A stretch of DNA of 64,000 nucleotides from Nakamurella multipartita DSM 44233 (GTDB lineage Bacteria; Actinomycetota; Actinomycetes; Mycobacteriales; Nakamurellaceae), in contig NC_013235.1 of NCBI RefSeq assembly GCF_000024365.1, positions 3,472,001-3,536,000 of the forward strand. The letters run 5' to 3'. Positions 1 through 64,000 of the stretch are shown here, one piece after another. Every line of letters starts with the position of its first letter. Within the stretch, counting starts at the first letter, position 1. The translations under genes and the position numbers were made by a program. The notes under the pieces are model-generated. The model was not told the origin of the DNA. It searched no databases and saw only the letters and a list, made by a program, of their open reading frames with translations.

Positions 1-407
1 TCGATGCCGAGCGCCTCGCACAGCACCTTGCGCATGCTCTCGGCCGAGACCAGTTCCTCGGCCGGGGCCTCGGGCAACAGGTTGTGCCAGTCCTCCGGCC
101 AGGCGGCCAGGTGCTCGGAGAGCACGGTGGAGGCGCCGAGCAGTCCGATCAGCCGGCCCCGGAATCGCGGCTGGGTCCGCAGCGCCTCCATGATCTGGGC
201 CGGGTTGCTGTCCGCCTCGTACAGCCGGGCCAGGCCGTAGACCGCCAGCTCCGGCCGCCCGGTCCGGGAGATCGCGGCCAGGATGTCCTCGTTGCCGGGG
301 ACCGGTCCGTCCGCCCCCCACAGCCCGACCAGGGCCAGGTCGGCCCGGATCCGGTCGGTGTCGGGCAGGCTGTAGCGCGCCGGGGTGCGCAGGCCCGGGC
401 GGCTCAT
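1..407 (-). CDS. glnE: Glutamine synthetase adenylyltransferase GlnE, N-terminal part (runs off the window)
   Basis: This is the start of the bifunctional enzyme that adenylylates and deadenylylates glutamine synthetase in response to nitrogen status. About 135 residues are visible, beginning MSRPGLRTPARY. The segment RFRGRLIGLLGAS followed by a conserved HLAAWPEDW is typical of the GlnE N-terminal repeat; the nucleotidyltransferase cores lie beyond the window edge. The ATG overlaps the stop of the upstream amidotransferase as ATGA, so translation is probably coupled. No separate promoter was seen. The family call is good, but activity cannot be judged from this fragment. Confidence 0.85.
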   Translation of the reverse strand, partial: MSRPGLRTPARYSLPDTDRIRADLALVGLWGADGPVPGNEDILAAISRTGRPELAVYGLARLYEADSNPAQIMEALRTQPRFRGRLIGLLGASTVLSEHLAAWPEDWHNLLPEAPAEELVSAESMRKVLCEALGI

Positions 408-1132
408 CGGGGCACCGCCGAGATCGGCAGGCCCGTGCGGGCGGCCGGCGGCCGGTCCACGAACGCGACGAACCGGTGCGCGAAGTCTCGCCAGACTTCG
501 GTGGCGGCCTGGTCGGCCTCGTCCAGCATCGGACCGAGCCGGGGGCCGCCGGTGACGCCGTGGCCGGCCGCCCACTCCCGCACGGTCGCCGCAGTGGTCT
601 CCGGGTGGAACTGCACCGCCCACGCGGCGTCGCCCTGCCGCCAGGCCTGGTGCGGGTACCCGGTCCCGGACAGCAGCAGGGTGGACCCGGGGGGCAAGGC
701 GGTGACGACGTCGTCGTGGCACTGCATGACGTCCGGGGTCATCGGCAGGTCGGCGAACAGCGGATCCTGCCCGGCGGCGTCCCGCTTGGCCGCCAGGTAG
801 GCGCCGACCTCCGGCCCGTTCGCGCCGACGGTGACCGTGCCGCCGCCGGCGACGGCCATCAGCTGCGCACCCAGGCAGACCCCGAGGGTGGGGGTGCGCG
901 CGGCGATCGCTCGCCGCAGCAGCGCCTTGGTGGCCGCCAGCCAGGGGGTCGCGGCGTCGTCGGTGGCGTTCATCCGCCCGCCCAGGCAGACCACGGCGTC
1001 GAACTCGGCCGGGATCTGTTCGCCGGCGTGCAGCCGGCAGATGAGCAGGGTCGCCCCGGCCTCGGTCAACCAGTCCCCCAACCGCTGGACCGGGTCGTCG
1101 GGGTCGTGCTCCAGGACCAGGATCGTGGCCAT
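404..1132 (-). CDS. Type 1 glutamine amidotransferase (GMP synthase-like class I GATase)
   Basis: A 242-residue stand-alone class I glutamine amidotransferase that should hydrolyse glutamine; its acceptor is unknown. The nucleophile elbow GVCLGAQ (about residue 88) and the VQFHPE His/Glu pair (about 174) complete the Cys-His-Glu triad. The ATG at 1132 is preferred because MATILVLEHD opens the flavodoxin-like fold and the codon shares one base with the xthA stop (TGATG). A longer reading exists in the same frame but runs through xthA in the wrong frame. The 3' end overlaps glnE by four bases. Co-translation with glnE suggests, but does not prove, a nitrogen-related role. Confidence 0.85.
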   Translation of the reverse strand: MATILVLEHDPDDPVQRLGDWLTEAGATLLICRLHAGEQIPAEFDAVVCLGGRMNATDDAATPWLAATKALLRRAIAARTPTLGVCLGAQLMAVAGGGTVTVGANGPEVGAYLAAKRDAAGQDPLFADLPMTPDVMQCHDDVVTALPPGSTLLLSGTGYPHQAWRQGDAAWAVQFHPETTAATVREWAAGHGVTGGPRLGPMLDEADQAATEVWRDFAHRFVAFVDRPPAARTGLPISAVPR

Positions 1133-1926
1133 CAGGCGTCCTTGAACTCGACGATCACCGGGGCATGGTCCGAGGACCCCTTGCCCTTGCGTTCCTCGCG
1201 GTCGATCTGCGCGTCGGTGACCCGGGCCGCCAGCGCCGGGCTGGCCAGGGCGAAGTCGATGCGCATGCCGCGCCGCTTGGGGAAGCTGAGCCGGGTGTAG
1301 TCCCAATAGGTGTAGACCCCGGGCCCCGGGTGGAACGGGCGGACCACATCGGTGAAGCCGGCGTCGGTGAGGTTGGCGAATGCCTGCCGCTCCGGGCCGG
1401 TGACGTGGGTGGAGCCCTGGTAGTACTCGACGCTCCAGATGTCGTCGTCGGTCGGCGCGATGTTGAAGTCGCCGCACAGCAGCATCGGCAGGTGCGGCTC
1501 GTCGGCCAGTTGCTTGGCCGCGTAGTCGCGCAGCACCGCCAGCCAGTGCAGCTTGTAGTGGTAGTGCGGGTCGTCGACGGCGCGTCCGTTGGGCACGTAC
1601 AGGCTCCAGACCCGCACGCCGCCGCAGAGCGCGCCGAGGGAGCGGGCCTCGACCGCCGGGTCCTCGCCGAAGGCCGGCAGGTCGGGCACGCCGACCTGCA
1701 CGTCGTCCAGGCCGACCCGGGAGGCGATGGCGACGCCGTTCCACTGGTTGGTGCCGTGATGGGCGACCCGGTAGCCCAGCCGCTCGAACGACTCGACCGG
1801 GAACCGGGCGTCGTCGATCTTGGTCTCCTGGATGGCGAGCACGTCGACGTCACTGCGCTCGAGCCAGGCCAGCACCCGGTCGTGCCGGGCGCGGATGGAG
1901 TTGATGTTCCAGGTGGCGATGCGCAT
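1132..1926 (-). CDS. xthA: Exodeoxyribonuclease III (AP endonuclease)
   Basis: A 264-residue EEP-superfamily nuclease that cuts at abasic sites in base-excision repair. The expected motifs appear in order: MRIATWNINSIRAR at the N-terminus, QETK (about residue 34, metal-binding Glu), LCGDFNIAP (about 150) and the terminal GSSDHAPV with the catalytic Asp-His. The ATG at 1926 is chosen because family members begin at this MRIATWN; an upstream TTG at 1938 would overlap the previous gene. It starts four bases after the preceding stop and ends in TGATG with the next gene. Its position downstream of dnaE2 suggests it may share the SOS transcript. Confidence 0.93.
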   Translation of the reverse strand: MRIATWNINSIRARHDRVLAWLERSDVDVLAIQETKIDDARFPVESFERLGYRVAHHGTNQWNGVAIASRVGLDDVQVGVPDLPAFGEDPAVEARSLGALCGGVRVWSLYVPNGRAVDDPHYHYKLHWLAVLRDYAAKQLADEPHLPMLLCGDFNIAPTDDDIWSVEYYQGSTHVTGPERQAFANLTDAGFTDVVRPFHPGPGVYTYWDYTRLSFPKRRGMRIDFALASPALAARVTDAQIDREERKGKGSSDHAPVIVEFKDA

Positions 1927-1930
1927 GAGT

Positions 1931-2437
1931 TCAGCCAAGCACAGGCGCGGGGGGCGGGCCGGGCACGAAGAACGAGACGACCCAGTCCGGTTTGGATTCG
2001 CCGTCGATCCGGGCCCGCCAGACCAGGACCCGGCCGGGAGGCAGCGGCAACCCGGTGTTGAAGTACAGGACGACGTGGGTGCGGGTGGGCAGGGCCCGGC
2101 GGGGCACGCCGCTGCCGCGGAAGTTGGGTTCCTCGATCTGCAGCGTCTGCCCGAACCGCATCACCCGGGTACCCGGTCCGGCCGCCGACTCGGCCAGCTC
2201 CAGCGGGTTGCCCGCGGTGTCCTCCAGCACGACCTCGAACGCGTACTGCTCGTTGAACAGCTCCGGCGGGAACGTCAGGCTCACCACCAGCGCGAACGCC
2301 GCCGACGCCCCGCTGGCGTGGTCCCGGCCGATCAGTTGCAGCCCACCGCCGACCATCTGCAGCTTGCCCAGCTGATCGGCGACCGCAAAGTCGGCCAGGA
2401 TGAGCGACACCGCCGCCTTCTCGTACACCTCGCTCAT
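1931..2437 (-). CDS. Conserved hypothetical protein (DUF6941-like)
   Basis: A 168-residue soluble protein beginning MSEVYEKAAVSLILADFAVAD. The opening pattern (short strand, LADFA, then GKLQMVGGGLQLIG) and the beta-rich body resemble the actinobacterial DUF6941 family; this is from memory of that family and was not searched. There is no signal peptide, membrane segment or catalytic motif. It starts 23 bases after the dnaE2 stop and ends four bases before xthA, so it is very probably cotranscribed with both. A role in DNA repair is possible only by position. Confidence 0.7.
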   Translation of the reverse strand: MSEVYEKAAVSLILADFAVADQLGKLQMVGGGLQLIGRDHASGASAAFALVVSLTFPPELFNEQYAFEVVLEDTAGNPLELAESAAGPGTRVMRFGQTLQIEEPNFRGSGVPRRALPTRTHVVLYFNTGLPLPPGRVLVWRARIDGESKPDWVVSFFVPGPPPAPVLG

Positions 2438-2460
2438 GGGTTCGATCGTGCCAGGCAGGC

Positions 2461-5400
2461 TCAGCGGAAGTCGCGGGAGGGGGTGGCCGCGATCAGGTTC
2501 ACCCGGGCGATCCGGTCGGCGACGATCGAGATCGCCCCACCGGCGCGTTCGACCACCCCGCGCACCAGCAGCGCCGGTGAGCCGCGGGCGATTTGCTTGT
2601 ACTTGGCCCACAGGCCGACCGAGCAGATGACGTTGAGCATCCCGGTCTCGTCCTCCAGGTTGATGAAGATGACGCCGGAGGCGGTGGCCGGGCGCTGCCG
2701 GTGGGTGACCACCCCGGCGACCAGCACCCGGGTGCCGTGCGCCGTGTCCTTGAGGGCGGCGGCGGTCTTGACCCCCCAGGCGTCGAGCTGGTCCCGGGAG
2801 AACTCGGTCGGGTAGGTCTGCGGCGAGATGCCGGTGGCCCAGATGTCGGCGACGGTCAGCTCGATGTCGCTCATTCCGGGCAGCGCGGGCGCGTCCAGCC
2901 CGACGACGCTGCCGGCCAGGGTGCCGGCCCGGTCCCCGGCCGCGGCGCCGGCCGCCCACAACGCGTGTCGCCGGGTGCCGACCAGCGTGTCCAGCGCCCC
3001 GGCGGTGGCCAACGCCTCGGCCTGCGGCGCGGTCAGGGTCACCGTCCGGGTCAGCTCGTCCAGGCTGCGATACCCCTCGGTCGGGCGGCGGGCGACGATG
3101 CGGGCGGCCAGCTCGTCGCCGATCGTGCGCACCTCGTCCAGGCCCAGCCGGACCGCGGGCCGGCCGTCGGGCCCGGGTTCCAGGTCGGCATGGGCCCGGG
3201 AGGCATTGATGTCCGGGCGGCGGATGCTCACCCCGTGCCGCCGGGCGTCGGCGACCAGCGACTGCGGCGAGTAGAAGCCCATCGGCTGGGCCCGCAGCAG
3301 CGCGGCGCAGAAGGCGGCCGGGTGGTGCAGCTTGAGCCAGGCCGAGTAGAAGACCAGCGCCGCGAACGAGAGCGCGTGCGACTCGGCGAACCCGAAGTTG
3401 GCGAACGCCAGCAGCCGTTCGTAGATGCGGTCGGCGACCGGGCCGGTGATGCCGTGCCGCTCCCGCATCCCGTCGTACAGGCGGGCCTTGAGCTTTTCCA
3501 TCTTTCCCTTGGACCGCTTGGCCCCCATCGCCCGGCGCAGCTGGTCGGCCTCCCCGGCGTCGAACCCGGCGACGTCCACCGCCAGCTGCATCAGCTGCTC
3601 CTGGAACAGCGGGATGCCCAGGGTCTTGGCCAGCGACTTCTCCATCACCGGGTGGTCGTAGGTGACCTCCTCCTGACCGTTGCGGCGGCGGATGTAGGGG
3701 TGCACCGCGTTGCCCTGGATCGGCCCGGGGCGGATCAGCGCGACCTCGACCACCAGGTCGTAGAAGGTGCGCGGCTTGAGCCGGGGCAGGGTGGCCATCT
3801 GGGCGCGGGACTCCACCTGGAACACCCCGACCGAGTCGGCCCGCTGCAGCATCTCGTAGACCGCCGGCTCCTCCAGGTCGAGCTGGGCGAAGTCGATCTC
3901 CAGGCCCTCGTGTTCCCGGATCAGGTCGACCGCGTAGTGCAGGGCCGAGAGCATGCCCAGGCCCAGCAGGTCGAACTTGACCAGGCCCATCGCGGCGCAG
4001 TCGTCCTTGTCCCACTGCAGCACCGACCGGTTCTCCATCCGGGCCCACTCCACCGGGCACACCGAGGCGACCGGCCGGTCGCAGATGACCATGCCGCCGG
4101 AGTGGATGCTCAGGTGCCGGGGGTAGTCCTGGATCCGGTGGGCCAGGGCCAGCACGTCCGCCGGGATGCCGCTGGCGTCCTGCCCGGCCAGCGGCACCCA
4201 GCCGTCCAGCTGCTTGGAGTAGGCGTCCTGCTGGCCGGGTGAATGGCCCAGCGCCTTGGCCATGTCCCGCACCGCCATCCGCGGCCGGTAGGTGTTGACG
4301 TTGGCGACCTGGGCCGCCTTGTCCCGGCCGTAGGTGGCGAACACGTACTGGATCACCTCCTCCCGCCGGTCGGACTCGATGTCCACGTCGATGTCCGGCG
4401 GGCCGTCCCGCTCGGGGGCCAGGAACCGTTCGAACAGCAGCTCGTAGCGCACCGCGTCCACCGCGGTGATGCCCAGCGCGTAACAGACCGCGGAGTTGGC
4501 GGCCGACCCGCGGCCCTGGCACAGGATGTCGCTGCGGCGGCAGAAGTCGACGATGTCGTTGACGATCAGGAAGTAGCCGGGGAAGTCGAGCCGGGCGATG
4601 ATCCCCAGCTCCTTCTCGATCTGCGCGTACGCGTCCGGCCGGTCGTCGGGCGAGCCGTAGCGGCGGGCCGCGCCGGCCAGGGTGAGCTGGCGCAGGTGCG
4701 AGTTCTCGTCGTGGCCGGGGGGCACGTCGTAGGGCGGCAGCTTGGGCGCGAGCAGCCGCAGGTCGAACGAGCACTCCCGGCCGATCGCGGCGGCGGTGGG
4801 CACCGCGGCCGGGTACCGGGCGAACAGGGCGGCCATCTCGGCGCCCGAGCGCAGGTGCGACCCCGGGCCGGCGGGCAGGTAGGGGTCGGCCTCCTCCAGG
4901 CTGCGGCGGGCCCGGACCGCGGCCATCGCCGCGGCGATCCGCCCCTCGGCCGGGGTGGCGTAGTGGGCGGCCGTGGTCGCGACGATCGGCAGGTCCAGCT
5001 CGGCGGCCAGCGCGGCCAGGGCGTCGTTGTCCTCGTCGTCGGTCGGCGCCAGGCTGGTGGTCAGTTCGACGACGACGTTGTCCCGGCCGAACCGGTCCAT
5101 CAGCGCGCGCAGCTCCTCGGCGGCGCGGGCCGGGCCGTGCCGCTGCAGGGCGCGGCGGACGCTGCCCTTGCGGCAGCCGGTGAGGATCAGCCAGTGCCCA
5201 CCGGCGGCGTCGGCCAGCTCGTCCAGGTCGTAGACCGGCCGGCCCTTCGCGCCGCCGGCCAGCTGAGCCCGGCTGATCTGGGTGGACAGCCGGTGGTAGC
5301 CCTCCTGGCCGCGGGCCAGCACCAGCAGGTGCTCGCCGACCGGGTCGGGCACGCCCAGCTGCGGTTCGGGCAGGCCCAGGGACAGCTCGGCGCCGTACAG

Positions 5401-5739
5401 GGTGCGCAGGCCGGCCTCGCGAGCCGCCTCGGCGAACCGGACGATGCCGTACAGGCCGTCGTGGTCGGTGATCGCCAGCGCCTCCAGCCCCAGCCGCACC
5501 GCCTCGGCGACCAGCTGCTCGGGGGTGGACGCGCCGTCCAGGAAGCTGAACGCGGAGTGGCAGTGCAGCTCGGCGTAGGGCACCGCGGTCGGCGGCCCGG
5601 TCGGGATCGGCGGCGGGTCGGGCCGGTCCTGCTGCCAGTGCCGGATCGCCTGCAGCGGCCCGCGGCCGGGCGCGGGTGGGCGGCCGGACAGGGCCCGTTC
5701 CAGCTCGCTCCACGGCACGTTCGGGTTGGTCCAGCCCAT
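2461..5739 (-). CDS. dnaE2: Error-prone DNA polymerase DnaE2 / ImuC
   Basis: A 1092-residue C-family polymerase alpha subunit, the catalytic part of the actinobacterial SOS mutasome. An N-terminal PHP domain is present (ELHCHSAFSFLDG near residue 57-69, AITDHDG near 89). The palm carries PPDIDVDIES near 445 with the metal-binding aspartates, and a C-terminal OB-fold segment (GTRVLVAGVVTHRQRPAT) follows. It is shorter than DnaE1 elsewhere in the window, as usual for DnaE2. The ATG at 5739 overlaps the imuB stop by one base (TGATG); a longer in-frame reading continues antisense-like into imuB and is rejected. It follows imuB in the standard cassette order. Confidence 0.95.
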   Translation of the reverse strand: MGWTNPNVPWSELERALSGRPPAPGRGPLQAIRHWQQDRPDPPPIPTGPPTAVPYAELHCHSAFSFLDGASTPEQLVAEAVRLGLEALAITDHDGLYGIVRFAEAAREAGLRTLYGAELSLGLPEPQLGVPDPVGEHLLVLARGQEGYHRLSTQISRAQLAGGAKGRPVYDLDELADAAGGHWLILTGCRKGSVRRALQRHGPARAAEELRALMDRFGRDNVVVELTTSLAPTDDEDNDALAALAAELDLPIVATTAAHYATPAEGRIAAAMAAVRARRSLEEADPYLPAGPGSHLRSGAEMAALFARYPAAVPTAAAIGRECSFDLRLLAPKLPPYDVPPGHDENSHLRQLTLAGAARRYGSPDDRPDAYAQIEKELGIIARLDFPGYFLIVNDIVDFCRRSDILCQGRGSAANSAVCYALGITAVDAVRYELLFERFLAPERDGPPDIDVDIESDRREEVIQYVFATYGRDKAAQVANVNTYRPRMAVRDMAKALGHSPGQQDAYSKQLDGWVPLAGQDASGIPADVLALAHRIQDYPRHLSIHSGGMVICDRPVASVCPVEWARMENRSVLQWDKDDCAAMGLVKFDLLGLGMLSALHYAVDLIREHEGLEIDFAQLDLEEPAVYEMLQRADSVGVFQVESRAQMATLPRLKPRTFYDLVVEVALIRPGPIQGNAVHPYIRRRNGQEEVTYDHPVMEKSLAKTLGIPLFQEQLMQLAVDVAGFDAGEADQLRRAMGAKRSKGKMEKLKARLYDGMRERHGITGPVADRIYERLLAFANFGFAESHALSFAALVFYSAWLKLHHPAAFCAALLRAQPMGFYSPQSLVADARRHGVSIRRPDINASRAHADLEPGPDGRPAVRLGLDEVRTIGDELAARIVARRPTEGYRSLDELTRTVTLTAPQAEALATAGALDTLVGTRRHALWAAGAAAGDRAGTLAGSVVGLDAPALPGMSDIELTVADIWATGISPQTYPTEFSRDQLDAWGVKTAAALKDTAHGTRVLVAGVVTHRQRPATASGVIFINLEDETGMLNVICSVGLWAKYKQIARGSPALLVRGVVERAGGAISIVADRIARVNLIAATPSRDFR

Positions 5740-7271
5740 CAGTCGTACGTCCCCTCGACCTGCCAGCCGTCCCCGGCCGAACGCACCAGCAGCGCCGCGC
5801 CGGCGGCGGTGACCAGCTGCAACCGGGCGGTGGGCACGATGTCCCGGCCCGAGGCCCACCAGTGCTCGTCCAGCAGCCAGGGCCCGGCCCAGGCGTCGAT
5901 GCGGGTGCCGCTGAGCCAGGCCGGCGGGCCGGTCAGCCGGCCGCGGTCGGTGAGCCGCACCGGGTCACCGGCGGCGTCCAGCACGGCGATCGGCTCGGTA
6001 TCGCTCACCCGGGCCGGCGAGGGGGACGGGATCGCCCCGGGCCAGGGCGCGGCCGGGTCCCGGGGGCTCACCTTCTCGTCCCCCCAGGGCACCAGCACCA
6101 CCCGGTCCGCGGTGCTCCGGCCGCCGGCCGGCACCGGGGACAGCACCGAATCGGGCCCCAGCAGGCCCTGTACCCGGGCGAAGGCCCAGCCGGCCCGCTG
6201 GTCGTCCTGCCCGTCGGAGCCCCACAACCCGTACTGGATGTGCCCGGAGCCGACCGCCTCGACCGGTTCCAGGGCGAGCCGGGTGATCGCGCCGGGCTGC
6301 TGACGGTGGGTGAGCCAGCCGTCCAGCTGCCAGCGCAGCCGGTCCGCGGTGGCCGCGGCGGTCAGCGGCGCGGCGCAGCGCCAGGTGCGGGACAGAGTGG
6401 CGCCCCGGTCGGTGGCGGCGGTGATGACCAGCCGGGTGCAGGCCAGGCCGGCGTCGGCGAGCCGCGCGTGGAACCGCTCGGCCAGGGCCCGGGCGGCGAA
6501 GGCGGCGGTGTCCACCCGGTCCAGCGGCGGGTCGCACTCCTGCTCGACGACCAGATCCTCGGGGATCTGCCGGCGGGACAGGCCGCGCTCGGGCCGGCCC
6601 AGGGCCAACCGGTGCGCGCACACCCCGTCGGCGCCGAACCGGGTGGCCACCTTTTCCGGTGGGAGCGCCGCGAATGCCCCGGCGGTGGTGATGCCCAGGC
6701 GGATCAGCAGGTCGGTGAGCGCGACCCGGTCGGGCGGGCCGATCGCCGGGTCCCGGGACAGGTCGGTGATCGGCAGCCCGGCGCAGAAGGCGGCCGACTC
6801 CCCCGGCGGGACCAGCACCGACCGGTGGGCGGCCAGCACCGCGATCTCCAGGTCGTCGGCGATCCCGATGCAGCACTCGACGTCCAGCGCCTCGACCGCG
6901 TCCACGATCCGTTCCGCGGCGGCGGCCTCCGAGCCGAAGTAGCGGGCCGGTCCGCGGGCCGGACAGGCCACCACTCCGCAGCGCAGCACCTCCACCCCGG
7001 GGGCCAGGGACTCCACCGCCGCGGCCACCGGCTCGAACATCCGGGCGTCCCGGTCCTGGTCGACGCCGGTGATCAGCAGGTCCGGGCAGCGGGACTGGGC
7101 GTCGCGGCGCCGCTGGCCGACGTGCACCCCCTGCGCCCGGGCGGCGGCGGTGCAGGCCCGCACCCGGTTGGCGTGCAGCACCGCCACCGGGTCGCTGGCC
7201 GGCCGGTTCGCCTGCCGGGCGGCCGCCACCGCTGGCCAGTCCGGGCACCAGACGACGATGGTCCGGCTCAT
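5739..7271 (-). CDS. imuB: ImuB, inactive Y-family polymerase homologue
   Basis: A 510-residue Y-family-like protein that bridges DnaE2 and the beta clamp in the mutasome. It begins MSRTIVVWCPDWPAVAAARQ; the usual Y-family metal-binding aspartate pattern at this place (DMDAFF-like) is replaced by CPDWPAV, as is known for non-catalytic ImuB. A helix-hairpin-helix-like segment (LGITTAGAFAALPPEKV, about residue 190) and a little-finger region follow. The start overlaps the upstream DUF222/HNH stop as ATGA, and the stop overlaps dnaE2 as TGATG, indicating coupled translation. Expression should follow the LexA-type box upstream of imuA'. Confidence 0.93.
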   Translation of the reverse strand: MSRTIVVWCPDWPAVAAARQANRPASDPVAVLHANRVRACTAAARAQGVHVGQRRRDAQSRCPDLLITGVDQDRDARMFEPVAAAVESLAPGVEVLRCGVVACPARGPARYFGSEAAAAERIVDAVEALDVECCIGIADDLEIAVLAAHRSVLVPPGESAAFCAGLPITDLSRDPAIGPPDRVALTDLLIRLGITTAGAFAALPPEKVATRFGADGVCAHRLALGRPERGLSRRQIPEDLVVEQECDPPLDRVDTAAFAARALAERFHARLADAGLACTRLVITAATDRGATLSRTWRCAAPLTAAATADRLRWQLDGWLTHRQQPGAITRLALEPVEAVGSGHIQYGLWGSDGQDDQRAGWAFARVQGLLGPDSVLSPVPAGGRSTADRVVLVPWGDEKVSPRDPAAPWPGAIPSPSPARVSDTEPIAVLDAAGDPVRLTDRGRLTGPPAWLSGTRIDAWAGPWLLDEHWWASGRDIVPTARLQLVTAAGAALLVRSAGDGWQVEGTYD

Positions 7272-8593
7272 GGCCGCGGGTTCCGGCAGAACACGTCGAC
7301 CGAGTCGCGCAGGCTGAACGGCTCGCCGTGCTGGTCGGGACGCAGGGCGTCCGGGTCGTACTCCGTTTCCGCGGGAACGTCCGGGGGCGGCGTCAGGGGC
7401 AGGGGCGGCGCGGCGGGGATCGTGGTCCCGTCGGGCCGGCGGACCGACCAGCGTTGTGGCCCATCCTGGACCAGGGTGAATCCCTCCTCGTGCATCGACC
7501 GGTGGTGCCGCCCGCACAGCAGGATCAGGTTCTCCAGATCCGTCGGGCCTCCGTCGGCCCAGTGGATAACGTGGTGTGCGTCCAGGAACCGCATCCGCGG
7601 GCAGCCGGGAAACCGGCAGCCGCCGTCGCGCAGCCGCAACGCCCGGCGCAGCGCCGGCGGGATCTTGCGGGTCTTGCGGCCCAGCCGCAGGTTCTTGCCC
7701 GGCGAGACCGCCGAGGACACCCAGGCGATCAGCGCCGCGTCACAGGCCAGCCGGCGGGCCGCGTCGGCGGTCAGGCCGGGGCCGTGCTCGATCCGGCAGA
7801 TCGCATCGGGCGACTGGTCGGCGCCGATCAGCACGTCGGCGTCGGCGTGCACCACCACCAGGTGCCGGTCGTCCCCCGAGGAGTCCACCGCGCCAGCGGC
7901 CTGCGCGGTCTGCGCCAGCGCGACCAGCGCGTCGGCGTCGCCGGGCAGCGGATCGTCCTTGCCCAGCCCGGTGCCCCGGGCCTGCTCCAGCGCGGCGACC
8001 AGCAACGCCCCCTCGTCCGCGGTCAACCGCGCGGACAGCACCAGCATCCCGTCCTCGTCGTAGAACCAGCGCGCCTTGCGGCGCTGCTCGACCGGCCGGT
8101 CCGGCCGCTGCGCCTTGCGGTAGCCGCGGATCACCTTCTCCAGCTGGGCCGCGGAATGCACCTTGGCCTGCTCCAGCAGCGTGGTCTGGTCCACCTGGTC
8201 GGCGACCCGGGTCACCGCCCGCACCTTGGAATACGACAGCTGCCCCTGCGCGAACGCCTCGTCCACCAGCGGCAACTCGGTCAGCGCGGTCGCGACCCGC
8301 ACGTACTCCCGGGCCACCCCCGGCCCGACCGAACATGACCAGGACAGCCAGTGCGCCATCGACCGCATCCCCCACTGCACCCACCCCTTGCGCCGGTTGA
8401 ACTCGGCGACCAGGGCCAGCCACTCCCGGGTCTGCGCGGCCAACCGTGCCGCCATCGAGGTGATCCGGCTCTCCAGCTCGGCCAACGCCTCATCCGGGGG
8501 ATCACTCTCAACTAGAGGTTGAGGGTTGATCGGAGCGTTTGCCCACATCGCCAGCATGTCCGCGTCCGTCAGCTCGCCCGCCAGGTCCGTCAT
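7268..8593 (-). CDS. DUF222 / HNH endonuclease domain protein inside the mutasome operon
   Basis: A 441-residue protein with an N-terminal DUF222 region (WVQWGMRSMAHWLSW, then VRAVTRVADQVD) and a C-terminal HNH module (CRFPGCPRMRF, DAHHVIHWADGG, NLILLCGRHHRSMHE; about residues 345-390) with paired cysteines and histidines for zinc and metal. Such proteins are multi-copy in many actinobacteria and their function is not settled. The ATG at 8593 has a GAGGGG-type ribosome site; an upstream alternative at 8644 adds 17 unconserved residues. Its stop overlaps imuB by ATGA, so it sits translationally coupled between imuA' and imuB, where the usual cassette has nothing. A mobile or homing-type origin is plausible. 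Confidence 0.88.
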   Translation of the reverse strand: MTDLAGELTDADMLAMWANAPINPQPLVESDPPDEALAELESRITSMAARLAAQTREWLALVAEFNRRKGWVQWGMRSMAHWLSWSCSVGPGVAREYVRVATALTELPLVDEAFAQGQLSYSKVRAVTRVADQVDQTTLLEQAKVHSAAQLEKVIRGYRKAQRPDRPVEQRRKARWFYDEDGMLVLSARLTADEGALLVAALEQARGTGLGKDDPLPGDADALVALAQTAQAAGAVDSSGDDRHLVVVHADADVLIGADQSPDAICRIEHGPGLTADAARRLACDAALIAWVSSAVSPGKNLRLGRKTRKIPPALRRALRLRDGGCRFPGCPRMRFLDAHHVIHWADGGPTDLENLILLCGRHHRSMHEEGFTLVQDGPQRWSVRRPDGTTIPAAPPLPLTPPPDVPAETEYDPDALRPDQHGEPFSLRDSVDVFCRNPRP

Positions 8594-8620
8594 CACGACA
8601 CCCCTCACTCCGACCGATCC

Positions 8621-8635
8621 CCCGTTCCGAACGGG
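8621..8635. promoter_or_regulatory. Short perfect inverted repeat in the leader of the DUF222/HNH gene
   Basis: CCCGTT-CCG-AACGGG forms six-base arms around three bases, 28 bases upstream of the HNH-gene ATG, in the only sizeable gap (96 bp) of the cassette. A possible -10 (TAGCGT, minus strand, 8647-8642) lies just upstream, so the gene may have its own promoter with this element in the leader. There is no T-run, so a terminator is less likely. The function is unknown. Confidence 0.35.
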
Positions 8636-8689
8636 TGTCCACACGCTAGATCGACCGTCTGACAGTGCCCATGAGGCGGCGGAGAAGGG

Positions 8690-9331
8690 TCAGGACACCC
8701 GGGCAACAGCCGCCGGACGGACGGCCGGGACAGCGGTCGGGACAGCCGGCGCGATCCGCACCGCATCCCGTTCGGCCCGCAGCAGCAGGTCCACGACGGC
8801 TCCCGGACCGGCCGCCCGGCGGCCGCCGATCTGCACGGCCAACTCCCGGTCCCGCAGCCGACCGTGGCCGCGATCCAGGCCGTGCCAGCCGGTCCAGCGG
8901 GCGGTGAGCACCAGGTCGGCGCCCGGCCACGGCCCGGCGACCAGCAGCACCGCGCCGCGTTGCCGCAACCGGCCACCGAGCACCCGCTGCCGGGCCGGGG
9001 CGGGGCGAACCGCCGGGGGCAGGGCGACGGCGATCAGGTCCACCCCGTCGATCAGGATCGAGACGACCTGCAGCGCGTCGGATCCGGGGTCGGGGATGAG
9101 CACCACCCGGTCCAGGTCAACGCCCAGTTCGGCGGCGGCCCGCAGGCCCAGGCCGGGCATCCCGACCAGCGCCGCCCAGTGCCCCGTCCCGGACCCGGCG
9201 AGCAGCGTGAACAGCAGGCTGGTCGCGCCCTGGCCGAGCACGCTGACCACCGACCCCCGGGTCAGCCCGCCCCGCGGCAACGCGGCCGCCAGGGGTGCGG
9301 CAACCGGAAAGACCGCTGAGCTCTCGAACAC
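8690..9331 (-). CDS. imuA': ImuA' mutasome accessory protein (RecA-like)
   Basis: A 213-residue RecA-fold protein, the first gene of the SOS mutagenesis cassette. The region GSVVSVLGQGATSLLFTLL resembles a P-loop strand-loop-helix but lacks the Walker lysine (GQGATS), as is typical of degenerate ImuA' proteins. The rest is RecA-like without recognisable catalytic residues, ending in an Ala/Val-rich tail. I choose GTG at 9331: it lies 10 bases after the hisH stop, has no Shine-Dalgarno, and falls eight bases past a good -10 (TAACAT), so the mRNA is probably leaderless. A LexA-type box covers the start. The downstream neighbours are the HNH gene, imuB and dnaE2. Confidence 0.82.
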   Translation of the reverse strand: MFESSAVFPVAAPLAAALPRGGLTRGSVVSVLGQGATSLLFTLLAGSGTGHWAALVGMPGLGLRAAAELGVDLDRVVLIPDPGSDALQVVSILIDGVDLIAVALPPAVRPAPARQRVLGGRLRQRGAVLLVAGPWPGADLVLTARWTGWHGLDRGHGRLRDRELAVQIGGRRAAGPGAVVDLLLRAERDAVRIAPAVPTAVPAVRPAAVARVS

Positions 9332-9338
9332 GTGTTCG
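9325..9338. promoter_or_regulatory. LexA operator (SOS box) at the imuA' start
   Basis: CGAACACGTGTTCG is a perfect 14-base palindrome (16 bases with flanking T and A, 9324-9339) matching the Gram-positive/actinobacterial SOS box CGAAC-N4-GTTCG without a mismatch. It overlaps the proposed transcription start and GTG of imuA' and abuts the -10, a position where bound LexA would block initiation. SOS control of imuA'-imuB-dnaE2 is known in mycobacteria; here it is inferred from the site. Confidence 0.88.
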
Positions 9339-9368
9339 ATGTTAGATCGAGGCCACCCAGCGCCGCAA
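9339..9368 (-). promoter_or_regulatory. Promoter of the mutasome operon
   Basis: On the minus strand TTGCGG (9368-9363) and TAACAT (9344-9339) are separated by 18 bases. Initiation about seven bases later would fall at 9332-9331, directly on the GTG of imuA'. The promoter lies inside the 3' end of hisH and adjoins the LexA box. Confidence 0.6.
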
Positions 9369-9974
9369 CACCTCGGCCCCGGCATCACCCGACTTCTCCG
9401 GGTGGAACTGGGTCGCCGACAACGGGCCGTTCTCCACCGCCGCGACGAACCGGTCGCCGCCGTGCTCGGCCCAGGTCACCACCGGCGGGGTGAACGGCTC
9501 GGTGACCTCGAGTTCCCACCGACGAACCGCATAGGAGTGCACGAAATAGAACCGGGTCGCGGGGTCCAGATCGGCGAACAGCACCGACCCGGCACCGGGC
9601 GAGACGGTGTTCCAACCCATGTGCGGCACGATCGGCGCCTGCAGCCGTTCCACCGTGCCCGGCCACTCCCCGACCCCGTCGGTCTGCACCCCGTGCTCGA
9701 CGCCGCGTTCGAACAGGATCTGCATGCCCACGCAGATCCCCAGCACCGGCCGGTTGCCGGCGACGCGCCGATCGATGATCCGTTGCCCGCGGACCGCGGT
9801 CAGCCCCTGCATGCACGCCTCGTACGCGCCCACGCCCGGCACCACCAGGCCGTCGCAATTCAACGCCGCGTCGAAGTCGGAGGTCACGGTGACCGACGCG
9901 CCGGTCCGACGCAACGCCCGCTCGGCGGAGGCCAGATTGCCCGAGCCGTAGTCGAGCACCACCAGGTCGGTCAT
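9342..9974 (-). CDS. hisH: Imidazole glycerol phosphate synthase, glutamine amidotransferase subunit HisH
   Basis: A 210-residue class I amidotransferase that supplies ammonia to HisF in histidine synthesis. It begins [31 protein letters not shown], the nucleophile motif [11 protein letters not shown] (Cys about 81) and the FHPEKSG His-Glu motif near the C-terminus are all present. The ATG at 9974 overlaps the stop of the preceding small membrane gene (ATGA); a GTG four codons upstream is possible. In most actinobacteria hisH is followed by hisA/priA and hisF; here imuA' follows instead and neither gene is in the window. Confidence 0.95.
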
Positions 9975-10122
9975 GACACCAGCCACGCAATCCCGCCGAC
10001 GATGCAGGCGGCGGCGAACACCCCGACGATCACCGCGGCCGGCACCGATTTGCGCGACAGCGAGATCACCCCACCGATCAGAAACCCACCGAGCCCGATC
10101 AGCACGATCGGCAGCACAGTGG

Positions 10123-10126
<4 letters not shown>
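9971..10126 (-). CDS. Small two-helix membrane protein between hisB and hisH
   Basis: A 51-codon reading frame starting with GTG ([19 protein letters not shown]) and ending GGIAWLVS. It has two hydrophobic segments (about residues 4-22 and 30-49) joined by a short basic turn, SLSRKS. The start overlaps the hisB stop (GTGA) and the stop overlaps the hisH start (ATGA), so it fills the gap with no spare base; this tiling is strong evidence that it is real. Small membrane genes occur at this position in other actinobacterial his operons, but I know of no assigned function. Confidence 0.75.
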
Positions 10127-13123
<2,997 letters not shown>

Positions 13124-13140
13124 GGATCAAGCCTAGGGTG

Positions 13141-13989
13141 TCAGCCGACCAGGTCGAGACCGAGATCCAGGGCGGGAGCCGAGTGGGTGAGCGCGCCCAC
13201 CGCGAGATAGTCCACGCCGGTCCGGGCGACGGCCCGGGCGCGGTCCAGGGTGAGCCCGCCCGAGGCCTCCAGGTACACCCGCCGCGGAAGGGCCCGGGCC
13301 CGCAGCACCGCCTCGGCCGTGTCGGCCAGCGAGAAGTTGTCCAGCAGGACCAGTTCGGCGCCGGCGCCGATCGCCTCGTCGAACTGCTCGAGGGTGTCGA
13401 CCTCGACCTCCAGCGTGATGTCCGGGTCGAGCGCGCGGACCGCCTTGATCGCCGCGGTCACCGAACCGGCCGCGGCGACGTGGTTGTCCTTGATCAGCGC
13501 GGCGTCGCCCAGGCTCATCCGATGGTTCACCCCGCCGCCGCAGCGCACCGCGTACTTCTCCAGCGCGCGCAGCCCGGGCAGCGTCTTGCGGGTGTCCCGG
13601 ATCCGGGCCCCGGTGCCGGCCACGGCGTCCACCCAGGTCCGGGTGGCCGAGGCGATGCCGGACAGGTGGGTCAGCAGATTCAGCGCGGTCCGCTCGGCGG
13701 TCAGGATCCCCGCGGTCGGGCCGTGCACGATCAGCGCCGGCTCCCCCGGGACGAGGGTCCCGCCGTCGGGCACCAGCTGCTCGACCCGGACGGCCGAGCC
13801 GATCACGGTCCGGAACACCTGCGCGGCGATCGGGCCGCCGGCCAGCACCCCGGCCTGCCGCGGGGTGAGCTGCGCCCGCACCGACTGGTCGGCCGGGACG
13901 GTGGCCAGGGTGGTGACGTCCGCGCCGTCGGCCAGGTCCTCGGCCAGGGCCCGATCGATGACCGCCTGATCGCTCACTGCATCGATCAT
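13141..13989 (-). CDS. nadC: Nicotinate-nucleotide pyrophosphorylase (quinolinate phosphoribosyltransferase)
   Basis: A 282-residue enzyme converting quinolinate and PRPP to nicotinate mononucleotide, the third step of de novo NAD synthesis. ERTALNLLTHLSGIAS, RDTRKTLPGLRALEKYA, GGVNHRMSLGDAALIKDNH and LDNFSL are typical QPRTase segments. The ATG overlaps the nadB stop (ATGA). It ends the nadA-B-C set in the common actinobacterial order. Confidence 0.95.
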   Translation of the reverse strand: MIDAVSDQAVIDRALAEDLADGADVTTLATVPADQSVRAQLTPRQAGVLAGGPIAAQVFRTVIGSAVRVEQLVPDGGTLVPGEPALIVHGPTAGILTAERTALNLLTHLSGIASATRTWVDAVAGTGARIRDTRKTLPGLRALEKYAVRCGGGVNHRMSLGDAALIKDNHVAAAGSVTAAIKAVRALDPDITLEVEVDTLEQFDEAIGAGAELVLLDNFSLADTAEAVLRARALPRRVYLEASGGLTLDRARAVARTGVDYLAVGALTHSAPALDLGLDLVG

Positions 13990-15602
13990 CGGGCCACCTC
14001 CGGTTCCAGGACCTCGATCGCGGCGCCGCGGGCCCGCACCAGCACCGGGCGTTCCCACTCAGCGGAGCGGTTCGGGTGGTCGGTGCGCACGTGGCAGCCG
14101 CGGGATTCGGTGCGCACCTCGGCGGCGGCCAGCAGGGCGCCGGCGGCCAGCGCCAGGTTGGCCGTCTCCACCGCGGGACGATCCGGCGTGGCGCGGTGCA
14201 GACCGGCGGGATCATCGCCCAGCGACGCGATCGCCGACTGCGCGGCCAGCAGCCCGGGCAGGTCGCGGCCGATGCCGGCCGAACTGCTCATGGTCGCCTG
14301 CAGCTCCAGCCGGCCGGCCGGGTCGGCCGCCGGTGGGTCGGTGAGGATCAGTTCGGCCGGCCGCGACGTTGCCGCGGAAACGTCCGCGCGCACCGCGAGG
14401 GCCGCCCGCTCCCCCATCACCAGGCCCTCGAGCAACGAGTTCGAGGCCAGCCGGTTGGCGCCGTGCAGCCCGGTGCGGGCCACCTCGCCGATGGCCAGCA
14501 GGCCGGGCACGGTGGTGCGCCCGTCCAGATCAGTGAGCACCCCACCGCAGTGGTAATGCGCCGCCGGGGCAACCGGGATCGGCTGCCGGGTCGGGTCGAT
14601 GCCGGCCCGCAGGCAGGCTGCGGACACGGTCGGGAACCGGCGCCGGAAGACGGCCGGCGGGATCGCGGTGGCGTCCAGGTACACGTGGTCGGACACCCCG
14701 CCCGGGGCCGTGGCCAGGCGGCGGGTGATGGCCAGCGAGACCACGTCCCGGGGGGCCAGATCGGCCAGCGGGTGCACGCCGCGCATGACGCTGGCACCGG
14801 TCGCGTCGATCAGCACCGCGCCCTCGCCACGGACCGCCTCGGTGACCAGGGCCCGGTGCCCGAGCTCGCCCGGCCCGGTCCACAGCACGGTCGGATGGAA
14901 CTGCATGAATTCGACGTCGGCCAGCGCGGCGCCGGCCCGCAGCGCCATGGCCAAGCCGTCCGCGGTGGCCACGCCCGGATTGGTGGTGGCCGCGTACAGG
15001 TGGCCGGCGCCGCCGGTGGCCAGCACGACCGCGGCAGCGCGGATCAGCCCGATCCGTCCGTCGGGGCCCAGCACGGACAGCCCGCGGGCCCGCCCGTGCC
15101 CGTCCAGCAGCACGTCCAGCGCGAGGTGATCGGCCAGCATCGTGGGCAGCCCGGGCGCGGCCAGCAGGGCCCGCTCGATCTCGGCCCCGGTGGCGTCGCC
15201 CCCGGCGTGGATCACCCGGTTCGCGGTGTGCCCGCCCTCCCGGGTGCGCAGCAGCCCGTCCGGGCCGGCGTCGAAGGCGGCGCCGCGGGCGATCAGCCGG
15301 GCGACGGCCCCCGGGCCCGCGCCCAGGATCAGCTCGACCGCGGTCGGGTCGCTGAGCCCGGCCCCGGCGACCAGGGTGTCGGTGACGTGGTCGGCGACGC
15401 TGTCCCCCGGGTCGTGCTCGTCGCGGACGACGGCGACGCCGCCCTGCGCCCAGGAGGTGTTCGCCTCGTCCGGCGCGCCCTTGGTGACGACCAGCACCCG
15501 CATCGTGGGCGCCGCGTCCAGGGCGAAGGTCAGGCCGGCCACCCCGGTGCCGACGACGACCACGTCCGTGGTCGCCTCCCAGTCGGGCAGCGAGACGGTC
15601 AT
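13986..15602 (-). CDS. nadB: L-aspartate oxidase
   Basis: A 538-residue flavoprotein that oxidises L-aspartate to iminoaspartate for NadA. The dinucleotide-binding [11 protein letters not shown] lies near residue 18. [30 protein letters not shown] and [10 protein letters not shown] are succinate-dehydrogenase-family flavin and substrate motifs, and [17 protein letters not shown] completes the FAD site. The ATG at 15602 overlaps the nadA stop (ATGA); the longer open frame upstream is nadA read out of frame. Confidence 0.95.
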
Positions 15603-16603
15603 TCCCCGCCTCCGCTCATCCCGATCCCGATCATTCGCTCGACCGCACCGCGGGCCCGGGCGGCGATGTCGGGGTCGACGACGACCTCGTCGCGCATCTG
15701 CTCGAGCGAGCGCAGCAGCTTGGCCGGGGTGATCATCTTCATGTACTTGCAGGACGCCCGGTCGTTGACGGCCAGGAACTCCACCCCCGGGGCGGCCCGG
15801 CGCAGCTGGTGGATCATGCCGATCTCGGTGGCCACCAGCACCTGCTTGGTGCGCCCGACCTTGGCCGCGTCCACCATCTCGCCGGTGGACAGGATCTTCA
15901 CCCGCTCGGCCGGCACCGCCCCCGCGGTGGCCAGATACAGCGCGCTGGTCGCGCAGCCGCACTCCGGGTGGATGTAGAGGTCGGCGTCCGGGTGGGCGGT
16001 GGCCTGGGCGGTCAGCTGGCCGCCGTTGATGCCGGCGTGCACGTGGCACTCGCCGCCCCAGACCTGAATGTTGTCGCGACCCAGGATCCGGCGCACGTGC
16101 GCACCCAGGAACTGGTCCGGACCGAACAGCACCGGGGTGTCGGCCGGGATGGAGCGGACCACCTCGACGGCGTTGGAGGACGTGCAGCAGATGTCGGTCT
16201 CGGCCTTCACCTCGGCGGTGGTGTTCACGTAGGACACCACGACCGCCCCGGGGTTGGCCGCTTTCCACTCGCGCAGCTGGTCGGCGGTGATCGAGTCGGC
16301 CAGCGAGCAGCCGGCGTCGGCGTCCGGGATCAGCACCGTCTTGTCCGGCGAGAGGATCTTGGCGGTCTCGGCCATGAAGTGCACGCCGCAGAACACGATG
16401 GTCTGCTGCGGGGCGGTCGCCGCGATCCGGGACAGGGCGAGCGAGTCGCCAACGTGGTGGGCGATGTCCTGGATGGCCCCCACCTGGTAGTTGTGGGCCA
16501 GGATGACGGCGTCACGCTGTTCGGCCAGCGCCCGCACCCGCTCGGCCCAGTCGGCCGGCAGGTCCTCGTGCAGGTCACTGTTCGTGGCCAGGCTCGCTGT
16601 CAT
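15599..16603 (-). CDS. nadA: Quinolinate synthase
   Basis: A 334-residue [4Fe-4S] enzyme condensing iminoaspartate with dihydroxyacetone phosphate. [20 protein letters not shown] and the [10 protein letters not shown] segment are characteristic. Candidate cluster cysteines are in [21 protein letters not shown] and RASCKYMKM. The ATG at 16603 follows a good ribosome site (GGTGGAGGACAC); upstream in-frame codons run into the operator and are rejected. It is first in nadABC, and its promoter and a 23-bp inverted repeat face nrtR. Confidence 0.95.
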
Positions 16604-16624
16604 GTGTCCTCCACCTTCACCGGG

Positions 16625-16647
16625 GTTTTCGACTACTGATCGAAAAC
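16625..16647. promoter_or_regulatory. Inverted repeat, putative NrtR operator for nadABC
   Basis: GTTTTCGA and TCGAAAAC are perfect eight-base arms around a seven-base centre (CTACTGA). The element begins where nadA transcription should start and lies 44 bases upstream of the nrtR start. NrtR proteins repress NAD genes by binding palindromes in such positions; assigning this one to the adjacent nrtR is an inference. The motif was not compared with a collection of known sites. Confidence 0.6.
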
Positions 16648-16653
16648 GCCCTG

Positions 16654-16683
16654 AGTGTATCAGTTGGGTTATCGACTTACAAT
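16654..16683. promoter_or_regulatory. Face-to-face promoters of nadA and nrtR
   Basis: For nadA (minus): TTGTAA (16682-16677), 17-base spacer, TACACT (16659-16654), giving a start near 16647 at the operator edge. For nrtR (plus): TACAAT at 16678-16683, eight bases before the ATG, so that mRNA would be leaderless. The nrtR -10 and the nadA -35 occupy almost the same bases, so the two promoters should compete for polymerase. Confidence 0.55.
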
Positions 16684-16690
16684 CGCGAAC

Positions 16691-17422
16691 ATGCATCCCG
16701 CCGGGTCGGGCTCACCGACGGGCCGCAAGACCGCCAGCCTCCTGGAGGTCCTGGCCGCCGTCTTCACCGTGCACCGCAATGCCTCCGCCGACGGCCGGCC
16801 GCACCTGCAACTCTTGCTGTGGCGCCGGGCCCGGGAACCGGACGCCGGGCGCTGGGCGCTGCCGGGCGGCGTGATGTGGGACACCGAGGACGTCGACGCC
16901 TCCGCCCGCCGGCAGCTGGCCGAGAAGGTCGACCTGCAGCAGGTCTCGCACCTGGAGCAGACCGGGGTGTTCTCCGACCCGGGCCGGATGCCCGATATCC
17001 GGATGGTCGCGACCGGGTTCCTGGGCCTGGTGCCGATGGACGCTGACCCGACGCTGCCGGCGGACACCGCCTGGCACCCGGTGGACAACCTGCCCGACCT
17101 GGCCTTCGACCACGCGATCATCGCCGACCGGGCGTTGCAGCGGCTGCGGGCCAAGCTGTCCTACACCAACATCGGCTTCGCGTTGGCCCCGGAGAGTTTC
17201 ACGCTGGCCGAACTGGGCCGGATCTACGCCGCCGCGCTGGGCCACGACGTGGACGTCACCAACCTGCAGCGCATCCTGACCCGTCGCGGCATGCTCGAGC
17301 CGACCGGCTCGACCGCTCCCCCGGGCCCGACCGGCGGCCGGCCGGCGGCGATGTACCGCTTCAGCGTCGGCGAGTACCGGGTCACGGACCCGTTCGCGGC
17401 CTTTCGCCCACCCGGCGGCTGA
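16691..17422 (+). CDS. nrtR: NrtR family transcriptional regulator (Nudix-like sensor plus winged helix)
   Basis: A 243-residue two-domain regulator of NAD metabolism. The Nudix-like domain (about residues 10-140) has a degenerate box: [22 protein letters not shown] keeps the first Gly/Glu but has RQLAEK where REUxEE is needed, fitting an ADP-ribose sensor rather than a hydrolase. The C-terminal part ([20 protein letters not shown] and following) is the winged-helix domain. It is divergent from nadABC and probably represses it, and may also act on itself. The ATG at 16691 has no ribosome site and appears leaderless. The 3' end overlaps the convergent membrane gene by 41 bases. Confidence 0.88.
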
Positions 17423-17984
17423 GGTCGGCCGCCCGCCGGTACAGCGCGGTGGACCAGCCCAGCACCAGCACGGCCAGCACGCCGAACCACAGCCAGGTCA
17501 CCGCGGCCGACAGCGGACCGGTGACCAGCAGCCCGGACAGCAGGGCCGCGGCCCAGCTCAGGACGGCGACCACCAGCAGCACCAGCAATCCGGCCACGGC
17601 TCGCGCGGGTATCACCCGGAAGGCCCGGAAGGCGGTCCGCACCGGGCGCGGCGCGCCATCGGCCACCGGGGGCAGTACCAGCGCGCCGACCAGCAGCAGC
17701 GGCGGCGCCAGCCACGGCGAGAGCACCGCGGCCGCGCCGATCACCAGCCCGAGGCCGGCCACCCAGACCGGCAGCGCCGGCCGCACCCGACCGGCACCGG
17801 CCGCCGCGATCACCGTGATCGCCGCCACCACCAGCGCGAACGAGGCCAGGGCCAGCTCGGCGAACGACCACGACCGGGCCGGGACCGGGTCGGCGAACAC
17901 CAGCAGGGCCTGGGCCGCCGCGGTGAGCAGGACGGCCGGCAGGTACACCCGCCACCCGGCCAGCACGACCCGCACCGTGGTCAT
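17382..17984 (-). CDS. Hypothetical multi-spanning membrane protein
   Basis: A 200-residue hydrophobic protein with about five predicted transmembrane stretches (for example near residues 13-31, 48-65, 72-90, 128-150 and 160-180) and a short arginine-rich cytoplasmic tail. No family was recognised. Its ATG overlaps the stop of the upstream lipoprotein (ATGA), which itself overlaps the metallophosphoesterase, so the three are one translation unit. It runs 41 bases into the convergent nrtR gene. Confidence 0.75.
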   Translation of the reverse strand: MTTVRVVLAGWRVYLPAVLLTAAAQALLVFADPVPARSWSFAELALASFALVVAAITVIAAAGAGRVRPALPVWVAGLGLVIGAAAVLSPWLAPPLLLVGALVLPPVADGAPRPVRTAFRAFRVIPARAVAGLLVLLVVAVLSWAAALLSGLLVTGPLSAAVTWLWFGVLAVLVLGWSTALYRRAADLSRRVGERPRTGP

Positions 17985-18349
17985 GACGTGGACCGCGCGC
18001 TGGCGTCCAGCACGTCGCGGACCGACCCCTGGTAGATCGTCGTGCTGTTGACGCTGACCGTCAGGGTGTCCGCCGTCGCCGCCGGGCCGGATGCGCTCAC
18101 CGCGATCGGCTCGCCCGCGACGGTCGTGCCCGCGCAGGTGATCGTCGGCCCGTCCTGGTCGCAGACCGGGGCCACGGCCAGTGCGATCGCCCGGTCGAGC
18201 AGGACGTCGTTAGCGGCGAACCGGACCTCGGTGATCCGGTTGCCGCTGACCGGGGCCAGCGCGGCGACCTGCGAGCAGCCGGCGAGCACGAGGGCCGCGC
18301 CGGCCAGCATTGCGGTCCGGGTGGCGTTCCGGACCGGAGGGCGGATCAT
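17981..18349 (-). CDS. Hypothetical lipoprotein
   Basis: A 122-residue protein with a lipoprotein signal: basic start (MIRPPVRNATR), hydrophobic MLAGAALVL and lipobox LAGC (Cys about 25). The mature part is small and contains two cysteines (VCDQDG and ITCAG) that could pair. The segment VCDQDGPTITC is faintly like DUF4333-type lipoproteins, but I do not assign it. It sits between the metallophosphoesterase and a membrane protein with ATGA overlaps on both sides. Confidence 0.75.
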   Translation of the reverse strand: MIRPPVRNATRTAMLAGAALVLAGCSQVAALAPVSGNRITEVRFAANDVLLDRAIALAVAPVCDQDGPTITCAGTTVAGEPIAVSASGPAATADTLTVSVNSTTIYQGSVRDVLDASARSTS

Positions 18350-20147
18350 CGCGGGCTCCGCTGCTCGTAGGCGACCAGCCGGGCCCGCTGGGCCAGGCTC
18401 TGCGCCTCCAGGGCGGCGTCGGAGATGCCGGACAGGTCGAACGGGGCCGGCAGCAGCAGTTCGGTGTTCCGGTCCAGCGCCGAACCCCGTAGCATCAGCG
18501 GGTTCTCGGCCCAGTCGTTGGCGGCCAGCTCCCGGCTGCGGGAGGCCAGATCGGCCAGCGATCCGCTGTTGCCCGGAATGATCGGCGAGGCGTGGTCGAG
18601 CACCGTGGTGAAGATCGACATCGTGCCGTCGCGGTTGTCGAGAAGTTCCAGCACCTGCTGCTGCTGCGGGAAGTCGATGCAGGAGGCGGTGGTGATCTCC
18701 CAGAACCCGCCCCCGCCGGGGCGCCGGTGGGCCAGGATCTGATTGAGGTGGGTGTGCCCGTTGAGCCAGCCGACGGCCACCGGGTACTGCAGCAGCAGGT
18801 CGATGAACTCGTCGGCTCCGTGCAGGAGCTGGTCCTGGCCCGGCCGCTGGGCCCGGTTCTCCAGGGTCAGGCTGTTGTGGTGGCTGACCACCAGGACCAG
18901 CCGCTGCTGCGCCTGCGCGGCGGCGAGTTCGGTTCGCAGCCACTGGAACTGATCGTCCGGGACGGCCCCGTCCGGGCCGGCGACCTGGTTGCAGGTGTCC
19001 AGGCCGAGCATCCGGACCTGGTCGCTCAGATCGGCCTTCCACCAGGTCTGGCCGGTGTCCAGGTTGTGCTGGGTGAAGCCGTGCCCGACCGGCCCGGGTG
19101 TCGTGGTCGTCCGGAAGTGTTCGGCCATGAAGTCGCGTTGCTCGAACAGCCGGCGCTGCGCGTCGGCCGGCACCGACCGGAGCCCCGGCCGCCACCCGCT
19201 CTGCACGCCGAGCGCATCGATCATCCGCTGCAGCGGGCTGCCGGTGGCCGCATACCCGGCCAACGCGGTGGTGGCGGTGGCCTCGAGGGTGAAGGACTTC
19301 TGGCCGCCGACGGCCTGGGCCCGCCACTGCGAGCTGACGTCGAAGGTGCCGAGCATCAGGGTGTCGTGGTTGCCGTAGACGGCGTACCAGGGCACCGGCA
19401 GGCCGACCGAGTGGACCGGCCGGGCGATGGCCTGGGTCAGCAGGTCCGGCAGCGTCGGGAACCCGTAGTCACCGAAGTCGTCACCGCCGGGATCGGCCGG
19501 CCGGTAGGCCCACCGGGCCTCCGGCCAGGCCTGCACCCCGTTGTACCGGGTGTTCCCGCCACTGCTGGGCAGCACCGGGACGCCGTCGAGAATGTCGATG
19601 TACCACCGAAGTTCCAGCGCCGAATGCATGTCGGCGCTGTCCCCGGTGACGATCGCGGCGGCCATCGGCGCGCCGGTCAGCGGGCTGTACCGCAGATCCG
19701 CGAACGACTGGACCATGGCCGCGGTGACGTGCACGGTCAGCGGGTCCTGCGGGTGGAAGGCCGAACCCCAGGCGGCGTGGTCCTGCACGATCATCGGCTC
19801 GATCCGGCCGGGCGACTGCGCATCGATCACGTGCATGTCCGACAGGTGGCCCAGGTAGAGCAGCGACCGCGAGCGGCGGCCCGGCCGGCGTCGGGGGCGC
19901 GGCCGAGCACGTCCAGTCGCGGGACATAGGGCTCCCCCGGTCCGGCGACCAGGGTGCGGTAGCTGCCGGTGCCCGACGTCCGGGTCGCCTCGCTGCCCTG
20001 CCGGACGGTGACCAGCAGCGTGCTCGAGGCCATCGAGGGCACGGCCGCGGCGGCCAGCCGGCCCCCGAGCACGGCCGGGTCCAGGGCCAGCACGGCGGCC
20101 AGACCGGCCACCGAGGCGGCAAACCGACGACCGGACAACCCAGGCAC
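18346..20147 (-). pseudogene. Tat-exported metallophosphoesterase (TIGR03767-like), interrupted by a frameshift
   Basis: The N-terminal frame (GTG at 20147) begins MPGLSGRRFAASVAG, a Tat-like signal with twin arginine, and runs to ...DVLGRAPDAGRAAARG. The matching continuation, SLLYLGHLSDMHVIDAQSP, is in a different frame from about 19866 to the stop at 18346. The second part holds the calcineurin-like motifs SDMHVID, GDSADM, YGNHD, SHHN and NGHTHLN, and resembles the secreted TIGR03767 family. The shift lies in a GC-rich tract (about 19865-19890). Either the gene is broken or the assembly has an indel; the domain itself shows no decay, which favours a recent event or an error. It is the first gene of a three-gene unit with the lipoprotein. 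Confidence 0.72.
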
Positions 20148-20154
20148 GGGCCGG

Positions 20155-20192
20155 ACGCTAACAGCGAATCAGGCAGATTGTCGACAATCTGC
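20155..20192 (-). promoter_or_regulatory. Promoter with a 20-bp palindromic operator upstream of the metallophosphoesterase
   Basis: GCAGATTGTCGACAATCTGC (20173-20192) is a perfect palindrome whose core TTGTCGACAA resembles GntR-type sites. On the minus strand, TCGACA (20184-20179), 18 bases, and TAGCGT (20160-20155) form a promoter with the -35 inside the palindrome. The expected start falls on the GTG at 20147, so the transcript is probably leaderless. The element also encodes the last codons of the upstream membrane gene. Confidence 0.55.
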
Positions 20193-20690
20193 GGGCGGCG
20201 GCGTGGCGGGGACCGACAGGTCCGGGCGACCGTTCCAGGCGACCAGGAAGGTGTACACCAGGGCCGCGGCCACCGGCTGGGCCAGCACGGCCAGGATGGT
20301 GCCGGTGGACGGCGCGGAGACCACGATCGAATCGGCCGCCGAGGCCCCGACCGATGCGGGATCGGTGCCGGGGGCGATCAACCGGCCTAACCCCCAGGCG
20401 ATCAGGGACCCGGCGAACGAGGCGCCGACCACGGTCAGCAGCATCGGCCAGCCCCGGCTCGTGCGCGCACGCCAGGCCAGCACCGCGGTCAGCACGCCGA
20501 CGATGATGCCCAGCCAGCAGAACAGGGCCAGGGCGACGAAGTGGTAGCTGGTGGTGCTGGGCAACGCGCCGTACCGGCCGTCGGCGAGCACCTTGTAGGG
20601 CACCCCGGGGGCCAGGAACGCCCACAGCAGGCCCTGCAGCACCCCGGCGGCGCCGGCCCCGATCAGCACGACCCGCGCGGCCCGCGTCAC
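20169..20690 (-). CDS. Membrane protein (DUF2567-like) downstream of dnaE1
   Basis: A 173-residue protein with about four hydrophobic segments (near residues 7-27, 47-70, 82-103 and 130-150) separated by short loops, including [20 protein letters not shown] after the first helix. The layout and the W..LAP motif resemble DUF2567, a family of unknown function; this was not verified. The GTG at 20690 overlaps the dnaE1 stop (GTGA), so it is translationally coupled to the replicative polymerase gene. The last nine codons overlap the palindrome that precedes the metallophosphoesterase. Confidence 0.7.
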
Positions 20691-23600
20691 GAGGCGATGC
20701 AGTCCGCGCCGAGCAGCGCCTTGAGGTCGCCGATCAGCGCCGACGTGCGGGTCACCCGCAGCCCGTCGTCGAGCTTGAGGGTGGTGATCCGGGAGCCGTT
20801 GAGCAGCTTGAGGTGCACGGCGGTGGTGCCCGGATGGGCCTGCAGCACGTCCTTGAGCCGGTCCACCACCGGCGGGGTGCACCGCTGCGCGGCGATGGAG
20901 ACCTGCACCGGACCCTTGCCCGGGTCGTTGGACAGGTCGGGCACCACGACCGACTGCGCGTGCAGCGAGAGCCGGTCCTCCGAACGGGCCACCCGCGCCT
21001 TGACCAGCACGATGGCGTCCTCGGCCAGCAGCATCGCGGTCTCCAGGTAGACCTTGGGGAAGAAGGCGACCTCGACGCCACCGGCCAGGTCCTCCAGGGT
21101 GGCCGAGGCCCAGGGGTCGCCCTTCTTGGTCAGCCGGCGCTGCAGGTTGGTCAGGATCCCGCCGACGGTGATCAGCGCCCGGTCCGGGATAGTGCCGTCG
21201 AGCACGTCGGGGATGGACGCGTCCGACTGGGCCGACAGGATGTGCTCGACACCGGCCAGCGGATGGCCGGAGACGTACAGGCCCAGCATCTCCCGCTCGA
21301 AACCGAGCCGCAGCTTGGTGTCCCACTCGGTGTCCGGGACGTTGCCGCGGAAGGTGTCGCCCTTCTCCTCCTGGCTCATCTCGCCGAACAGGTCGAACTG
21401 ACCGATCGCCTCGGCCTTCTTCAGGCCCAGCACCTCGTCGATGGCCCGGACATGGTCCATCAGCAGGCCCTTGCGCGGGTGACCCATCGAGTCGAAGGCG
21501 CCGGCCTTGATCAGCGACTCGACCACCTTCTTGTTGCAGGCGGTGGCGTCGACCTTGTCCAGGAAGTCGTAGAAGTCGGTGTAGGCGCCCTTGTCCTTGC
21601 GGCAGGCCACGATGGAGGCCACCACCCCGGTGCCCACGTTGCGGATCGCGGACAGACCGAACCGGATGTCGGTGCCGACCGGGGCGAAGTTCTGCACGCT
21701 GGCGTTGACGTCCGGCGCCATCACCTTGATCCCCATGGAGCGACATTCGGCCAGGTAGATGGCCATCTTGTCCTTGTCGTCGCCGACCGAGGTGAGCAGC
21801 GCGGCCATGTACTCGGCCGGGTAGTTGGCCTTGAGGTAGGCGGTCCAGTAGGACAGCATCCCGTAGGCCGCCGAGTGCGCCTTGTTGAACGCGTAGTCCG
21901 AGAACGGCAGCAGGATGTCCCAGAGCGTCTTGATCGCGTGCGGCGAGTAGCCGCGACCGGCCATCCCGCCGGAGAAGGTCTCGTACTGGGCGTCCAGTTC
22001 GGCCTTCTTCTTCTTGCCCATGGCCCGGCGCAGCAGATCGGCGGCGCCCAGGGTGTACCCGGCCAGGTGCTGGGCGATCGCCATCACCTGCTCCTGGTAG
22101 ACGATCAGCCCGTAGGTGTCGCCCAACAGGTCCTGCAGCGCGTCGGCCAGCTCGGGGTGGATGGGCGTGACCGGCTTGCGGCCGGTCTTGCGGTCCGCGT
22201 ACTCGTTGTGCGAGTTGGCCCCCATCGGGCCCGGCCGGTACAGGGCGATGACCGCCGAGATGTCCTCGAAGTTGTCCGGCCGCATCGACCGCAGCAGGGC
22301 GCGCATCGGACCGCCGTCGAGCTGGAACACGCCCAGGGTGTCACCCCGGGACAGCAGCTCGTAGGTCGCCTTGTCGTCCAGCGGCAGGTCTTCCAGGACC
22401 AGGTCGATCTCCCGGTTGGCCCGGATGTTGCCGACTGCGTCGTCCAAAATGGTCAGGTTGCGCAGCCCCAGGAAGTCCATCTTGATGAGGCCGAGCTTTT
22501 CGCAGGTCGGGTAGTCGAACTGGGTGATGATCGCCCCGTCCTGCTCCCGCTTCATGATCGGGATCAGGTCCAGCAGCGGCGCCGAGGACATGATGACGCC
22601 GGCCGCGTGCACCCCCCACTGCCGCTTGAGCCCCTCCAGCCCGCGGGCGGTGTCCACCACCTTGCGCACGTCCGGGTCGGTGTCGACCAGGGTGCGGAAC
22701 TCGGTGCCCTCGTTGTACCGGGGGTCGGACGGCTCGAAGATCTTCGACAGCGGCACGTCCTTGCCCATGACCGGCGGCGGCATCACCTTGGTGATCCGGT
22801 CGCCGACCGAGAACGGCATGCCCAGCACCCGGGCCGAGTCCTTGACCGCCTGCTTGGCCTTGATGGTGCCGTAGGTGACGATCTGGGCGACCCGGTCGTC
22901 GCCGTAGCGCTCGGTGACGTAACGGATGACGTCACCGCGCCGGCGTTCGTCGAAGTCCACGTCGAAGTCGGGCATGGACACCCGGTCCGGGTTCAGGAAC
23001 CGTTCGAAGATCAGCCCGTGCACCAGCGGGTTCAGGTCGGTGATCCGCATCGCGTAGGCCACCATCGACCCGGCGCCCGAGCCACGACCCGGGCCGACCC
23101 GGATGCCGTGGTCCTTGGCCCAGTTGATGAAGTCGGCCACGACCAGGAAGTAGCCGGGGAAGTTCATCGCGGTGATGACGCCGACCTCGTAGTCGGCCTG
23201 CTTGCGCACCTCGGGCGGGATGCCGCCGGGGAACCGGATGGCCAGCCCCTTGTCGACCTCCTTGACGAACCAGGTCTGCTCGGTCTCCCCCGCCGGCACC
23301 GGGAAGCGCGGCATGTAGGAGGACGCCTCGTCGAAGGCGACCGAACACCGCTCGGCGATCAGCAGGGTGTTGTCGCAGGCCTCCCGCAGGTCGTATTTGT
23401 CCGCCCACAGGGCCCGCATCTCGGCCGGCGACTTGAGGTAGAAGTCGTCCGCGTCAAACTTGAACCGGTTCGGGTCGTCCAGGGTCTTGCCGGACTGCAC
23501 GCACAGCAGCGCCTCGTGCGCGCTCGCGTCGGCCTTGTTCGTGTAATGCAGGTCGTTGGTGGCGATCATCGGCAGCTGCAGGTCGCGGGCCAGCCGGATC

Positions 23601-24214
23601 AACCCGTCGCGCACCCGGGTTTCGATGGACAACCCGTGGTCCATCAGCTCGACGAAGTAGTTCTCCTTGCCCAGGATGTCCCGGAACTCGGCCGCCGAGG
23701 CCAGCGCCTTGTCGTAGTTGCCGATCCGCAGCCAGGTCTGCACCTCGCCGGACGGGCAGCCGGTGGTGCCGATCAGTCCGGCCGAATATTCCGACAGCAG
23801 CTCGCGGTCGGCGCGCGGCTTGTAGAAGAAGCCCTCCAGCGAGGCCCGCGAGGCCAGCCGGAACAGGTTGTGCATGCCCTGCGTGGTTTCCGAGAGCAGG
23901 GTGATGTGGGTGTAGGCACCGGCGCCGGACACGTCGTCGTCGCCGCCGTCGGCCCACCGGACCCGGGTCTTGTCGAACCGCGAGGTGTTCGGGGTGAGGT
24001 AGGCCTCCATGCCGATGATGGGGTTCACCCCGGCCGCCCGGGCCTGCCGGTAGAAGTCGTGCGCCCCGAAGACGTTGCCGTGGTCGGTCATGGCCAGCGC
24101 GGGCATGCCCAGTTCGGCGGTCCGCGCGAACAGCTCCCCCAGCCTGGCCGCACCGTCGAGCATCGAGTACTCGGTGTGCACGTGCAGGTGGACGAAGGAG
24201 TCGGTGTTGCTCAC
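20687..24214 (-). CDS. dnaE1: DNA polymerase III alpha subunit, replicative DnaE1
   Basis: A 1175-residue C-family replicative polymerase. The N-terminal PHP domain ([13 protein letters not shown] near residue 8; [13 protein letters not shown] near 43) retains the metal-binding histidines that give proofreading activity in actinobacterial DnaE1. The palm has [12 protein letters not shown] near 412, with the catalytic aspartates. Helix-hairpin-helix and OB domains follow toward the C-terminus ([19 protein letters not shown]). The start is GTG at 24214. It is distinct from the shorter dnaE2 of the mutasome 15 kb away. Downstream, a coupled membrane gene overlaps its stop. Confidence 0.97.
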
Positions 24215-24260
24215 GCCCTAGTTCTTAGCACGAGGGGTCCGACAGTGGGTCCAGGCGCGA

Positions 24261-24506
24261 TCACCGGTAGCGGCAGTAGGTCTCGATGTAGATCTCCACC
24301 TCGGCCGCGGTGTGCGTGTCCGGGTCGATCCGCACCGCCAGGGCCTGGATCCGGTGCTTGTATTGCTGCAGCTCGGGGGCGTTCTCCCCGATCAGATGCT
24401 CGGCCAGCCGGTCGAGTTCCAGGGCCAGCTTCCGCTCGCTGGCCCGGTTGGCCGCCATCGCGGCCTCCACGGCGTCGACCCGACGCTGCAATTCCGACAC
24501 ATCCAC
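24261..24506 (-). CDS. Small coiled-coil-like hypothetical protein
   Basis: An 81-residue protein, GTG start, beginning VDVSELQRRVDAVEAAMAAN and rich in heptad-like leucines, alanines and charged residues up to about residue 60; the end is EVEIYIETYCRYR. It starts two bases after the hydrolase stop and ends 46 bases before dnaE1 on the same strand. A second in-frame GTG two codons later is an equally good start. No family was recognised; a coiled-coil adaptor is the only structural inference. Confidence 0.6.
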   Translation of the reverse strand: MDVSELQRRVDAVEAAMAANRASERKLALELDRLAEHLIGENAPELQQYKHRIQALAVRIDPDTHTAAEVEIYIETYCRYR

Positions 24507-24508
24507 CG

Positions 24509-25468
24509 TCAAAGCGTAGAGGAGCCGCCGCGCCGGGCGTTCCACAGCCAGGCGATGCTGTTGGCGATCGGCCGGATCACCGCCGCGTCGTTCCAGTAGG
24601 CGACGTGCGAGACCGGTGACATGCCCAGCAGCAGCGCCCCGACCGAGACCGAACGGTCCCCGTCCACCGCCCGGTCCCACTCCGGCGAGAGTCCCTTGAG
24701 CGGGAAGGCGAGCACGTCGTCGGCGTCGTAGAAGTTGATCCACTCGGCGGCGCTGGCCAGCACCGGGTCCGGGCTGGTGCGGGCCGGGATCTGCAACGGG
24801 GAGGCGAAGTCGCCGTCGCGTTGGGTCCACAGGGCGATCGGGCTGCCCAGGGTGTAGAAGCCGGTCAGCGTCTGCCCGGCCTGCAGCGCCGTGGCCGCGG
24901 CCCGCCGACCCTTGCCCAGGTCGTAGAAGTGGTCGGCGGCGATCACGCTGCCCAGGCTGTGCGCGACCACGAACAGCGGCGCGTCCGGCGCCCGCTCGGC
25001 CAGCCGGGCCAGCGCCTTGGCCACCTCGGCATGGACCGCGTCGTAGACCTCACGGCTGTGCGGCGAGACCTGGTAGGCGACCACGTCGCCGACGAAGCTG
25101 GTGACCGCCCACCGCAGGGTCGGCCAGTGGATCTTGGGGATCCCGGGGACGTGCCGGACCAGCCCGGACAAGGCCAGCGGCAGCAGCGACAGGGTGGAAC
25201 CGGTCGCCACCTTCTGGGTCAGCCGGTCCATCGCCCCGAACCAGCCCGAGGCGAAGCCGGGCACCGTCCGCTCGGAGAGCCGGTCCTGCCGGGCCAGCAC
25301 CGCCGGCGCCCAGTAGGCCGATTCGATGATCAGGTCGTCGTCGGCCCGCTCGTCGTTGGTCGCGGCCCGGAACTGGGCCCGCAACTGGGCGACCGCGGTG
25401 CGCGCGTAGTCGGGCTCGCGGATCCCCACGCCGTGCACGAACAGCACGGCGATCCTGGCGTCGGCCAA
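24509..25468 (-). CDS. Alpha/beta hydrolase-fold protein
   Basis: A 319-residue cytoplasmic protein with the oxyanion strand ARIAVLFVHGVGIREPDY at the N-terminus and a nucleophile elbow VAHSLGSVIA (Ser about 155). A later Asp (NFYDADDV) and His (SPVSHVAYW near 290) could complete a triad. The pattern is lipase/esterase-like, with unknown substrate. The TTG start at 25468 is one base after the LapA-like stop. There is no signal peptide. It may be cotranscribed with the upstream membrane gene and the small coiled-coil gene. Confidence 0.75.
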   Translation of the reverse strand: MADARIAVLFVHGVGIREPDYARTAVAQLRAQFRAATNDERADDDLIIESAYWAPAVLARQDRLSERTVPGFASGWFGAMDRLTQKVATGSTLSLLPLALSGLVRHVPGIPKIHWPTLRWAVTSFVGDVVAYQVSPHSREVYDAVHAEVAKALARLAERAPDAPLFVVAHSLGSVIAADHFYDLGKGRRAAATALQAGQTLTGFYTLGSPIALWTQRDGDFASPLQIPARTSPDPVLASAAEWINFYDADDVLAFPLKGLSPEWDRAVDGDRSVSVGALLLGMSPVSHVAYWNDAAVIRPIANSIAWLWNARRGGSSTL

Positions 25469-25469
25469 C

Positions 25470-25706
25470 TCAGCGCTTGTACTTCTTGCGACCGATCAGG
25501 AACCCGGCCAGCAGGCCGCCGGCGCCGGCGATGCTCAGGGCGATCCACAGCGGCATGGTGACGCTGGTGAACAGGAACGAGACGTTCGCCGGATCCCGGT
25601 TGATCGCGATGAACACGATCACCAGGACGGCGATGACGATCCCGCCGATGGCGCGGCCGGACAGCCCGCCGCCCTTCTTCGCCGGCGCCCCGCTGTACTC
25701 GGACAT
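25470..25706 (-). CDS. LapA-domain small membrane protein
   Basis: A 78-residue protein with two membrane helices: AIGGIVIAVLVIVFIAINRD (about 19-38) and LWIALSIAGAGGLLAGFLIG (about 53-72), ending RKKYKR. The INRDPANVSF loop between the helices is typical of the LapA/DUF1049 family. ATG at 25706 is four bases after the glgE stop, and the stop is one base before the hydrolase start, so it belongs to the same transcript. Its role in actinobacteria is unclear. Confidence 0.75.
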   Translation of the reverse strand: MSEYSGAPAKKGGGLSGRAIGGIVIAVLVIVFIAINRDPANVSFLFTSVTMPLWIALSIAGAGGLLAGFLIGRKKYKR

Positions 25707-25710
25707 GAGC

Positions 25711-27759
25711 TCAGTATCTCCCCACCTGGACAATGTGCACGGGCTCGTTCTCCGGCCCGAGCCAACTCCAGTTGTGCTGCGACCAGTGCCATGTCGCGCC
25801 GGTGACCAGATCATGGGCCGGGAACGAGTCGTCCCAGTGCAGGCCGAGCTCGGGCATGTTCAGGTGGAACCAGGTGGACTGGTTGTGGTGCGGATCGAGG
25901 TTGGCCACCACGATGATGGTGTCGTCGCGCCCGTCGGGCAGGACCCGGCGCTTGGAGAACACCATCACGCTGGAGTTCTCGGCGTTGTGGAAACGCAGGT
26001 TGCGCAGCCAGTGCAGGGACGGGTGCTCGCGCCGGATCCGGTTGATCATCGCCAGCCACCAGCCGATCGACTGGCCGGACTTGGACCCGTACTGCTCGTA
26101 GTCCTCCCAGTGCCGGTTCTTGAACTGGTACTTCTCGTTGTCGATCTGTTCCTGCGCACCCGGCCGCGGCTGCGCCTCCATCAGCTCGTACCCGGCGTAG
26201 ATGCCGTAGGTGGGCACCAGCGTCGCGGCCAGCGCGGCCCGCAGCTTCCAGGCCGCCGGGCCACCATTGGTCATGTACGGGGTGAGGATGTCGTGCGTGG
26301 TCGGCCAGAAGCTCGGCCGCATGTAGTGCGCCGAGTCGCGGGCCAGTTCCTGGCAGTAGCTCTCCAGGTCCCACTTCTCGTTGCGCCACGCGTAGTAGGT
26401 GTAGGACTGCTGGAAGCCGACCTTGCCCAGTCCGTGCATCATCGCCGGCCGGGTGAAAGCCTCGGCCAGCCAGATGGTCTCGGGGTAGTCCAGGGCGACG
26501 TCGCCGATCAACCACTCCCAGAACTCGACCGGCTTGGTGTGCGGGTTGTCCACCCGGAAGATGCGGACGCCGTGATCGAGCCAGACCTGGATCACCCGGC
26601 GCACCTCGGCGTAGATGCCCTTGGGGTCGTTGTCGAAGTTGAGCGGGTAGATGTCCTGGTACTTCTTGGGCGGGTTCTCGGCGTAGGCGATGGTGCCGTC
26701 GTTGCGCGTGGTGAACCACTCCGGGTGCTCGGTGACCCAGGGATGGTCGGGCGCACACTGCAGCGCGATGTCCAGGGCCACCTCCAGGCCCAGCTCGCGG
26801 GCCCGGGCTACGAACGCGTCGAAATCGTCGAACGTGCCCAGCTCGGGATGGATCGCGTCGTGCCCGCCCTCGGCCGCGCCGATCGCGTAGGGCGACCCGG
26901 GATCGTGCTCATCGACGATCAGGGTGTTGTTCGGGCCCTTGCGGTTCACCCGGCCGATCGGGTGGATCGGGGTGAGGTAGATGACGTCGAAGCCCATCTC
27001 GGCCACCGCCGGCAACCGCTCGGCGGCGGTCGCGAAGGTACCGCTGTGCCACAGGCCGGTTTCCTCGTTGAACCAGCACCCCTCCGAGCGGGGGAAGAAC
27101 TCGTACCACGCTCCGTACAGCGCCCGTTCCCGCTCGACCAGCCACGGGTAGTCGGGGCTGGGCGAGACGAACTCACGCAGCGGGCGGGCCGCCAGTTCCT
27201 GCTCCACCGCGGCCGAAACGCCTGCCCCCAACCGGTTCCCGGGCGAGTGGGCGGTGTCGCGCAGCTTGCCGATGGCGTCCTGCAGCACCGCCGCCTGCTC
27301 CGGGGTGCGCTCCACGGCGGCCAGCGCCCGCTCCAGCACGCGGGCGCCCTCCTCCAGCATCACCTCGGTGTCCACGTCCGCGGCGACCTTGATCGTCGCG
27401 TCGTGGTGCCAGGTCCCGTACGGGTCCGACCAGCCCTCCACCCGGTAGGTCCACAGGCCGGTGGTCGGCGCGCTGACCGTCACCGACCACTGGTCCAACC
27501 CGGGATTGATGCAGGTCATCGGCAGCACCGTGGTCGCGCCGGCCGGGTCGGTCAGGACAACGTTGGCGTTGACCGCGTCATGACCCTCCCGGTACACGCT
27601 GGCGGTGATGTCGAACTCCTCCCCCACCACCGACTTCGACGGGCGGGTGCCGTCGTCGACGATGGGGAAGACGTCGGCCACCGGGATCCGGCCCAGGGGC
27701 CGGGTACCGACGGTCGGAGGGATGCGCTGGACCGGCTTCTTGCGGGTACGGGTAGCCAC
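25711..27759 (-). CDS. glgE: Alpha-1,4-glucan:maltose-1-phosphate maltosyltransferase GlgE
   Basis: A 682-residue GH13 enzyme that extends alpha-glucan with maltosyl units from maltose-1-phosphate. An N-terminal beta-sandwich domain (about 30-130) precedes the barrel. The nucleophile is in RVDNPHTKP (about residue 400), the acid/base in WLAEAFTRP, and the third acidic residue in VANLDPHHNQS. The GTG start follows the pgi stop by nine bases. The usual partners treS, pep2 and glgB are not in the window; pgi is upstream, linking it to hexose-phosphate metabolism. Confidence 0.96.
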   Translation of the reverse strand: MATRTRKKPVQRIPPTVGTRPLGRIPVADVFPIVDDGTRPSKSVVGEEFDITASVYREGHDAVNANVVLTDPAGATTVLPMTCINPGLDQWSVTVSAPTTGLWTYRVEGWSDPYGTWHHDATIKVAADVDTEVMLEEGARVLERALAAVERTPEQAAVLQDAIGKLRDTAHSPGNRLGAGVSAAVEQELAARPLREFVSPSPDYPWLVERERALYGAWYEFFPRSEGCWFNEETGLWHSGTFATAAERLPAVAEMGFDVIYLTPIHPIGRVNRKGPNNTLIVDEHDPGSPYAIGAAEGGHDAIHPELGTFDDFDAFVARARELGLEVALDIALQCAPDHPWVTEHPEWFTTRNDGTIAYAENPPKKYQDIYPLNFDNDPKGIYAEVRRVIQVWLDHGVRIFRVDNPHTKPVEFWEWLIGDVALDYPETIWLAEAFTRPAMMHGLGKVGFQQSYTYYAWRNEKWDLESYCQELARDSAHYMRPSFWPTTHDILTPYMTNGGPAAWKLRAALAATLVPTYGIYAGYELMEAQPRPGAQEQIDNEKYQFKNRHWEDYEQYGSKSGQSIGWWLAMINRIRREHPSLHWLRNLRFHNAENSSVMVFSKRRVLPDGRDDTIIVVANLDPHHNQSTWFHLNMPELGLHWDDSFPAHDLVTGATWHWSQHNWSWLGPENEPVHIVQVGRY

Positions 27760-27768
27760 GGGCCGAAC

Positions 27769-29415
27769 CTACCGGGATGTGTCGCGGGCTGCGCGATACC
27801 GCCGGATCAGCTCGTTGGTCGAGCTGTCGTGGCCCAGTTCGGGTTCACCGTCGGACTGCAGCTCGGGGATCACCCGCTGCGCCAACTGCTTGCCCAGCTC
27901 CACGCCCCACTGGTCGAACGAACCGATCGACCACACCGCGCCCTGGGTGAACACGCTGTGCTCGTAGAGCGCGACCAGCTGACCCAGCACGTACGGGGTC
28001 AGCTTCTCGATCAGGAAGGTCGAGGACGGCCGGTTGCCCTCGAACACCTTGAACGGCACCAGCTCCTCGGCCACGCCCTCGGCCCGCACCTGCTCGGCGG
28101 TCTTGCCGAAGGCCAGCGCCTCGCCCTGGGCGAACACGTTCGAGGTCAGGTAGTCGTGGTGGTCGCCCAGCGGGTTGAGCGAGTGCGCGAAGGCGATGAA
28201 GTCGACCGGGATCAGCAGCGTGCCCTGGTGGATCAGCTGGTAGAAGGAGTGCTGCCCGTTGGTGCCGGGCTCGCCCCAGTAGACCGGGCAGGTGCTGTAG
28301 TCGACCTTGACCCCGCCGAGGGTGACGTACTTGCCGTTGGACTCCATGGTCAGCTGCTGCAGGTAGGCCGGGAAGCGCAGCAGGTACTGGTCGTAGGGCA
28401 GGACCGCCTGGGTCTGCGCGCCGAAGAACTCCGAGTACCAGAAGGTGAGCAGGCCCATCAGCACCGGCAGGTTCTCCCGCAGCGGGGTGCTGCGGAAGTG
28501 CTCGTCCACGGCGTGCGAGCCGGCCAGCAGCTGGGCGTAGTTCTCCGGTCCGATGGCGATCATCGTGGACAGGCCGATGGCCGATTCCATGGAGTAGCGG
28601 CCGCCGACCCAGTTCCAGAAGCCGAACATGTTGGCGGTGTCGATGCCGAACGCGCTGACCGCCTCGGCGTTGGTGGACACCGCGACGAAGTGCTTGGCCA
28701 CCGCGGCCTCGTCACCCAGCGCGGCCAGTGACCAGTCCCGCGCGGTGTGCGCGTTGGTCATCGTCTCCAGCGTGGTGAACGTCTTGGACGAGACGATGAA
28801 CAGCGTCTGTTCCGGGTCCAGGTCGTGGGTCTTCTCGGCGAAGTCGGTGCCGTCGACGTTGGAGACGAACCGGAAGGTCAGGTCCCGGTCGGAGTAGTGC
28901 CGCAGGGCCTCGTAGGCCATGACCGGGCCCAGGTCGCTGCCCCCGATCCCGATGTTGACGATCGCCCGGATCGGCTTGCCGGTGTGCCCGGTCCACTGGC
29001 CGGACCGGATCTGGTCGGCGAACGCACCCATCCGGTCGAGCACCTCGTGCACACCCGGCACGACGTCGTGGCCGTCGGTGCTGATGACCTGATCGCGCGG
29101 CGCGCGCAACGCGACGTGCAGCACGGCCCGATCCTCGGTGATGTTGATGTGCTCACCGCCGAACATGTCGGCCCGCAGGTCGGCCAGCCCGGACTCCTCG
29201 GCCAACTCGACCAGCAGGTCGATGGTCTCGGCCGTCACCCGGTGCTTGGAGTAGTCGAAGTAGATCCCCTCGGCCTCCAGCGTCAGGCTGGTGCCGCGGG
29301 CGGCGTCGGCGGCGAACATCTCGGTCAGGGTGGTCTCGCGGAGCCGCTCGAAGTGCTGCTGCAGCGCCTGAAACGCCGGTCGTTGACGAAGGGGTGCCGG
29401 GACGGTGTAGGTCAT
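27769..29415 (-). CDS. pgi: Glucose-6-phosphate isomerase
   Basis: A 548-residue enzyme interconverting glucose-6- and fructose-6-phosphate. [16 protein letters not shown] near residue 150, [13 protein letters not shown] near 275 and [18 protein letters not shown] near 505 are PGI signatures. The ATG at 29415 has no ribosome site but lies seven bases after a TAGATT -10 (29427-29422), so the message may be leaderless. glgE follows nine bases downstream. Confidence 0.96.
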
Positions 29416-29421
29416 GGGGGA

Positions 29422-29427
29422 AATCTA
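29422..29427 (-). promoter_or_regulatory. -10 element of pgi-glgE
   Basis: TAGATT on the minus strand fits the actinobacterial TANNNT pattern and puts the start point on or next to the pgi ATG. No convincing -35 was found, so this is a moderate call. Confidence 0.4.
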
Positions 29428-29456
29428 TCGGGGCGTGCCGACCGCGGCACGGCGCG

Positions 29457-29852
29457 TCACCCCGGCGTGCCGGTCATGGTGATGAGCTGGATCAGATTGC
29501 CACACGTGTCGTCCAGGATCGCCATGGTCACCGGACCCATCTCGACCGGCGGCTGGGTGAACACCACACCTCGTTCCACCAGTTCGGCGTGGGCCGCATG
29601 CACGTCCGGCACGGCGAACTGGGTGTACGGGATGCCGTCGGCGACCAGCGCCGCCTTGAACGCCTTCGCGGCCGGATGGGCGTCCGGCTCCAGCAGCAGC
29701 TGGACGTCGGAATGGTCGTCGCCGACGGTCAGCCAGCGGTAGTCGCCGGCCGGCACGTCGTAGCCCGGCCGGAAGCCGAGCTTGTCGGTGTAGAACGCCA
29801 GCGCCTTGGCCTGGTCGTCGACCAGCACGCTGGTCACGGTGATCCTGAGCAT
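29457..29852 (-). CDS. VOC family (glyoxalase/bleomycin-resistance-like) protein
   Basis: A 131-residue single-domain VOC protein with the paired beta-alpha-beta-beta-beta modules: VTSVLVDDQAKALAFYTDKL at the start, and GPVTMAILDDTCGNLIQLI at the end with a metal-type Asp/Asn. The substrate is unknown. The ATG at 29852 shares one base with the arsR stop (TGATG) and has the ribosome site AAGGAGAAAG, so expression is coupled to the upstream regulator. VOC genes paired with ArsR regulators of this type are common in actinobacteria. Confidence 0.85.
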   Translation of the reverse strand: MLRITVTSVLVDDQAKALAFYTDKLGFRPGYDVPAGDYRWLTVGDDHSDVQLLLEPDAHPAAKAFKAALVADGIPYTQFAVPDVHAAHAELVERGVVFTQPPVEMGPVTMAILDDTCGNLIQLITMTGTPG

Positions 29853-30148
29853 CAGCTTTCTCCTTCGCTGGGCCAACGGCGGGCGATCTCCCGCAGCGGC
29901 GCGGTGGTCAGGTGGTGCAATTTGGTGCGGCCGGCCTTTTCGGTGCTGACCAGCCCGGCCTGCTCCAGCAGGGCCAGGTGCTGCGAAATCGCCTGGCGGG
30001 AGGACCCGATGCCGTGCCGCAGACCCAGCCGGGCACAGATCTCGAACAACGACTGCCCGTCCCGTTCGACCAGTTCGTCCAGGATGATCCGTCGGGTCGG
30101 GTCGGCCAACGCCCGGAACAGGGCCTCGGAACCTGGGGTCTCCGCCAC
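29852..30148 (-). CDS. ArsR/SmtB family winged-helix repressor
   Basis: A 98-residue regulator, starting at GTG 30148 (VAETPGSEALFRALADPTRR). The helix-turn-helix is SSRQAISQHLALLEQAGLV (about 48-66) followed by the wing, VSTEKAGRTKLHHL. The lack of a metal-binding cysteine motif suggests an SdpR-like non-metal repressor. A longer start at 30256 would run through the operator, so GTG is preferred. It lies first in a two-gene unit with the VOC gene and probably represses itself. Confidence 0.85.
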   Translation of the reverse strand: MAETPGSEALFRALADPTRRIILDELVERDGQSLFEICARLGLRHGIGSSRQAISQHLALLEQAGLVSTEKAGRTKLHHLTTAPLREIARRWPSEGES

Positions 30149-30156
30149 ACCACGCC

Positions 30157-30186
30157 ACAATAGGCAAGTGATCGCTTGCCTGTCCA
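30157..30186 (-). promoter_or_regulatory. Promoter and palindromic operator of the arsR-VOC unit
   Basis: AGGCAAGTGATCGCTTGCCT (30162-30181) is a 20-base palindrome with a single mismatched pair. On the minus strand it lies between TGGACA (30186-30181) and TATTGT (30162-30157), which are 18 bases apart, so a bound regulator would cover the core promoter. The start point would be near 30150, at the GTG. Autoregulation by the ArsR protein is inferred. Confidence 0.55.
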
Positions 30187-30322
30187 GTCCTTCGTGACGC
30201 GGATATGAATCCAGCGCGGCCGGACCCGTCCCGATACACTCTTTCGGCGGCCACAACTGGGGGAATTCGTCGCTTAGAGTAGTCAGCAGCGGGATGCAGC
30301 AACCCGGGGGAAGGACTCACAC

Positions 30323-31216
30323 ATGACGCTGAGGTTGGTCTACCGACTGTATGGCGGGCAGAACCGCAAGAACCGACCCGACTATTTCGACAAGGGGACC
30401 TGCCTCGCCTCGTTTCTCGTCGCCGCCCGAGCGGCCGACGCCGAGGCCGTCGTGCTGGCCGACGGTCCCCTGCCCGCGCCCTGGCGGGAACTGGCCGAGC
30501 GCGGCGCCCGGGTAATCGACATTCCTGGCGGGCCGGTCGGCCTGCGCGGCAGCTACTGGTCCGCCCTACGCCTGCCCGATCGATTGGGATGGCCCGACGA
30601 CGACGTCGTCTATTTCTGCGAGGACGACTACCTTCATCGGCCTGAAGCCTTCGTGGCCCTGCGTTCGGCCACCGAGGCGATCCCCGCCGCGGGCTACTTC
30701 GCCCTGTACGCGTCGACTCCCGACAACCCGACCGCGGACGGCTCGACGCCCTGGGGATGGCGCCCGGCGCCCGATGCGATGATGGACGGGCAACGCTGGG
30801 TCAACGTACCCAGCACGACGAGCACCCACGGGGTGCGGCTGGGCGCGCTGCGGGCCGACCTTGGCATCATCCGGCAGGGCATGATCCCTTACCCGGAGCG
30901 CTTTCTCGATCATGAGATCCTGATGGTCTGCCAGGGCGCGCTGCCCTACAGCCCGGCCGAGATCGTGCTCGGCCGAGCGGCCACGCGTTTTCGGACCGGA
31001 TACCGAGCCGTGGCGGCCAATTGCGTGCTGACCCCCTTCCGTCTGGCCTTCGAGCTGCGGGCCCTGACCCGGCGCCGGCAGCCCCATCTGCTCTACGCCG
31101 CCGATCCCAATCTCGCCTGCCATCTGGAGACCCCGATGCTCGCCCCGCAGGTGGATTGGCCCGCGGTGGCCCGGGACGGCGAGGCGGCCATGCAGGCGGC
31201 ATTGGCCGACGCCTAG
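30323..31216 (+). CDS. Putative glycosyltransferase of the exopolysaccharide locus
   Basis: A 297-residue soluble protein beginning MTLRLVYRLYGGQNRKNRPDY. It contains DDDVVYFCEDDYLHRPEAF (about 92-110), whose acidic cluster looks like the DxD metal/nucleotide site of a GT-A fold, and an HEILMVCQ-type segment near 195. It is not clearly a known GT family to me. The ATG follows a GGGGAAGGA ribosome site. It is the first gene at this edge of the polysaccharide cluster and is convergent with the acyltransferase, which supports but does not prove the role. Confidence 0.6.
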   Translation: MTLRLVYRLYGGQNRKNRPDYFDKGTCLASFLVAARAADAEAVVLADGPLPAPWRELAERGARVIDIPGGPVGLRGSYWSALRLPDRLGWPDDDVVYFCEDDYLHRPEAFVALRSATEAIPAAGYFALYASTPDNPTADGSTPWGWRPAPDAMMDGQRWVNVPSTTSTHGVRLGALRADLGIIRQGMIPYPERFLDHEILMVCQGALPYSPAEIVLGRAATRFRTGYRAVAANCVLTPFRLAFELRALTRRRQPHLLYAADPNLACHLETPMLAPQVDWPAVARDGEAAMQAALADA

Positions 31217-31238
31217 CCGACCGGACCGGCCGGATCGG
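31217..31238. terminator. Possible bidirectional hairpin between convergent genes
   Basis: CCGACCGG and CCGGATCGG can pair with one bulged A around a five-base loop (31217-31238), filling the whole gap between the convergent stops. There is no T-tract, so an intrinsic terminator is only weakly supported. Confidence 0.3.
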
Positions 31239-32375
31239 TTACGACAGCCGGGCGGCCGCCGGCCGGCCGGAACGCGGCGCGCGGTGCCGGCCGGGTGCGG
31301 ATCGCCGTGACCGGCGCAGAAATCGCTGCTCGACGCAGCGGTACGACAGTTCGGCGGCGGCCAGCGTGGCCACCACGTTGACCGGAATCCACCAGAAGGA
31401 ATCACGGAACCAGGGCGTCAACGCCCAGGCCAGGAAGTTCTGCCACAGATAGATCGAGTACGAGCGCTTGCCGATCGCGACCATCGGTCGGCAGCCGAAC
31501 ACGCGGGTGCCGAGGTCCTGGCCCGTCCCGACCGTCTCTCGCGCAGCCAGGCCGAACACCAGCACGCCGGACGCCCCCACGGCCAGAGCCATCCCGCCGG
31601 TGTAGGTGAACAAGGCGTCGACCCCGGTGGTCAGGGCCAGCGCGAGCAGAACGACCAGCGCGGCCGGCAGCGGCCACCACCAGCCGGCCAGCCGGGCCAG
31701 CGCCCGCTCCCCCCGCCGCCAGGTGTACAGCTGCCCCAGGAACGACCCGAGCAGGATCCCGTGCGCGTGCAAAGGACTTGCCAGATAGCTGATCTCGGTC
31801 GAGTGCCAGAGCACGAAGGAGGCCCCCTGGGCCAGCATCGAGACCAGGGCCGCGACCGCGGTGATCCGCAGGATGGCGGTCCGGCTCAGCCACCGCATTC
31901 CGGCGATGAGCAGCAGCGGCCACAGCAGGTAGAACTGCTCCTCCACCGACAACGACCAGATGTGGTCGACCTGCCACGGCGGGTGATGGCCGAAAACCGG
32001 CGCCCAGTTGGCCGTGTACGTCAAGATCCCCGCGTCGACCACCCCGGTGACCACGATGTCGCGCCGCGATGCCGAGATGACCAGCGAGACAACGGAAAAG
32101 ACGAGCATCAGGACCAGCACCGCCGGCAGCAGGCGCCGGGCGCGACGGATGTAGAAGCGAAGGATGTCGATACGGCCGCTGCGATCGAACTCGCCCAGCA
32201 GCAGGCTGGTGATGAGGAACCCGCTGAGAACGAAGAAGACATCAACACCCAGAAAGCCGCCCGGAACATACTCGGGCACCAGATGCACCAGCGAGGTCAG
32301 GACGACCGCGAGGGTGCGCAGCCCGTCGAGCGAGGCCAGGCGCGGCAGTTCTCTGAATTCCTGATTCTCGGACAC
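31239..32375 (-). CDS. Acyltransferase 3 family membrane protein (OafA/YrhL type)
   Basis: A 378-residue integral membrane acyltransferase with about ten helices, likely O-acetylating a polysaccharide. RLASLDGLRTLAVVL at the N-terminus, GVDVFFVLSGFLITSLL near 60 and HIWSLSVEEQFYLLWP near 135 are family hallmarks; FYIRRARRLLPAV is also conserved. I choose the GTG at 32375 (VSENQEFREL) with an AGGGGG site over a TTG at 32423, because a TATACT -10 lies across that TTG. No SGNH domain is attached. It probably modifies the exopolysaccharide made by this locus. Confidence 0.88.
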   Translation of the reverse strand: MSENQEFRELPRLASLDGLRTLAVVLTSLVHLVPEYVPGGFLGVDVFFVLSGFLITSLLLGEFDRSGRIDILRFYIRRARRLLPAVLVLMLVFSVVSLVISASRRDIVVTGVVDAGILTYTANWAPVFGHHPPWQVDHIWSLSVEEQFYLLWPLLLIAGMRWLSRTAILRITAVAALVSMLAQGASFVLWHSTEISYLASPLHAHGILLGSFLGQLYTWRRGERALARLAGWWWPLPAALVVLLALALTTGVDALFTYTGGMALAVGASGVLVFGLAARETVGTGQDLGTRVFGCRPMVAIGKRSYSIYLWQNFLAWALTPWFRDSFWWIPVNVVATLAAAELSYRCVEQRFLRRSRRSAPGRHRAPRSGRPAAARLS

Positions 32376-32422
32376 CAAGCCCCCTGCGCGATACTTCTCC
32401 TCACCCTTTTTCGGGCGGCCCA

Positions 32423-32428
32423 AGTATA
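32423..32428 (-). promoter_or_regulatory. -10 element of the acyltransferase gene
   Basis: TATACT on the minus strand is an excellent -10, about 48 bases before the GTG. A GCGCC-N6-GGCGC inverted repeat (from about 32430) lies just upstream and could be an operator. No clear -35 was found. Confidence 0.45.
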
Positions 32429-32532
32429 GCGCCCAGAATGGCGCAAGAGCATCGAGATGGCCGGTCGAATCGACCCGAATGCCACGGCCGGGACAGGTAG
32501 CCTGGGATCATGCGATCGAGGAGCGAGGGCGG

Positions 32533-33537
32533 ATGACCTCGACCACCGGCGAGGGGCGAGCGATCAGCAGGCGGCATGCGATCTCCGTGCTGGGGATGCT
32601 CGCCGGCGGGTTGGCGACCGGAACCGTGGCCGCCTGTTCCGGACCTGGCACCAGCGACGGAATCGCGACACCCGCAACAGAACAAGCTGTTTCACCGCCG
32701 TCCAGCACCGCACCGCGCCCGCCCCGGCCCGACCGGATCGTGTCGATGTGGATGTTCGACTGGCAGCCACCGACGATCGACGAACTCCCCGCCGACGTGC
32801 TGGACACGCTGAGCATGCTGGTCGTGGCGATGGCGCAGTCCGCTCGTTCGGGCAGCGGACTCCTGCATTTTCGCCCCAATCGGACCACGGCCGAGGAAAT
32901 GGCTTCGCATATCGACACAGTCGTGCGCAGTGGCCGACCCGTCCTCATTGGAATCGGTGGTCAGAATGACGGCGGGATCACCGTGACAAACGACACGCAG
33001 GTCGAGGAGTTTTGTGACTCGGTGAGCCAGCTCGTCACCAATTACGGATTCACCGGAATCGACCTGGACCTGGAGCCCTCGGGCAGCACCTGGACCCAGG
33101 AAGCTCTGGTCGCCGCGGTCCGCCGGCTGAAGTCCGAATTCGGGCCCGACTTTCTCGTCGGGATCACCGCGGCGCTCTACGGCGAGCACACCGCACGATG
33201 GCTCACGCTCGCCGATGCGCTCGCCGACTCCTACGACTTCTTCGCCCACATGCTCTACGACTACGTCGAAGCGACCGATGGCCGCCTCGAACAGGATGCC
33301 CTGCGCAAGGTCGGCATTGCGGTGGCCGGCGGGATCCCCGCGGCCAAGCAGGTGCTCGGCTTCATGTGCAACACCTCCACCTACAGCAGTCCGGTGACGC
33401 TCACCGGATCGACCTGGTCCACCACCGTGGCCCGGTACCCCGACCTGCTCGGCGCCTTCATCTGGGAGTCCTCCATCGAGGCACGGGTGGACTACGAATG
33501 GACCCGCTCGGTGGGGGCGGCCATCGCTGATCGGTGA
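32533..33537 (+). CDS. GH18 (chitinase-like) glycosidase lipoprotein
   Basis: A 334-residue exported protein. The signal combines a twin-arginine (ISRRHAISVLGM) and a lipobox (VAAC, Cys about 35), so it is probably Tat-exported and lipid-anchored. The catalytic strand TNYGFTGIDLDLEPSGS contains the GH18 DxDxE pattern (IDLDLE, about residue 180), and the barrel ends with AFIWESSIEA. The ATG at 32533 follows GGAGCGAGGGCGG. Its position in an exopolysaccharide locus suggests trimming or release of the polymer; chitin need not be the substrate. The 3' end overlaps a convergent glycosyltransferase by 46 bases. Confidence 0.8.
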   Translation: MTSTTGEGRAISRRHAISVLGMLAGGLATGTVAACSGPGTSDGIATPATEQAVSPPSSTAPRPPRPDRIVSMWMFDWQPPTIDELPADVLDTLSMLVVAMAQSARSGSGLLHFRPNRTTAEEMASHIDTVVRSGRPVLIGIGGQNDGGITVTNDTQVEEFCDSVSQLVTNYGFTGIDLDLEPSGSTWTQEALVAAVRRLKSEFGPDFLVGITAALYGEHTARWLTLADALADSYDFFAHMLYDYVEATDGRLEQDALRKVGIAVAGGIPAAKQVLGFMCNTSTYSSPVTLTGSTWSTTVARYPDLLGAFIWESSIEARVDYEWTRSVGAAIADR

Positions 33538-34568
33538 GGATCGACCGTCCGCGGATCGCGCGCCGTGGAGGCGGCCGGCGGCCGGCCCAGCACCAGGCCT
33601 TCGAGAAACCCGAATCCCCAGGTCACGTGCATGGTGGCGAACGCCGCGACCAGCCGGGTGATCGCCGGCCCGCCGCCCGCCGGATTCGACTTCGCGGTGC
33701 GCACCGCCGCATAGGTGAGCCCACCGACATACGGTGCGGCGACCGCCAATCCGACGCGCGGCCGGCCGACCGCGGACGCCGCCGTAGCCACCCCGAGGGC
33801 CCCGACCAGCAGCGGAGCGGCCAGGTGCCGCGCGCGAACCGCCGATCGGCCGTTCTTGCGAATCATGCCGGCCTTGCCCCGCCCGTACCGTCGGTACTGC
33901 CGGGCGAACGCGGGCAGGTCCTCGCGGACCCGCCACAGAATCTGCATGTTCGGGTGGAACCGGATGCGGTGACCCCGTTGCAGAATGCGATGGTCGAAGT
34001 CGACATCCTCGTTCACCAGCAGGTTCTCGTCCCACCCGCCGACCGACCGGGCCACCTCGGTGCGGTAGACCCCGATCGAGGCATGATCGGTGTCCTGCGG
34101 GGTCGTCGCATAGTGGTTGATCGAGTTGCCGACGCCGAACGGACTGCCCAGCGCACCGGCGATGGCCTGGCCGGTCGCCGAGGTCGCCTGCGCGATGCGG
34201 ATCCCGCCGACGGCGGCCACCTCCGGATCGACGAGTTCGTCCAGGGCCGTGCGGAAGTAGCCCGGGCCGATGGTCATGTGCCCGTCCACCCGGGCCACGA
34301 ACTGCCCTCGCGCATCGGCCAGTCCGACGTTCAGCGCGGCCGGGATGATGCGCCGCGGGTTGTCCAGGACCCGAATCCGGGGATCGGCCAGACTCTGGAC
34401 GATCCCGCGCGTGCGGTCGGTCGACCGCCCGTCGACGACCAGAATCTCCATGGGGACCGTCTGCGCCAGAACGGATCGAAGGGCTCCCTCGATGTGAGCC
34501 GCCTCGTTGCGCACGGGCATGATCACCGAGATGACGGGCGCGGTCGGGCGATCGGAAATCTGGGTCAT
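33492..34568 (-). CDS. Family 2 glycosyltransferase with C-terminal membrane segments
   Basis: A 358-residue GT-A transferase. VISVIMPVRNEAAHIEGAL opens the fold, VVDGRSTDRT is the nucleotide loop, RVDGHM (about 92) serves as the DxD-like site, and NEDVDFDHRILQRG (about 185) holds the likely catalytic base. The C-terminal third has two or three hydrophobic stretches. It is succinoglycan-type ExoA-like. The ATG overlaps the polymerase stop (ATGA), and the end overlaps the GH18 gene in convergent orientation. Confidence 0.88.
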   Translation of the reverse strand: MTQISDRPTAPVISVIMPVRNEAAHIEGALRSVLAQTVPMEILVVDGRSTDRTRGIVQSLADPRIRVLDNPRRIIPAALNVGLADARGQFVARVDGHMTIGPGYFRTALDELVDPEVAAVGGIRIAQATSATGQAIAGALGSPFGVGNSINHYATTPQDTDHASIGVYRTEVARSVGGWDENLLVNEDVDFDHRILQRGHRIRFHPNMQILWRVREDLPAFARQYRRYGRGKAGMIRKNGRSAVRARHLAAPLLVGALGVATAASAVGRPRVGLAVAAPYVGGLTYAAVRTAKSNPAGGGPAITRLVAAFATMHVTWGFGFLEGLVLGRPPAASTARDPRTVDPHRSAMAAPTERVHS

Positions 34569-35827
34569 CGGCTTTCTACCAATCGTGGGGTTTCGTCGGC
34601 GGCACGCCCGGCCAGATCAAGGGTTTCCAGGGGCGGGCCCCACCGGGGCGAGAACAGGGTGACCAGAACGAGCAGGGGAAGGGTGATGGTCAAGGTCGTC
34701 GATCCCGGCTGCAGGACCCACAAGGAGACCAGCAGCGTCACGGAGAAGGTGCGGCTCGGTCCCCCCCAATAACACACGAGCAGGAAGACGGCCAGGACGA
34801 ATCCGGCGATCAGCCCGTACTCGAAGAAGATCTTCAGCGGGGTCGGCACCAGCAGTCCCAGGACGTTGGTCGCCTCGACCGCTCGCTGGGAGGAGCCCGG
34901 CCCGTAGCCGATGAGCATCCCCAGCGGGTCGGTCGTCCATTGCGGGATCAGCACGTCGTAGGGCTGCAGGGCGCGCAACGAGGTCGACGTGTTCTCCCCC
35001 TGGAACTCGGTCGACCGCTCGAGCAGCATCGCTCCGAACGGCGTGAGCAGGCTGGTCCCGACCGCGGCCACCGCGATGACCGCGTAGCGCACCAGCAGCA
35101 CCCGGGAACGGTGCACCACCATCACCAACAGTCCGACCAGCACAATCACGATCCCGGATCCGGAGACGGTCGCGATGAGCCCGAGGATCAGGACCAGGAT
35201 CATCCACATCCGCGCCCGCACGAAGACCGCCGCCAGCAGACCGACGCCCAACTGGGCGGAGACGAACGAGGGCTCCAGGCCGATCCAGGCGTTGGCCTTG
35301 AAGATCGGCGATCCCCAGGTGATCGGGTAGCTGATCACGAAGCCCTCGAGCTGCAGGTTCGCCGGAACGAAGGAGGCCACGTAGTCCCGGTAGCCGACGC
35401 CCAGCAATTGCAGGCCGACCATGATCACCGCCAGCAGGGCCAGGCCCGAGCAGATCCAGCTCACGTACCGCAGCAGGCACAGGTAGGTGGCGGTGCTGCG
35501 GTCGACCGCACGCATGGTGAACGGAAGCCAGACCACCACGATCAGCATCCACGCGGTCAGGCTGATGACCGCCCGGTCGACCAGTTGCTGTTGCACCAGC
35601 ATGCCCAGCGCGCTGATCCCGGCGAACCCGAGCCACCAGCACAGCCGGGTGCGGTCGATCTCCAGGATCCCGGCCAACCTGGCCAGGACCATCCAGCCGA
35701 TCACCGCCGGCACCAGCATCGAGACATTGGTCAGGCCGGGCACGGACAAGCGTTGCAGGACAACCAGAAGCCCGAACAGGACAGCGATCCAGGCAGCGAC
35801 CCGGCGCTGCGAGGATGTCGCGTTCAC
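34565..35827 (-). CDS. O-antigen/exopolysaccharide polymerase (Wzy-like)
   Basis: A 420-residue protein with some ten to twelve transmembrane segments and a long periplasmic-type loop near residues 280-330, the usual Wzy/O-antigen ligase layout. No conserved catalytic motif is recognised, as is normal for this fast-evolving family. GTG at 35827 (VNATSSQRRVAAW) overlaps the Wzz-like stop (GTGA); the longer open frame upstream is that gene out of frame. It probably joins repeat units outside the membrane. Confidence 0.75.
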   Translation of the reverse strand: MNATSSQRRVAAWIAVLFGLLVVLQRLSVPGLTNVSMLVPAVIGWMVLARLAGILEIDRTRLCWWLGFAGISALGMLVQQQLVDRAVISLTAWMLIVVVWLPFTMRAVDRSTATYLCLLRYVSWICSGLALLAVIMVGLQLLGVGYRDYVASFVPANLQLEGFVISYPITWGSPIFKANAWIGLEPSFVSAQLGVGLLAAVFVRARMWMILVLILGLIATVSGSGIVIVLVGLLVMVVHRSRVLLVRYAVIAVAAVGTSLLTPFGAMLLERSTEFQGENTSTSLRALQPYDVLIPQWTTDPLGMLIGYGPGSSQRAVEATNVLGLLVPTPLKIFFEYGLIAGFVLAVFLLVCYWGGPSRTFSVTLLVSLWVLQPGSTTLTITLPLLVLVTLFSPRWGPPLETLDLAGRAADETPRLVESR

Positions 35828-37128
35828 CTGGCCAGAACCAGGCGAGGAGCGGCCCGATCGAACGCTTCCATGGCTGCGGCCACCGCGGCGACCGTGGTCC
35901 GGCTGCGCCGGGCGACGACCACGGCCACGAAGTCGGACTGTCCTTCGAGCAGGTGTGCCGCCTCGGAATCGGCGTCGACGACTGCGATCATCATGTCCGC
36001 ATTCATGATCCCGGGGACGTCGCGACGCGCGTCGCGGCCCAGCGTGGCCAGGGCCATGGCCCGGTCGTCGACCAGCCCGAGGTTGCGGACCAGGTGCCCG
36101 TGCGCGCCGGCGAAGGCGCTCAGGTCGTCGGCCAGCGCGAGCCCGGCCTCCCGTGCGCCGGCCGGGCACACGACGGCGATGCATTCACGACCGGACTCCA
36201 GCACCTCCCCGACCAGCCGGGCGGCTTCCCCCGTGCGGCTGATCCGGTAGCCGGGGAACAACGCCCGCAGGGACCGGACACTGGAAATGCGCATGCCCCG
36301 GACGCCGAGCAGGACGGCGGCCAGACCGCCCAGCAGCAGGCCGGCGACGAGGCCGACCACCGAACCCATCAGCGGGGTGATCCCGGCGTGCGAGGCCTGC
36401 GCGGCCGGATCGATCACCACGACCGATCCGGAGCGGGCGGTGATGGCATCCTGGCGATTGGCCAGCGACTGCCCCACCTGGGCTTCCCGGGCGTCCTCGG
36501 CCGCCGGCGAGGGCAGGCCCTCCGCGTTCAGCAGGTCGGACGAATTCGCGTGCGCCTGCTGCAGTTGGGCCTGGATCTGTGATTCGTTGAGGCTGACGAC
36601 GGCCCCGGCGACCGCGTTGGCCGCGGCGATCGCGCCGGCCTCGGTGGATGCGTGGGCCGACACCTCGACCAGGTTGCTGTCCTGCTCCCAACCGGCCGCG
36701 ATCTGGCCGGTGAGCGACCCGGCCGGCAGGCCGGCCTGCCGCTCGGCCTCGCTGACCACGTCGGCCGACAGGACCCGTCGAGCCAGCGTCTGGCCGGTCT
36801 GCTTGACCACGAGGCTGTCCAGGCTCGCAGTGCTGAACTGCAGCATCGACTGGGCCTGGTAGCCCGAGTTGCCGGTCAGCAGGAACCCTCCCAACGCGCC
36901 GAGCAGGGCGGCGATGGCCAGCAGCAACGGCCGGGCCATGATCAAGCCGAACGGCGGGAGTTCGCCGGTTCCGGTCGGCCGCTCGGACGGAAATCCCTGG
37001 GCCTGGAACGCCGCCGACTCCGCTGCGCGATGGCGACGCCGGCTCGGCGTCGGCGGCGATTCGGTCAGAACATCACGCCCGGGCTGCATCCGAACCGCTC
37101 GCCGGCTCCGCTGGTCACTGGTAGTCAT
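35824..37128 (-). CDS. Wzz/chain-length determinant protein with a degenerate BY-kinase-like tail
   Basis: A 434-residue polysaccharide co-polymerase. One helix lies near residues 66-84 (LLLAIAALLGALGGFLL) and a second near 235-260 (GITPLMGSVVGLVAGLLLGG), flanking a coiled periplasmic region rich in Gln/Ala. The C-terminal 150 residues resemble a CpsD-like kinase fold (CIAVVCPAGAREAGLALADD, then LVRNLGLVDD) but CPAGAREAG replaces the GEGKT Walker A and there is no tyrosine cluster, so phosphorylation is unlikely. I choose ATG 37128; a GTG at 37137 adds three residues. It overlaps the upstream glycosyltransferase by 14 bases. Confidence 0.78.
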   Translation of the reverse strand: MTTSDQRSRRAVRMQPGRDVLTESPPTPSRRRHRAAESAAFQAQGFPSERPTGTGELPPFGLIMARPLLLAIAALLGALGGFLLTGNSGYQAQSMLQFSTASLDSLVVKQTGQTLARRVLSADVVSEAERQAGLPAGSLTGQIAAGWEQDSNLVEVSAHASTEAGAIAAANAVAGAVVSLNESQIQAQLQQAHANSSDLLNAEGLPSPAAEDAREAQVGQSLANRQDAITARSGSVVVIDPAAQASHAGITPLMGSVVGLVAGLLLGGLAAVLLGVRGMRISSVRSLRALFPGYRISRTGEAARLVGEVLESGRECIAVVCPAGAREAGLALADDLSAFAGAHGHLVRNLGLVDDRAMALATLGRDARRDVPGIMNADMMIAVVDADSEAAHLLEGQSDFVAVVVARRSRTTVAAVAAAMEAFDRAAPRLVLAR

Positions 37129-38359
37129 GTTCCTCACTCATTCTTGGCGACCGGGCCTGTTCGAAGGCCCGGGTGATCATGGCGATGTTGCGGGTCGGAT
37201 CGGTCAGCCGTCGGATCGTCGCCCGACCGTTCGCGGCCATCGCCGCAGCGGATTCGCGGTCGGCCAGCAGCCGGATGACCGCCTGCGCGAATGCCCCCGG
37301 ATCGTCGTGGACCTCGAGGTCGACGCCCGAGCGCAGGTCGAGCCCGCGGGTGGCCAGCGACGTGCTCACCGTCGGGCGTCCGGCCTGCAGATACTCGACG
37401 AGTTTGATGTTGACCCCGGACCCGGCCACCGCGGGGTTGACCGTGACCCAGGCCCGCTCCAGGTACGGCTCGACCGAGGGGACGTCGGCCTGGATCTCGC
37501 TGCCCGGGACCGTCCCCAGCCGTTCCCGCAGCGCCGCGGACGGCCGCGCGCCGACGACCTCGAACACCGCATCGGGCACTGCGGCCCGAACCTGGGGCCA
37601 GACCCGGTCGACGAACCAGTCGAGGCCGACGAGGTTGGTCACCACGTCCAACGCGCCCAGGAAGACCACTCGCGGCCGGTCCCCGCGACCGGCCTGCCGG
37701 GGCAATGCACCGGCCCGGTCCGCCCCGCCGCGGCCGAACACGAAGGGCGGCACGTGCATCACCTGCCGGGCCCCCGCGGCCCGCCGGCGTTGCGCGTCCT
37801 CCGCGGCGATGTCGGCGAACGCGGTGACCAGGTCGGACCGGTCGTGCCGGGCCTCGTCTCGCGCGATCCGGGCACTCTCCCAGCGCATCACCAGCCGCCG
37901 GGGACCGTGCGAGCCCTCGACCAGGCTGCGGTGGTAGTCGGACTCGCGATTGTGCTGTCGGACGACCATCGGCAGCCCCAGGTCGCGCGCCAACCGGTCC
38001 CCGATCCCGTGCGACTTGTAGGACAGCACAAAGATTCCCGTGGCGTCCGGCACGAGCGACCGGAGCCGGTTCGCCAGGCCCGGTGGGGTCGGCCGCGAGG
38101 CCACGACAAACGGGTGCCGCGGATGCAGCAGCATCAACGGCGAGCGGCGCCGGTGCACCGGAAGCACACAGATGTCGCCGACCAGCTCACGGTAGGCCCG
38201 CAGGTCGAGCTCCTGCTTGGCCGGGATGACCAGGGCGCGCAGGGCATTCGCGGCCAGCGTGGCCTCGACCAGGCCCTGCTGTTCGCGCTCGCCACCGTCT
38301 CGGGCCGGAAGGAACTCCGAATCCGCGACGACGATCCATCGGTGGGCTTCGGTCGACAT
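37115..38359 (-). CDS. Family 1/4-type (GT-B) glycosyltransferase
   Basis: A 414-residue two-domain transferase. The donor-binding half carries RVVFLGALDVVTNLVGLDWF (about 240) and GSGVNIKLVEYLQAGRPTVS (about 340), where the Glu of the E-x7-E region sits. The N-terminal half includes QHNRESDYHRSL. ATG 38359 (MSTEAHRWIVVAD) shares one base with the rfbF stop; an upstream ATG at 38401 lies within rfbF. The acceptor and donor are unknown. Confidence 0.85.
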   Translation of the reverse strand: MSTEAHRWIVVADSEFLPARDGGEREQQGLVEATLAANALRALVIPAKQELDLRAYRELVGDICVLPVHRRRSPLMLLHPRHPFVVASRPTPPGLANRLRSLVPDATGIFVLSYKSHGIGDRLARDLGLPMVVRQHNRESDYHRSLVEGSHGPRRLVMRWESARIARDEARHDRSDLVTAFADIAAEDAQRRRAAGARQVMHVPPFVFGRGGADRAGALPRQAGRGDRPRVVFLGALDVVTNLVGLDWFVDRVWPQVRAAVPDAVFEVVGARPSAALRERLGTVPGSEIQADVPSVEPYLERAWVTVNPAVAGSGVNIKLVEYLQAGRPTVSTSLATRGLDLRSGVDLEVHDDPGAFAQAVIRLLADRESAAAMAANGRATIRRLTDPTRNIAMITRAFEQARSPRMSEEHDYQ

Positions 38360-39213
38360 CAGTCCTTCCAGACCTTCCACGGGGCGTCGCCGGAGTCCCA
38401 CCGGCGGTTGAGATCGGTCCAGTCGCGGAAGGTGTCCATGCCGGCCCAGAAGCCCTCGTGGCCGAAGATCCCGAGCTGACCATCGCGGGCCACCCGCTGC
38501 AGCGGCGCCTGCTCGAGCAGCAGGTCGGGAGTGTCGTCCAGGTACCGCTGGGCGAACTCGCGCTGGAACAGGAAGAACCCGCCGCTGACCCAGCCGGTGG
38601 CCAGGGTCGGCTTCTCGTTGAACTCCACCACCTGGGTGTTCGCGTCGTTGACCAGGATCTCGCCGAAGCGGCTGGTGGGGTGGACGCCGGTCACGGTGGC
38701 CAGCAGCCCCGACTCACGATGCCGGGCCAGCTGCGCGGTCAGATTGACATCGCCGATGCCGTCGCCGTAGGTCAACGCGAAGACATCGGTGTCGATGTAC
38801 TTCAGGGCCCGGCGGATCCGCCCACCGGTGCCGGTCTCCAGGCCCGTCTCGGCGAAGGTGATCTCCCAGCCTTCGTCACGGGAGTCGGTCAGAAAGCGCG
38901 GCTGGTGATCGCCGGCGAGGTCGAGGCTGAAGTCGTTGACCTGCTCGCGCAGATCCAAGAAGTAGCGCTTGATCAGTTCGCTCTTGTAGCCCAGGCACAA
39001 CACGAAGCGGCGGAAGCCATGCGCCTCATAGGTTTTCATGATGTGCCAGAGGATCGGCTTGCCACCGATGTCGACCAGCGGCTTGGGCAGTTTCTCGCTG
39101 GCTTCACGGAGCCGGGTGCCCATCCCGCCGCACAGGATGACCACCGGGATGTCCGCGACATCCGGGTTGATCTTCAGTTCTTCGTCGGCCATCGGCGAGG
39201 CGAATGTCGTCAT
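38359..39213 (-). CDS. rfbF: Glucose-1-phosphate cytidylyltransferase
   Basis: A 284-residue nucleotidyltransferase that makes CDP-glucose. VVILCGGMGTRLREASEKLP is the nucleotide loop, KPLVDIGGKPILWHIMKTY and ALTYGDGIGDVNL (metal site) follow, and FWAGMDTFRDWTDLN near the end is typical of RfbF/DdhA rather than the thymidylyl or uridylyl enzymes. It implies that the polymer contains a CDP-activated sugar, yet no CDP-glucose 4,6-dehydratase (RfbG) is in the window. It is cotranscribed with the downstream transferase (TGATG). Confidence 0.93.
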   Translation of the reverse strand: MTTFASPMADEELKINPDVADIPVVILCGGMGTRLREASEKLPKPLVDIGGKPILWHIMKTYEAHGFRRFVLCLGYKSELIKRYFLDLREQVNDFSLDLAGDHQPRFLTDSRDEGWEITFAETGLETGTGGRIRRALKYIDTDVFALTYGDGIGDVNLTAQLARHRESGLLATVTGVHPTSRFGEILVNDANTQVVEFNEKPTLATGWVSGGFFLFQREFAQRYLDDTPDLLLEQAPLQRVARDGQLGIFGHEGFWAGMDTFRDWTDLNRRWDSGDAPWKVWKD

Positions 39214-39234
39214 CGGTCGTTTCCCTTCGTCGGT

Positions 39235-40278
39235 TCAGTGATGCAGCAGGCTGCGGTTGATCTGGTCCAGACCGGCGACGCCGGTCAGCGCCATGGCGTG
39301 GCGCAGGTCGTCGGTCATGGCGCTGAGCGTGTCGGCGACCGCCTGGCAGCCGCCCGCGGCCAGCGCCCACAGCACCGGTCGCCCGATGAGCACCCCGTGG
39401 GCGCCCAGGGCGAGGGCGGTCAGAACGTCTAGGCCGCAGGAGATTCCGCCGTCGACGTAGACCGGGGCGCGTCCGGCCACCGCGTCGACGACGTCGCCCA
39501 GGGCGTGCGCGCTGGGCACCGCGCGATCCAGCTGCCGGCCGCCGTGATTGGACACGATCACCCCGGCGGCACCGGCGCGCAGGCACTCGTCCGCAGCGTC
39601 GCCGCGCAGCACGCCCTTGACCAGCACCGGCAGGCCGAACTCCCGGCGCAGCCAGTCGATCGTCTCCAGACCGATCGACGGATCCTGGGCGGCGGCCGCG
39701 CGCCCGTCGACCCCGGGGGCCAGGTGGGGGGCGATGTTGACCAGGAAGTGGTCGTCGGGCAACGGGATGCGGGTGCCACGAACCTGCCGTTTGCGTCCGA
39801 CGTACGGGGTGTCGCCGGTGAGCACCAGCGCGCGGGCGCCCGCGGTCACCGCATCGGCCACCACGCGCCGGGTGAGTTCGCGGTCACGCATCACGTAGAC
39901 CTGGAACCACCATGGCCCGGTGGCGGCGGCCGCCACCTCGGCGATCGGCAACGACGCCCGGGTCGAGAGCACGAACAGCGATCCGGCCTGGCCGGCGGCG
40001 GCGGCGGTGGCCCGTTCACCGTCGGGATGGGCCAGTCGCTGGAACGCGGACGGAGCAATGGCGATCGGCGTGGCGACCGGCACACCCAGCGCGGTCGAGG
40101 CGGTGTCCACGGCGCTGACGTCCCGCAACGGGAACGGCCGGAAGCGGTAGTCGGCCCACGCCGCCCCGGACTCGGCCCGGGTGAGCTGGTCGCCGGAACC
40201 CGCGTCGTAGTAGTCGAAGACCTCGGGAGTCAGGACCGAGCGCGCCTTCTCGGCCTGCTCTTCCAGTACGGCCAGCAT
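39235..40278 (-). CDS. FMN-dependent alpha-hydroxy-acid oxidase/dehydrogenase
   Basis: A 347-residue TIM-barrel flavoenzyme related to lactate and glycolate oxidases. IAPSAFQRLAHPDGE, LVLTGDTPYVGRKR, VLVKGVLRGDAADE (FMN lysine) and the signature VSNHGGRQLD (catalytic His) are all present, and YVDGGISCGLDVLTALALGA is the phosphate-binding end. It starts one base after the flippase stop and is followed by rfbF. A role in polysaccharide assembly is not established for this family; it might oxidise a glyceryl or lactyl substituent, or simply be embedded in the locus. Confidence 0.88.
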   Translation of the reverse strand: MLAVLEEQAEKARSVLTPEVFDYYDAGSGDQLTRAESGAAWADYRFRPFPLRDVSAVDTASTALGVPVATPIAIAPSAFQRLAHPDGERATAAAAGQAGSLFVLSTRASLPIAEVAAAATGPWWFQVYVMRDRELTRRVVADAVTAGARALVLTGDTPYVGRKRQVRGTRIPLPDDHFLVNIAPHLAPGVDGRAAAAQDPSIGLETIDWLRREFGLPVLVKGVLRGDAADECLRAGAAGVIVSNHGGRQLDRAVPSAHALGDVVDAVAGRAPVYVDGGISCGLDVLTALALGAHGVLIGRPVLWALAAGGCQAVADTLSAMTDDLRHAMALTGVAGLDQINRSLLHH

Positions 40279-40279
40279 G

Positions 40280-41566
40280 TCAGTCCTCCACCGTGAGCCG
40301 GGTCAGAGCGCGCCGCAGTTGCAGGAACCAGATCGGCAGCAGCGCGGCCTCGACCAGCGCGAGCGTCCAGGCCGCCCCGACGGCGTCCCAGAGCGGGATG
40401 GCCACGGCCAGACCGACCACGAGCATCGGCGCCCGCAGCAGGTTCACCCGCAGGGTGAGCTTGGCCAGCCCCATCCCGTACAGGACGGCGACCGGACCGG
40501 TCGCCGCCGCCGCCACCACCGCGAGCAGGCACAGCGGCAGCAGCACCATCTGGGCGCCGCTCCACGAATCGCCGAGCAGTTGCTGCCCCCAGGCGGACGG
40601 GAGGAGCAGCAGGACAGAGGCGTAGAGCACCCCGGCCAGGCCCAGGACGGACGAGACCACCAGCGCGAAGCGCATCCGACCGGCCGGCGAGAAGGCCACC
40701 CGCCGAGCGACTTCGGGCACGGCAAACATGAACGCGGCCGTGCCCAGGATGTTCATCGGGCCGAGCAGGACCTGACCGGCCCGCAGCGCACCCACGCCGG
40801 CGGCGGTGCCCCACACCCCGACCGCCAGGATCCCCCACTGCGCCAATCCCTGACTCAGGACGTATTCGACCAGCAGGTACCCGGTGAGCTTGCGCTGCCC
40901 GACCACCCAGCGGACCGACCCCCGCAGCCGGGGAACCGTGTCCAGCAGATATAGGCCGTACAGGGCCGACATCAGCCCGGTGGCACCCCAGATCAGCACC
41001 GGCAACCAGACATCGGCCCGGTCGCTCTGGGCGAAGATCAGGCCGACGAGCATCGCCACCGTCCACAGGGCGTCGATCGCCGTCGCCCGGGCCGGCTGGC
41101 CGGCGGCGAAGAACGCCATGCGGCAGATGTCCTGCACCATCAGGCCGGGCAGCACGACGCCGAGCGCGACCAACGCCTGACCGGTCTGCCCACCGAGCAG
41201 CAAACCGGTTGCCGCGGTGAGGATTCCGGCCACCACGCCGAGCGCGATGGTCGCCCCGAGAGCGGAGCGGACGGCGGACCGGAACTGCCGGCGACCCTCG
41301 GCCGCGAAGGTGATCTGCAGCGGCTGTCCCACCGCCGCCCGGTTGACCGCCACCACGATCGAATAGACCAGGAACGCCACCGAGAAGGCGCCGAACGCCT
41401 CGGCGTCGACGGCGCGAGCGACCAGGACCGCGAGCAGGAAGTTCGACGCGGCCGACAAACCCTGATCGACCACGGTCCAACTGACCCGACCGGCGACCCG
41501 ACCGGGCACCGGCAGCCGTCGACGAACCGTCCGATCGTCGTCGACCCGGTCATTGCTCAGGACCAT
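40280..41566 (-). CDS. Lipopolysaccharide-repeat flippase (Wzx/MATE-like)
   Basis: A 428-residue polytopic membrane protein with about twelve helices. The start, VSWTVVDQGLSAASNFLLAV followed by VARAVDAEAFGAFSVAF, is the usual first-helix pattern of polysaccharide exporters of the MOP superfamily. It probably flips undecaprenyl-linked repeat units. It begins four bases after the glycosyltransferase stop. Confidence 0.82.
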   Translation of the reverse strand: MVLSNDRVDDDRTVRRRLPVPGRVAGRVSWTVVDQGLSAASNFLLAVLVARAVDAEAFGAFSVAFLVYSIVVAVNRAAVGQPLQITFAAEGRRQFRSAVRSALGATIALGVVAGILTAATGLLLGGQTGQALVALGVVLPGLMVQDICRMAFFAAGQPARATAIDALWTVAMLVGLIFAQSDRADVWLPVLIWGATGLMSALYGLYLLDTVPRLRGSVRWVVGQRKLTGYLLVEYVLSQGLAQWGILAVGVWGTAAGVGALRAGQVLLGPMNILGTAAFMFAVPEVARRVAFSPAGRMRFALVVSSVLGLAGVLYASVLLLLPSAWGQQLLGDSWSGAQMVLLPLCLLAVVAAAATGPVAVLYGMGLAKLTLRVNLLRAPMLVVGLAVAIPLWDAVGAAWTLALVEAALLPIWFLQLRRALTRLTVED

Positions 41567-41570
41567 GCGG

Positions 41571-42515
41571 CTATCCGGCCCGGTAGGGGGATCGTTGGGT
41601 CGCGATACCCCGCACGTACGCCCAGTGCTGACGCACGGTGGACCAGCGACCGCGTCCGGCCCCGATCAGGATGCGCGGCGCCATGCCGGCGGCGAAGGCC
41701 GCGCGCATCACCCGGGCGGCCGCCGGGCGGTGATGATCATGCAGATAGGCGGCCATCGACGCGCCTCGCTGCTGCGGCATGGCGGTGCCACCGCCCCCCG
41801 AACTGGCCGTGGCGTGGGGCACCAGCAGATCGGTGCGCAGCACCATGCGCCGGCCCGACCGCCGGACGGCCCGACCGAAGGCCATGTCCTCGTTGTAGAC
41901 GAAGTAGCGCTCGTCGAAGCCGCCGAGGTCGAGGAATTCGCGCCGGCGAACGGCCAGGCAGGCGCCCGAGATCCACTCCAGGTCGACGTCCTGCCCTGTC
42001 CTCGGCTTGGCGAAGACGCCGGCCGTCGGCCACCGCCGATGCAGACCCAGGGCGTGTACCCACGCGCGCCGCGGGGTGGGGTCCCAGCCACCGACGCCCA
42101 GCTCGATGGAGCCGTCCGGGCCGGTGGTCGCCGCGCCGACCGCGATGAGCTCGGGCTCGTCGCGCAGGTGCCCGACCAGCGCCCGCCAGACGTCCACGGT
42201 CGGCCGGCTGTCCGGATTGGCGAAGACGAGGAACTCGGCCGTGCTGGTGCGGGCACCCAGGTTGGCGGCCCGGGCGAAGCCGCCGTTGCGGCCGTCCAGC
42301 CAGCGGCCGCGGGGCAGCGCCCGGACCACGTCCGGCACCCCGTCCGCGCCCGATGCGTTGTCCACCACCACGACCGGGCCGGTGGCTCCGACGTGCGTCA
42401 GCAGGCCGGTGAGCTGCTCCCGGCTGTGATAGGTCACCAGCACGACCTCGTAGCTGGTGTCGGCGACCGGCACCGGCCGCTCGCCGGCGACGACCGAGCG
42501 CTCGGTGACGCTCAT
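41571..42515 (-). CDS. Family 2 glycosyltransferase (rhamnosyltransferase-like)
   Basis: A 314-residue GT-A enzyme. VLVTYHSREQL, VVVVDNASGADG, FLVFANPDSRP (NPD in place of DxD), LEWISGACLAVRRREFLDLG and FVYNEDMAFGRAVRRSG are the family 2 landmarks in order. ATG 42515 overlaps the SAF-oxidoreductase stop (ATGA). The sugar transferred is unknown; similarity is to rhamnosyltransferases in general. Confidence 0.88.
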   Translation of the reverse strand: MSVTERSVVAGERPVPVADTSYEVVLVTYHSREQLTGLLTHVGATGPVVVVDNASGADGVPDVVRALPRGRWLDGRNGGFARAANLGARTSTAEFLVFANPDSRPTVDVWRALVGHLRDEPELIAVGAATTGPDGSIELGVGGWDPTPRRAWVHALGLHRRWPTAGVFAKPRTGQDVDLEWISGACLAVRRREFLDLGGFDERYFVYNEDMAFGRAVRRSGRRMVLRTDLLVPHATASSGGGGTAMPQQRGASMAAYLHDHHRPAAARVMRAAFAAGMAPRILIGAGRGRWSTVRQHWAYVRGIATQRSPYRAG

Positions 42516-43798
42516 CCGAACACCGCCGTCTGCTCGTCGCGCAGCTTGTCGATCAACCGGCCCTGCGGCACGGCGACGTCGTCGTAGGTCAATGTGGCGT
42601 CCTTGGCCACCGGACGCACCACGGTGCACCCGGCCGCGACGCCCATCGGCAGCAGCCGCTGGGCAGCCGTCACATCGGCCCGCTCCGCCTCGCCGTAGGT
42701 CAGATAGCCGCCCAGGTCGTCGATCACCTGGCCCGGGGACAGGTCGGTCTTGGCGGTCGCGACCACCTCGACCATGGGCCGACCGGCGGCCGCGATGGCC
42801 GCGTCGCCGAAGTCGACCGCCCGGGCCAGGCTGGCCGGCACCTCGAAGTGGCACAGGTGATACGGCGTGTAGAAGCTGTAGAGCGGTCCGGCGCCCAGCT
42901 TGTACAGGTTCAGGTAGTGGGCCTGGACCGGATCGTCGATGGTGGCCAGGCAAAAGACCCCGGGGCCGGGCTTGGCGCCGACGACGTAGTCGACGACTCC
43001 ACCCAGCTCCCGCAGCTGCTCGACGTCATAGGCACCGGTCAGCTCATCGACGTGGCCGCGGTGATCGGCTCCGCGCATGCCCCGTCGCTCGACCGTCATC
43101 CCGGTCGCGTTGGCCACGATGGCCTGTTCGAACGAGACCTTGGTGCCATCGGCAAAGCTGGTGACCATGTGCGGGTCCTGGCCCCACTGGGCCGCGAACC
43201 CGGCCTGCGTGGTCGGGTTGCGGAACCGATCCTGCAGACCCTTGATGTTGCCCAGCACCAGCGGGGTCAGCCCCCGGCCGGTGACGAACCGGAACAGGTT
43301 GATCTCCACGCCCGGCTGGTCGCCGTCGACGCCGCTGAACACCAGACCGGCGGCGGCCGCGCGGTGGGCCAGCAGTGGACCCACGGTGCCGTCCAGCTCG
43401 GCGTTCATCGTCACCACCGGCTTGCCGGCCTCGAACGCGGCCAGGGTGATCGCCGCGCCGAACTCGACCGCGCCGGTCACGTCGCAGATCACGTCGATGC
43501 CGTCGGCCGCGCAGACGGCCATCGGGTCGTCGGTCACCACCGGCCGACCGGCCGCCACCGCGGCACTGACCCCGGCCGCCGAATCGACCACGTCGACGTC
43601 GTCGATACCGGCCTCGCGGTAGGCCCGCTGGGCCCCGGCCAGGTTGCGGTTGGAGACTGCGGCCAGGGTCATGCCGGGCGTGTACCGGATGATCTGCCGG
43701 GCTACTCCACGACCCATGAAGCCGGCCCCGATCATGCCGACCCGGATCGGTTCGCCGCGCTCCTGACGTCGACCCAGGGCGGTGTCGACCAGGATCAT
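42512..43798 (-). CDS. NAD(P)-dependent oxidoreductase with C-terminal SAF domain
   Basis: A 428-residue protein with an N-terminal Rossmann fold (IRVGMIGAGFMGRGVARQI, about 18-36) related to homoserine dehydrogenases, a middle domain (GVDGDQPGVEINLFRFV) and a C-terminal SAF domain (TDLSPGQVIDDLGGYLTYG, PMGVAAGCTVVRPVAKD; about 355-410). Related SAF proteins recur beside RfbC-like epimerases, SDR enzymes and cytidylyltransferases in polysaccharide clusters, to my recollection, and have no assigned reaction. Overlaps on both sides (ATGA) tie it to this module. The likely substrate is a nucleotide sugar or its aldehyde intermediate. Confidence 0.82.
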   Translation of the reverse strand: MILVDTALGRRQERGEPIRVGMIGAGFMGRGVARQIIRYTPGMTLAAVSNRNLAGAQRAYREAGIDDVDVVDSAAGVSAAVAAGRPVVTDDPMAVCAADGIDVICDVTGAVEFGAAITLAAFEAGKPVVTMNAELDGTVGPLLAHRAAAAGLVFSGVDGDQPGVEINLFRFVTGRGLTPLVLGNIKGLQDRFRNPTTQAGFAAQWGQDPHMVTSFADGTKVSFEQAIVANATGMTVERRGMRGADHRGHVDELTGAYDVEQLRELGGVVDYVVGAKPGPGVFCLATIDDPVQAHYLNLYKLGAGPLYSFYTPYHLCHFEVPASLARAVDFGDAAIAAAGRPMVEVVATAKTDLSPGQVIDDLGGYLTYGEAERADVTAAQRLLPMGVAAGCTVVRPVAKDATLTYDDVAVPQGRLIDKLRDEQTAVFG

Positions 43799-44340
43799 GC
43801 CGGCGCTCCGACCGGCTCGAGCAGCGGCCAGCTCGCGTCCTTGTCGCTGATGGCGGAGACCGGTAGCGGCCAGGACAGCCCGAGCGCCGGATCGTCGTAG
43901 CGAAGACCGCGTTCCTGACCCGGCGTATAGCGTTCGCTGACCTGGTAGAGCACTTCGGTGTTGTCGACCAAGGTCTGGAATCCGTGCGCGAACATCGGCG
44001 GGACATAGAACGAACGACGATTAGCCGCGCTCAATTCCACCGCGACATGCTGCCGATAGGTCGGCGAGCCGGGACGCAGGTCCACGATGATGTCGACGAT
44101 GGCGCCGGAGATGCAGCGAACCAGCTTGGCCTCGGTGGCCGGCTCGAGCTGAAAGTGCATGCCGCGCAACGTGCCGGCCCGGTGGTTGTAGGACAGGTTG
44201 CACTGCACCACTTCCGGCAGCAGGCCGTGGGCCGCGAACTCGTCCTGGCAGAAGCTGCGGGCGAAGAACCCGCGGTCGTCGCGACGCTCCTCCAGCTCCA
44301 CGATGGCCACCCCGTCGATCGGCGTGTCGATGAACTTCAT
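43795..44340 (-). CDS. dTDP-4-dehydrorhamnose 3,5-epimerase-like protein (RfbC family)
   Basis: A 181-residue cupin epimerase. DDRGFFARSFCQDEFAAHGL, QCNLSYNHRAGTLRGMHFQ (catalytic His), CISGAIVDIIVDLRPGSPTY and FYVPPMFAHGFQTL are family motifs. Its neighbours carry CDP- rather than dTDP-sugar genes, and no rfbA or rfbB is present, so the true substrate may be a CDP-4-keto sugar. It overlaps both neighbours by ATGA. Confidence 0.88.
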   Translation of the reverse strand: MKFIDTPIDGVAIVELEERRDDRGFFARSFCQDEFAAHGLLPEVVQCNLSYNHRAGTLRGMHFQLEPATEAKLVRCISGAIVDIIVDLRPGSPTYRQHVAVELSAANRRSFYVPPMFAHGFQTLVDNTEVLYQVSERYTPGQERGLRYDDPALGLSWPLPVSAISDKDASWPLLEPVGAPA

Positions 44341-45365
44341 CGGGCCGCCGTCCAGAGAAGTTCGGCGTCAATCTGTTTCGTGCGCAGCAGGTACTCGAGC
44401 TGCTTGAGCCGGGTGTGCCCGCGACCGGTGAAGGTTTCGGCATCCAGGTCGATCGAGGAGAAGATCCGCGCCAGTTGCTCGGCCCCGCGGGAGGCATTCC
44501 AGTCGCACTCGAAGCCGGGGAGCTGGGCGTGGATCTTGTCGAAATTGACCCGGTAGCTCCGGTTGTCCGGTCCGGGCGGGCCGAACTCGGTCACGCATCC
44601 GGGGAACGCGGCGGCCACCTGCTCGGCGATCTCACGCACCTGGTAGTTCTGCTCGTTGCTGCCGACGTTGAAAACCTCGTTGTGCACGACGTCTCGCGGC
44701 GCCTCCAACGCGCAGCGAATCGCCTTGCCGATGTCCATGGCGTGCACCAGCGGCCGCCACGGAGTTCCGTCCGAGGTCATGGAGATCCGGCCGGTGGTGT
44801 GGGCCAACCCGGCCAGGTTGTTCAGCACGATGTCGAAGCGCATCCTCGGGGATGCGCCGAACGCGGTGGCGTTGCGCATGAAAGTGGGCGAAAAGGCATC
44901 ATCCGCCAGCGCGGAGACGTCTCGTTCCACCAATGCCTTGCAGTCGGCGTACGCCGTCTGGGGGTTGATCGGCGAGCTCTCGTCGACGACGCCGTCCGCC
45001 ACCCCATAGACACTGCACGAGGACATGTGGATGAACCGTTGTACCCCGGCCGATTTCGCCAGCGTGGCGAGCCGGAGCGTGCCCTTGTGATTGACGTCGT
45101 AGGTCACGTCCCCGAGCAGGTCGCCGAGCGGATCATTCGACAGCTCCGCCATGTGCACGATCGCGTCGAATCCGACAAGGTCCTCGGCCTGCACACTCCG
45201 GACATCTTTATCAAGAGTCAAGACCGTGCGGTCGGTGCCCCGATACAGCCATCCGGACTTGAAGAATCCGGTGTCCAGCCCGACCACGTCATGGCCACGC
45301 CGGGCCAGTTCCGGAGCCAGCAGGCACCCGAGGTACCCCTCGGTACCGGTCACCAAGATGCGCAT
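44337..45365 (-). CDS. NAD-dependent epimerase/dehydratase (SDR)
   Basis: A 342-residue extended SDR. MRILVTGTEGYLGCLLAPEL carries the GxxGxxG NAD loop. SSCSVYG provides the Ser, and PQTAYADCKALVE the YxxxK. RPLVHAMDIGKAI is a typical sugar-nucleotide enzyme segment. ATG 45365 has a GGGGAGGATC ribosome site. It is first in the minus-strand module with the RfbC-like and SAF genes, and probably acts on the same nucleotide sugar. Confidence 0.87.
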   Translation of the reverse strand: MRILVTGTEGYLGCLLAPELARRGHDVVGLDTGFFKSGWLYRGTDRTVLTLDKDVRSVQAEDLVGFDAIVHMAELSNDPLGDLLGDVTYDVNHKGTLRLATLAKSAGVQRFIHMSSCSVYGVADGVVDESSPINPQTAYADCKALVERDVSALADDAFSPTFMRNATAFGASPRMRFDIVLNNLAGLAHTTGRISMTSDGTPWRPLVHAMDIGKAIRCALEAPRDVVHNEVFNVGSNEQNYQVREIAEQVAAAFPGCVTEFGPPGPDNRSYRVNFDKIHAQLPGFECDWNASRGAEQLARIFSSIDLDAETFTGRGHTRLKQLEYLLRTKQIDAELLWTAAR

Positions 45366-45663
45366 GATCCTCCCCAAATTTCGCCACAGCTGCTGCAGCA
45401 CAAGTATTTTCACGACGAGTGCATCGACCGAGGCCTGGATGCGGCGGCCTCGTTGCCTCCCGCTGGCACCGCGCCGTCCCGACGCTACCGAGAGAAGAGT
45501 AGGTCACCAAATGGTCCAGCGCCACCCATTCAGCTTAACTTGGCCAGAACCTCATCACCACCTGTTAGCGTAGGGCGGTCTACCGTTCCACGATCTGGAC
45601 ATTTCAGCCATCCGAGCTTCCATGAGCTCACGGAGAGGCATCTCAGGCATGGGGGTCTGAAGC
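45366..45663. other. Divergent intergenic region of the exopolysaccharide locus
   Basis: This 298-base gap separates the divergent SDR gene and the initiating glycosylphosphotransferase and must hold both promoters. It is less GC-rich than its surroundings in places. I saw TANNNT-like hexamers (for example TAGCGT near 45569) but no -35 at a proper distance, and no clear inverted repeat. No gene is evident. Confidence 0.5.
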
Positions 45664-47196
45664 GTGATCGAAGGGCATTCGCCGTCAACCCGGTCCGAGC
45701 ACGGGGTTGCCGCCAGTGCCGTGCGTGCGCGCGGCGAGTCGCCGACGGCCGGGGAATCTGCTGGTCCGACGCCTTCGTGGACGGGTCGTCCCTTGCCGAC
45801 CGAGGCTCTGGCCCCCTACGCCGATCAGGTGGCCCGACGCCGGCTAAACATTCCGGTGGCACTTCTGGGACAGGGGATCTGGCCGCTGGTCCTGGCCGCC
45901 GACTTATTCGCTCTGATCGGCGCCAAGGCGATGCTCGGGCAGCTCACGGTGCGCTCGCTGGTGACCTTCACGATCTGCGTGGTGATCTTCGCGCTGGCCG
46001 GCCTGTACCGGTCCCGACTGACCCTGTCGGCCCTGGATGATCTGCCCCGGGTCGCCCTGGGCATGCTGGGGACTGTAGGACTGTCGACAATTGCTTTGAG
46101 CCTGCTTGATCGCCCGTCCGATCAGCAGCACCAGGAATCCCAATTGCTCTTCGCCGTGCTGACTGTGGCGATTGTCACGATCTTGCGCTCACTGGCCTAC
46201 CTGGCCATCCGCTCCTTGCGTCGGCACGGAATCGCCCACCGCACAGTTGTTGTCGGTGCCGGGCTGGTCGGCCAGTCGGTCGCCCGCACGCTGCACGAAC
46301 ATCCGGAATACGGATTGGCACCGGTCGGATTCGTCGATTCCGACCCGCTGAGCCAGCTGGGCGACTACGAGTTCCCGATCCTCGGGCACACCGACACGCT
46401 GCCGAAAGTGTTGCAGCTGACGGGCGTTCGCACGGTGATCATTGCCTTCTCGACCGCGCCGGAGGAGCAGATGATCGACGTGATCCGGCAGTGCGACCGG
46501 CTCAACTGCGAGATCTTCATCCTGCCAAGACTCTTCGAGGTGCACCATGTCAGCACCGACATGGACTACATCTGGGGCGTTCCACTCACCCGTTTGCGCC
46601 GTGGCGCCTATCGAGCCAGCTCCTGGCCGATCAAACGGATGATGGATATTGCCGCATCCGGTCTTGCGCTGGCACTCTTGTCACCGGTGATGGCCCTGAT
46701 CGCGCTGGCCGTGCGGATCGAGGGCGGTCCCGGGGTCCTGTTCAAGCAGATTCGGGTGGGGGTGGACGGCCGGCATTTCGAGTTGCTCAAATTCCGCTCG
46801 CTCCGGCCGGTCGACGAGACCGAGTCGGCCACCAACTGGAACATCTCGCACGACGACCGGCTCGGGCCGGTGGGTCGGATCCTGCGCACATCGAGCCTGG
46901 ACGAACTGCCCCAGTTGCTCAACATCCTGCGCGGCGACATGAGCATCGTGGGTCCACGACCCGAGCGCCCGCACTTCGTCGATCAGTTCCGGCAGACCTA
47001 CCCCCGGTACTGGGCCCGGCATCGCGTGCCCTGCGGCCTGACCGGGTGGGCGCAGATCCACGGGCTGCGCGGGGACACCTCAATCGCCGACCGTGCCCGC
47101 TTCGACAACTATTACGTCGAGAACTGGTCGCTCTGGCTGGACGTGAAGATCATCATCCGGACCGCCGGGGCCGTCTTCACCCGGGCCGGATCCTGA
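45664..47196 (+). CDS. Exopolysaccharide polyprenyl glycosylphosphotransferase (initiating enzyme)
   Basis: A 510-residue membrane enzyme that loads the first sugar phosphate on undecaprenyl phosphate. Four or five N-terminal helices (about 65-185), a Rossmann-like CoA-binding domain (VVVGAGLVGQSVARTLHEHP, about 200) and the C-terminal catalytic domain follow. That last domain has KRMMDIAASGLALALLSPVM, FKQIRVGVDGRHFELLKFRS, RTSSLDELPQLLNILRGDMS and VGPRPERPHFV. GTG at 45664 starts the reading; it is divergent from the sugar-nucleotide module. The stop is three bases from the convergent pseudouridine synthase. Confidence 0.92.
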   Translation: MIEGHSPSTRSEHGVAASAVRARGESPTAGESAGPTPSWTGRPLPTEALAPYADQVARRRLNIPVALLGQGIWPLVLAADLFALIGAKAMLGQLTVRSLVTFTICVVIFALAGLYRSRLTLSALDDLPRVALGMLGTVGLSTIALSLLDRPSDQQHQESQLLFAVLTVAIVTILRSLAYLAIRSLRRHGIAHRTVVVGAGLVGQSVARTLHEHPEYGLAPVGFVDSDPLSQLGDYEFPILGHTDTLPKVLQLTGVRTVIIAFSTAPEEQMIDVIRQCDRLNCEIFILPRLFEVHHVSTDMDYIWGVPLTRLRRGAYRASSWPIKRMMDIAASGLALALLSPVMALIALAVRIEGGPGVLFKQIRVGVDGRHFELLKFRSLRPVDETESATNWNISHDDRLGPVGRILRTSSLDELPQLLNILRGDMSIVGPRPERPHFVDQFRQTYPRYWARHRVPCGLTGWAQIHGLRGDTSIADRARFDNYYVENWSLWLDVKIIIRTAGAVFTRAGS

Positions 47197-47199
47197 TCG

Positions 47200-48126
47200 T
47201 CAGGTTCCGGCCAGCACCTCGAGCGCATGCGCCAGGTCGGCCGGGTAGGGGCTGGTGAACTCCACCCAGCGCCCGTCGTCGGGATGGGCGAAGCCGAGGG
47301 TGCGCGCGTGCAGCCATTGCCGTTGCAGTCCCAGCCGGTCGGCCAGGGTCGGGTCGGCCCCGTAGGTCCGGTCCCCCACGCACGGATGCCGGACCGCGGC
47401 GAAGTGCACCCGGATCTGATGGGTGCGCCCGGTCTCCAGGTGCACCTGCAGCAGGCTGGCCGCCCGGAACGCCTCCAGCGTCTCGTAGTGCGTGACGCTG
47501 TCCTTGCCGCCGGCGACGACCGCGAACTTCCAGTCCGAGGACGGGTGCCGTCCGATGGGCGCGTCGATGGTGCCGGCGCTCGGATCCGGGTGGCCCTGCA
47601 CGAGCGCGTGGTAGATCTTGTCGACCGTGCGCTCCTTGAACGCGGCCTTGAGCGTGGTGTAGGCCCGTTCGGACAACGCCACCACCATCACCCCGGTGGT
47701 GCCCACGTCCAGCCGGTGCACGATCCCCTGCCGTTCGGCGGACCCGGAGGTGCTGACGGCGATGCCCAGGCCGGCCAGTGCGCCCAGGACGGTCGGCCCG
47801 GTCCAGCCCGGGCTGGGGTGGGCGGCCACCCCGACCGGCTTGTCGACCACGACGATGTCGGCGTCCCGGTAGAGCACGCTCAGCCCGTCCACGACCTGGG
47901 CCTGGACGGCCGGCGGCCGGTCCGGTTCGGGCAGGGTGATCTCCAACCAGGTGTCCAGGGCCATTCGGCTCGATCGGGCCACCGGCACGCCGTCCACCAG
48001 CACGTCACCGGCGTCGATCATCTCCGCCACCGTGGTCCGGCTCAGCCCGAGCAGGCGCGCCACCCCGGCGTCGAGGCGCATTCCGGCCAGCCCGTCGGGG
48101 ACCGGCAACCGGCGTACGTCAGGCAC
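47200..48126 (-). CDS. 23S rRNA-type pseudouridine synthase (RluA/RluD family)
   Basis: A 308-residue enzyme with an N-terminal S4 RNA-binding domain ([20 protein letters not shown]) and the RluA catalytic domain: [33 protein letters not shown] (catalytic Asp about 139) and [19 protein letters not shown]. The lspA-rluD pair is a common actinobacterial arrangement. GTG at 48126 overlaps the lspA stop by eight bases. Confidence 0.93.
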
Positions 48127-48757
48127 TGTCGTCCTTGCGCGAGCGGGTGCGGGTGCCGTCGAAGTCGATGCCCAGCAGCGCGGTGATGACCAGGCTGATC
48201 CCGCCGATGGTGATGGCCGAGTCGGCCACGTTGAACACCGGGAAGTACTCGGCGTTGGGTCCGAACACCGAGACGAAATCCACCACGTGGCCCTGCAGGA
48301 AGCCGGGGGCCCGGAAGATCCGGTCGATCAGGTTGCCGATCGCCCCACCCAGCACCAGGCCCAGCGAGATCGCCCATGGGGTCGAGCGCAGCCGTGGAGC
48401 CATCCGGATGATCACCACGACCACCCCGATCGCGATCAACGCGAGCAGCCAGGTCATCCCGGTGGCCATGGAGAAGGCCGCCCCCGGGTTGCGGATCAGC
48501 GACAGGTAGACCAGGCCGCCCAGCACCCGCACGGGCTGGTTCGGCTGGATCGTGGCGACCACGATCACCTTGCTGATGACGTCCAGGACGATCACCGTCG
48601 CGGCGATCGCGGCGAGCAGGCCGACCTTGCGCGGCTTGAGCGGCGTGGAATCGGTGGACGCCGGATCGGCCGGAGTGCTCTGCGCCGGGGTCGGATCGGC
48701 GGGAGTCTGGTCCGTCGCCGGCGGGGCGTCCTCGGGCTGATCCGTCACGCCCACCAT
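48119..48757 (-). CDS. lspA: Prolipoprotein signal peptidase (signal peptidase II)
   Basis: A 212-residue aspartic membrane protease that cleaves lipoprotein signal peptides. Four helices are present. The catalytic aspartates are in [11 protein letters not shown] (about 143) and [13 protein letters not shown] (about 175). The N-terminal 40 residues are an unusual Pro/Thr/Asp-rich extension before the first helix; a later start is possible but no better site is seen. It is upstream of the pseudouridine synthase. Confidence 0.94.
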
Positions 48758-48775
48758 TGTCCCAGAGACGGCCGC

Positions 48776-50269
48776 TCAGTCGGACCGTTCGCCCCGCTCG
48801 CCGAACCAGTTGGCCAGCGCGCCGCCGCGGCCCACCGCGCGCAGCCGGCGTTCGGTGGCCGCCCGGACCCGTTCCGGGGCGATGACCAGGAGCTGGTCGC
48901 CGGACTGCAGCCGGATGTTCGGGTTCAGGTGCACCGGCTCGCCGTTGCGCATCAGCAGCGAAATGGTGGCCGGCATCGGCAGCCGCAGCTGAGCCACGTA
49001 GACGCCGTGCATCTTGGACTTCTCCGGGATCGTCACCTGCAGCACGTGCGCGTTCATCTCGTCCAGCGGCGCGGCTTCCATCTCGATCTCGAAGGCCTGC
49101 CCGGACTGCACCACGCCGAGCTTGCGGGCCAGCCAGGGCAGCGTCGTGCCCTGCAGCAATGTGTAGGTGACGACCACCACGACGATGACGTCCAGCAGCA
49201 GGCTGGAGTATTCGACGCCGTTCATCAACGGGATCATCGCCAGCACGATGGGCACCGCACCGCGCAGTCCGGACCAGGACAGGAAGATCTGCTCGCGCCA
49301 GGGCAGCCGGAACGGCAGGGCGGCGGCCACCACCGAGACCGGGCGGGCGACCAGCAGGACGAACAGGCCGATCAGCAGGCCGGGCACCAGGGCGGCCGGC
49401 AACCCGGTGGGGTCCACGTACAGCCCGAGCATGACGAACAGCCCGATCTGGGCGAGCCAGCCCAGGCCCTCGGCGAAGGACAGGGTGGCCGAGCGGTGCG
49501 GGATCCGGGAGTTGCCCAGCACCACTGCGGCCACGTAGCAGGCCAGGAAGCCCGAGGCGTGGGTGAAGACGCCGACCGCGTAGGCGCCGCCGATCAGGGC
49601 GATCGTGGCCAGCGGGTACAGGCCGGCCGCCGGCAACGCCTCCCGGCGCATCAGCCAGGCCCCGCCCCACCCGATCCCGGCGCCGATCAGCGCACCCACG
49701 ACGAGCTCGTAGACCACCAGCAGCGGGTCCAGCCAGGTGATCTCGGCGGTGCCGGCGAGCAGCACCACGGCGATCACCACCGGGGCATCGTTGAGACCGG
49801 ACTCCAGTTCCAGCGCGGCCGAGAGCCGCGGCTTGACCCCGACCCCGCGCAGCACGGAGAACACCGCGGCGGCGTCGGTGCTGGAGAGCACCGCGCCCCA
49901 CAGCAACGAGGTCCGCCAGTCGAAACCCATCAGTAGGAACACCCCGGCGCCGGCGATCGCGACGGAGACCACGACCGACACGGTGGCCAGCGAGATGCCC
50001 AGGCCCAGGGCGGGCCGGACGTTGGACCAGCGGGTGGTCAACCCACCTTCGGCCAGGATGAAGACCAGCGCGACGAACCCGAGATGCTCGGTGAGCAGAG
50101 TGTTGTCCAGGTCGATGCCGAACGTGTCCACGCCCAGCACCAGGCCGATGCCCAGGTACAGCAGCAGCGAGGGCATGCCCAACCGGCGGGACAGCCGCAC
50201 CGCGATGATGGACAGCAGCAGGACCAGCGCCGCGATCGCGAAGATGGCCTCGGGGGTGCCCAGGTTCAT
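48776..50269 (-). CDS. Potassium/proton antiporter (CPA1, CvrA/NhaP2-like) with RCK_C domain
   Basis: A 497-residue antiporter of about twelve helices. VFILAEGGLTTRWSNVRPAL, SSTDAAAVFSVLRGVGVKP and ALELESGLNDAPVVIAVVLL hold the ion-binding Asp and Glu residues, as in CPA1 proteins. A C-terminal RCK_C/TrkA_C-like domain (about 410-480: QVTIPEKSKMHGVYVAQLRL, LQSGDQLLVIAP) suggests nucleotide-type gating. The gap to the lspA start is 18 bases. Confidence 0.88.
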   Translation of the reverse strand: MNLGTPEAIFAIAALVLLLSIIAVRLSRRLGMPSLLLYLGIGLVLGVDTFGIDLDNTLLTEHLGFVALVFILAEGGLTTRWSNVRPALGLGISLATVSVVVSVAIAGAGVFLLMGFDWRTSLLWGAVLSSTDAAAVFSVLRGVGVKPRLSAALELESGLNDAPVVIAVVLLAGTAEITWLDPLLVVYELVVGALIGAGIGWGGAWLMRREALPAAGLYPLATIALIGGAYAVGVFTHASGFLACYVAAVVLGNSRIPHRSATLSFAEGLGWLAQIGLFVMLGLYVDPTGLPAALVPGLLIGLFVLLVARPVSVVAAALPFRLPWREQIFLSWSGLRGAVPIVLAMIPLMNGVEYSSLLLDVIVVVVVTYTLLQGTTLPWLARKLGVVQSGQAFEIEMEAAPLDEMNAHVLQVTIPEKSKMHGVYVAQLRLPMPATISLLMRNGEPVHLNPNIRLQSGDQLLVIAPERVRAATERRLRAVGRGGALANWFGERGERSD

Positions 50270-50282
50270 GGGTGGCGGTCGA

Positions 50283-51170
50283 TCAGCGACGCATCGCGGG
50301 CGTCATGCCCAGTGCGGAAAGGACCTCGATGGTCGCCTTCGACCGGTTGAACGTATAGAAGTGCAGGCATGGGGCACCCGCGTCGAGCAGGTCCTGACTC
50401 ATCCGGACCGCGTGCTCCATGCCGATCGCCCGGCCGGCCTCCGGATCCTCGCGCACCGCGTACAGCTCGTCGGCCAGTTGTTCGGGCACCCGCTGACCGG
50501 ACAGCTCGACGATGCGCATCAACCGGCCGTGCGAGGTGACCGGCATGATGCCCGGCAGCACCGGCACCCGCGCCCCGGCCCGCTCCATCCGCTCCCGCAG
50601 CCGCTCGTAGTCCGCGGCCGAGAACAGCATCTGGGTGATCACGAAGTCGGCCCCGGCATTGATCTTGTCGACCAGGAACCGGGTGTCCGAGGCCAGATCG
50701 GCCGAGCGCGGGTGCTTGTCCGGGTAGGCGGCGACGCCGACACTGAAGCTGCCCAGCGATCGGGCCAGGGCGACCAGCTGCCCGGTGTACTCGAAGCCCT
50801 GCGGGTGCGCGATCCATTCGCCGTTCGGATCGCCGGGCGGGTCGCCGCGCAGGGCCAGGATGTTGTTCACACCCACCGCGGCGTAGGAGCCGATGATCTG
50901 CCGGAGCTCGGCGACCGAGTGACCGACCGCGGTCAGGTGGGCCACCGGCAACAGCGTGGTCTCCTCGGCGATGCGCTGCGTGACGCGGATTGTGCGCTCG
51001 CGCCGCGATCCCCCGGCGCCATAGGTGACCGCCACGAAGGCCGGACGCAGCGGTTCCAGCCGGCGCACCGACCGCCACAGCACGTCCTCGTCGGCGTCAC
51101 TGCGAGGCGGCATGAACTCCACGGAGAAATGCGGCCCCGCGGTCGCGAGTCGTTCGGGCACCGTGGGCAT
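50283..51170 (-). CDS. metF: Methylenetetrahydrofolate reductase
   Basis: A 295-residue flavoprotein forming 5-methyl-THF for methionine synthesis. FSVEFMPPRSDADEDVLWRS (Glu near residue 18), AVTYGAGGSRRERT, NILALRGDPP (flavin/folate Asp), AAYPDKHP, ADFVITQMLF and PGIMPVTS are family motifs. It begins MPTVPERLATAG at 51170 and is divergent from the polyprenyl synthase. It lies 13 bases upstream of the antiporter, on the same strand. Confidence 0.95.
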   Translation of the reverse strand: MPTVPERLATAGPHFSVEFMPPRSDADEDVLWRSVRRLEPLRPAFVAVTYGAGGSRRERTIRVTQRIAEETTLLPVAHLTAVGHSVAELRQIIGSYAAVGVNNILALRGDPPGDPNGEWIAHPQGFEYTGQLVALARSLGSFSVGVAAYPDKHPRSADLASDTRFLVDKINAGADFVITQMLFSAADYERLRERMERAGARVPVLPGIMPVTSHGRLMRIVELSGQRVPEQLADELYAVREDPEAGRAIGMEHAVRMSQDLLDAGAPCLHFYTFNRSKATIEVLSALGMTPAMRR

Positions 51171-51242
51171 GGCCTGAGCCTATCGGGGCCCGATCACGAG
51201 GGGATGAACCGACCCGAGCCCGGTTTGCCGCACACTGGGCGG

Positions 51243-52337
51243 GTGATCGATGCCGACCGGCTGCACGCCGTCATCACCGCCGAACTGGCCCGGCGACGCG
51301 CCGACGTTGCGGCCGTCGACCCGCGGTTGGTCGCGGATGTCGAGCTGCTGGTCGAGTTCGTCACCGACGGCGGCAAGCGGCTGCGGCCGCAGTTTCTGTG
51401 GTGCGGCTGGCTGGCCGGCGGCGGCGCGGCCACCGGCCCGGACGCCGATGCGGTGCTGCAGGTGGCGGCGGCGTTGGAACTGTTGCAGGCCTGCGCGCTG
51501 CTGCACGACGACATCATCGATCGCTCGCAGCGCCGCCGGGGGCGGCCGTCCACGCACCGGGCGGTCGCCAAACGGGCGGCCGACGCGGGCGTGGCCGCCG
51601 ACCCGGAGCACCACGGGGTGTCGGTCGCGATCCTGCTCGGCGACCTCGCGTTGGCCTGGTGCGACGACCTGTTCCTGGCCGGCGCCCTGCCGCTCGGCGC
51701 AGCCCACCGGGCCGCCCCGGTCTGGCGGGCCATGCGCACCGAGGTGCTCGCCGGCCAGCTGCTGGACCTGGCCGTCACGGTGTCCGCCGAGGCCGACCCG
51801 GCCACGCAGGAACGCGACGCCATGCGGGTCAACCGGTACAAGACCGCCGCCTACACGATCGAACGGCCGCTGCATCTGGGCGCCGCGCTGGCCGGAGCGG
51901 CGCCGGCGACCATCGCGGCGCTGCGCACCTACGGCACCGACATCGGCGTCGCCTTCCAGTTGCGCGACGACCTGCTCGGGGTGTTCGGCGACCCGGCGGT
52001 CACCGGCAAGCCGGCCGGCGACGACCTGGTCGAGGGCAAGCAGACGGTGTTGCTGGCGCTGGCCCGGGCCGAGCTGGGCCGCGCGCCGGACCGGGTGGGC
52101 GAGTTGGCCGACCTCGATGCCGGAGTGGGACGGGCCGACGCGGACACCGAGAAGCTGACGGCCATCATCGCCGGCACCGGCGCCGTCGGGGCGGTGGAGC
52201 GCCGGATCGCCGAGCTGGTGGGTACCGGTCTGGCGGCGCTGAGCTCGATCGGTCCGGACGGCCGGTCGGCCGTGCCCGATCCCGTCCACGAACGGCTGGC
52301 CGACATGGCCGTGGCCGCGACCGCCCGCCGGCGCTGA
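51243..52337 (+). CDS. Polyprenyl (geranylgeranyl-type) diphosphate synthase
   Basis: A 364-residue trans-prenyltransferase. The first aspartate-rich motif is LLHDDIIDRSQRRRG (about 87-101) and the second FQLRDDLLGVFGD (about 240-252); FVTDGGKRLRPQF binds the pyrophosphate. Chain length cannot be told from sequence alone, but residues before the first motif suggest C15-C20 products. GTG at 51243 fits the family N-terminus; an ATG at 51204 would add 13 residues but has no spaced ribosome site. Downstream, 165 bases without a gene precede the deacetylase. Confidence 0.9.
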   Translation: MIDADRLHAVITAELARRRADVAAVDPRLVADVELLVEFVTDGGKRLRPQFLWCGWLAGGGAATGPDADAVLQVAAALELLQACALLHDDIIDRSQRRRGRPSTHRAVAKRAADAGVAADPEHHGVSVAILLGDLALAWCDDLFLAGALPLGAAHRAAPVWRAMRTEVLAGQLLDLAVTVSAEADPATQERDAMRVNRYKTAAYTIERPLHLGAALAGAAPATIAALRTYGTDIGVAFQLRDDLLGVFGDPAVTGKPAGDDLVEGKQTVLLALARAELGRAPDRVGELADLDAGVGRADADTEKLTAIIAGTGAVGAVERRIAELVGTGLAALSSIGPDGRSAVPDPVHERLADMAVAATARRR

Positions 52338-52502
52338 CGGACGAAACACTCCTGGCTACTACCCACAGTCACCAGATGAATTCGTCGCGTTTTTAAGTCC
52401 ACCAAATCGGGCCGGATGCGAACAATGGCGCTACGCTGCGTGGCAGCAGATTCCTGTGCAGGTGGTCGACACGGCCGGTCGCCACCATTTTGGGGGGGCC
52501 AA

Positions 52503-54287
52503 ATGTCGCAGCGTCAACCGCAGTTCCACCACCGGGCCGCCGGGTTCGTCATCGCCCTCGGCTTCCTGATCGGCGCGGCCATCCTGATCGCGCCCATCGC
52601 GAATGCCGCCGACACCACGGTCGACGATGCGGTGACCAGTGGCGCCAACTACTTCACCTACACCGGCTCGTCCTGGACCAGCTGCGGCGGCTGCAACAGC
52701 ACCGCCACCAACAACAGCTACCGCTACGCCTACACCACCGGCAACAAAGCCGTCCTGACCTTCACCGGCACCCAAGCCACCATCTACGGCTTCAAAGAAC
52801 CCCCCGGCGGCATCGGCAGTTTCGCCGTCGACAACGGCCCCACCACCGACATCGACTTCTACGCCGCCACCCAAACCCTCACCGCCGTCTACACCACCCC
52901 CACCCTCACCAACACCACCCACACCATCACCATCACCGTCACCGGCCGCAAGACCAACGGCGCCTCCCCCACCATCAACATCGACAAGGCCGTCATCGCA
53001 ACAACAACCGGCGCCGGTACCACCACCCCCACCAGCACCACCACCCCCACCAGCACGGCCACCACCACCCGAACCACCACCCCCACCAGCACCACCACCC
53101 AGCCGACGGTCACCCCGCCGACCACTCCCCCGGCGACCGGGGTGACCGTTGATGATGCGGTGACCAGTGGCGCCAACTACTTCACCTACACCGGCTCGTC
53201 CTGGACCAGCTGCGGCGGCTGCAACAGCACCGCCACGAACAACAGCTACCGCTACGCCTACACCACCGGCAACAAAGCCGTCCTGACCTTCACCGGCACC
53301 CAAGCCACCATCTACGGCTTCAAAGAACCCCCCGGCGGCATCGGCAGTTTCGCCGTCGACAACGGCCCCACCACCGACATCGACTTCTACGCCGCCACCC
53401 AAACCCTCACCGCCGTCTACACCACCCCCACCCTCACCAACACCACCCACACCATCACCATCACCGTCACCGGCCGCAAGACCAACGGCGCCTCCCCCAC
53501 CATCAACATCGACAAGGCCGTCATCGCAACAACAACCGGCACCGGTACCCCCACCCCGACCAGCACCACCACCCCCACCAGCACGGGCACCACCACCCGA
53601 ACCACCACCCCCACCACCACCCAGCCGGGCGGGACGGGCATCGCCAGCATCACCTTCGATGACGGCACGATCGGCCAATACACCTATGCGCGGCCACTTC
53701 TCGTGCAACGCTCGCTTCCGGCGACCTTCTTCATCATCTCGGACGCGCTCGGCTGGACAGGCACCAACATGAACGCGACCCAGGTCCGGCAACTCGTCGC
53801 CGACGGCGACGAGATCGGCAATCACACCCGTGACCACACGAACCTGGCCACGCTGTCGGCGAGTCAGGTCAGCGCGGAGTTCACCCATTCACAAACGGTC
53901 ATCGCCAACCAGATCGGGGTGACCCCCACGACGTGCGCCTATCCGTACGGCAGTCACAACTCCACCGTCGATTCGGTTGCCGGGAATTTCTTTCGTGGGT
54001 GCCGGGAAACGGGTGGAGGATTGAACACGTCGGGCTCGTTGCGGCCGTACGCGCTCACCAATTACTACGTCGGCCAGACCACCACGGCCGCCGACATCCG
54101 CAACGCCGCCGAACAGGCGAAGGCGCAGAATGCCTGGGTCATCTTCACCTATCACGGCGTCGACCCGAGCGGGACCGGCTCGGAGGACGTCACCCCGACG
54201 AACCTGGCCGCGCAACTGGACGCCCTCCGGTCCACCGGGATCCCCGTCGTCACGGTGAGCGCGGCACTGTCGGCCTATGGCCGCTGA
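52503..54287 (+). CDS. Secreted polysaccharide deacetylase with two near-identical binding-type domains
   Basis: A 594-residue exported CE4 enzyme. A Sec signal (FVIALGFLIGAAILIAPIANA, cleavage near 36) is followed by two beta-rich, probably sugar-binding modules (about 40-165 and 217-345), each followed by a Thr/Pro-rich linker, and a NodB deacetylase (about 380-594). Deacetylase motifs: ITFDDG near 384, GNHTRDHTNL (His pair), YPYGSHN and FTYHGVDP. ATG 52503 has a GGGGGGGCCAA leader. It likely removes acetyl groups from a cell-wall or capsular polymer. It overlaps the next gene by 11 bases. Confidence 0.9.
   Translation: MSQRQPQFHHRAAGFVIALGFLIGAAILIAPIANAADTTVDDAVTSGANYFTYTGSSWTSCGGCNSTATNNSYRYAYTTGNKAVLTFTGTQATIYGFKEPPGGIGSFAVDNGPTTDIDFYAATQTLTAVYTTPTLTNTTHTITITVTGRKTNGASPTINIDKAVIATTTGAGTTTPTSTTTPTSTATTTRTTTPTSTTTQPTVTPPTTPPATGVTVDDAVTSGANYFTYTGSSWTSCGGCNSTATNNSYRYAYTTGNKAVLTFTGTQATIYGFKEPPGGIGSFAVDNGPTTDIDFYAATQTLTAVYTTPTLTNTTHTITITVTGRKTNGASPTINIDKAVIATTTGTGTPTPTSTTTPTSTGTTTRTTTPTTTQPGGTGIASITFDDGTIGQYTYARPLLVQRSLPATFFIISDALGWTGTNMNATQVRQLVADGDEIGNHTRDHTNLATLSASQVSAEFTHSQTVIANQIGVTPTTCAYPYGSHNSTVDSVAGNFFRGCRETGGGLNTSGSLRPYALTNYYVGQTTTAADIRNAAEQAKAQNAWVIFTYHGVDPSGTGSEDVTPTNLAAQLDALRSTGIPVVTVSAALSAYGR
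52626..53021 (+). repeat. Direct repeat copy 1 (396 bp) in the deacetylase gene
   Basis: The copy at 52626-53021 matches 53154-53549 with a shift of 528 bases and only two differences that I could see (a C/G in the CCACC/CCACG codon and a G/A before CCGGTACC). The linkers after each copy are also alike. Confidence 0.9.
53154..53549 (+). repeat. Direct repeat copy 2 (396 bp) in the deacetylase gene
   Basis: Second copy of the 528-base unit; one difference is silent (Thr ACC/ACG) and one changes Ala to Thr. Identity at third codon positions implies a very recent duplication or continuing gene conversion. Confidence 0.9.
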
Positions 54288-55290
54288 CCGGCCGCGACGC
54301 GGGTGGGCCGGGTCGCCACGAACGGTCGTGCTCATCCTTTCCGTGGTCCTGCTGGTGTGCGGATGCAGCCCGCCTTCGATCGATGGGCGACCGACCGCGG
54401 GCAGCAGTGCACCCACCCCGATGACGGGATGGCTGTCCGGGGCCGCCGGCGAAGGGGTCGCCGACGGGGCGTTCGCCGCCTGGCGGGAGAACCCGGTGCC
54501 GATCGCCGGAACCTGGGCCGACACGTCCGGCGAGATCCAGAGCGCCCTGCCGCAGCTGGCTCCGGGCGGGGAGTACGCCGACTGGAGCGGATCCCTGGAT
54601 CTGGCCGTCGGGGCGATCTTCGAGGACGAGGGAGAAACTTGGGCGGCCGCGGCCGCCGGCGCCTACGACCAACGCTGGTCGAGGATGCTCACCGACCTGT
54701 CGTCACTGTGGTCGGCTCAGCCCCGCGGGACGCTCTACCTTCGGTTCGCCCACGAGTGGAACGGATCCTGGTCGCCGTGGACCGTCCGGCCCGACGAGAT
54801 CGCCGATTTCATCACGGCCTGGCGGCGGTTCTCGGCCATCAAGGCGGCCGTCATGCCGCAGGCCAAGCTGGTCTTCTGCACCAACGGCGACACCTCCGGC
54901 TTCACCTACGACTGGCGGGAGGGCTGGCCGGGTGACGACGCCGTCGATGTCTATGCGACCGACTGGTACTCCGATCTGCTGACCGGATCGGTCGGCGTCG
55001 ACGCCGCCGGTGGCCCGGTCGGGCTGGAGGCGCATCGCCAGTTCGCCGCCGACCGCGGCAAGCCGTTCGCCTTGGCCGAATGGGGCAACCGCTACAGCGC
55101 GACCGGCGACCAGCCGGACTACATCGACTTCATCCACCAGTTCGCCGCCCGTCACGCGGGCAGTGGGCCCGGTCAGCTGCTCTACGACATCTACTTCAAC
55201 GTCATCGAGTCGCCCAATGACTTCGCGATCTACCCGCGTCAGGGCTCGCTCGCGCCGTTGGCCTCCGACACCTACCAGCAGTTGTTCTGA
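54277..55290 (+). CDS. GH26-like glycoside hydrolase lipoprotein (mannanase-type)
   Basis: A 337-residue exported protein with a basic start, hydrophobic RTVVLILSVVLLV and a lipobox-like VCGC (Cys about 30). Barrel motifs: LYLRFAHEWNGSWSPW (acid/base Glu, about 158) and PFALAEWGN (nucleophile Glu, about 267), spaced as in GH26. The ATG overlaps the deacetylase end by 11 bases, so they are translationally coupled and probably act on the same polysaccharide. The 3' end is eight bases from the convergent, broken transporter gene. The substrate is uncertain. Confidence 0.8.
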   Translation: MAADRPRRGWAGSPRTVVLILSVVLLVCGCSPPSIDGRPTAGSSAPTPMTGWLSGAAGEGVADGAFAAWRENPVPIAGTWADTSGEIQSALPQLAPGGEYADWSGSLDLAVGAIFEDEGETWAAAAAGAYDQRWSRMLTDLSSLWSAQPRGTLYLRFAHEWNGSWSPWTVRPDEIADFITAWRRFSAIKAAVMPQAKLVFCTNGDTSGFTYDWREGWPGDDAVDVYATDWYSDLLTGSVGVDAAGGPVGLEAHRQFAADRGKPFALAEWGNRYSATGDQPDYIDFIHQFAARHAGSGPGQLLYDIYFNVIESPNDFAIYPRQGSLAPLASDTYQQLF

Positions 55291-55298
55291 GGTCGCGG

Positions 55299-56099
55299 CT
55301 AGCGCACCGGCACGGCGGCCGGGGTCCAGGCGTCGCCCTGCTCCCGATCGAGTGCGGTGACCGCGCGGTTGCGCATGAAGAAGATGTAGACGACCAGGCT
55401 GACGGCGATGACGGCGGTGACGTAGACGATGAACAGGGTGGTCCGGCCGGAGGTGGAGAACGCCTGGTAGATGACCGGCGCCGTGCCGCCGAAGATCGAA
55501 TTGGCCAGCGCGTACCCCAGCCCGACGCCCAGTGCCCGCACCCGGGCCGGGAAGACCTCGGCCTTGACGATCGCGTTGACCGACGTGTAGCCGGTGAGGA
55601 TGACGTAGCCCACCGCGGTCAGCAGGAACGCGGTCACCGCCGAGGTGGTCTGGGGCAGGTAGGTGATCAGCACCCAGGTGTAGAGCACGCCGCCGATCCC
55701 GAAGAACACCAGCAGCGGCTTGCGGCCGACCCGGTCGCTGATCAGCCCGCCGATCGGCTGGATGGCCATCAGGAAGATCAGCGCGAGCAGGTTGACCCAG
55801 GTGGCCGCGGTCGCGCCGTCCTCGCCGAATGCCTTCTTCACGATGGCCGGGGCGTTCACGCTGTAGGTGTAGAACGCGATGGTGCCGCCCGCGGTGACCA
55901 GGAAGACCCACAGCAGTGGCCGCCAGTAGGTGGTCAGCAACGCCTTCATCGAGCCCGACGAGCCGTCCTGACCGGACTTGACCGCCGCGAGGTGCTCCGC
56001 CGACAACGACTCGTCCATGGTGCGGCGCATCCACAGCACCACCAGGGCCGCGATCGCGCCGATGAGGAACCCGATCCGCCAGCCCCAGTCCTTGATCGC
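55299..56099 (-). pseudogene. MFS transporter (MHS family), C-terminal part, 3' of the IS element
   Basis: This fragment continues the transporter from the point of insertion (IKDWGWRIGFLIGAIAALVV...) through about six helices to DREQGDAWTPAAVPVR. GLISDRVGRKPLL is the second MFS loop motif. Removing the element and one TCGC makes DAIKDWGWR, and the 451-codon gene reads through without a stop. The parent looks like a metabolite:proton symporter (ProP/KgtP-like). In this strain the fragment has no start of its own. Confidence 0.88.
56096..56099. repeat. Target-site duplication, left copy (TCGC)
   Basis: TCGC immediately precedes the left end TGATGACG and is repeated at 59078-59081 after the right end. 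Four bases fits the short duplications of IS21-type elements. Confidence 0.82.
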
Positions 56100-56148
56100 T
56101 GATGACGCTCGTTTGAATCTCCCCAGACCTGCTCGCTGAATCTCCCCA
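56100..56148 (+). repeat. IS left terminal repeats
   Basis: The terminal TGATGACGCTCG is followed by two direct copies: GCTCGTTTGAATCTCCCCA and GCTCGCTGAATCTCCCCA. These are candidate IstA-binding sites. The inverted counterpart is at 59030-59077. Confidence 0.85.
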
Positions 56149-56380
56149 CCCCTGTGACCCCGCTTCATCGCTCACATGGGAGGAACGAAATGCACGCACC
56201 CGCATCACCCCAGGGTGGCTGGTCGATCCCGGCGGCTGGCCGCCACCTCGCGACGACCGACCGGCGACCCCGCGCAGACTCGGACGGCGGGCGGACCGCC
56301 AGCGCCTGCCCGCCGTGCGGCACCCGGCCGCGATCGCATCGCTCGTGCCTGCGTTCCTGCCGGCGGTCTGTGAGCGCGGC

Positions 56381-56764
56381 ATGACGGGCGACGGGCACGT
56401 CCTGGAGTTGGCCGAGCGGGCGGCCGAGGACGTGCGAGAGCTCAACCACCGCACCCGCGACCCACGCGTGTTCACCGCTCCGGCCGAGATGTACCGGTTA
56501 GTCGGCGAGCTCGCCGTGCTGGCCGGCGGGCTGCCGCAGCTGCTGGGCCAGCTCGACCGGTGGCTGCGCGCGGAACACGACCACGGCCGGATCCGGGCCG
56601 ACACCGGCACCGGGCCCGGCCGGATCGTCGCGGCCGCGGGCGCCGATCTGGCCGGCGCCGGCGACGCCGCGGACGAGTTGGCCAATGCGTTGGACGCCGC
56701 ACTTGCGCACCTGGCCCACCTGGGCGCCGCGGATTCCGGCCATGCCGTTTCGAAGCGCGGTTGA
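56381..56764 (+). CDS. Passenger protein of unknown function in the IS element
   Basis: A 127-residue protein starting MTGDGHVLELAERAAEDVRE. It is helical and acidic, with LVGELAVLAGGLPQLLGQLD and a repeated Ala/Asp/Leu tail (ADLAGAGDAADELANALDAA). No catalytic motif is seen. The codon pattern is like a real gene. It lies inside the terminal repeats, upstream of istA on the same strand, so it travels with the element; similar genes beside actinobacterial IS21-type elements are, to my recollection, unannotated. A role as a regulator or target-selection accessory is speculation. Confidence 0.6.
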   Translation: MTGDGHVLELAERAAEDVRELNHRTRDPRVFTAPAEMYRLVGELAVLAGGLPQLLGQLDRWLRAEHDHGRIRADTGTGPGRIVAAAGADLAGAGDAADELANALDAALAHLAHLGAADSGHAVSKRG

Positions 56765-56790
56765 CGCGCGTGGCTCCGCGGAAGACGGCG

Positions 56791-56845
56791 GGGCTCCCTC
56801 GACGCTGGCGGTCTCTGACCACCGGCCAGCTGTTCGAGGGAGCCC
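56791..56845 (+). promoter_or_regulatory. Long hairpin covering the istA ribosome-binding site
   Basis: GGGCTCCCTCGA (56791-56802) pairs perfectly with TCGAGGGAGCCC (56834-56845), and the interior (GCTGGCGGT with ACCGGCCAGC) extends the stem. The 3' arm contains GAGGGAG, the only Shine-Dalgarno-like sequence before the istA ATG at 56851. Any transcript entering from upstream would fold the site away. Confidence 0.72.
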
Positions 56846-56850
56846 GTTTC

Positions 56851-58186
56851 ATGCTCACACAGGAGGAAGACGTGGACGCGCACGCCCTGCGCCGCAGGGG
56901 GTGGTCGATCTCCGCGATCGCCCGCCACCTGGGCAAAGACCGAAAAACGATCAGGGCGTACTTGAACGGTGAGCGGACCGCCGGAGTCCGCTCACCGGCC
57001 GGCCCGGACGTGTTCGAACCGTTCGTGACCTACTGCCGGGAACGGCTGGTCGAGGACCCGCACCTATGGGCGACCGCCTTGTACGACGAGTTGCTGCAGC
57101 TGGGTTACGACCGGTCCTACCCGCGGCTGACGCACAACCTGCGCACTCGTGGGCTGCGGCCGGTGTGCCACGCCTGCCGGCCGGCCGGCGGCCGCCCCGC
57201 AGCGGTCATCGACCACCCGCCGGCCGAGGAAACCCAATGGGACTGGCTCGAGCTGCCCGACCCACCCAGGAGTTGGGACGGCTACGGAGCCAAGGCGTTC
57301 CTGCTGGTCGGCGCGCTGGCCCACTCGAGCAAGTGGCGGGGGGTGCTGGCCGAGGCGATGGACCAGCCGCAGCTGATCGACGCGCAGCACCAGGTCGTGG
57401 TCCGGCTCGGCGGGCTGACCCGGGTCTGGCGGTTCGACCGGATGGCCACCGTCGTGCACCCGGGCACCGGCAAGGTCACCGCCTCTTACGCCGCGGTCGC
57501 CAAGCACTATGGGGTACAGGTCAAACCGTGCCCACCGCGGCGGGGCAACCGCAAGGGTGTGGTCGAGAAGGCCAACCACACCGCGGCGCAACGATGGTGG
57601 CGCACCCTGCCCGACGACATCACCGTCGCCGACGCGCAGGCCCGGCTCGACCAGTTCTGCGCCACCGTCGGCGACACCCGCGACCGCGTCGATGTCGACG
57701 GGAACCGGTGCACCGTCGCGGACCTGGCCGCCCGGGAACGGCTCGCCCCGCTACCCGCCACGGCGTTCCCCGCCGAGCTGGCCGTCGAGCGGGTCGTATC
57801 AGCGCAGGCGTTGGTCTCGTTCCGCGGGAACCGGTACTCCGTGCCGCCCGAGCTGGCCAACGGGCCGGTCACCGTGACCCACCGCCTCGGCTCCCCGGTG
57901 CTGGCGTTCGTCACCGACCGCGGCGTGACAGTAGCCCTGCATCACCGGGGCCGGCGACGGCACCGGCGCCACTATCCGCAGCGAGCACCACGTCACCGCA
58001 CTGAACAAAGCCGCGCTGGCCGCGTTCACCACCGCCAAACCGCACCGCCGCAAACAGCGCATCCCACCCGGCCCGGCCGCCCGGCACGCCGCACAGGTGT
58101 TGCGCGGCGCCACCACCACACCCGACCCCGTCGTCGATCTGACCGTCTACGCGGCCGCGGCCGCCCGCCGGAGGAACCTGCCATGA
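56851..58186 (+). pseudogene. istA: IstA transposase, with an apparent one-base frameshift near its end
   Basis: About 445 residues in two frames. The start, MLTQEEDVDAHALRRRGWSI, has the helix-turn-helix SISAIARHLGKDRKTIRAYL. DDE-type positions: QWDWLEL (Asp), the FDRMATVV strand (Asp) and NRKGVVEKANH (Glu). At about 57950 (after ALHHRG) the family C-terminus continues in the other frame: GDGTGATIRSEHHVTALNKA up to a stop TGA that forms ATGA with istB. In the first frame there is no stop and the reading runs into istB. This may be a mutation, an assembly error, or a programmed shift at the G-rich run; catalytic residues lie before it. Confidence 0.75.
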
Positions 58187-59016
58187 CCACCACCACCACG
58201 GACGACGCGCCGCCGCCGGCCACCCCGGCCGAGAACAGCCGCTACCAACAGCTCCGCGCCCACCTGACCACGCTGAAGCTGCTCGACGCGGCCGCGGCCC
58301 TGCCGGCCGTCCTGGACCAGGCCCGCGCCGAGAACCTCACCATGACCGCGGCTCTGGAACGGCTGCTGCGGATCGAGGTCACTGCGACCGAGGCCCGGCG
58401 GCTCGCCGGCCGGCTCCGGTTCGCCTGCCTGCCCACCGACGCGACCCTGGAGGAGTTCGACTACGACGCCCAACCCGGCGTCGACCCCCGGCTGGTCAAC
58501 GACCTCGCGTCGTGCCGCTACCTCGAGTCCGCCACCAACGTGCTGATGATCGGACCGCCCGGTGTCGGCAAAACCATGCTCGCCACCGGCCTAGCCCGCA
58601 AAGCCGCCGAGGCCGGCTACCGCACCTACTTCACCACCGCCGCCGACCTCGCAGCCCGCTGCCACCGGGCCGCGATCGAAGGTCGGTGGGCCACCACCAT
58701 GCGCTTCTACGCCGGCCCCACCCTGCTCGCGATCGACGAACTGGGCTATTTGCCGTTGCCGGCAGAGGCCGCGTCCGCGTTGTTCCAGGTCGTGGCCCAG
58801 CGGTACCTCAAGACCTCGATCATTCTGACCACAAATAGGCCGGTGACGTCCTGGGGAGAAGTCCTGGGCGACAACATGGTCGCGGCCGCACTACTCGATC
58901 GCCTCTTGCACAGATCGGTCGTCCTCGACATCGCCGGGGATTCGTACAGACTCCGCGATCACCACGCCCGAACCGACAAAATCCGCGCCGGCACCCGCAC
59001 CGGCACGCTACGCTGA
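58183..59016 (+). CDS. istB: IstB helper ATPase
   Basis: A 277-residue AAA+ ATPase required with IstA for transposition. Walker A is IGPPGVGKTMLATGL (about 123), Walker B LLAIDELGYLPLP (about 182), then sensor ILTTNRP near 210. ATG 58183 has GGAGGAACCTGCC upstream and overlaps the istA C-terminal frame stop as ATGA. All key residues are intact, so it may be functional. Confidence 0.93.
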   Translation: MTTTTTDDAPPPATPAENSRYQQLRAHLTTLKLLDAAAALPAVLDQARAENLTMTAALERLLRIEVTATEARRLAGRLRFACLPTDATLEEFDYDAQPGVDPRLVNDLASCRYLESATNVLMIGPPGVGKTMLATGLARKAAEAGYRTYFTTAADLAARCHRAAIEGRWATTMRFYAGPTLLAIDELGYLPLPAEAASALFQVVAQRYLKTSIILTTNRPVTSWGEVLGDNMVAAALLDRLLHRSVVLDIAGDSYRLRDHHARTDKIRAGTRTGTLR

Positions 59017-59029
59017 CCCCGCCACAGGG

Positions 59030-59077
59030 TGGGGAATTTCGACGAGCACCTCTGGGGATCTTCGACGAGCGTCGTCA
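59030..59077 (-). repeat. IS right terminal repeats
   Basis: Read on the minus strand, TGACGACGCTCG is followed by GCTCGTCGAAGATCCCCA and GCTCGTCGAAATTCCCCA, matching the left-end arrangement. Confidence 0.85.
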
Positions 59078-59081
59078 TCGC
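59078..59081. repeat. Target-site duplication, right copy (TCGC)
   Basis: This repeats 56096-56099 directly after the right end of the element. Fusing the two flanks through one copy gives an open MFS frame. Confidence 0.82.
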
Positions 59082-59636
59082 GTCCAACGGCAGCACGCTG
59101 ATCATGATCAGCAGGGTGAACTGGGCCAACACGTGCCCGCCGACCAGGGTGACGTACTGGAACGAGGAGAAGAACCCGCGCCGGTTCGCGGTGGCCGCCT
59201 CCGACATGTAGGTGGCGGAGGTGCCGTACTCGCCGCCGGTCGCGAAGCCCTGCACCAACCGGGCGACGATGAGGATGACCGCGGCCCAGGCTCCGATCGA
59301 CTCCCGGGTCGGCATCACCGCCACCACCAGCGAGCAGGCCGACATCAGGGTGATGCTGACGGTGAGGGCGGCGCGCCGGCCCCGCCGGTCGGCGAACCGC
59401 CCGAAGAACCAGGACCCGACCGGTCGCATGACGAAGGTGATGGCGAAGATCCCGTAGACGTAGATCGTCGAGTTCTTGTCCGCGGAATCGAAGAAGGCGT
59501 TCTCGAAGTACACCGCGAACACCGTGTAGATGTAGACGTCGTACCACTCGACCAGATTGCCGGCCGAACCCTTGATGGTGTTCAGCACCGCCCGGTGCGT
59601 GCTGACCGGTGCCTGCGTAGGTGGGGTCTGCGACAT
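59078..59636 (-). pseudogene. MFS transporter (MHS family), N-terminal part
   Basis: It begins MSQTPPTQAPVSTHRAVL at the ATG 59636 (an earlier GTG/ATG at 59669 would overlap the marR end). Helices and loop motifs of MHS symporters are visible: GNLVEWYDVYIYTVFAVYF, RPVGSWFFGRFADRRGRR and VQGFATGGEYGTSATY. At ...VLPLDAMTT the frame enters the element and soon terminates (about 33 foreign residues). It starts 33 bases after marR and is probably in the same transcript. Confidence 0.88.
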
Positions 59637-59669
59637 GTCACACCATTGCCCGATCGGCGCACCGGTCAA

Positions 59670-60113
59670 TCAGGACGATTCACTGGCGGCGTAGGGGTCG
59701 GTGACCTCCCGCAGGCGCACCAGGGCGTCATGCAGCGCGGTCCACGCCGGCGCTCCGAGATGGGCCGCCCACTCCCCCTGGATCCGGTCCAGTTCGGCCG
59801 TGGCCACCGCCCAGGCCTGCGCCCCACGATCGCTGATGCACACCCGTCGCGCCCGCGCGTCGTGCGGATCCGGTCGCCGCTGCACGTAGCCGGCCGCTTC
59901 CAGCTGGTCGACCAGAGCCCCGGCGGTCTGCTTGGTCACCTGGGCCTGTTCGGCCAGGTCGGTCAGCCGGGTGCCCAGCGGGCCGATCCGCTGGAAGATC
60001 CGGGCCTGGGCCAGCGTGATCGGGTAGCCGGCGTCCACAACCGCGGCCAGCACGCGGTTCTCCGCATGCCGGAACGCGACGAACAGCAGGGTCGGCACGT
60101 TGGGTTCGGCCAT
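59670..60113 (-). CDS. MarR family transcriptional regulator
   Basis: A 147-residue winged-helix regulator. The recognition region is LTDLAEQAQVTKQTAGALVDQLEAAG, followed by the wing YVQRRPDPHDARARRVCISD. ATG 60113 follows AAGAGGATCG. It lies upstream of the disrupted transporter, which is probably its target, and divergent to the DinB-like gene. The effector is unknown. Confidence 0.88.
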   Translation of the reverse strand: MAEPNVPTLLFVAFRHAENRVLAAVVDAGYPITLAQARIFQRIGPLGTRLTDLAEQAQVTKQTAGALVDQLEAAGYVQRRPDPHDARARRVCISDRGAQAWAVATAELDRIQGEWAAHLGAPAWTALHDALVRLREVTDPYAASESS

Positions 60114-60121
60114 CGATCCTC

Positions 60122-60158
60122 TTGACAGTGGTCAGCTTTCCGAACTACTTTTGGTCAG
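60122..60158 (+). promoter_or_regulatory. Promoter with repeated TGGTCAG elements between marR and the DinB-like gene
   Basis: TTGACA (60122-60127), 18 bases and TACTTT (60146-60151) form a plus-strand promoter for the gene at 60190. TGGTCAG occurs at 60129-60135 and 60152-60158, 23 bases apart, which is about two helical turns; these may be MarR half-sites. Regulation of both neighbours is inferred. Confidence 0.45.
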
Positions 60159-60189
60159 ATAACCTTACTACCTTGGACGGGGCAGGGCG

Positions 60190-60792
60190 ATGAACGAGGA
60201 CGAACTGTGGCCGATCATCCACCGGGAACGGGGACGGCTGGCCGACCTGTTGGCCACCCTGACCCCGGACGAGTGGGACGCGCCCTCGTTGTGCGACGGC
60301 TGGCGGGTCCGTGACGTAGCCGCCCATGCGATCACCTCGGCGGACTACTCCACGCCGGCGATGCTGCTGGGGGCCCTGCGGGTACGCGGTGATTTCAACC
60401 GGCTGATGGACCGGATGGCCCGGGAGCAGGGTTCCCGGCCGACCACCGAGATCCTCGAGCGCTACCGCCGCAACGCGACCTCCCGACGCCGGCCACCGGT
60501 CACCCAACCGTTGGACCCGCTGGTCGACGTGCTGGTGCACAGCCAGGACATCGCCATCCCCCTGGGCCGCGAGCACCCGATGCCGGCCGAACCGGCCCGC
60601 CTGGCCGCCCGCTTCGTCGTCGACCGCGGCTTCCCGTACGAGGCGCTGCGCAAGAACCCCGGGATCCGTTTCCAGGCCACCGATGTCGAGTTCGAGGCGG
60701 GGGACGGTGAGCCGGCCCGGGGCCCGATCAGCGCGATCCTGCTGGCCCTGACCGGGCGCTCGGCCGGGTTGGATCGGCTCAGTAGACGGTGA
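60190..60792 (+). CDS. DinB-like mycothiol-dependent isomerase family protein (TIGR03083-type)
   Basis: A 200-residue protein with the N-terminal bundle signature WDAPSLCDGWRVRDVAAHAI (about 29-48) and a later conserved VHSQDIAIPLGRE. These match the maleylpyruvate isomerase-like, mycothiol-dependent DinB proteins of actinobacteria, which use a metal held by histidines. The substrate is unknown. The ATG is 9 bases after a GGACGGGGCA leader. The 3' end overlaps pflA by 14 bases in convergent orientation. Confidence 0.82.
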   Translation: MNEDELWPIIHRERGRLADLLATLTPDEWDAPSLCDGWRVRDVAAHAITSADYSTPAMLLGALRVRGDFNRLMDRMAREQGSRPTTEILERYRRNATSRRRPPVTQPLDPLVDVLVHSQDIAIPLGREHPMPAEPARLAARFVVDRGFPYEALRKNPGIRFQATDVEFEAGDGEPARGPISAILLALTGRSAGLDRLSRR

Positions 60793-61582
60793 GGCCCCGG
60801 GCCCGGAACTGGCCGCGCACCCGTTCGGTCAGCTCCGCCGACGGCGGCTCGGTGTCCTCCAGTTGGTAGGCCAGGCCCAGCTGGTGCCACTTGTCCCGGC
60901 CCATCTGGTGGAACGGCAGCACTTCGACCCGCTCGATCACACCGCCGGGCCCGCGCTGCTGCAGCTCGGCGACGTAGTCGGCGACCGCATCGACGTTGTC
61001 GACCGCGTCGGTCAGGCCCGGCACCAGCACATACCGGACCCAGATCGCGGCGGTGCCCCGATCGGCCAGCCGGCGCCCGAAGGCCAAGGTGGGGGCCAGG
61101 TCTCGGCCGGTGACCCGCCGGTAGGTCTCCGGCAGACCGGATTTGACGTCCAACAGGACCAGGTCCACGTCGTCGAGGAAGGCATCGGACACCCGCGCCC
61201 CGAGGAAGCCGGAGGTGTCGATCGCGGTATGCAGGCCCAGCTCCTTGGCGTAACGCAGCATCCGACCCAGAAAGGCGGTCTGCAGCAACGGTTCTCCGCC
61301 GGAGACGGTCAGTCCGCCACCGGTCGCCCGCAGCACCGGTGCGTAGCGGAAGATGCGGGCCTTGACCTCGTCGATGCCGGTCGGCATCCCGTCCGGCAGC
61401 CGCCAGGTGTCCGGGTTCTGGCAGTACAGGCATCGCAGCGCGCAGCCGGACAGGAAGTAGGTCAGCCGGGTGCCCGGGCCGTCGACCGCGGTGACCAGCT
61501 CCCAGGAGTGCACGCTGCCCAGCATCCCCTCCCGCACCGCGACCAGCCGGGCATCCCGGGCCGGGTCCAGGACGACGGGCAT
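60779..61582 (-). CDS. pflA: Pyruvate formate-lyase activating enzyme (radical SAM)
   Basis: A 267-residue glycyl-radical activase. The cluster motif SGCALRCLYCQNP gives C47, C51 and C54. GGLTVSGGEPLLQTAF is the SAM-binding strand, and LDVKSGLPETYRRVTG follows. ATG 61582 is one base after the pflB stop; the ATG 12 codons earlier overlaps pflB. It generates the glycyl radical on PflB under low oxygen. Confidence 0.95.
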   Translation of the reverse strand: MPVVLDPARDARLVAVREGMLGSVHSWELVTAVDGPGTRLTYFLSGCALRCLYCQNPDTWRLPDGMPTGIDEVKARIFRYAPVLRATGGGLTVSGGEPLLQTAFLGRMLRYAKELGLHTAIDTSGFLGARVSDAFLDDVDLVLLDVKSGLPETYRRVTGRDLAPTLAFGRRLADRGTAAIWVRYVLVPGLTDAVDNVDAVADYVAELQQRGPGGVIERVEVLPFHQMGRDKWHQLGLAYQLEDTEPPSAELTERVRGQFRARGLTVY

Positions 61583-61583
61583 C

Positions 61584-63875
61584 TCACAACGCCCCGTGGA
61601 AGGTCCGCGAGAGCACATCGAGCTGCTGCTCGCGGGTCAGCCGGACGAAGTTCACCGCGTACCCCGACACCCGGATCGTCAGCTGTGGGTAGTTCTCCGG
61701 ATGCTCCATCGCGTCCTGCAGCGTCTCCCGGTTGAGCACGTTGACGTTCATGTGGAAGCCGCGGGCGATCATGTAGGCATCCAGCAGACCGACCAGATTG
61801 AGCGCCTGCTCGTCCTTGGTGCGGCCCAAGCTGCTGGGCACCACGGTCGAGGTCAGCGAGATGCCGTCCTGCGCCTGCTCGTACGGCAGCTTGGCCACCG
61901 ACAACGCGCTGGTCAGCATGCCGTGCCGGTCCCGCCCGTTCATCGGGTTGGCGCCCGGGGCGAACGGTTCGCCCTTGCGCCGGCCGTCCGGGGTGTTGCC
62001 GGTCGCCTTGCCGTAGACCACGTTCGAGGTGATGGTCAGCACCGACTGGGTGTGCACGGCTCCGCGGTAGCTGGGCTGCTGGCGGACCTTGTCCATAAAT
62101 TCGCGGACCAACGCCACGGCGATCTCATCCACCCGGTCGTCGTCGTTGCCGAAGGTCGGGAACTCGCCGTCCACCAGATAGTCGGTGACCAGTCCACTCT
62201 CGTCGCGCACGGGATGCACCCGGGCGTACTTGATGGCCGCCAGCGAGTCGGCCACCACGCTCAGGCCGGCGATGCCGCAGGCCAGGGTGCGCAGGATGGT
62301 CTGGTCGTGCAGGGCCATTTCCAGCCGCTCGTAGGCGTACTTGTCGTGCATGTAGTGCACGCAGTTGAGCGCGTCGACGTAGGTCGCGGCCAGCCAGTCG
62401 AGCATGGTGTCGAACCGGGCCTGCACGTCGTCGTAGTCAAGCGTGTCGCCGACCACCGGACCGGCCGGCAGCGCGGTCGCCGGCACCACCTGAACGCCCG
62501 AGACCTCGTCCCGGCCACCGTTGATCGCATACAGCAGAGCCTTGGCCAGGTTGACCCGGGCGCCGAAGAACTGCATCTGCTTGCCCACCCGCATCGCCGA
62601 GACGCAGCAGGCGATGGCCGCGTCGTCGCCCCAGTCGCCGCGGATCAGGTCGTCGGATTCGTACTGGATGGCCGAGGTGTCGATCGAGACCCGCGCGCAG
62701 AACTCCTTGAACCCGTGCGGGAGCCGGTCGGTCCACAGCACGGTCAGGTTCGGCTCGGGCGCCGGGCCCAGGTTGTACAGGGTCTGCAGCATCCGGAACG
62801 AGTTGCGGGTGACCAGCGGCCGGCCGTCCTCGCCGACGCCGCCGATGGTCTCGGTGACCCAGGTCGGGTCGCCGGAGAACAGCGCGTCGTACTCCGGGGT
62901 GCGCAGGAAGCGCACGATACGCAGCTTGATCACCAGGTCGTCGATCATCTCCTGGGCGTCGGACTCGGTGATCAGGCCGGACTCCAGATCCCGCTGCAGG
63001 TAGACGTCCAGGAAGGTCGAGGTCCGGCCCAGCGACATGGCCGCGCCGTTCTGCTCCTTCACCGCACCCAGGTAGGCCAGGTACAGCCACTGGATGGCCT
63101 CCCGGGCGGTGGCCGCCGGGCGACGCACGTCGAAGCCGTAGCTGTCGGCCATCTGCACCAGTTCCTGCAGGGCCCGGACCTGCTCGGCGTTCTCCTCGCG
63201 ATCGCGGATGACGTCCTCGACGGAGGCCCGGGCGTCCAGCTCGGCCCGGTCGGCCTGCTTGGCCGCGATCAGCCGGTCCACGCCGTACAGGGCCACGCGC
63301 CGGTAGTCGCCGATGATGCGGCCGCGGCCGTAGGCATCGGGCAGGCCGGTGATGATGTGCGACCGGCGGGCCGCCCGCACGTCCGGCGGGTAGACGTCGA
63401 AGACGCCCTGATTGTGGGTCTTGCGATAGCTGGTGAAGATCTTCTTGACGATCGGGTCGGGTTCGTAACCGTAGGTCTTGAGTGCGTCCTCGACCATCCG
63501 CCAGCCACCGTTGGGCATGATCGCCCGCTTGAGCGGGGCGTCGGTCTGCAGGCCGACGATGATCTCGTTGTCCTTGTCGATGTAGCCCGGGGCGTGGGCC
63601 GTGATCGACGACGGGGTGTGCGCATCCACGTCGTAGATGCCCTTGGCCCGCTCCTGCGGAAACATGCCGGCCAAGGTCTGCCAGATGGCCGTGGTCCGCG
63701 GGGTGGGACCGGTCAGGAAGCTGTCGTCGCCGGTGTAGGGCGTGTAGTTGCGCTGGATGAAGTCCCGCACGTCGACGCCGTCGGCCCAGGGGCCGGGCGC
63801 GAAACCCGTCCAGGCGTCCAGGGTCGCGCCGGGACCGGTCGGACGGGTGGCTGTGGTGACCGGATAGCTGGTCAT
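61584..63875 (-). CDS. pflB: Formate C-acetyltransferase (pyruvate formate-lyase)
   Basis: A 763-residue glycyl-radical enzyme splitting pyruvate and CoA into acetyl-CoA and formate. The adjacent catalytic cysteines are in [14 protein letters not shown] (about 421-422) and the radical glycine in [14 protein letters not shown] (about 736). The N-terminal segment ([20 protein letters not shown]) is typical. The ATG has an AAGGAG site. With pflA it gives a fermentative branch unusual for an aerobic actinobacterium. A possible DosR-type motif lies upstream. Confidence 0.96.
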
Positions 63876-63928
63876 GGTTGCTCGGCTCCTTGTGGGATCG
63901 GCCGTTCTCGGTTCTCACCTTTGGTTTG

Positions 63929-63972
63929 ACCATAGGCACGAGAAGGGCCGGCCGACACGGTACAAAGTCCCT
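63929..63972 (-). promoter_or_regulatory. Candidate pflB promoter with DosR-like box
   Basis: On the minus strand AGGGACTTTGTACC (63972-63959) keeps the GGGACTTT half of the mycobacterial DosR motif, with a poorly conserved second half. A TATGGT -10 (63934-63929) would start transcription near 63922, about 44 bases from the box centre, a normal activator distance. Anaerobic induction by a DosR-like regulator is inferred. Confidence 0.38.
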
Positions 63973-64000
63973 AGTTGGGCTGTCGCCGTTGGCCGAGCGA

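Follow-up and report, generated by a model that had tools for sequence, protein, structure and literature searches.

The window, a 64,000-nucleotide stretch of the Nakamurella multipartita DSM 44233 chromosome, carries a putative exopolysaccharide locus whose genes all read from the (-) strand. In the direction of transcription these encode a short-chain dehydrogenase/reductase (SDR; 44337..45365; PF01370) predicted to be a CDP-glucose C4-dehydrogenase of the Cj1427 type, an RmlC-type cupin (43795..44340; PF00908/TIGR01221) predicted to be a 3,5-epimerase, and an oxidoreductase with Rossmann, PF21135 DRL_cat and SAF domains (42512..43798), here assigned to the DXR-II-like family DLO1 and predicted to be a ring-contracting NADPH reductoisomerase. 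They are followed by a GT2 glycosyltransferase (41571..42515; PF00535) with an ATG start overlapping the DLO1 stop, a probable polysaccharide flippase (40280..41566) recognized from its sequence and giving no Pfam or NCBIfam matches, an FMN-dependent 2-hydroxyacid oxidase (39235..40278; PF01070, 352.8 bits) predicted to reoxidize the 2-hydroxyacid made by the SDR, an RfbF-like glucose-1-phosphate cytidylyltransferase (38359..39213; PF00483), and a group 1 glycosyltransferase (37115..38401; PF13692). The RfbF-like, SAF, cupin and SDR open reading frames lie where the initial annotation had placed them, and the two 4-base ATGA overlaps it described were found at the SDR/cupin and cupin/SAF junctions; the SAF/GT2 junction is also ATGA if the GT2 start is at 42515. 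The ATG of the SDR is preceded by GGAGG. From the SDR down to the ORF at 35824-37137, the genes run in the same direction and either overlap or are separated by 1 to 21 bases, which places RfbF within the same apparent transcription unit as the SDR.

The RfbF-like protein scored 270.9 bits against TIGR02623, under the 300.25 cut-off for membership, and its best PDB match by far was the glucose-1-phosphate cytidylyltransferase 1tzf (E value, 1.2e-62). As the initial annotation had noted for RfbG, none of the seven genome-wide matches to CDP-glucose 4,6-dehydratase was above the cut-off, and an RfbG/RfbH-type route to a CDP-3,6-dideoxyhexose was therefore rejected for the window. The best PDB sequence match of the SDR was Cj1427 (6vo6; phmmer, 8.6e-21), with 9.2e-46 for 6vo6 and 5e-28 for the runner-up in a profile search. 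Cj1427 structures (6vo8/6vo6) also took Foldseek ranks 1 to 4, and in VIA-align Cj1427 (Z, 29.5) and GalE-type folds (Z, 30.5) were level. Tyr139 and Lys143 are invariant among 23 aligned SDRs, and the motif R.AT..G.SPR.R.D is common to the SDR and Cj1427; the SPRxR motif was present in 59 of the 63 SDR matches from the 80 best loci described below. By its nearest solved relative and its SPRxR motif, the window SDR thus appears to be of the Cj1427 type. Cj1427 converts 2-oxoglutarate to L-2-hydroxyglutarate, according to passages of PMC10680097. The nearest PDB chains to the flavin oxidase were lactate, glycolate and hydroxyacid oxidases, and in other cassettes a nearby L-2-hydroxyglutarate oxidase gene replaces the FMN oxidase; such neighbors are a genomic hint that tightly bound NADH of the SDR may be reoxidized by 2-oxoglutarate.

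The cupin scored 172.8 bits against TIGR01221, above the 155.75 cut-off, and retains His62 and Tyr132, which we take, from RmlC numbering, to be the catalytic pair of an RmlC 3,5-epimerase. The only other RmlC-like gene of the genome lies elsewhere and is under the cut-off. A role in dTDP-rhamnose synthesis is unlikely, as none of the nine operon-region proteins scanned was an RmlA or RmlB equivalog over the cut-off. At a site occupied by Met in Coxiella CBU1838, the window cupin has Phe; over 95 alignments, which include five StrM and count a few genes twice, this site was Tyr in 73, Phe in 21 and Ile in 1. All five StrM had Phe, and loci of type B (those containing RfbG) had Tyr in five and Phe in two, so that results for Phe/Met as an indicator of a 6-OH substrate were mixed.

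The SAF protein (PF21135, 171.3 bits) has the domain set and the 3upl fold of DXR-II, matching 3upy/3upl with an E value of 2.5e-64. Its model (pLDDT, 89.6) gave a Z score of 45.5 with DXR-II and at most 17.4 with all others, the more distant fold relatives including plain dehydrogenases. In a 12-sequence alignment, Thr229, Arg320 and Glu174 of Brucella DXR-II correspond to Val221, Thr311 and Asn167 of the window protein, and one of Lys191/Lys193 is kept as Lys186, which pairs with Lys191 in that alignment and with Lys193 in a pairwise one. On a tree built from 88 of 121 rows and containing long branches, 59 cassette rows were split from three DXR-II-type references by a branch with SH-aLRT 99, and the window protein, encoded by the only PF21135 gene in the host genome, fell outside the DXR-II clade. 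Table 1 of PMC3847144 lists Coxiella burnetii, S. griseus and Nakamurella (N. multipartita Y-104) under DLO1, and the hydrophobic residue expected of this family at position 229 is present as Val. By sequence, then, the SAF protein is a member of DLO1. It shares with DXR-II/DRL the domains and fold and with DLO1 its listing in PMC3847144, and differs from DXR-II in its changed signature residues, the presence of DXR-I in the genome, and its nucleotide-sugar gene neighbors. The view that the SAF family has no assigned reaction consequently needs revision: its kin are DXR-II-like DLO1 proteins, and DXR-II, their characterized relative, both rearranges and reduces its ketose substrate. Passages of PMC8551875 describe DXR chemistry as a retro-aldol/aldol rearrangement plus reduction.

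The fold and domains shared with Brucella DXR-II could suggest that the SAF protein itself works as a DXR-II in isoprenoid synthesis, or as some other enzyme linked to isoprenoids, and sits in a polysaccharide operon by chance. In five of 80 loci, all Pseudonocardia-type (L043, L048, L057, L067 and L071), the cupin-DLO1 pair is found in the chromosomal stretch carrying ispG, with DXR-I within the stretches examined in L043 and L067 only. However, the host carries a canonical DXR-I, DXR-II signature residues are missing, and the protein belongs to a separate clade, for which reasons true DXR-II identity was rejected. Additionally, PMC3847144 reports that a DXR mutant was complemented by none of the four DLO proteins tried, and the epimerase gene that travels with DLO1 would be superfluous for isoprenoid synthesis. 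We regard this explanation as very improbable.

The 80 best SAF relatives, from actinobacteria, cyanobacteria, alphaproteobacteria and Chloroflexota, were used to assess co-occurrence, a check proposed in the initial annotation. The genes do travel together: near the SAF gene, the epimerase gene was found in 80 loci, rfbF in 63 and an SDR in 63. The epimerase gene lay within 1.8 kb in all 80, within 1.5 kb in 78 and within 200 bases in 52, whereas none of 26 more distant SAF/DRL relatives (flanks reaching no further than about 1.5 kb on each side) had one nearby, so that the pairing exceeds chance. An RfbF-like gene of at least 273 bits was identified in all 16 genomes chosen, most of them with loci lacking a nearby rfbF. 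A flavin 2-hydroxyacid oxidase accompanied 52 of the 55 closest SDRs, compared with 0 of 25 other loci, and an independent-pairs test gave only three supported independent pairs (median p, 0.25), having scored L011 as oxidase-lacking on a 1.5-kb flank alone. Two Deinococcus loci carry five genes in a row, rfbF-lhgO-SDR-rfbC-SAF. In 5 of the 80 loci the SDR and oxidase are replaced by a CDP-glucose 4,6-dehydratase (RfbG); RfbG also replaces the SDR in Persicobacter, and the dehydratase of L086 scored 523 bits. The SDR/RfbG swap corresponds to three changes on the tree, and this substitution argues that DLO1 acts after a 4-keto sugar. The proposal of a single CDP-sugar pathway leading to a branched product agrees with these data, but the gene set proposed for it must be extended by the flavin 2-hydroxyacid oxidase, and a sugar unique to this polymer is contradicted by loci from six phyla. 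When the Coxiella DLO1 gene was sought in 398 Pseudomonadota genomes, matches at E 1e-90 were found only in the center genome and one other, and the Coxiella gene was not located.

From the families, gene order, co-occurrence and swaps observed in these sequences, we infer the reactions, the nucleotide and the product as follows. The reading to which we give slightly better than an even chance is that the cassette supplies the exopolysaccharide with a branched, ring-contracted pentose linked to CDP, most likely CDP-dihydrohydroxystreptose (3-C-hydroxymethyl-L-lyxofuranose). RfbF would form CDP-glucose, which the Cj1427-like SDR would oxidize at C4 with retention of the 6-OH, passing the hydride to a 2-oxoacid; the flavin oxidase, of the FMN type here and an L-2-hydroxyglutarate oxidase elsewhere, would turn the resulting 2-hydroxyacid back. 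The RmlC cupin would then epimerize C3 and C5. Finally, DLO1 would carry out a DXR-type reaction on a nucleotide sugar, in which retro-aldol C2-C3 cleavage and C2-C4 closure give a contracted ring with C3 as an exocyclic aldehyde, reduced to CH2OH with NADPH. Where CDP-glucose 4,6-dehydratase takes the place of the oxidation step, the product would be CDP-dihydrostreptose.

DLO1 could instead simply reduce the 4-keto group with NADPH, as the counterpart of RmlD; the cassette would then lead to CDP-L-mannose or a different CDP-L-hexose and would, in Streptomyces, feed N-methyl-L-glucosamine. The gene set follows RmlA-B-C-D logic with DLO1 in the RmlD slot, 3,5-epimerization plus 4-reduction would stereochemically yield an L-manno sugar, and plain dehydrogenases occur among the more distant fold relatives. 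StrQ/P/X/U have also reportedly been proposed to serve N-methyl-L-glucosamine. However, the nearest solved relative of DLO1 is a reductoisomerase, and type B (6-deoxy) would be redundant under this scheme because a dTDP-L-rhamnose route exists. StrP, StrQ and StrX were missing from three of five streptomycin-type clusters (55-79 kb read), which should still need N-methyl-L-glucosamine; this sugar as the purpose of the cassette is thereby weakened. Overall, simple ketoreduction is possible but rather unlikely.

Those five clusters bear on the role of DLO1 in other ways. Among 392 Streptomyces genomes, DLO1 and StrH were found in exactly the same five. RfbF, the SDR and a second RmlC-type epimerase were present in two of these, one being that of S. 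griseocarneus, which we take to be a hydroxystreptomycin producer; its cluster also codes for a homologue of StrB1 that scored 720 bits against 1bwd. The second of the two clusters has a whole DLO1 but disrupted StrE and StrL genes, and an intact RmlB/RmlD pair lies elsewhere in that genome. In four of the five, an undamaged StrL (RmlD type) accompanies DLO1. The presence of DLO1 in all five, with or without the cassette, is what a common late step would produce: DLO1 might, for instance, convert dihydrostreptose to streptose at the branch hydroxymethyl/aldehyde, while another enzyme contracts the ring. Against this, the constant proximity of DLO1 to the epimerase gene points to nucleotide-sugar formation, the displayed stretches of the two Deinococcus loci have no gene annotated as RmlD-like, and a scan of nine window proteins yielded none. 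A late role therefore seems improbable. Several observations also weigh against the streptose-type reading as a whole: the expectation, in passages of PMC9095892, that an RmlD paralogue contracts the ring; the whole StrL in four clusters and the intact RmlB/RmlD elsewhere; the five ispG-stretch loci, which could hint at isoprenoid metabolism; the window cupin Phe where CBU1838 has Met; the few SDR-oxidase independent pairs; the unsuccessful search for the Coxiella DLO1 gene; and the loss of DXR-II Thr229, Arg320 and one of Lys191/Lys193.

More broadly, we see an even chance that DLO1 is a second, non-SDR sugar ring-contracting enzyme, a relative of DXR-II that applies the DXR rearrangement to 4-keto-L-hexoses linked to CDP or dTDP. 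It would then also be the missing Coxiella O-antigen synthase and the true streptomycin contractase. If so, the orphan DLO1 family would gain a function, and rearrangement chemistry of isoprenoid synthesis would have been reused in sugar metabolism. Sugars of the streptose type, said to occur in one organism each, would be polysaccharide building blocks in hundreds of bacteria, and an unreported branched sugar would be predicted in polymers that include the heterocyst envelope, a protector of nitrogen fixation. Heterocyst polysaccharide analyses are not known to report such a sugar, which weighs against the reading. A limited literature search found no paper linking a SAF-domain protein with a cytidylyltransferase and polysaccharide, or DXR-II with an oxidoreductase, CDP and polysaccharide, and in similarly limited searches on Coxiella genes and on ring contraction, no title or abstract start named a DXR-like contractase.

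According to passages of PMC9095892, dihydrohydroxystreptose synthesis depends on three activities: oxidation at C4, epimerization and contraction of the ring. The oxidase and the contracting enzyme were unidentified there and were called the key challenge; the cassette would supply candidates for both. The routes to streptose and dihydrohydroxystreptose (StrD-E-M-L; Coxiella CBU1834/CBU1838) have in common with the cassette a nucleotidylyltransferase, an oxidation at C4 that may or may not remove the 6-OH, an RmlC-type 3,5-epimerase and then, as proposed in the same passages, reductive ring contraction. Judged by protein family, the cassette, like the streptose pathway, has a C4-oxidizing enzyme and a 3,5-epimerase encoded together, but it differs in its predicted use of CDP rather than dTDP, in its Cj1427-type oxidase, and in having a DXR-II-like protein where an RmlD paralogue was expected. 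UDP-apiose synthase combines retro-aldol/aldol chemistry with reduction, and its authors, in passages of PMC5324594, suggest likewise for dihydrostreptose. The StrP/Q/U/X genes of (hydroxy)streptomycin clusters bring together the same four families, although for an antibiotic rather than a polysaccharide and alongside dTDP-streptose-type genes. The Campylobacter GDP-heptose pathway (Cj1427, Cj1430 and Cj1428) shares a 2-oxoglutarate-coupled C4 dehydrogenase, an RmlC-like epimerase and an NADPH enzyme, but acts on GDP-heptose rather than CDP-glucose and ends with a C4-reductase, and the passages of PMC10680097 on which this comparison rests mention no 2-hydroxyacid oxidase gene. Lastly, the cyanobacterial cassette loci match the heterocyst-envelope (HEP) island alr2825-alr2831, which, from passages of PMC4390870 describing Nostoc 7120, has the order cytidylyltransferase, alr2826, epimerase/dehydratase, rfbC and NAD(P) oxidoreductase in common with them. 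The island differs in having two or so extra genes between the SDR and rfbC, and where it has the hypothetical alr2826, the loci read here carry a gene of the L-2-hydroxyglutarate oxidase type.

The four ORFs that the initial annotation had grouped into a candidate CDP-sugar pathway were confirmed in the window on a single strand (minus). They encode an RfbF-like protein (38359-39213), an RmlC-type cupin predicted to be a 3,5-epimerase (43795-44340), an SDR predicted to be a Cj1427-type C4 dehydrogenase (44337-45365), and a SAF-domain protein of the DLO1 family (42512-43798). ATGA overlaps join the genes for the SDR, cupin, SAF protein, and a GT2 in that order, and onward to RfbF and past it the operon genes overlap or are separated by gaps of 1 to 21 bases. 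Divergent from the operon and adjoining it is a gene (45664-47196) for an undecaprenyl-phosphate sugar transferase (TIGR03025, 404 bits) that probably initiates the repeat unit. Outside the window, the host genome carries a second RmlC-like gene (contig C1, 1564796-1565323; locus L191), which scored under the family cut-off.

The SAF protein matched the DRL catalytic domain (PF21135) with 171 bits and aligned with Brucella DXR-II across almost its full length (35% identity; E value, 2.5e-64). Its AlphaFold model (pLDDT, 89.6) gave a Z score of 45.5 with DXR-II; DXR-I, dehydrogenases, and others followed, all at 17.4 or less. The family has been divided into DXR-II and the uncharacterized groups DLO1 and DLO2; Nakamurella was entered under DLO1, and complementation of a DXR mutant is reported to have failed with the four DLO members tested (PMC3847144). 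The host genome has a single gene of the SAF/DRL family, plus a canonical DXR-I. At positions that this study names for DXR-II, the SAF protein has Val221, Thr311, and Asn167 in place of Brucella Thr229, Arg320, and Glu174 but retains Tyr322; one of Lys191 and Lys193 is also retained, and the alignments differ as to which. A tree covering 88 of the 121 rows, which has long branches and a "cassette" label partly assigned from similarity, placed the cassette DLO1 proteins on one side of a branch and the DXR-II references on the other (SH-aLRT, 99). Four StrU proteins, the family members from (hydroxy)streptomycin clusters, grouped with the cassette side.

Scanning named genomes with a four-protein DLO1 alignment identified at least 395 relatives, of which the best 80 (61 to 69% identity) were compared. 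An RmlC cupin lay within 1.8 kb of DLO1 in all 80 and within 200 bases in 52; RfbF was nearby in 63, an SDR in 63 (55 at ≥45% identity and 8 lower), and a flavin 2-hydroxyacid oxidase in 52, and because some contigs are short, absences are uncertain and these counts are lower bounds. An RfbF-like gene of at least 273 bits (window RfbF, 270.9 bits) was found in all 16 genomes queried, which were picked for loci without partners or of interest and cover 11 of the 12 loci without SDR, RfbG (CDP-glucose 4,6-dehydratase), and oxidase. In Deinococcus taeanensis and D. aetherius, rfbF, lhgO, SDR, rfbC, and SAF genes are adjacent according to their annotation. The control was a set of 26 less similar DRL relatives, all from genomes of the actinobacterial phylum; neither cupin nor SDR was found in their available flanks, which measured 1.5 kb or less per side, and one control locus (L014) gave a GT2 match and a short match resembling RfbF. 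No published description of this gene set was found in the literature searched. The gene set is a real, widespread nucleotide-sugar set. Five loci (L047, L051, L075, L078, and L081) carried the cupin-DLO1 pair without any rfbF or SDR gene in the surrounding 10 kb or so, and in L047, the one examined in detail, the pair lies beside non-polysaccharide genes. An unannotated record of a large plasmid of Rhizobium sp. 007 (L137) carries DLO1 (∼61% identity) and the cupin, with rfbF and SDR not found within 10 kb.

The closest solved relative of the SDR was Cj1427, both by sequence and by Foldseek (ranks 1 to 4); VIA-align placed the Cj1427 and GalE folds level. Cj1427 oxidizes GDP-heptose at C4 with tightly held NADH and passes the hydride to 2-oxoglutarate, yielding L-2-hydroxyglutarate (PMC10680097). 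In cyanobacterial loci, an oxidase of the L-2-hydroxyglutarate type lies between rfbF and the SDR gene. The oxidase of L061 scored 618 bits against NF008726 (cut-off, 299), and those of Kineosporia (L045), Auraticoccus (L077), and an Anaerolineae bin (L079) were of the same type (507 to 536 bits); the Gemmobacter gene, at 188 bits, fell under the cut-off. The window (39235-40278, minus strand) and Cellulomonas marina instead have an unrelated FMN 2-hydroxyacid oxidase nearby. By tblastn, 52 of the 55 close SDRs had an oxidase nearby, against none of 25 other loci; only three supported independent pairs back this association statistically (median p, 0.25). At the SDR loci L041, L069, and L110, none was found within reach. 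Alphaproteobacterial cassettes (L040, L044, L084, L092, L093, L097, and L138) have a more distant SDR (36 to 38% identity) that keeps SPRxR, and no 2-hydroxyacid oxidase was found near them.

RfbG was present, and SDR and oxidase were not found, in Persicobacter and in five cyanobacterial loci: L073, L086 (523 bits; cut-off, 278), L089, L116, and L068, which has little upstream sequence. This swap represents three changes on the tree. Since RfbG replaces the SDR and oxidase, DLO1 and the cupin would act after a CDP-4-keto sugar; in type A, the 6-OH of that sugar would be kept, and in type B, it would be lost. For the type B set, as in Leptolyngbya or Persicobacter, the predicted product is dihydrostreptose. 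The same hydroxyl distinguishes streptose from dihydrohydroxystreptose, along with the oxidation level of their branch (PMC9095892). The steps as far as an epimerized CDP-4-keto sugar are likely. In L079, the SDR, L-2-hydroxyglutarate oxidase, and CDP-glucose 4,6-dehydratase genes share one locus, which possibly makes both product types.

The cupin-DLO1 pair was also found within an ispG stretch in four Pseudonocardia loci (L043, L048, L067, and L071) and a Pseudonocardiales bin (L057). L043 and L067 also have DXR-I, which was not seen in the stretches of the remaining three loci. These stretches also contain map, rseP, and DXR-I where the sequence reaches them. The arrangement counts against the proposed sugar pathway, in that it may hint at isoprenoid metabolism, or it may be due to chance; the epimerase partner of DLO1 argues against the isoprenoid link.

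Locus L041 of Streptomyces griseocarneus JCM 4580 sits inside a streptomycin-type cluster, with a StrB1 homologue (720 bits to the inosamine-phosphate amidinotransferase 1bwd), an APH(6)-like kinase (310.9 bits, below the 325 cut-off), RmlA-, RmlB-, RmlC-, and RmlD-type proteins, three DegT aminotransferases, and ABC exporters. Streptomycin and hydroxystreptomycin differ chemically in the 5′-hydroxyl of streptose. DLO1 was found in 5 of 392 Streptomyces genomes and StrH in those same 5 (chance of two random fives being identical, 1.3e-11). Only G410 and G1150 of the five had the SDR, RfbF, and second RmlC in the cluster; they were not found in the 55 to 79 kb read from G843, G1161, and G1059, which should also need them if their purpose were N-methyl-L-glucosamine. 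In the G1150 cluster, the dTDP-glucose 4,6-dehydratase gene strE is broken (main match, 69 of 329 residues) and the RmlD-like gene strL is in three pieces, while full-length matches were obtained for DLO1, SDR, RfbF, and the two epimerase genes. StrD and StrM match at full length in this cluster (L157; contig C89, 48273-49688). An intact RmlB/RmlD pair, similar to non-cluster copies of other genomes, lies elsewhere in G1150 and may rescue the broken functions.

DXR chemistry combines a retro-aldol/aldol rearrangement with NADPH reduction (PMC8551875), and a DXR-type enzyme acting on the epimerized 4-keto sugar would give 3-C-hydroxymethyl-L-lyxofuranose. We lean toward DLO1 contracting the ring in this manner. 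The main rival is plain 4-ketoreduction to CDP-L-mannose, a product of equal mass.

If DLO1 does contract the ring, a branched sugar would be expected in heterocyst envelope polysaccharide (HEP). The HEP island of Anabaena 7120 extends from alr2825 to alr2831, with alr2826 given as "hypothetical," and its gene order and annotation match the cyanobacterial cassette loci (PMC4390870); by this correspondence, alr2826 would be an L-2-hydroxyglutarate oxidase. The interval from SDR to cupin in two cyanobacterial islands (L080, 7031-7879; L098, 3632-4897) includes PhyH-like dioxygenase and sugar C-methyltransferase genes, whose products perhaps tailor the sugar at a later stage. To our knowledge, such a branched sugar is absent from published HEP compositions, which counts against ring contraction unless the sugar was lost in hydrolysis.

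The path proposed for dihydrohydroxystreptose comprises a TDP-glucose C4 oxidase, the epimerase CBU1838, for which double epimerase activity was demonstrated, and a streptose-synthase-like enzyme; two of its activities are described as still to be identified, with an RmlD paralogue expected (PMC9095892). The DLO1 list in Table 1 of PMC3847144, in which 36 rows were counted from 1489 proteomes (results; 1498 in the abstract), includes S. griseus NBRC 13350 and five strains of Coxiella burnetii; the DLO1 gene of C. burnetii RSA 493 is NP_820815.1. UDP-apiose synthase forms its contracted ring by C2-C3 retro-aldol cleavage, re-closure, and aldehyde reduction, and the authors of that work suggested a similar route for dihydrostreptose (PMC5324594).
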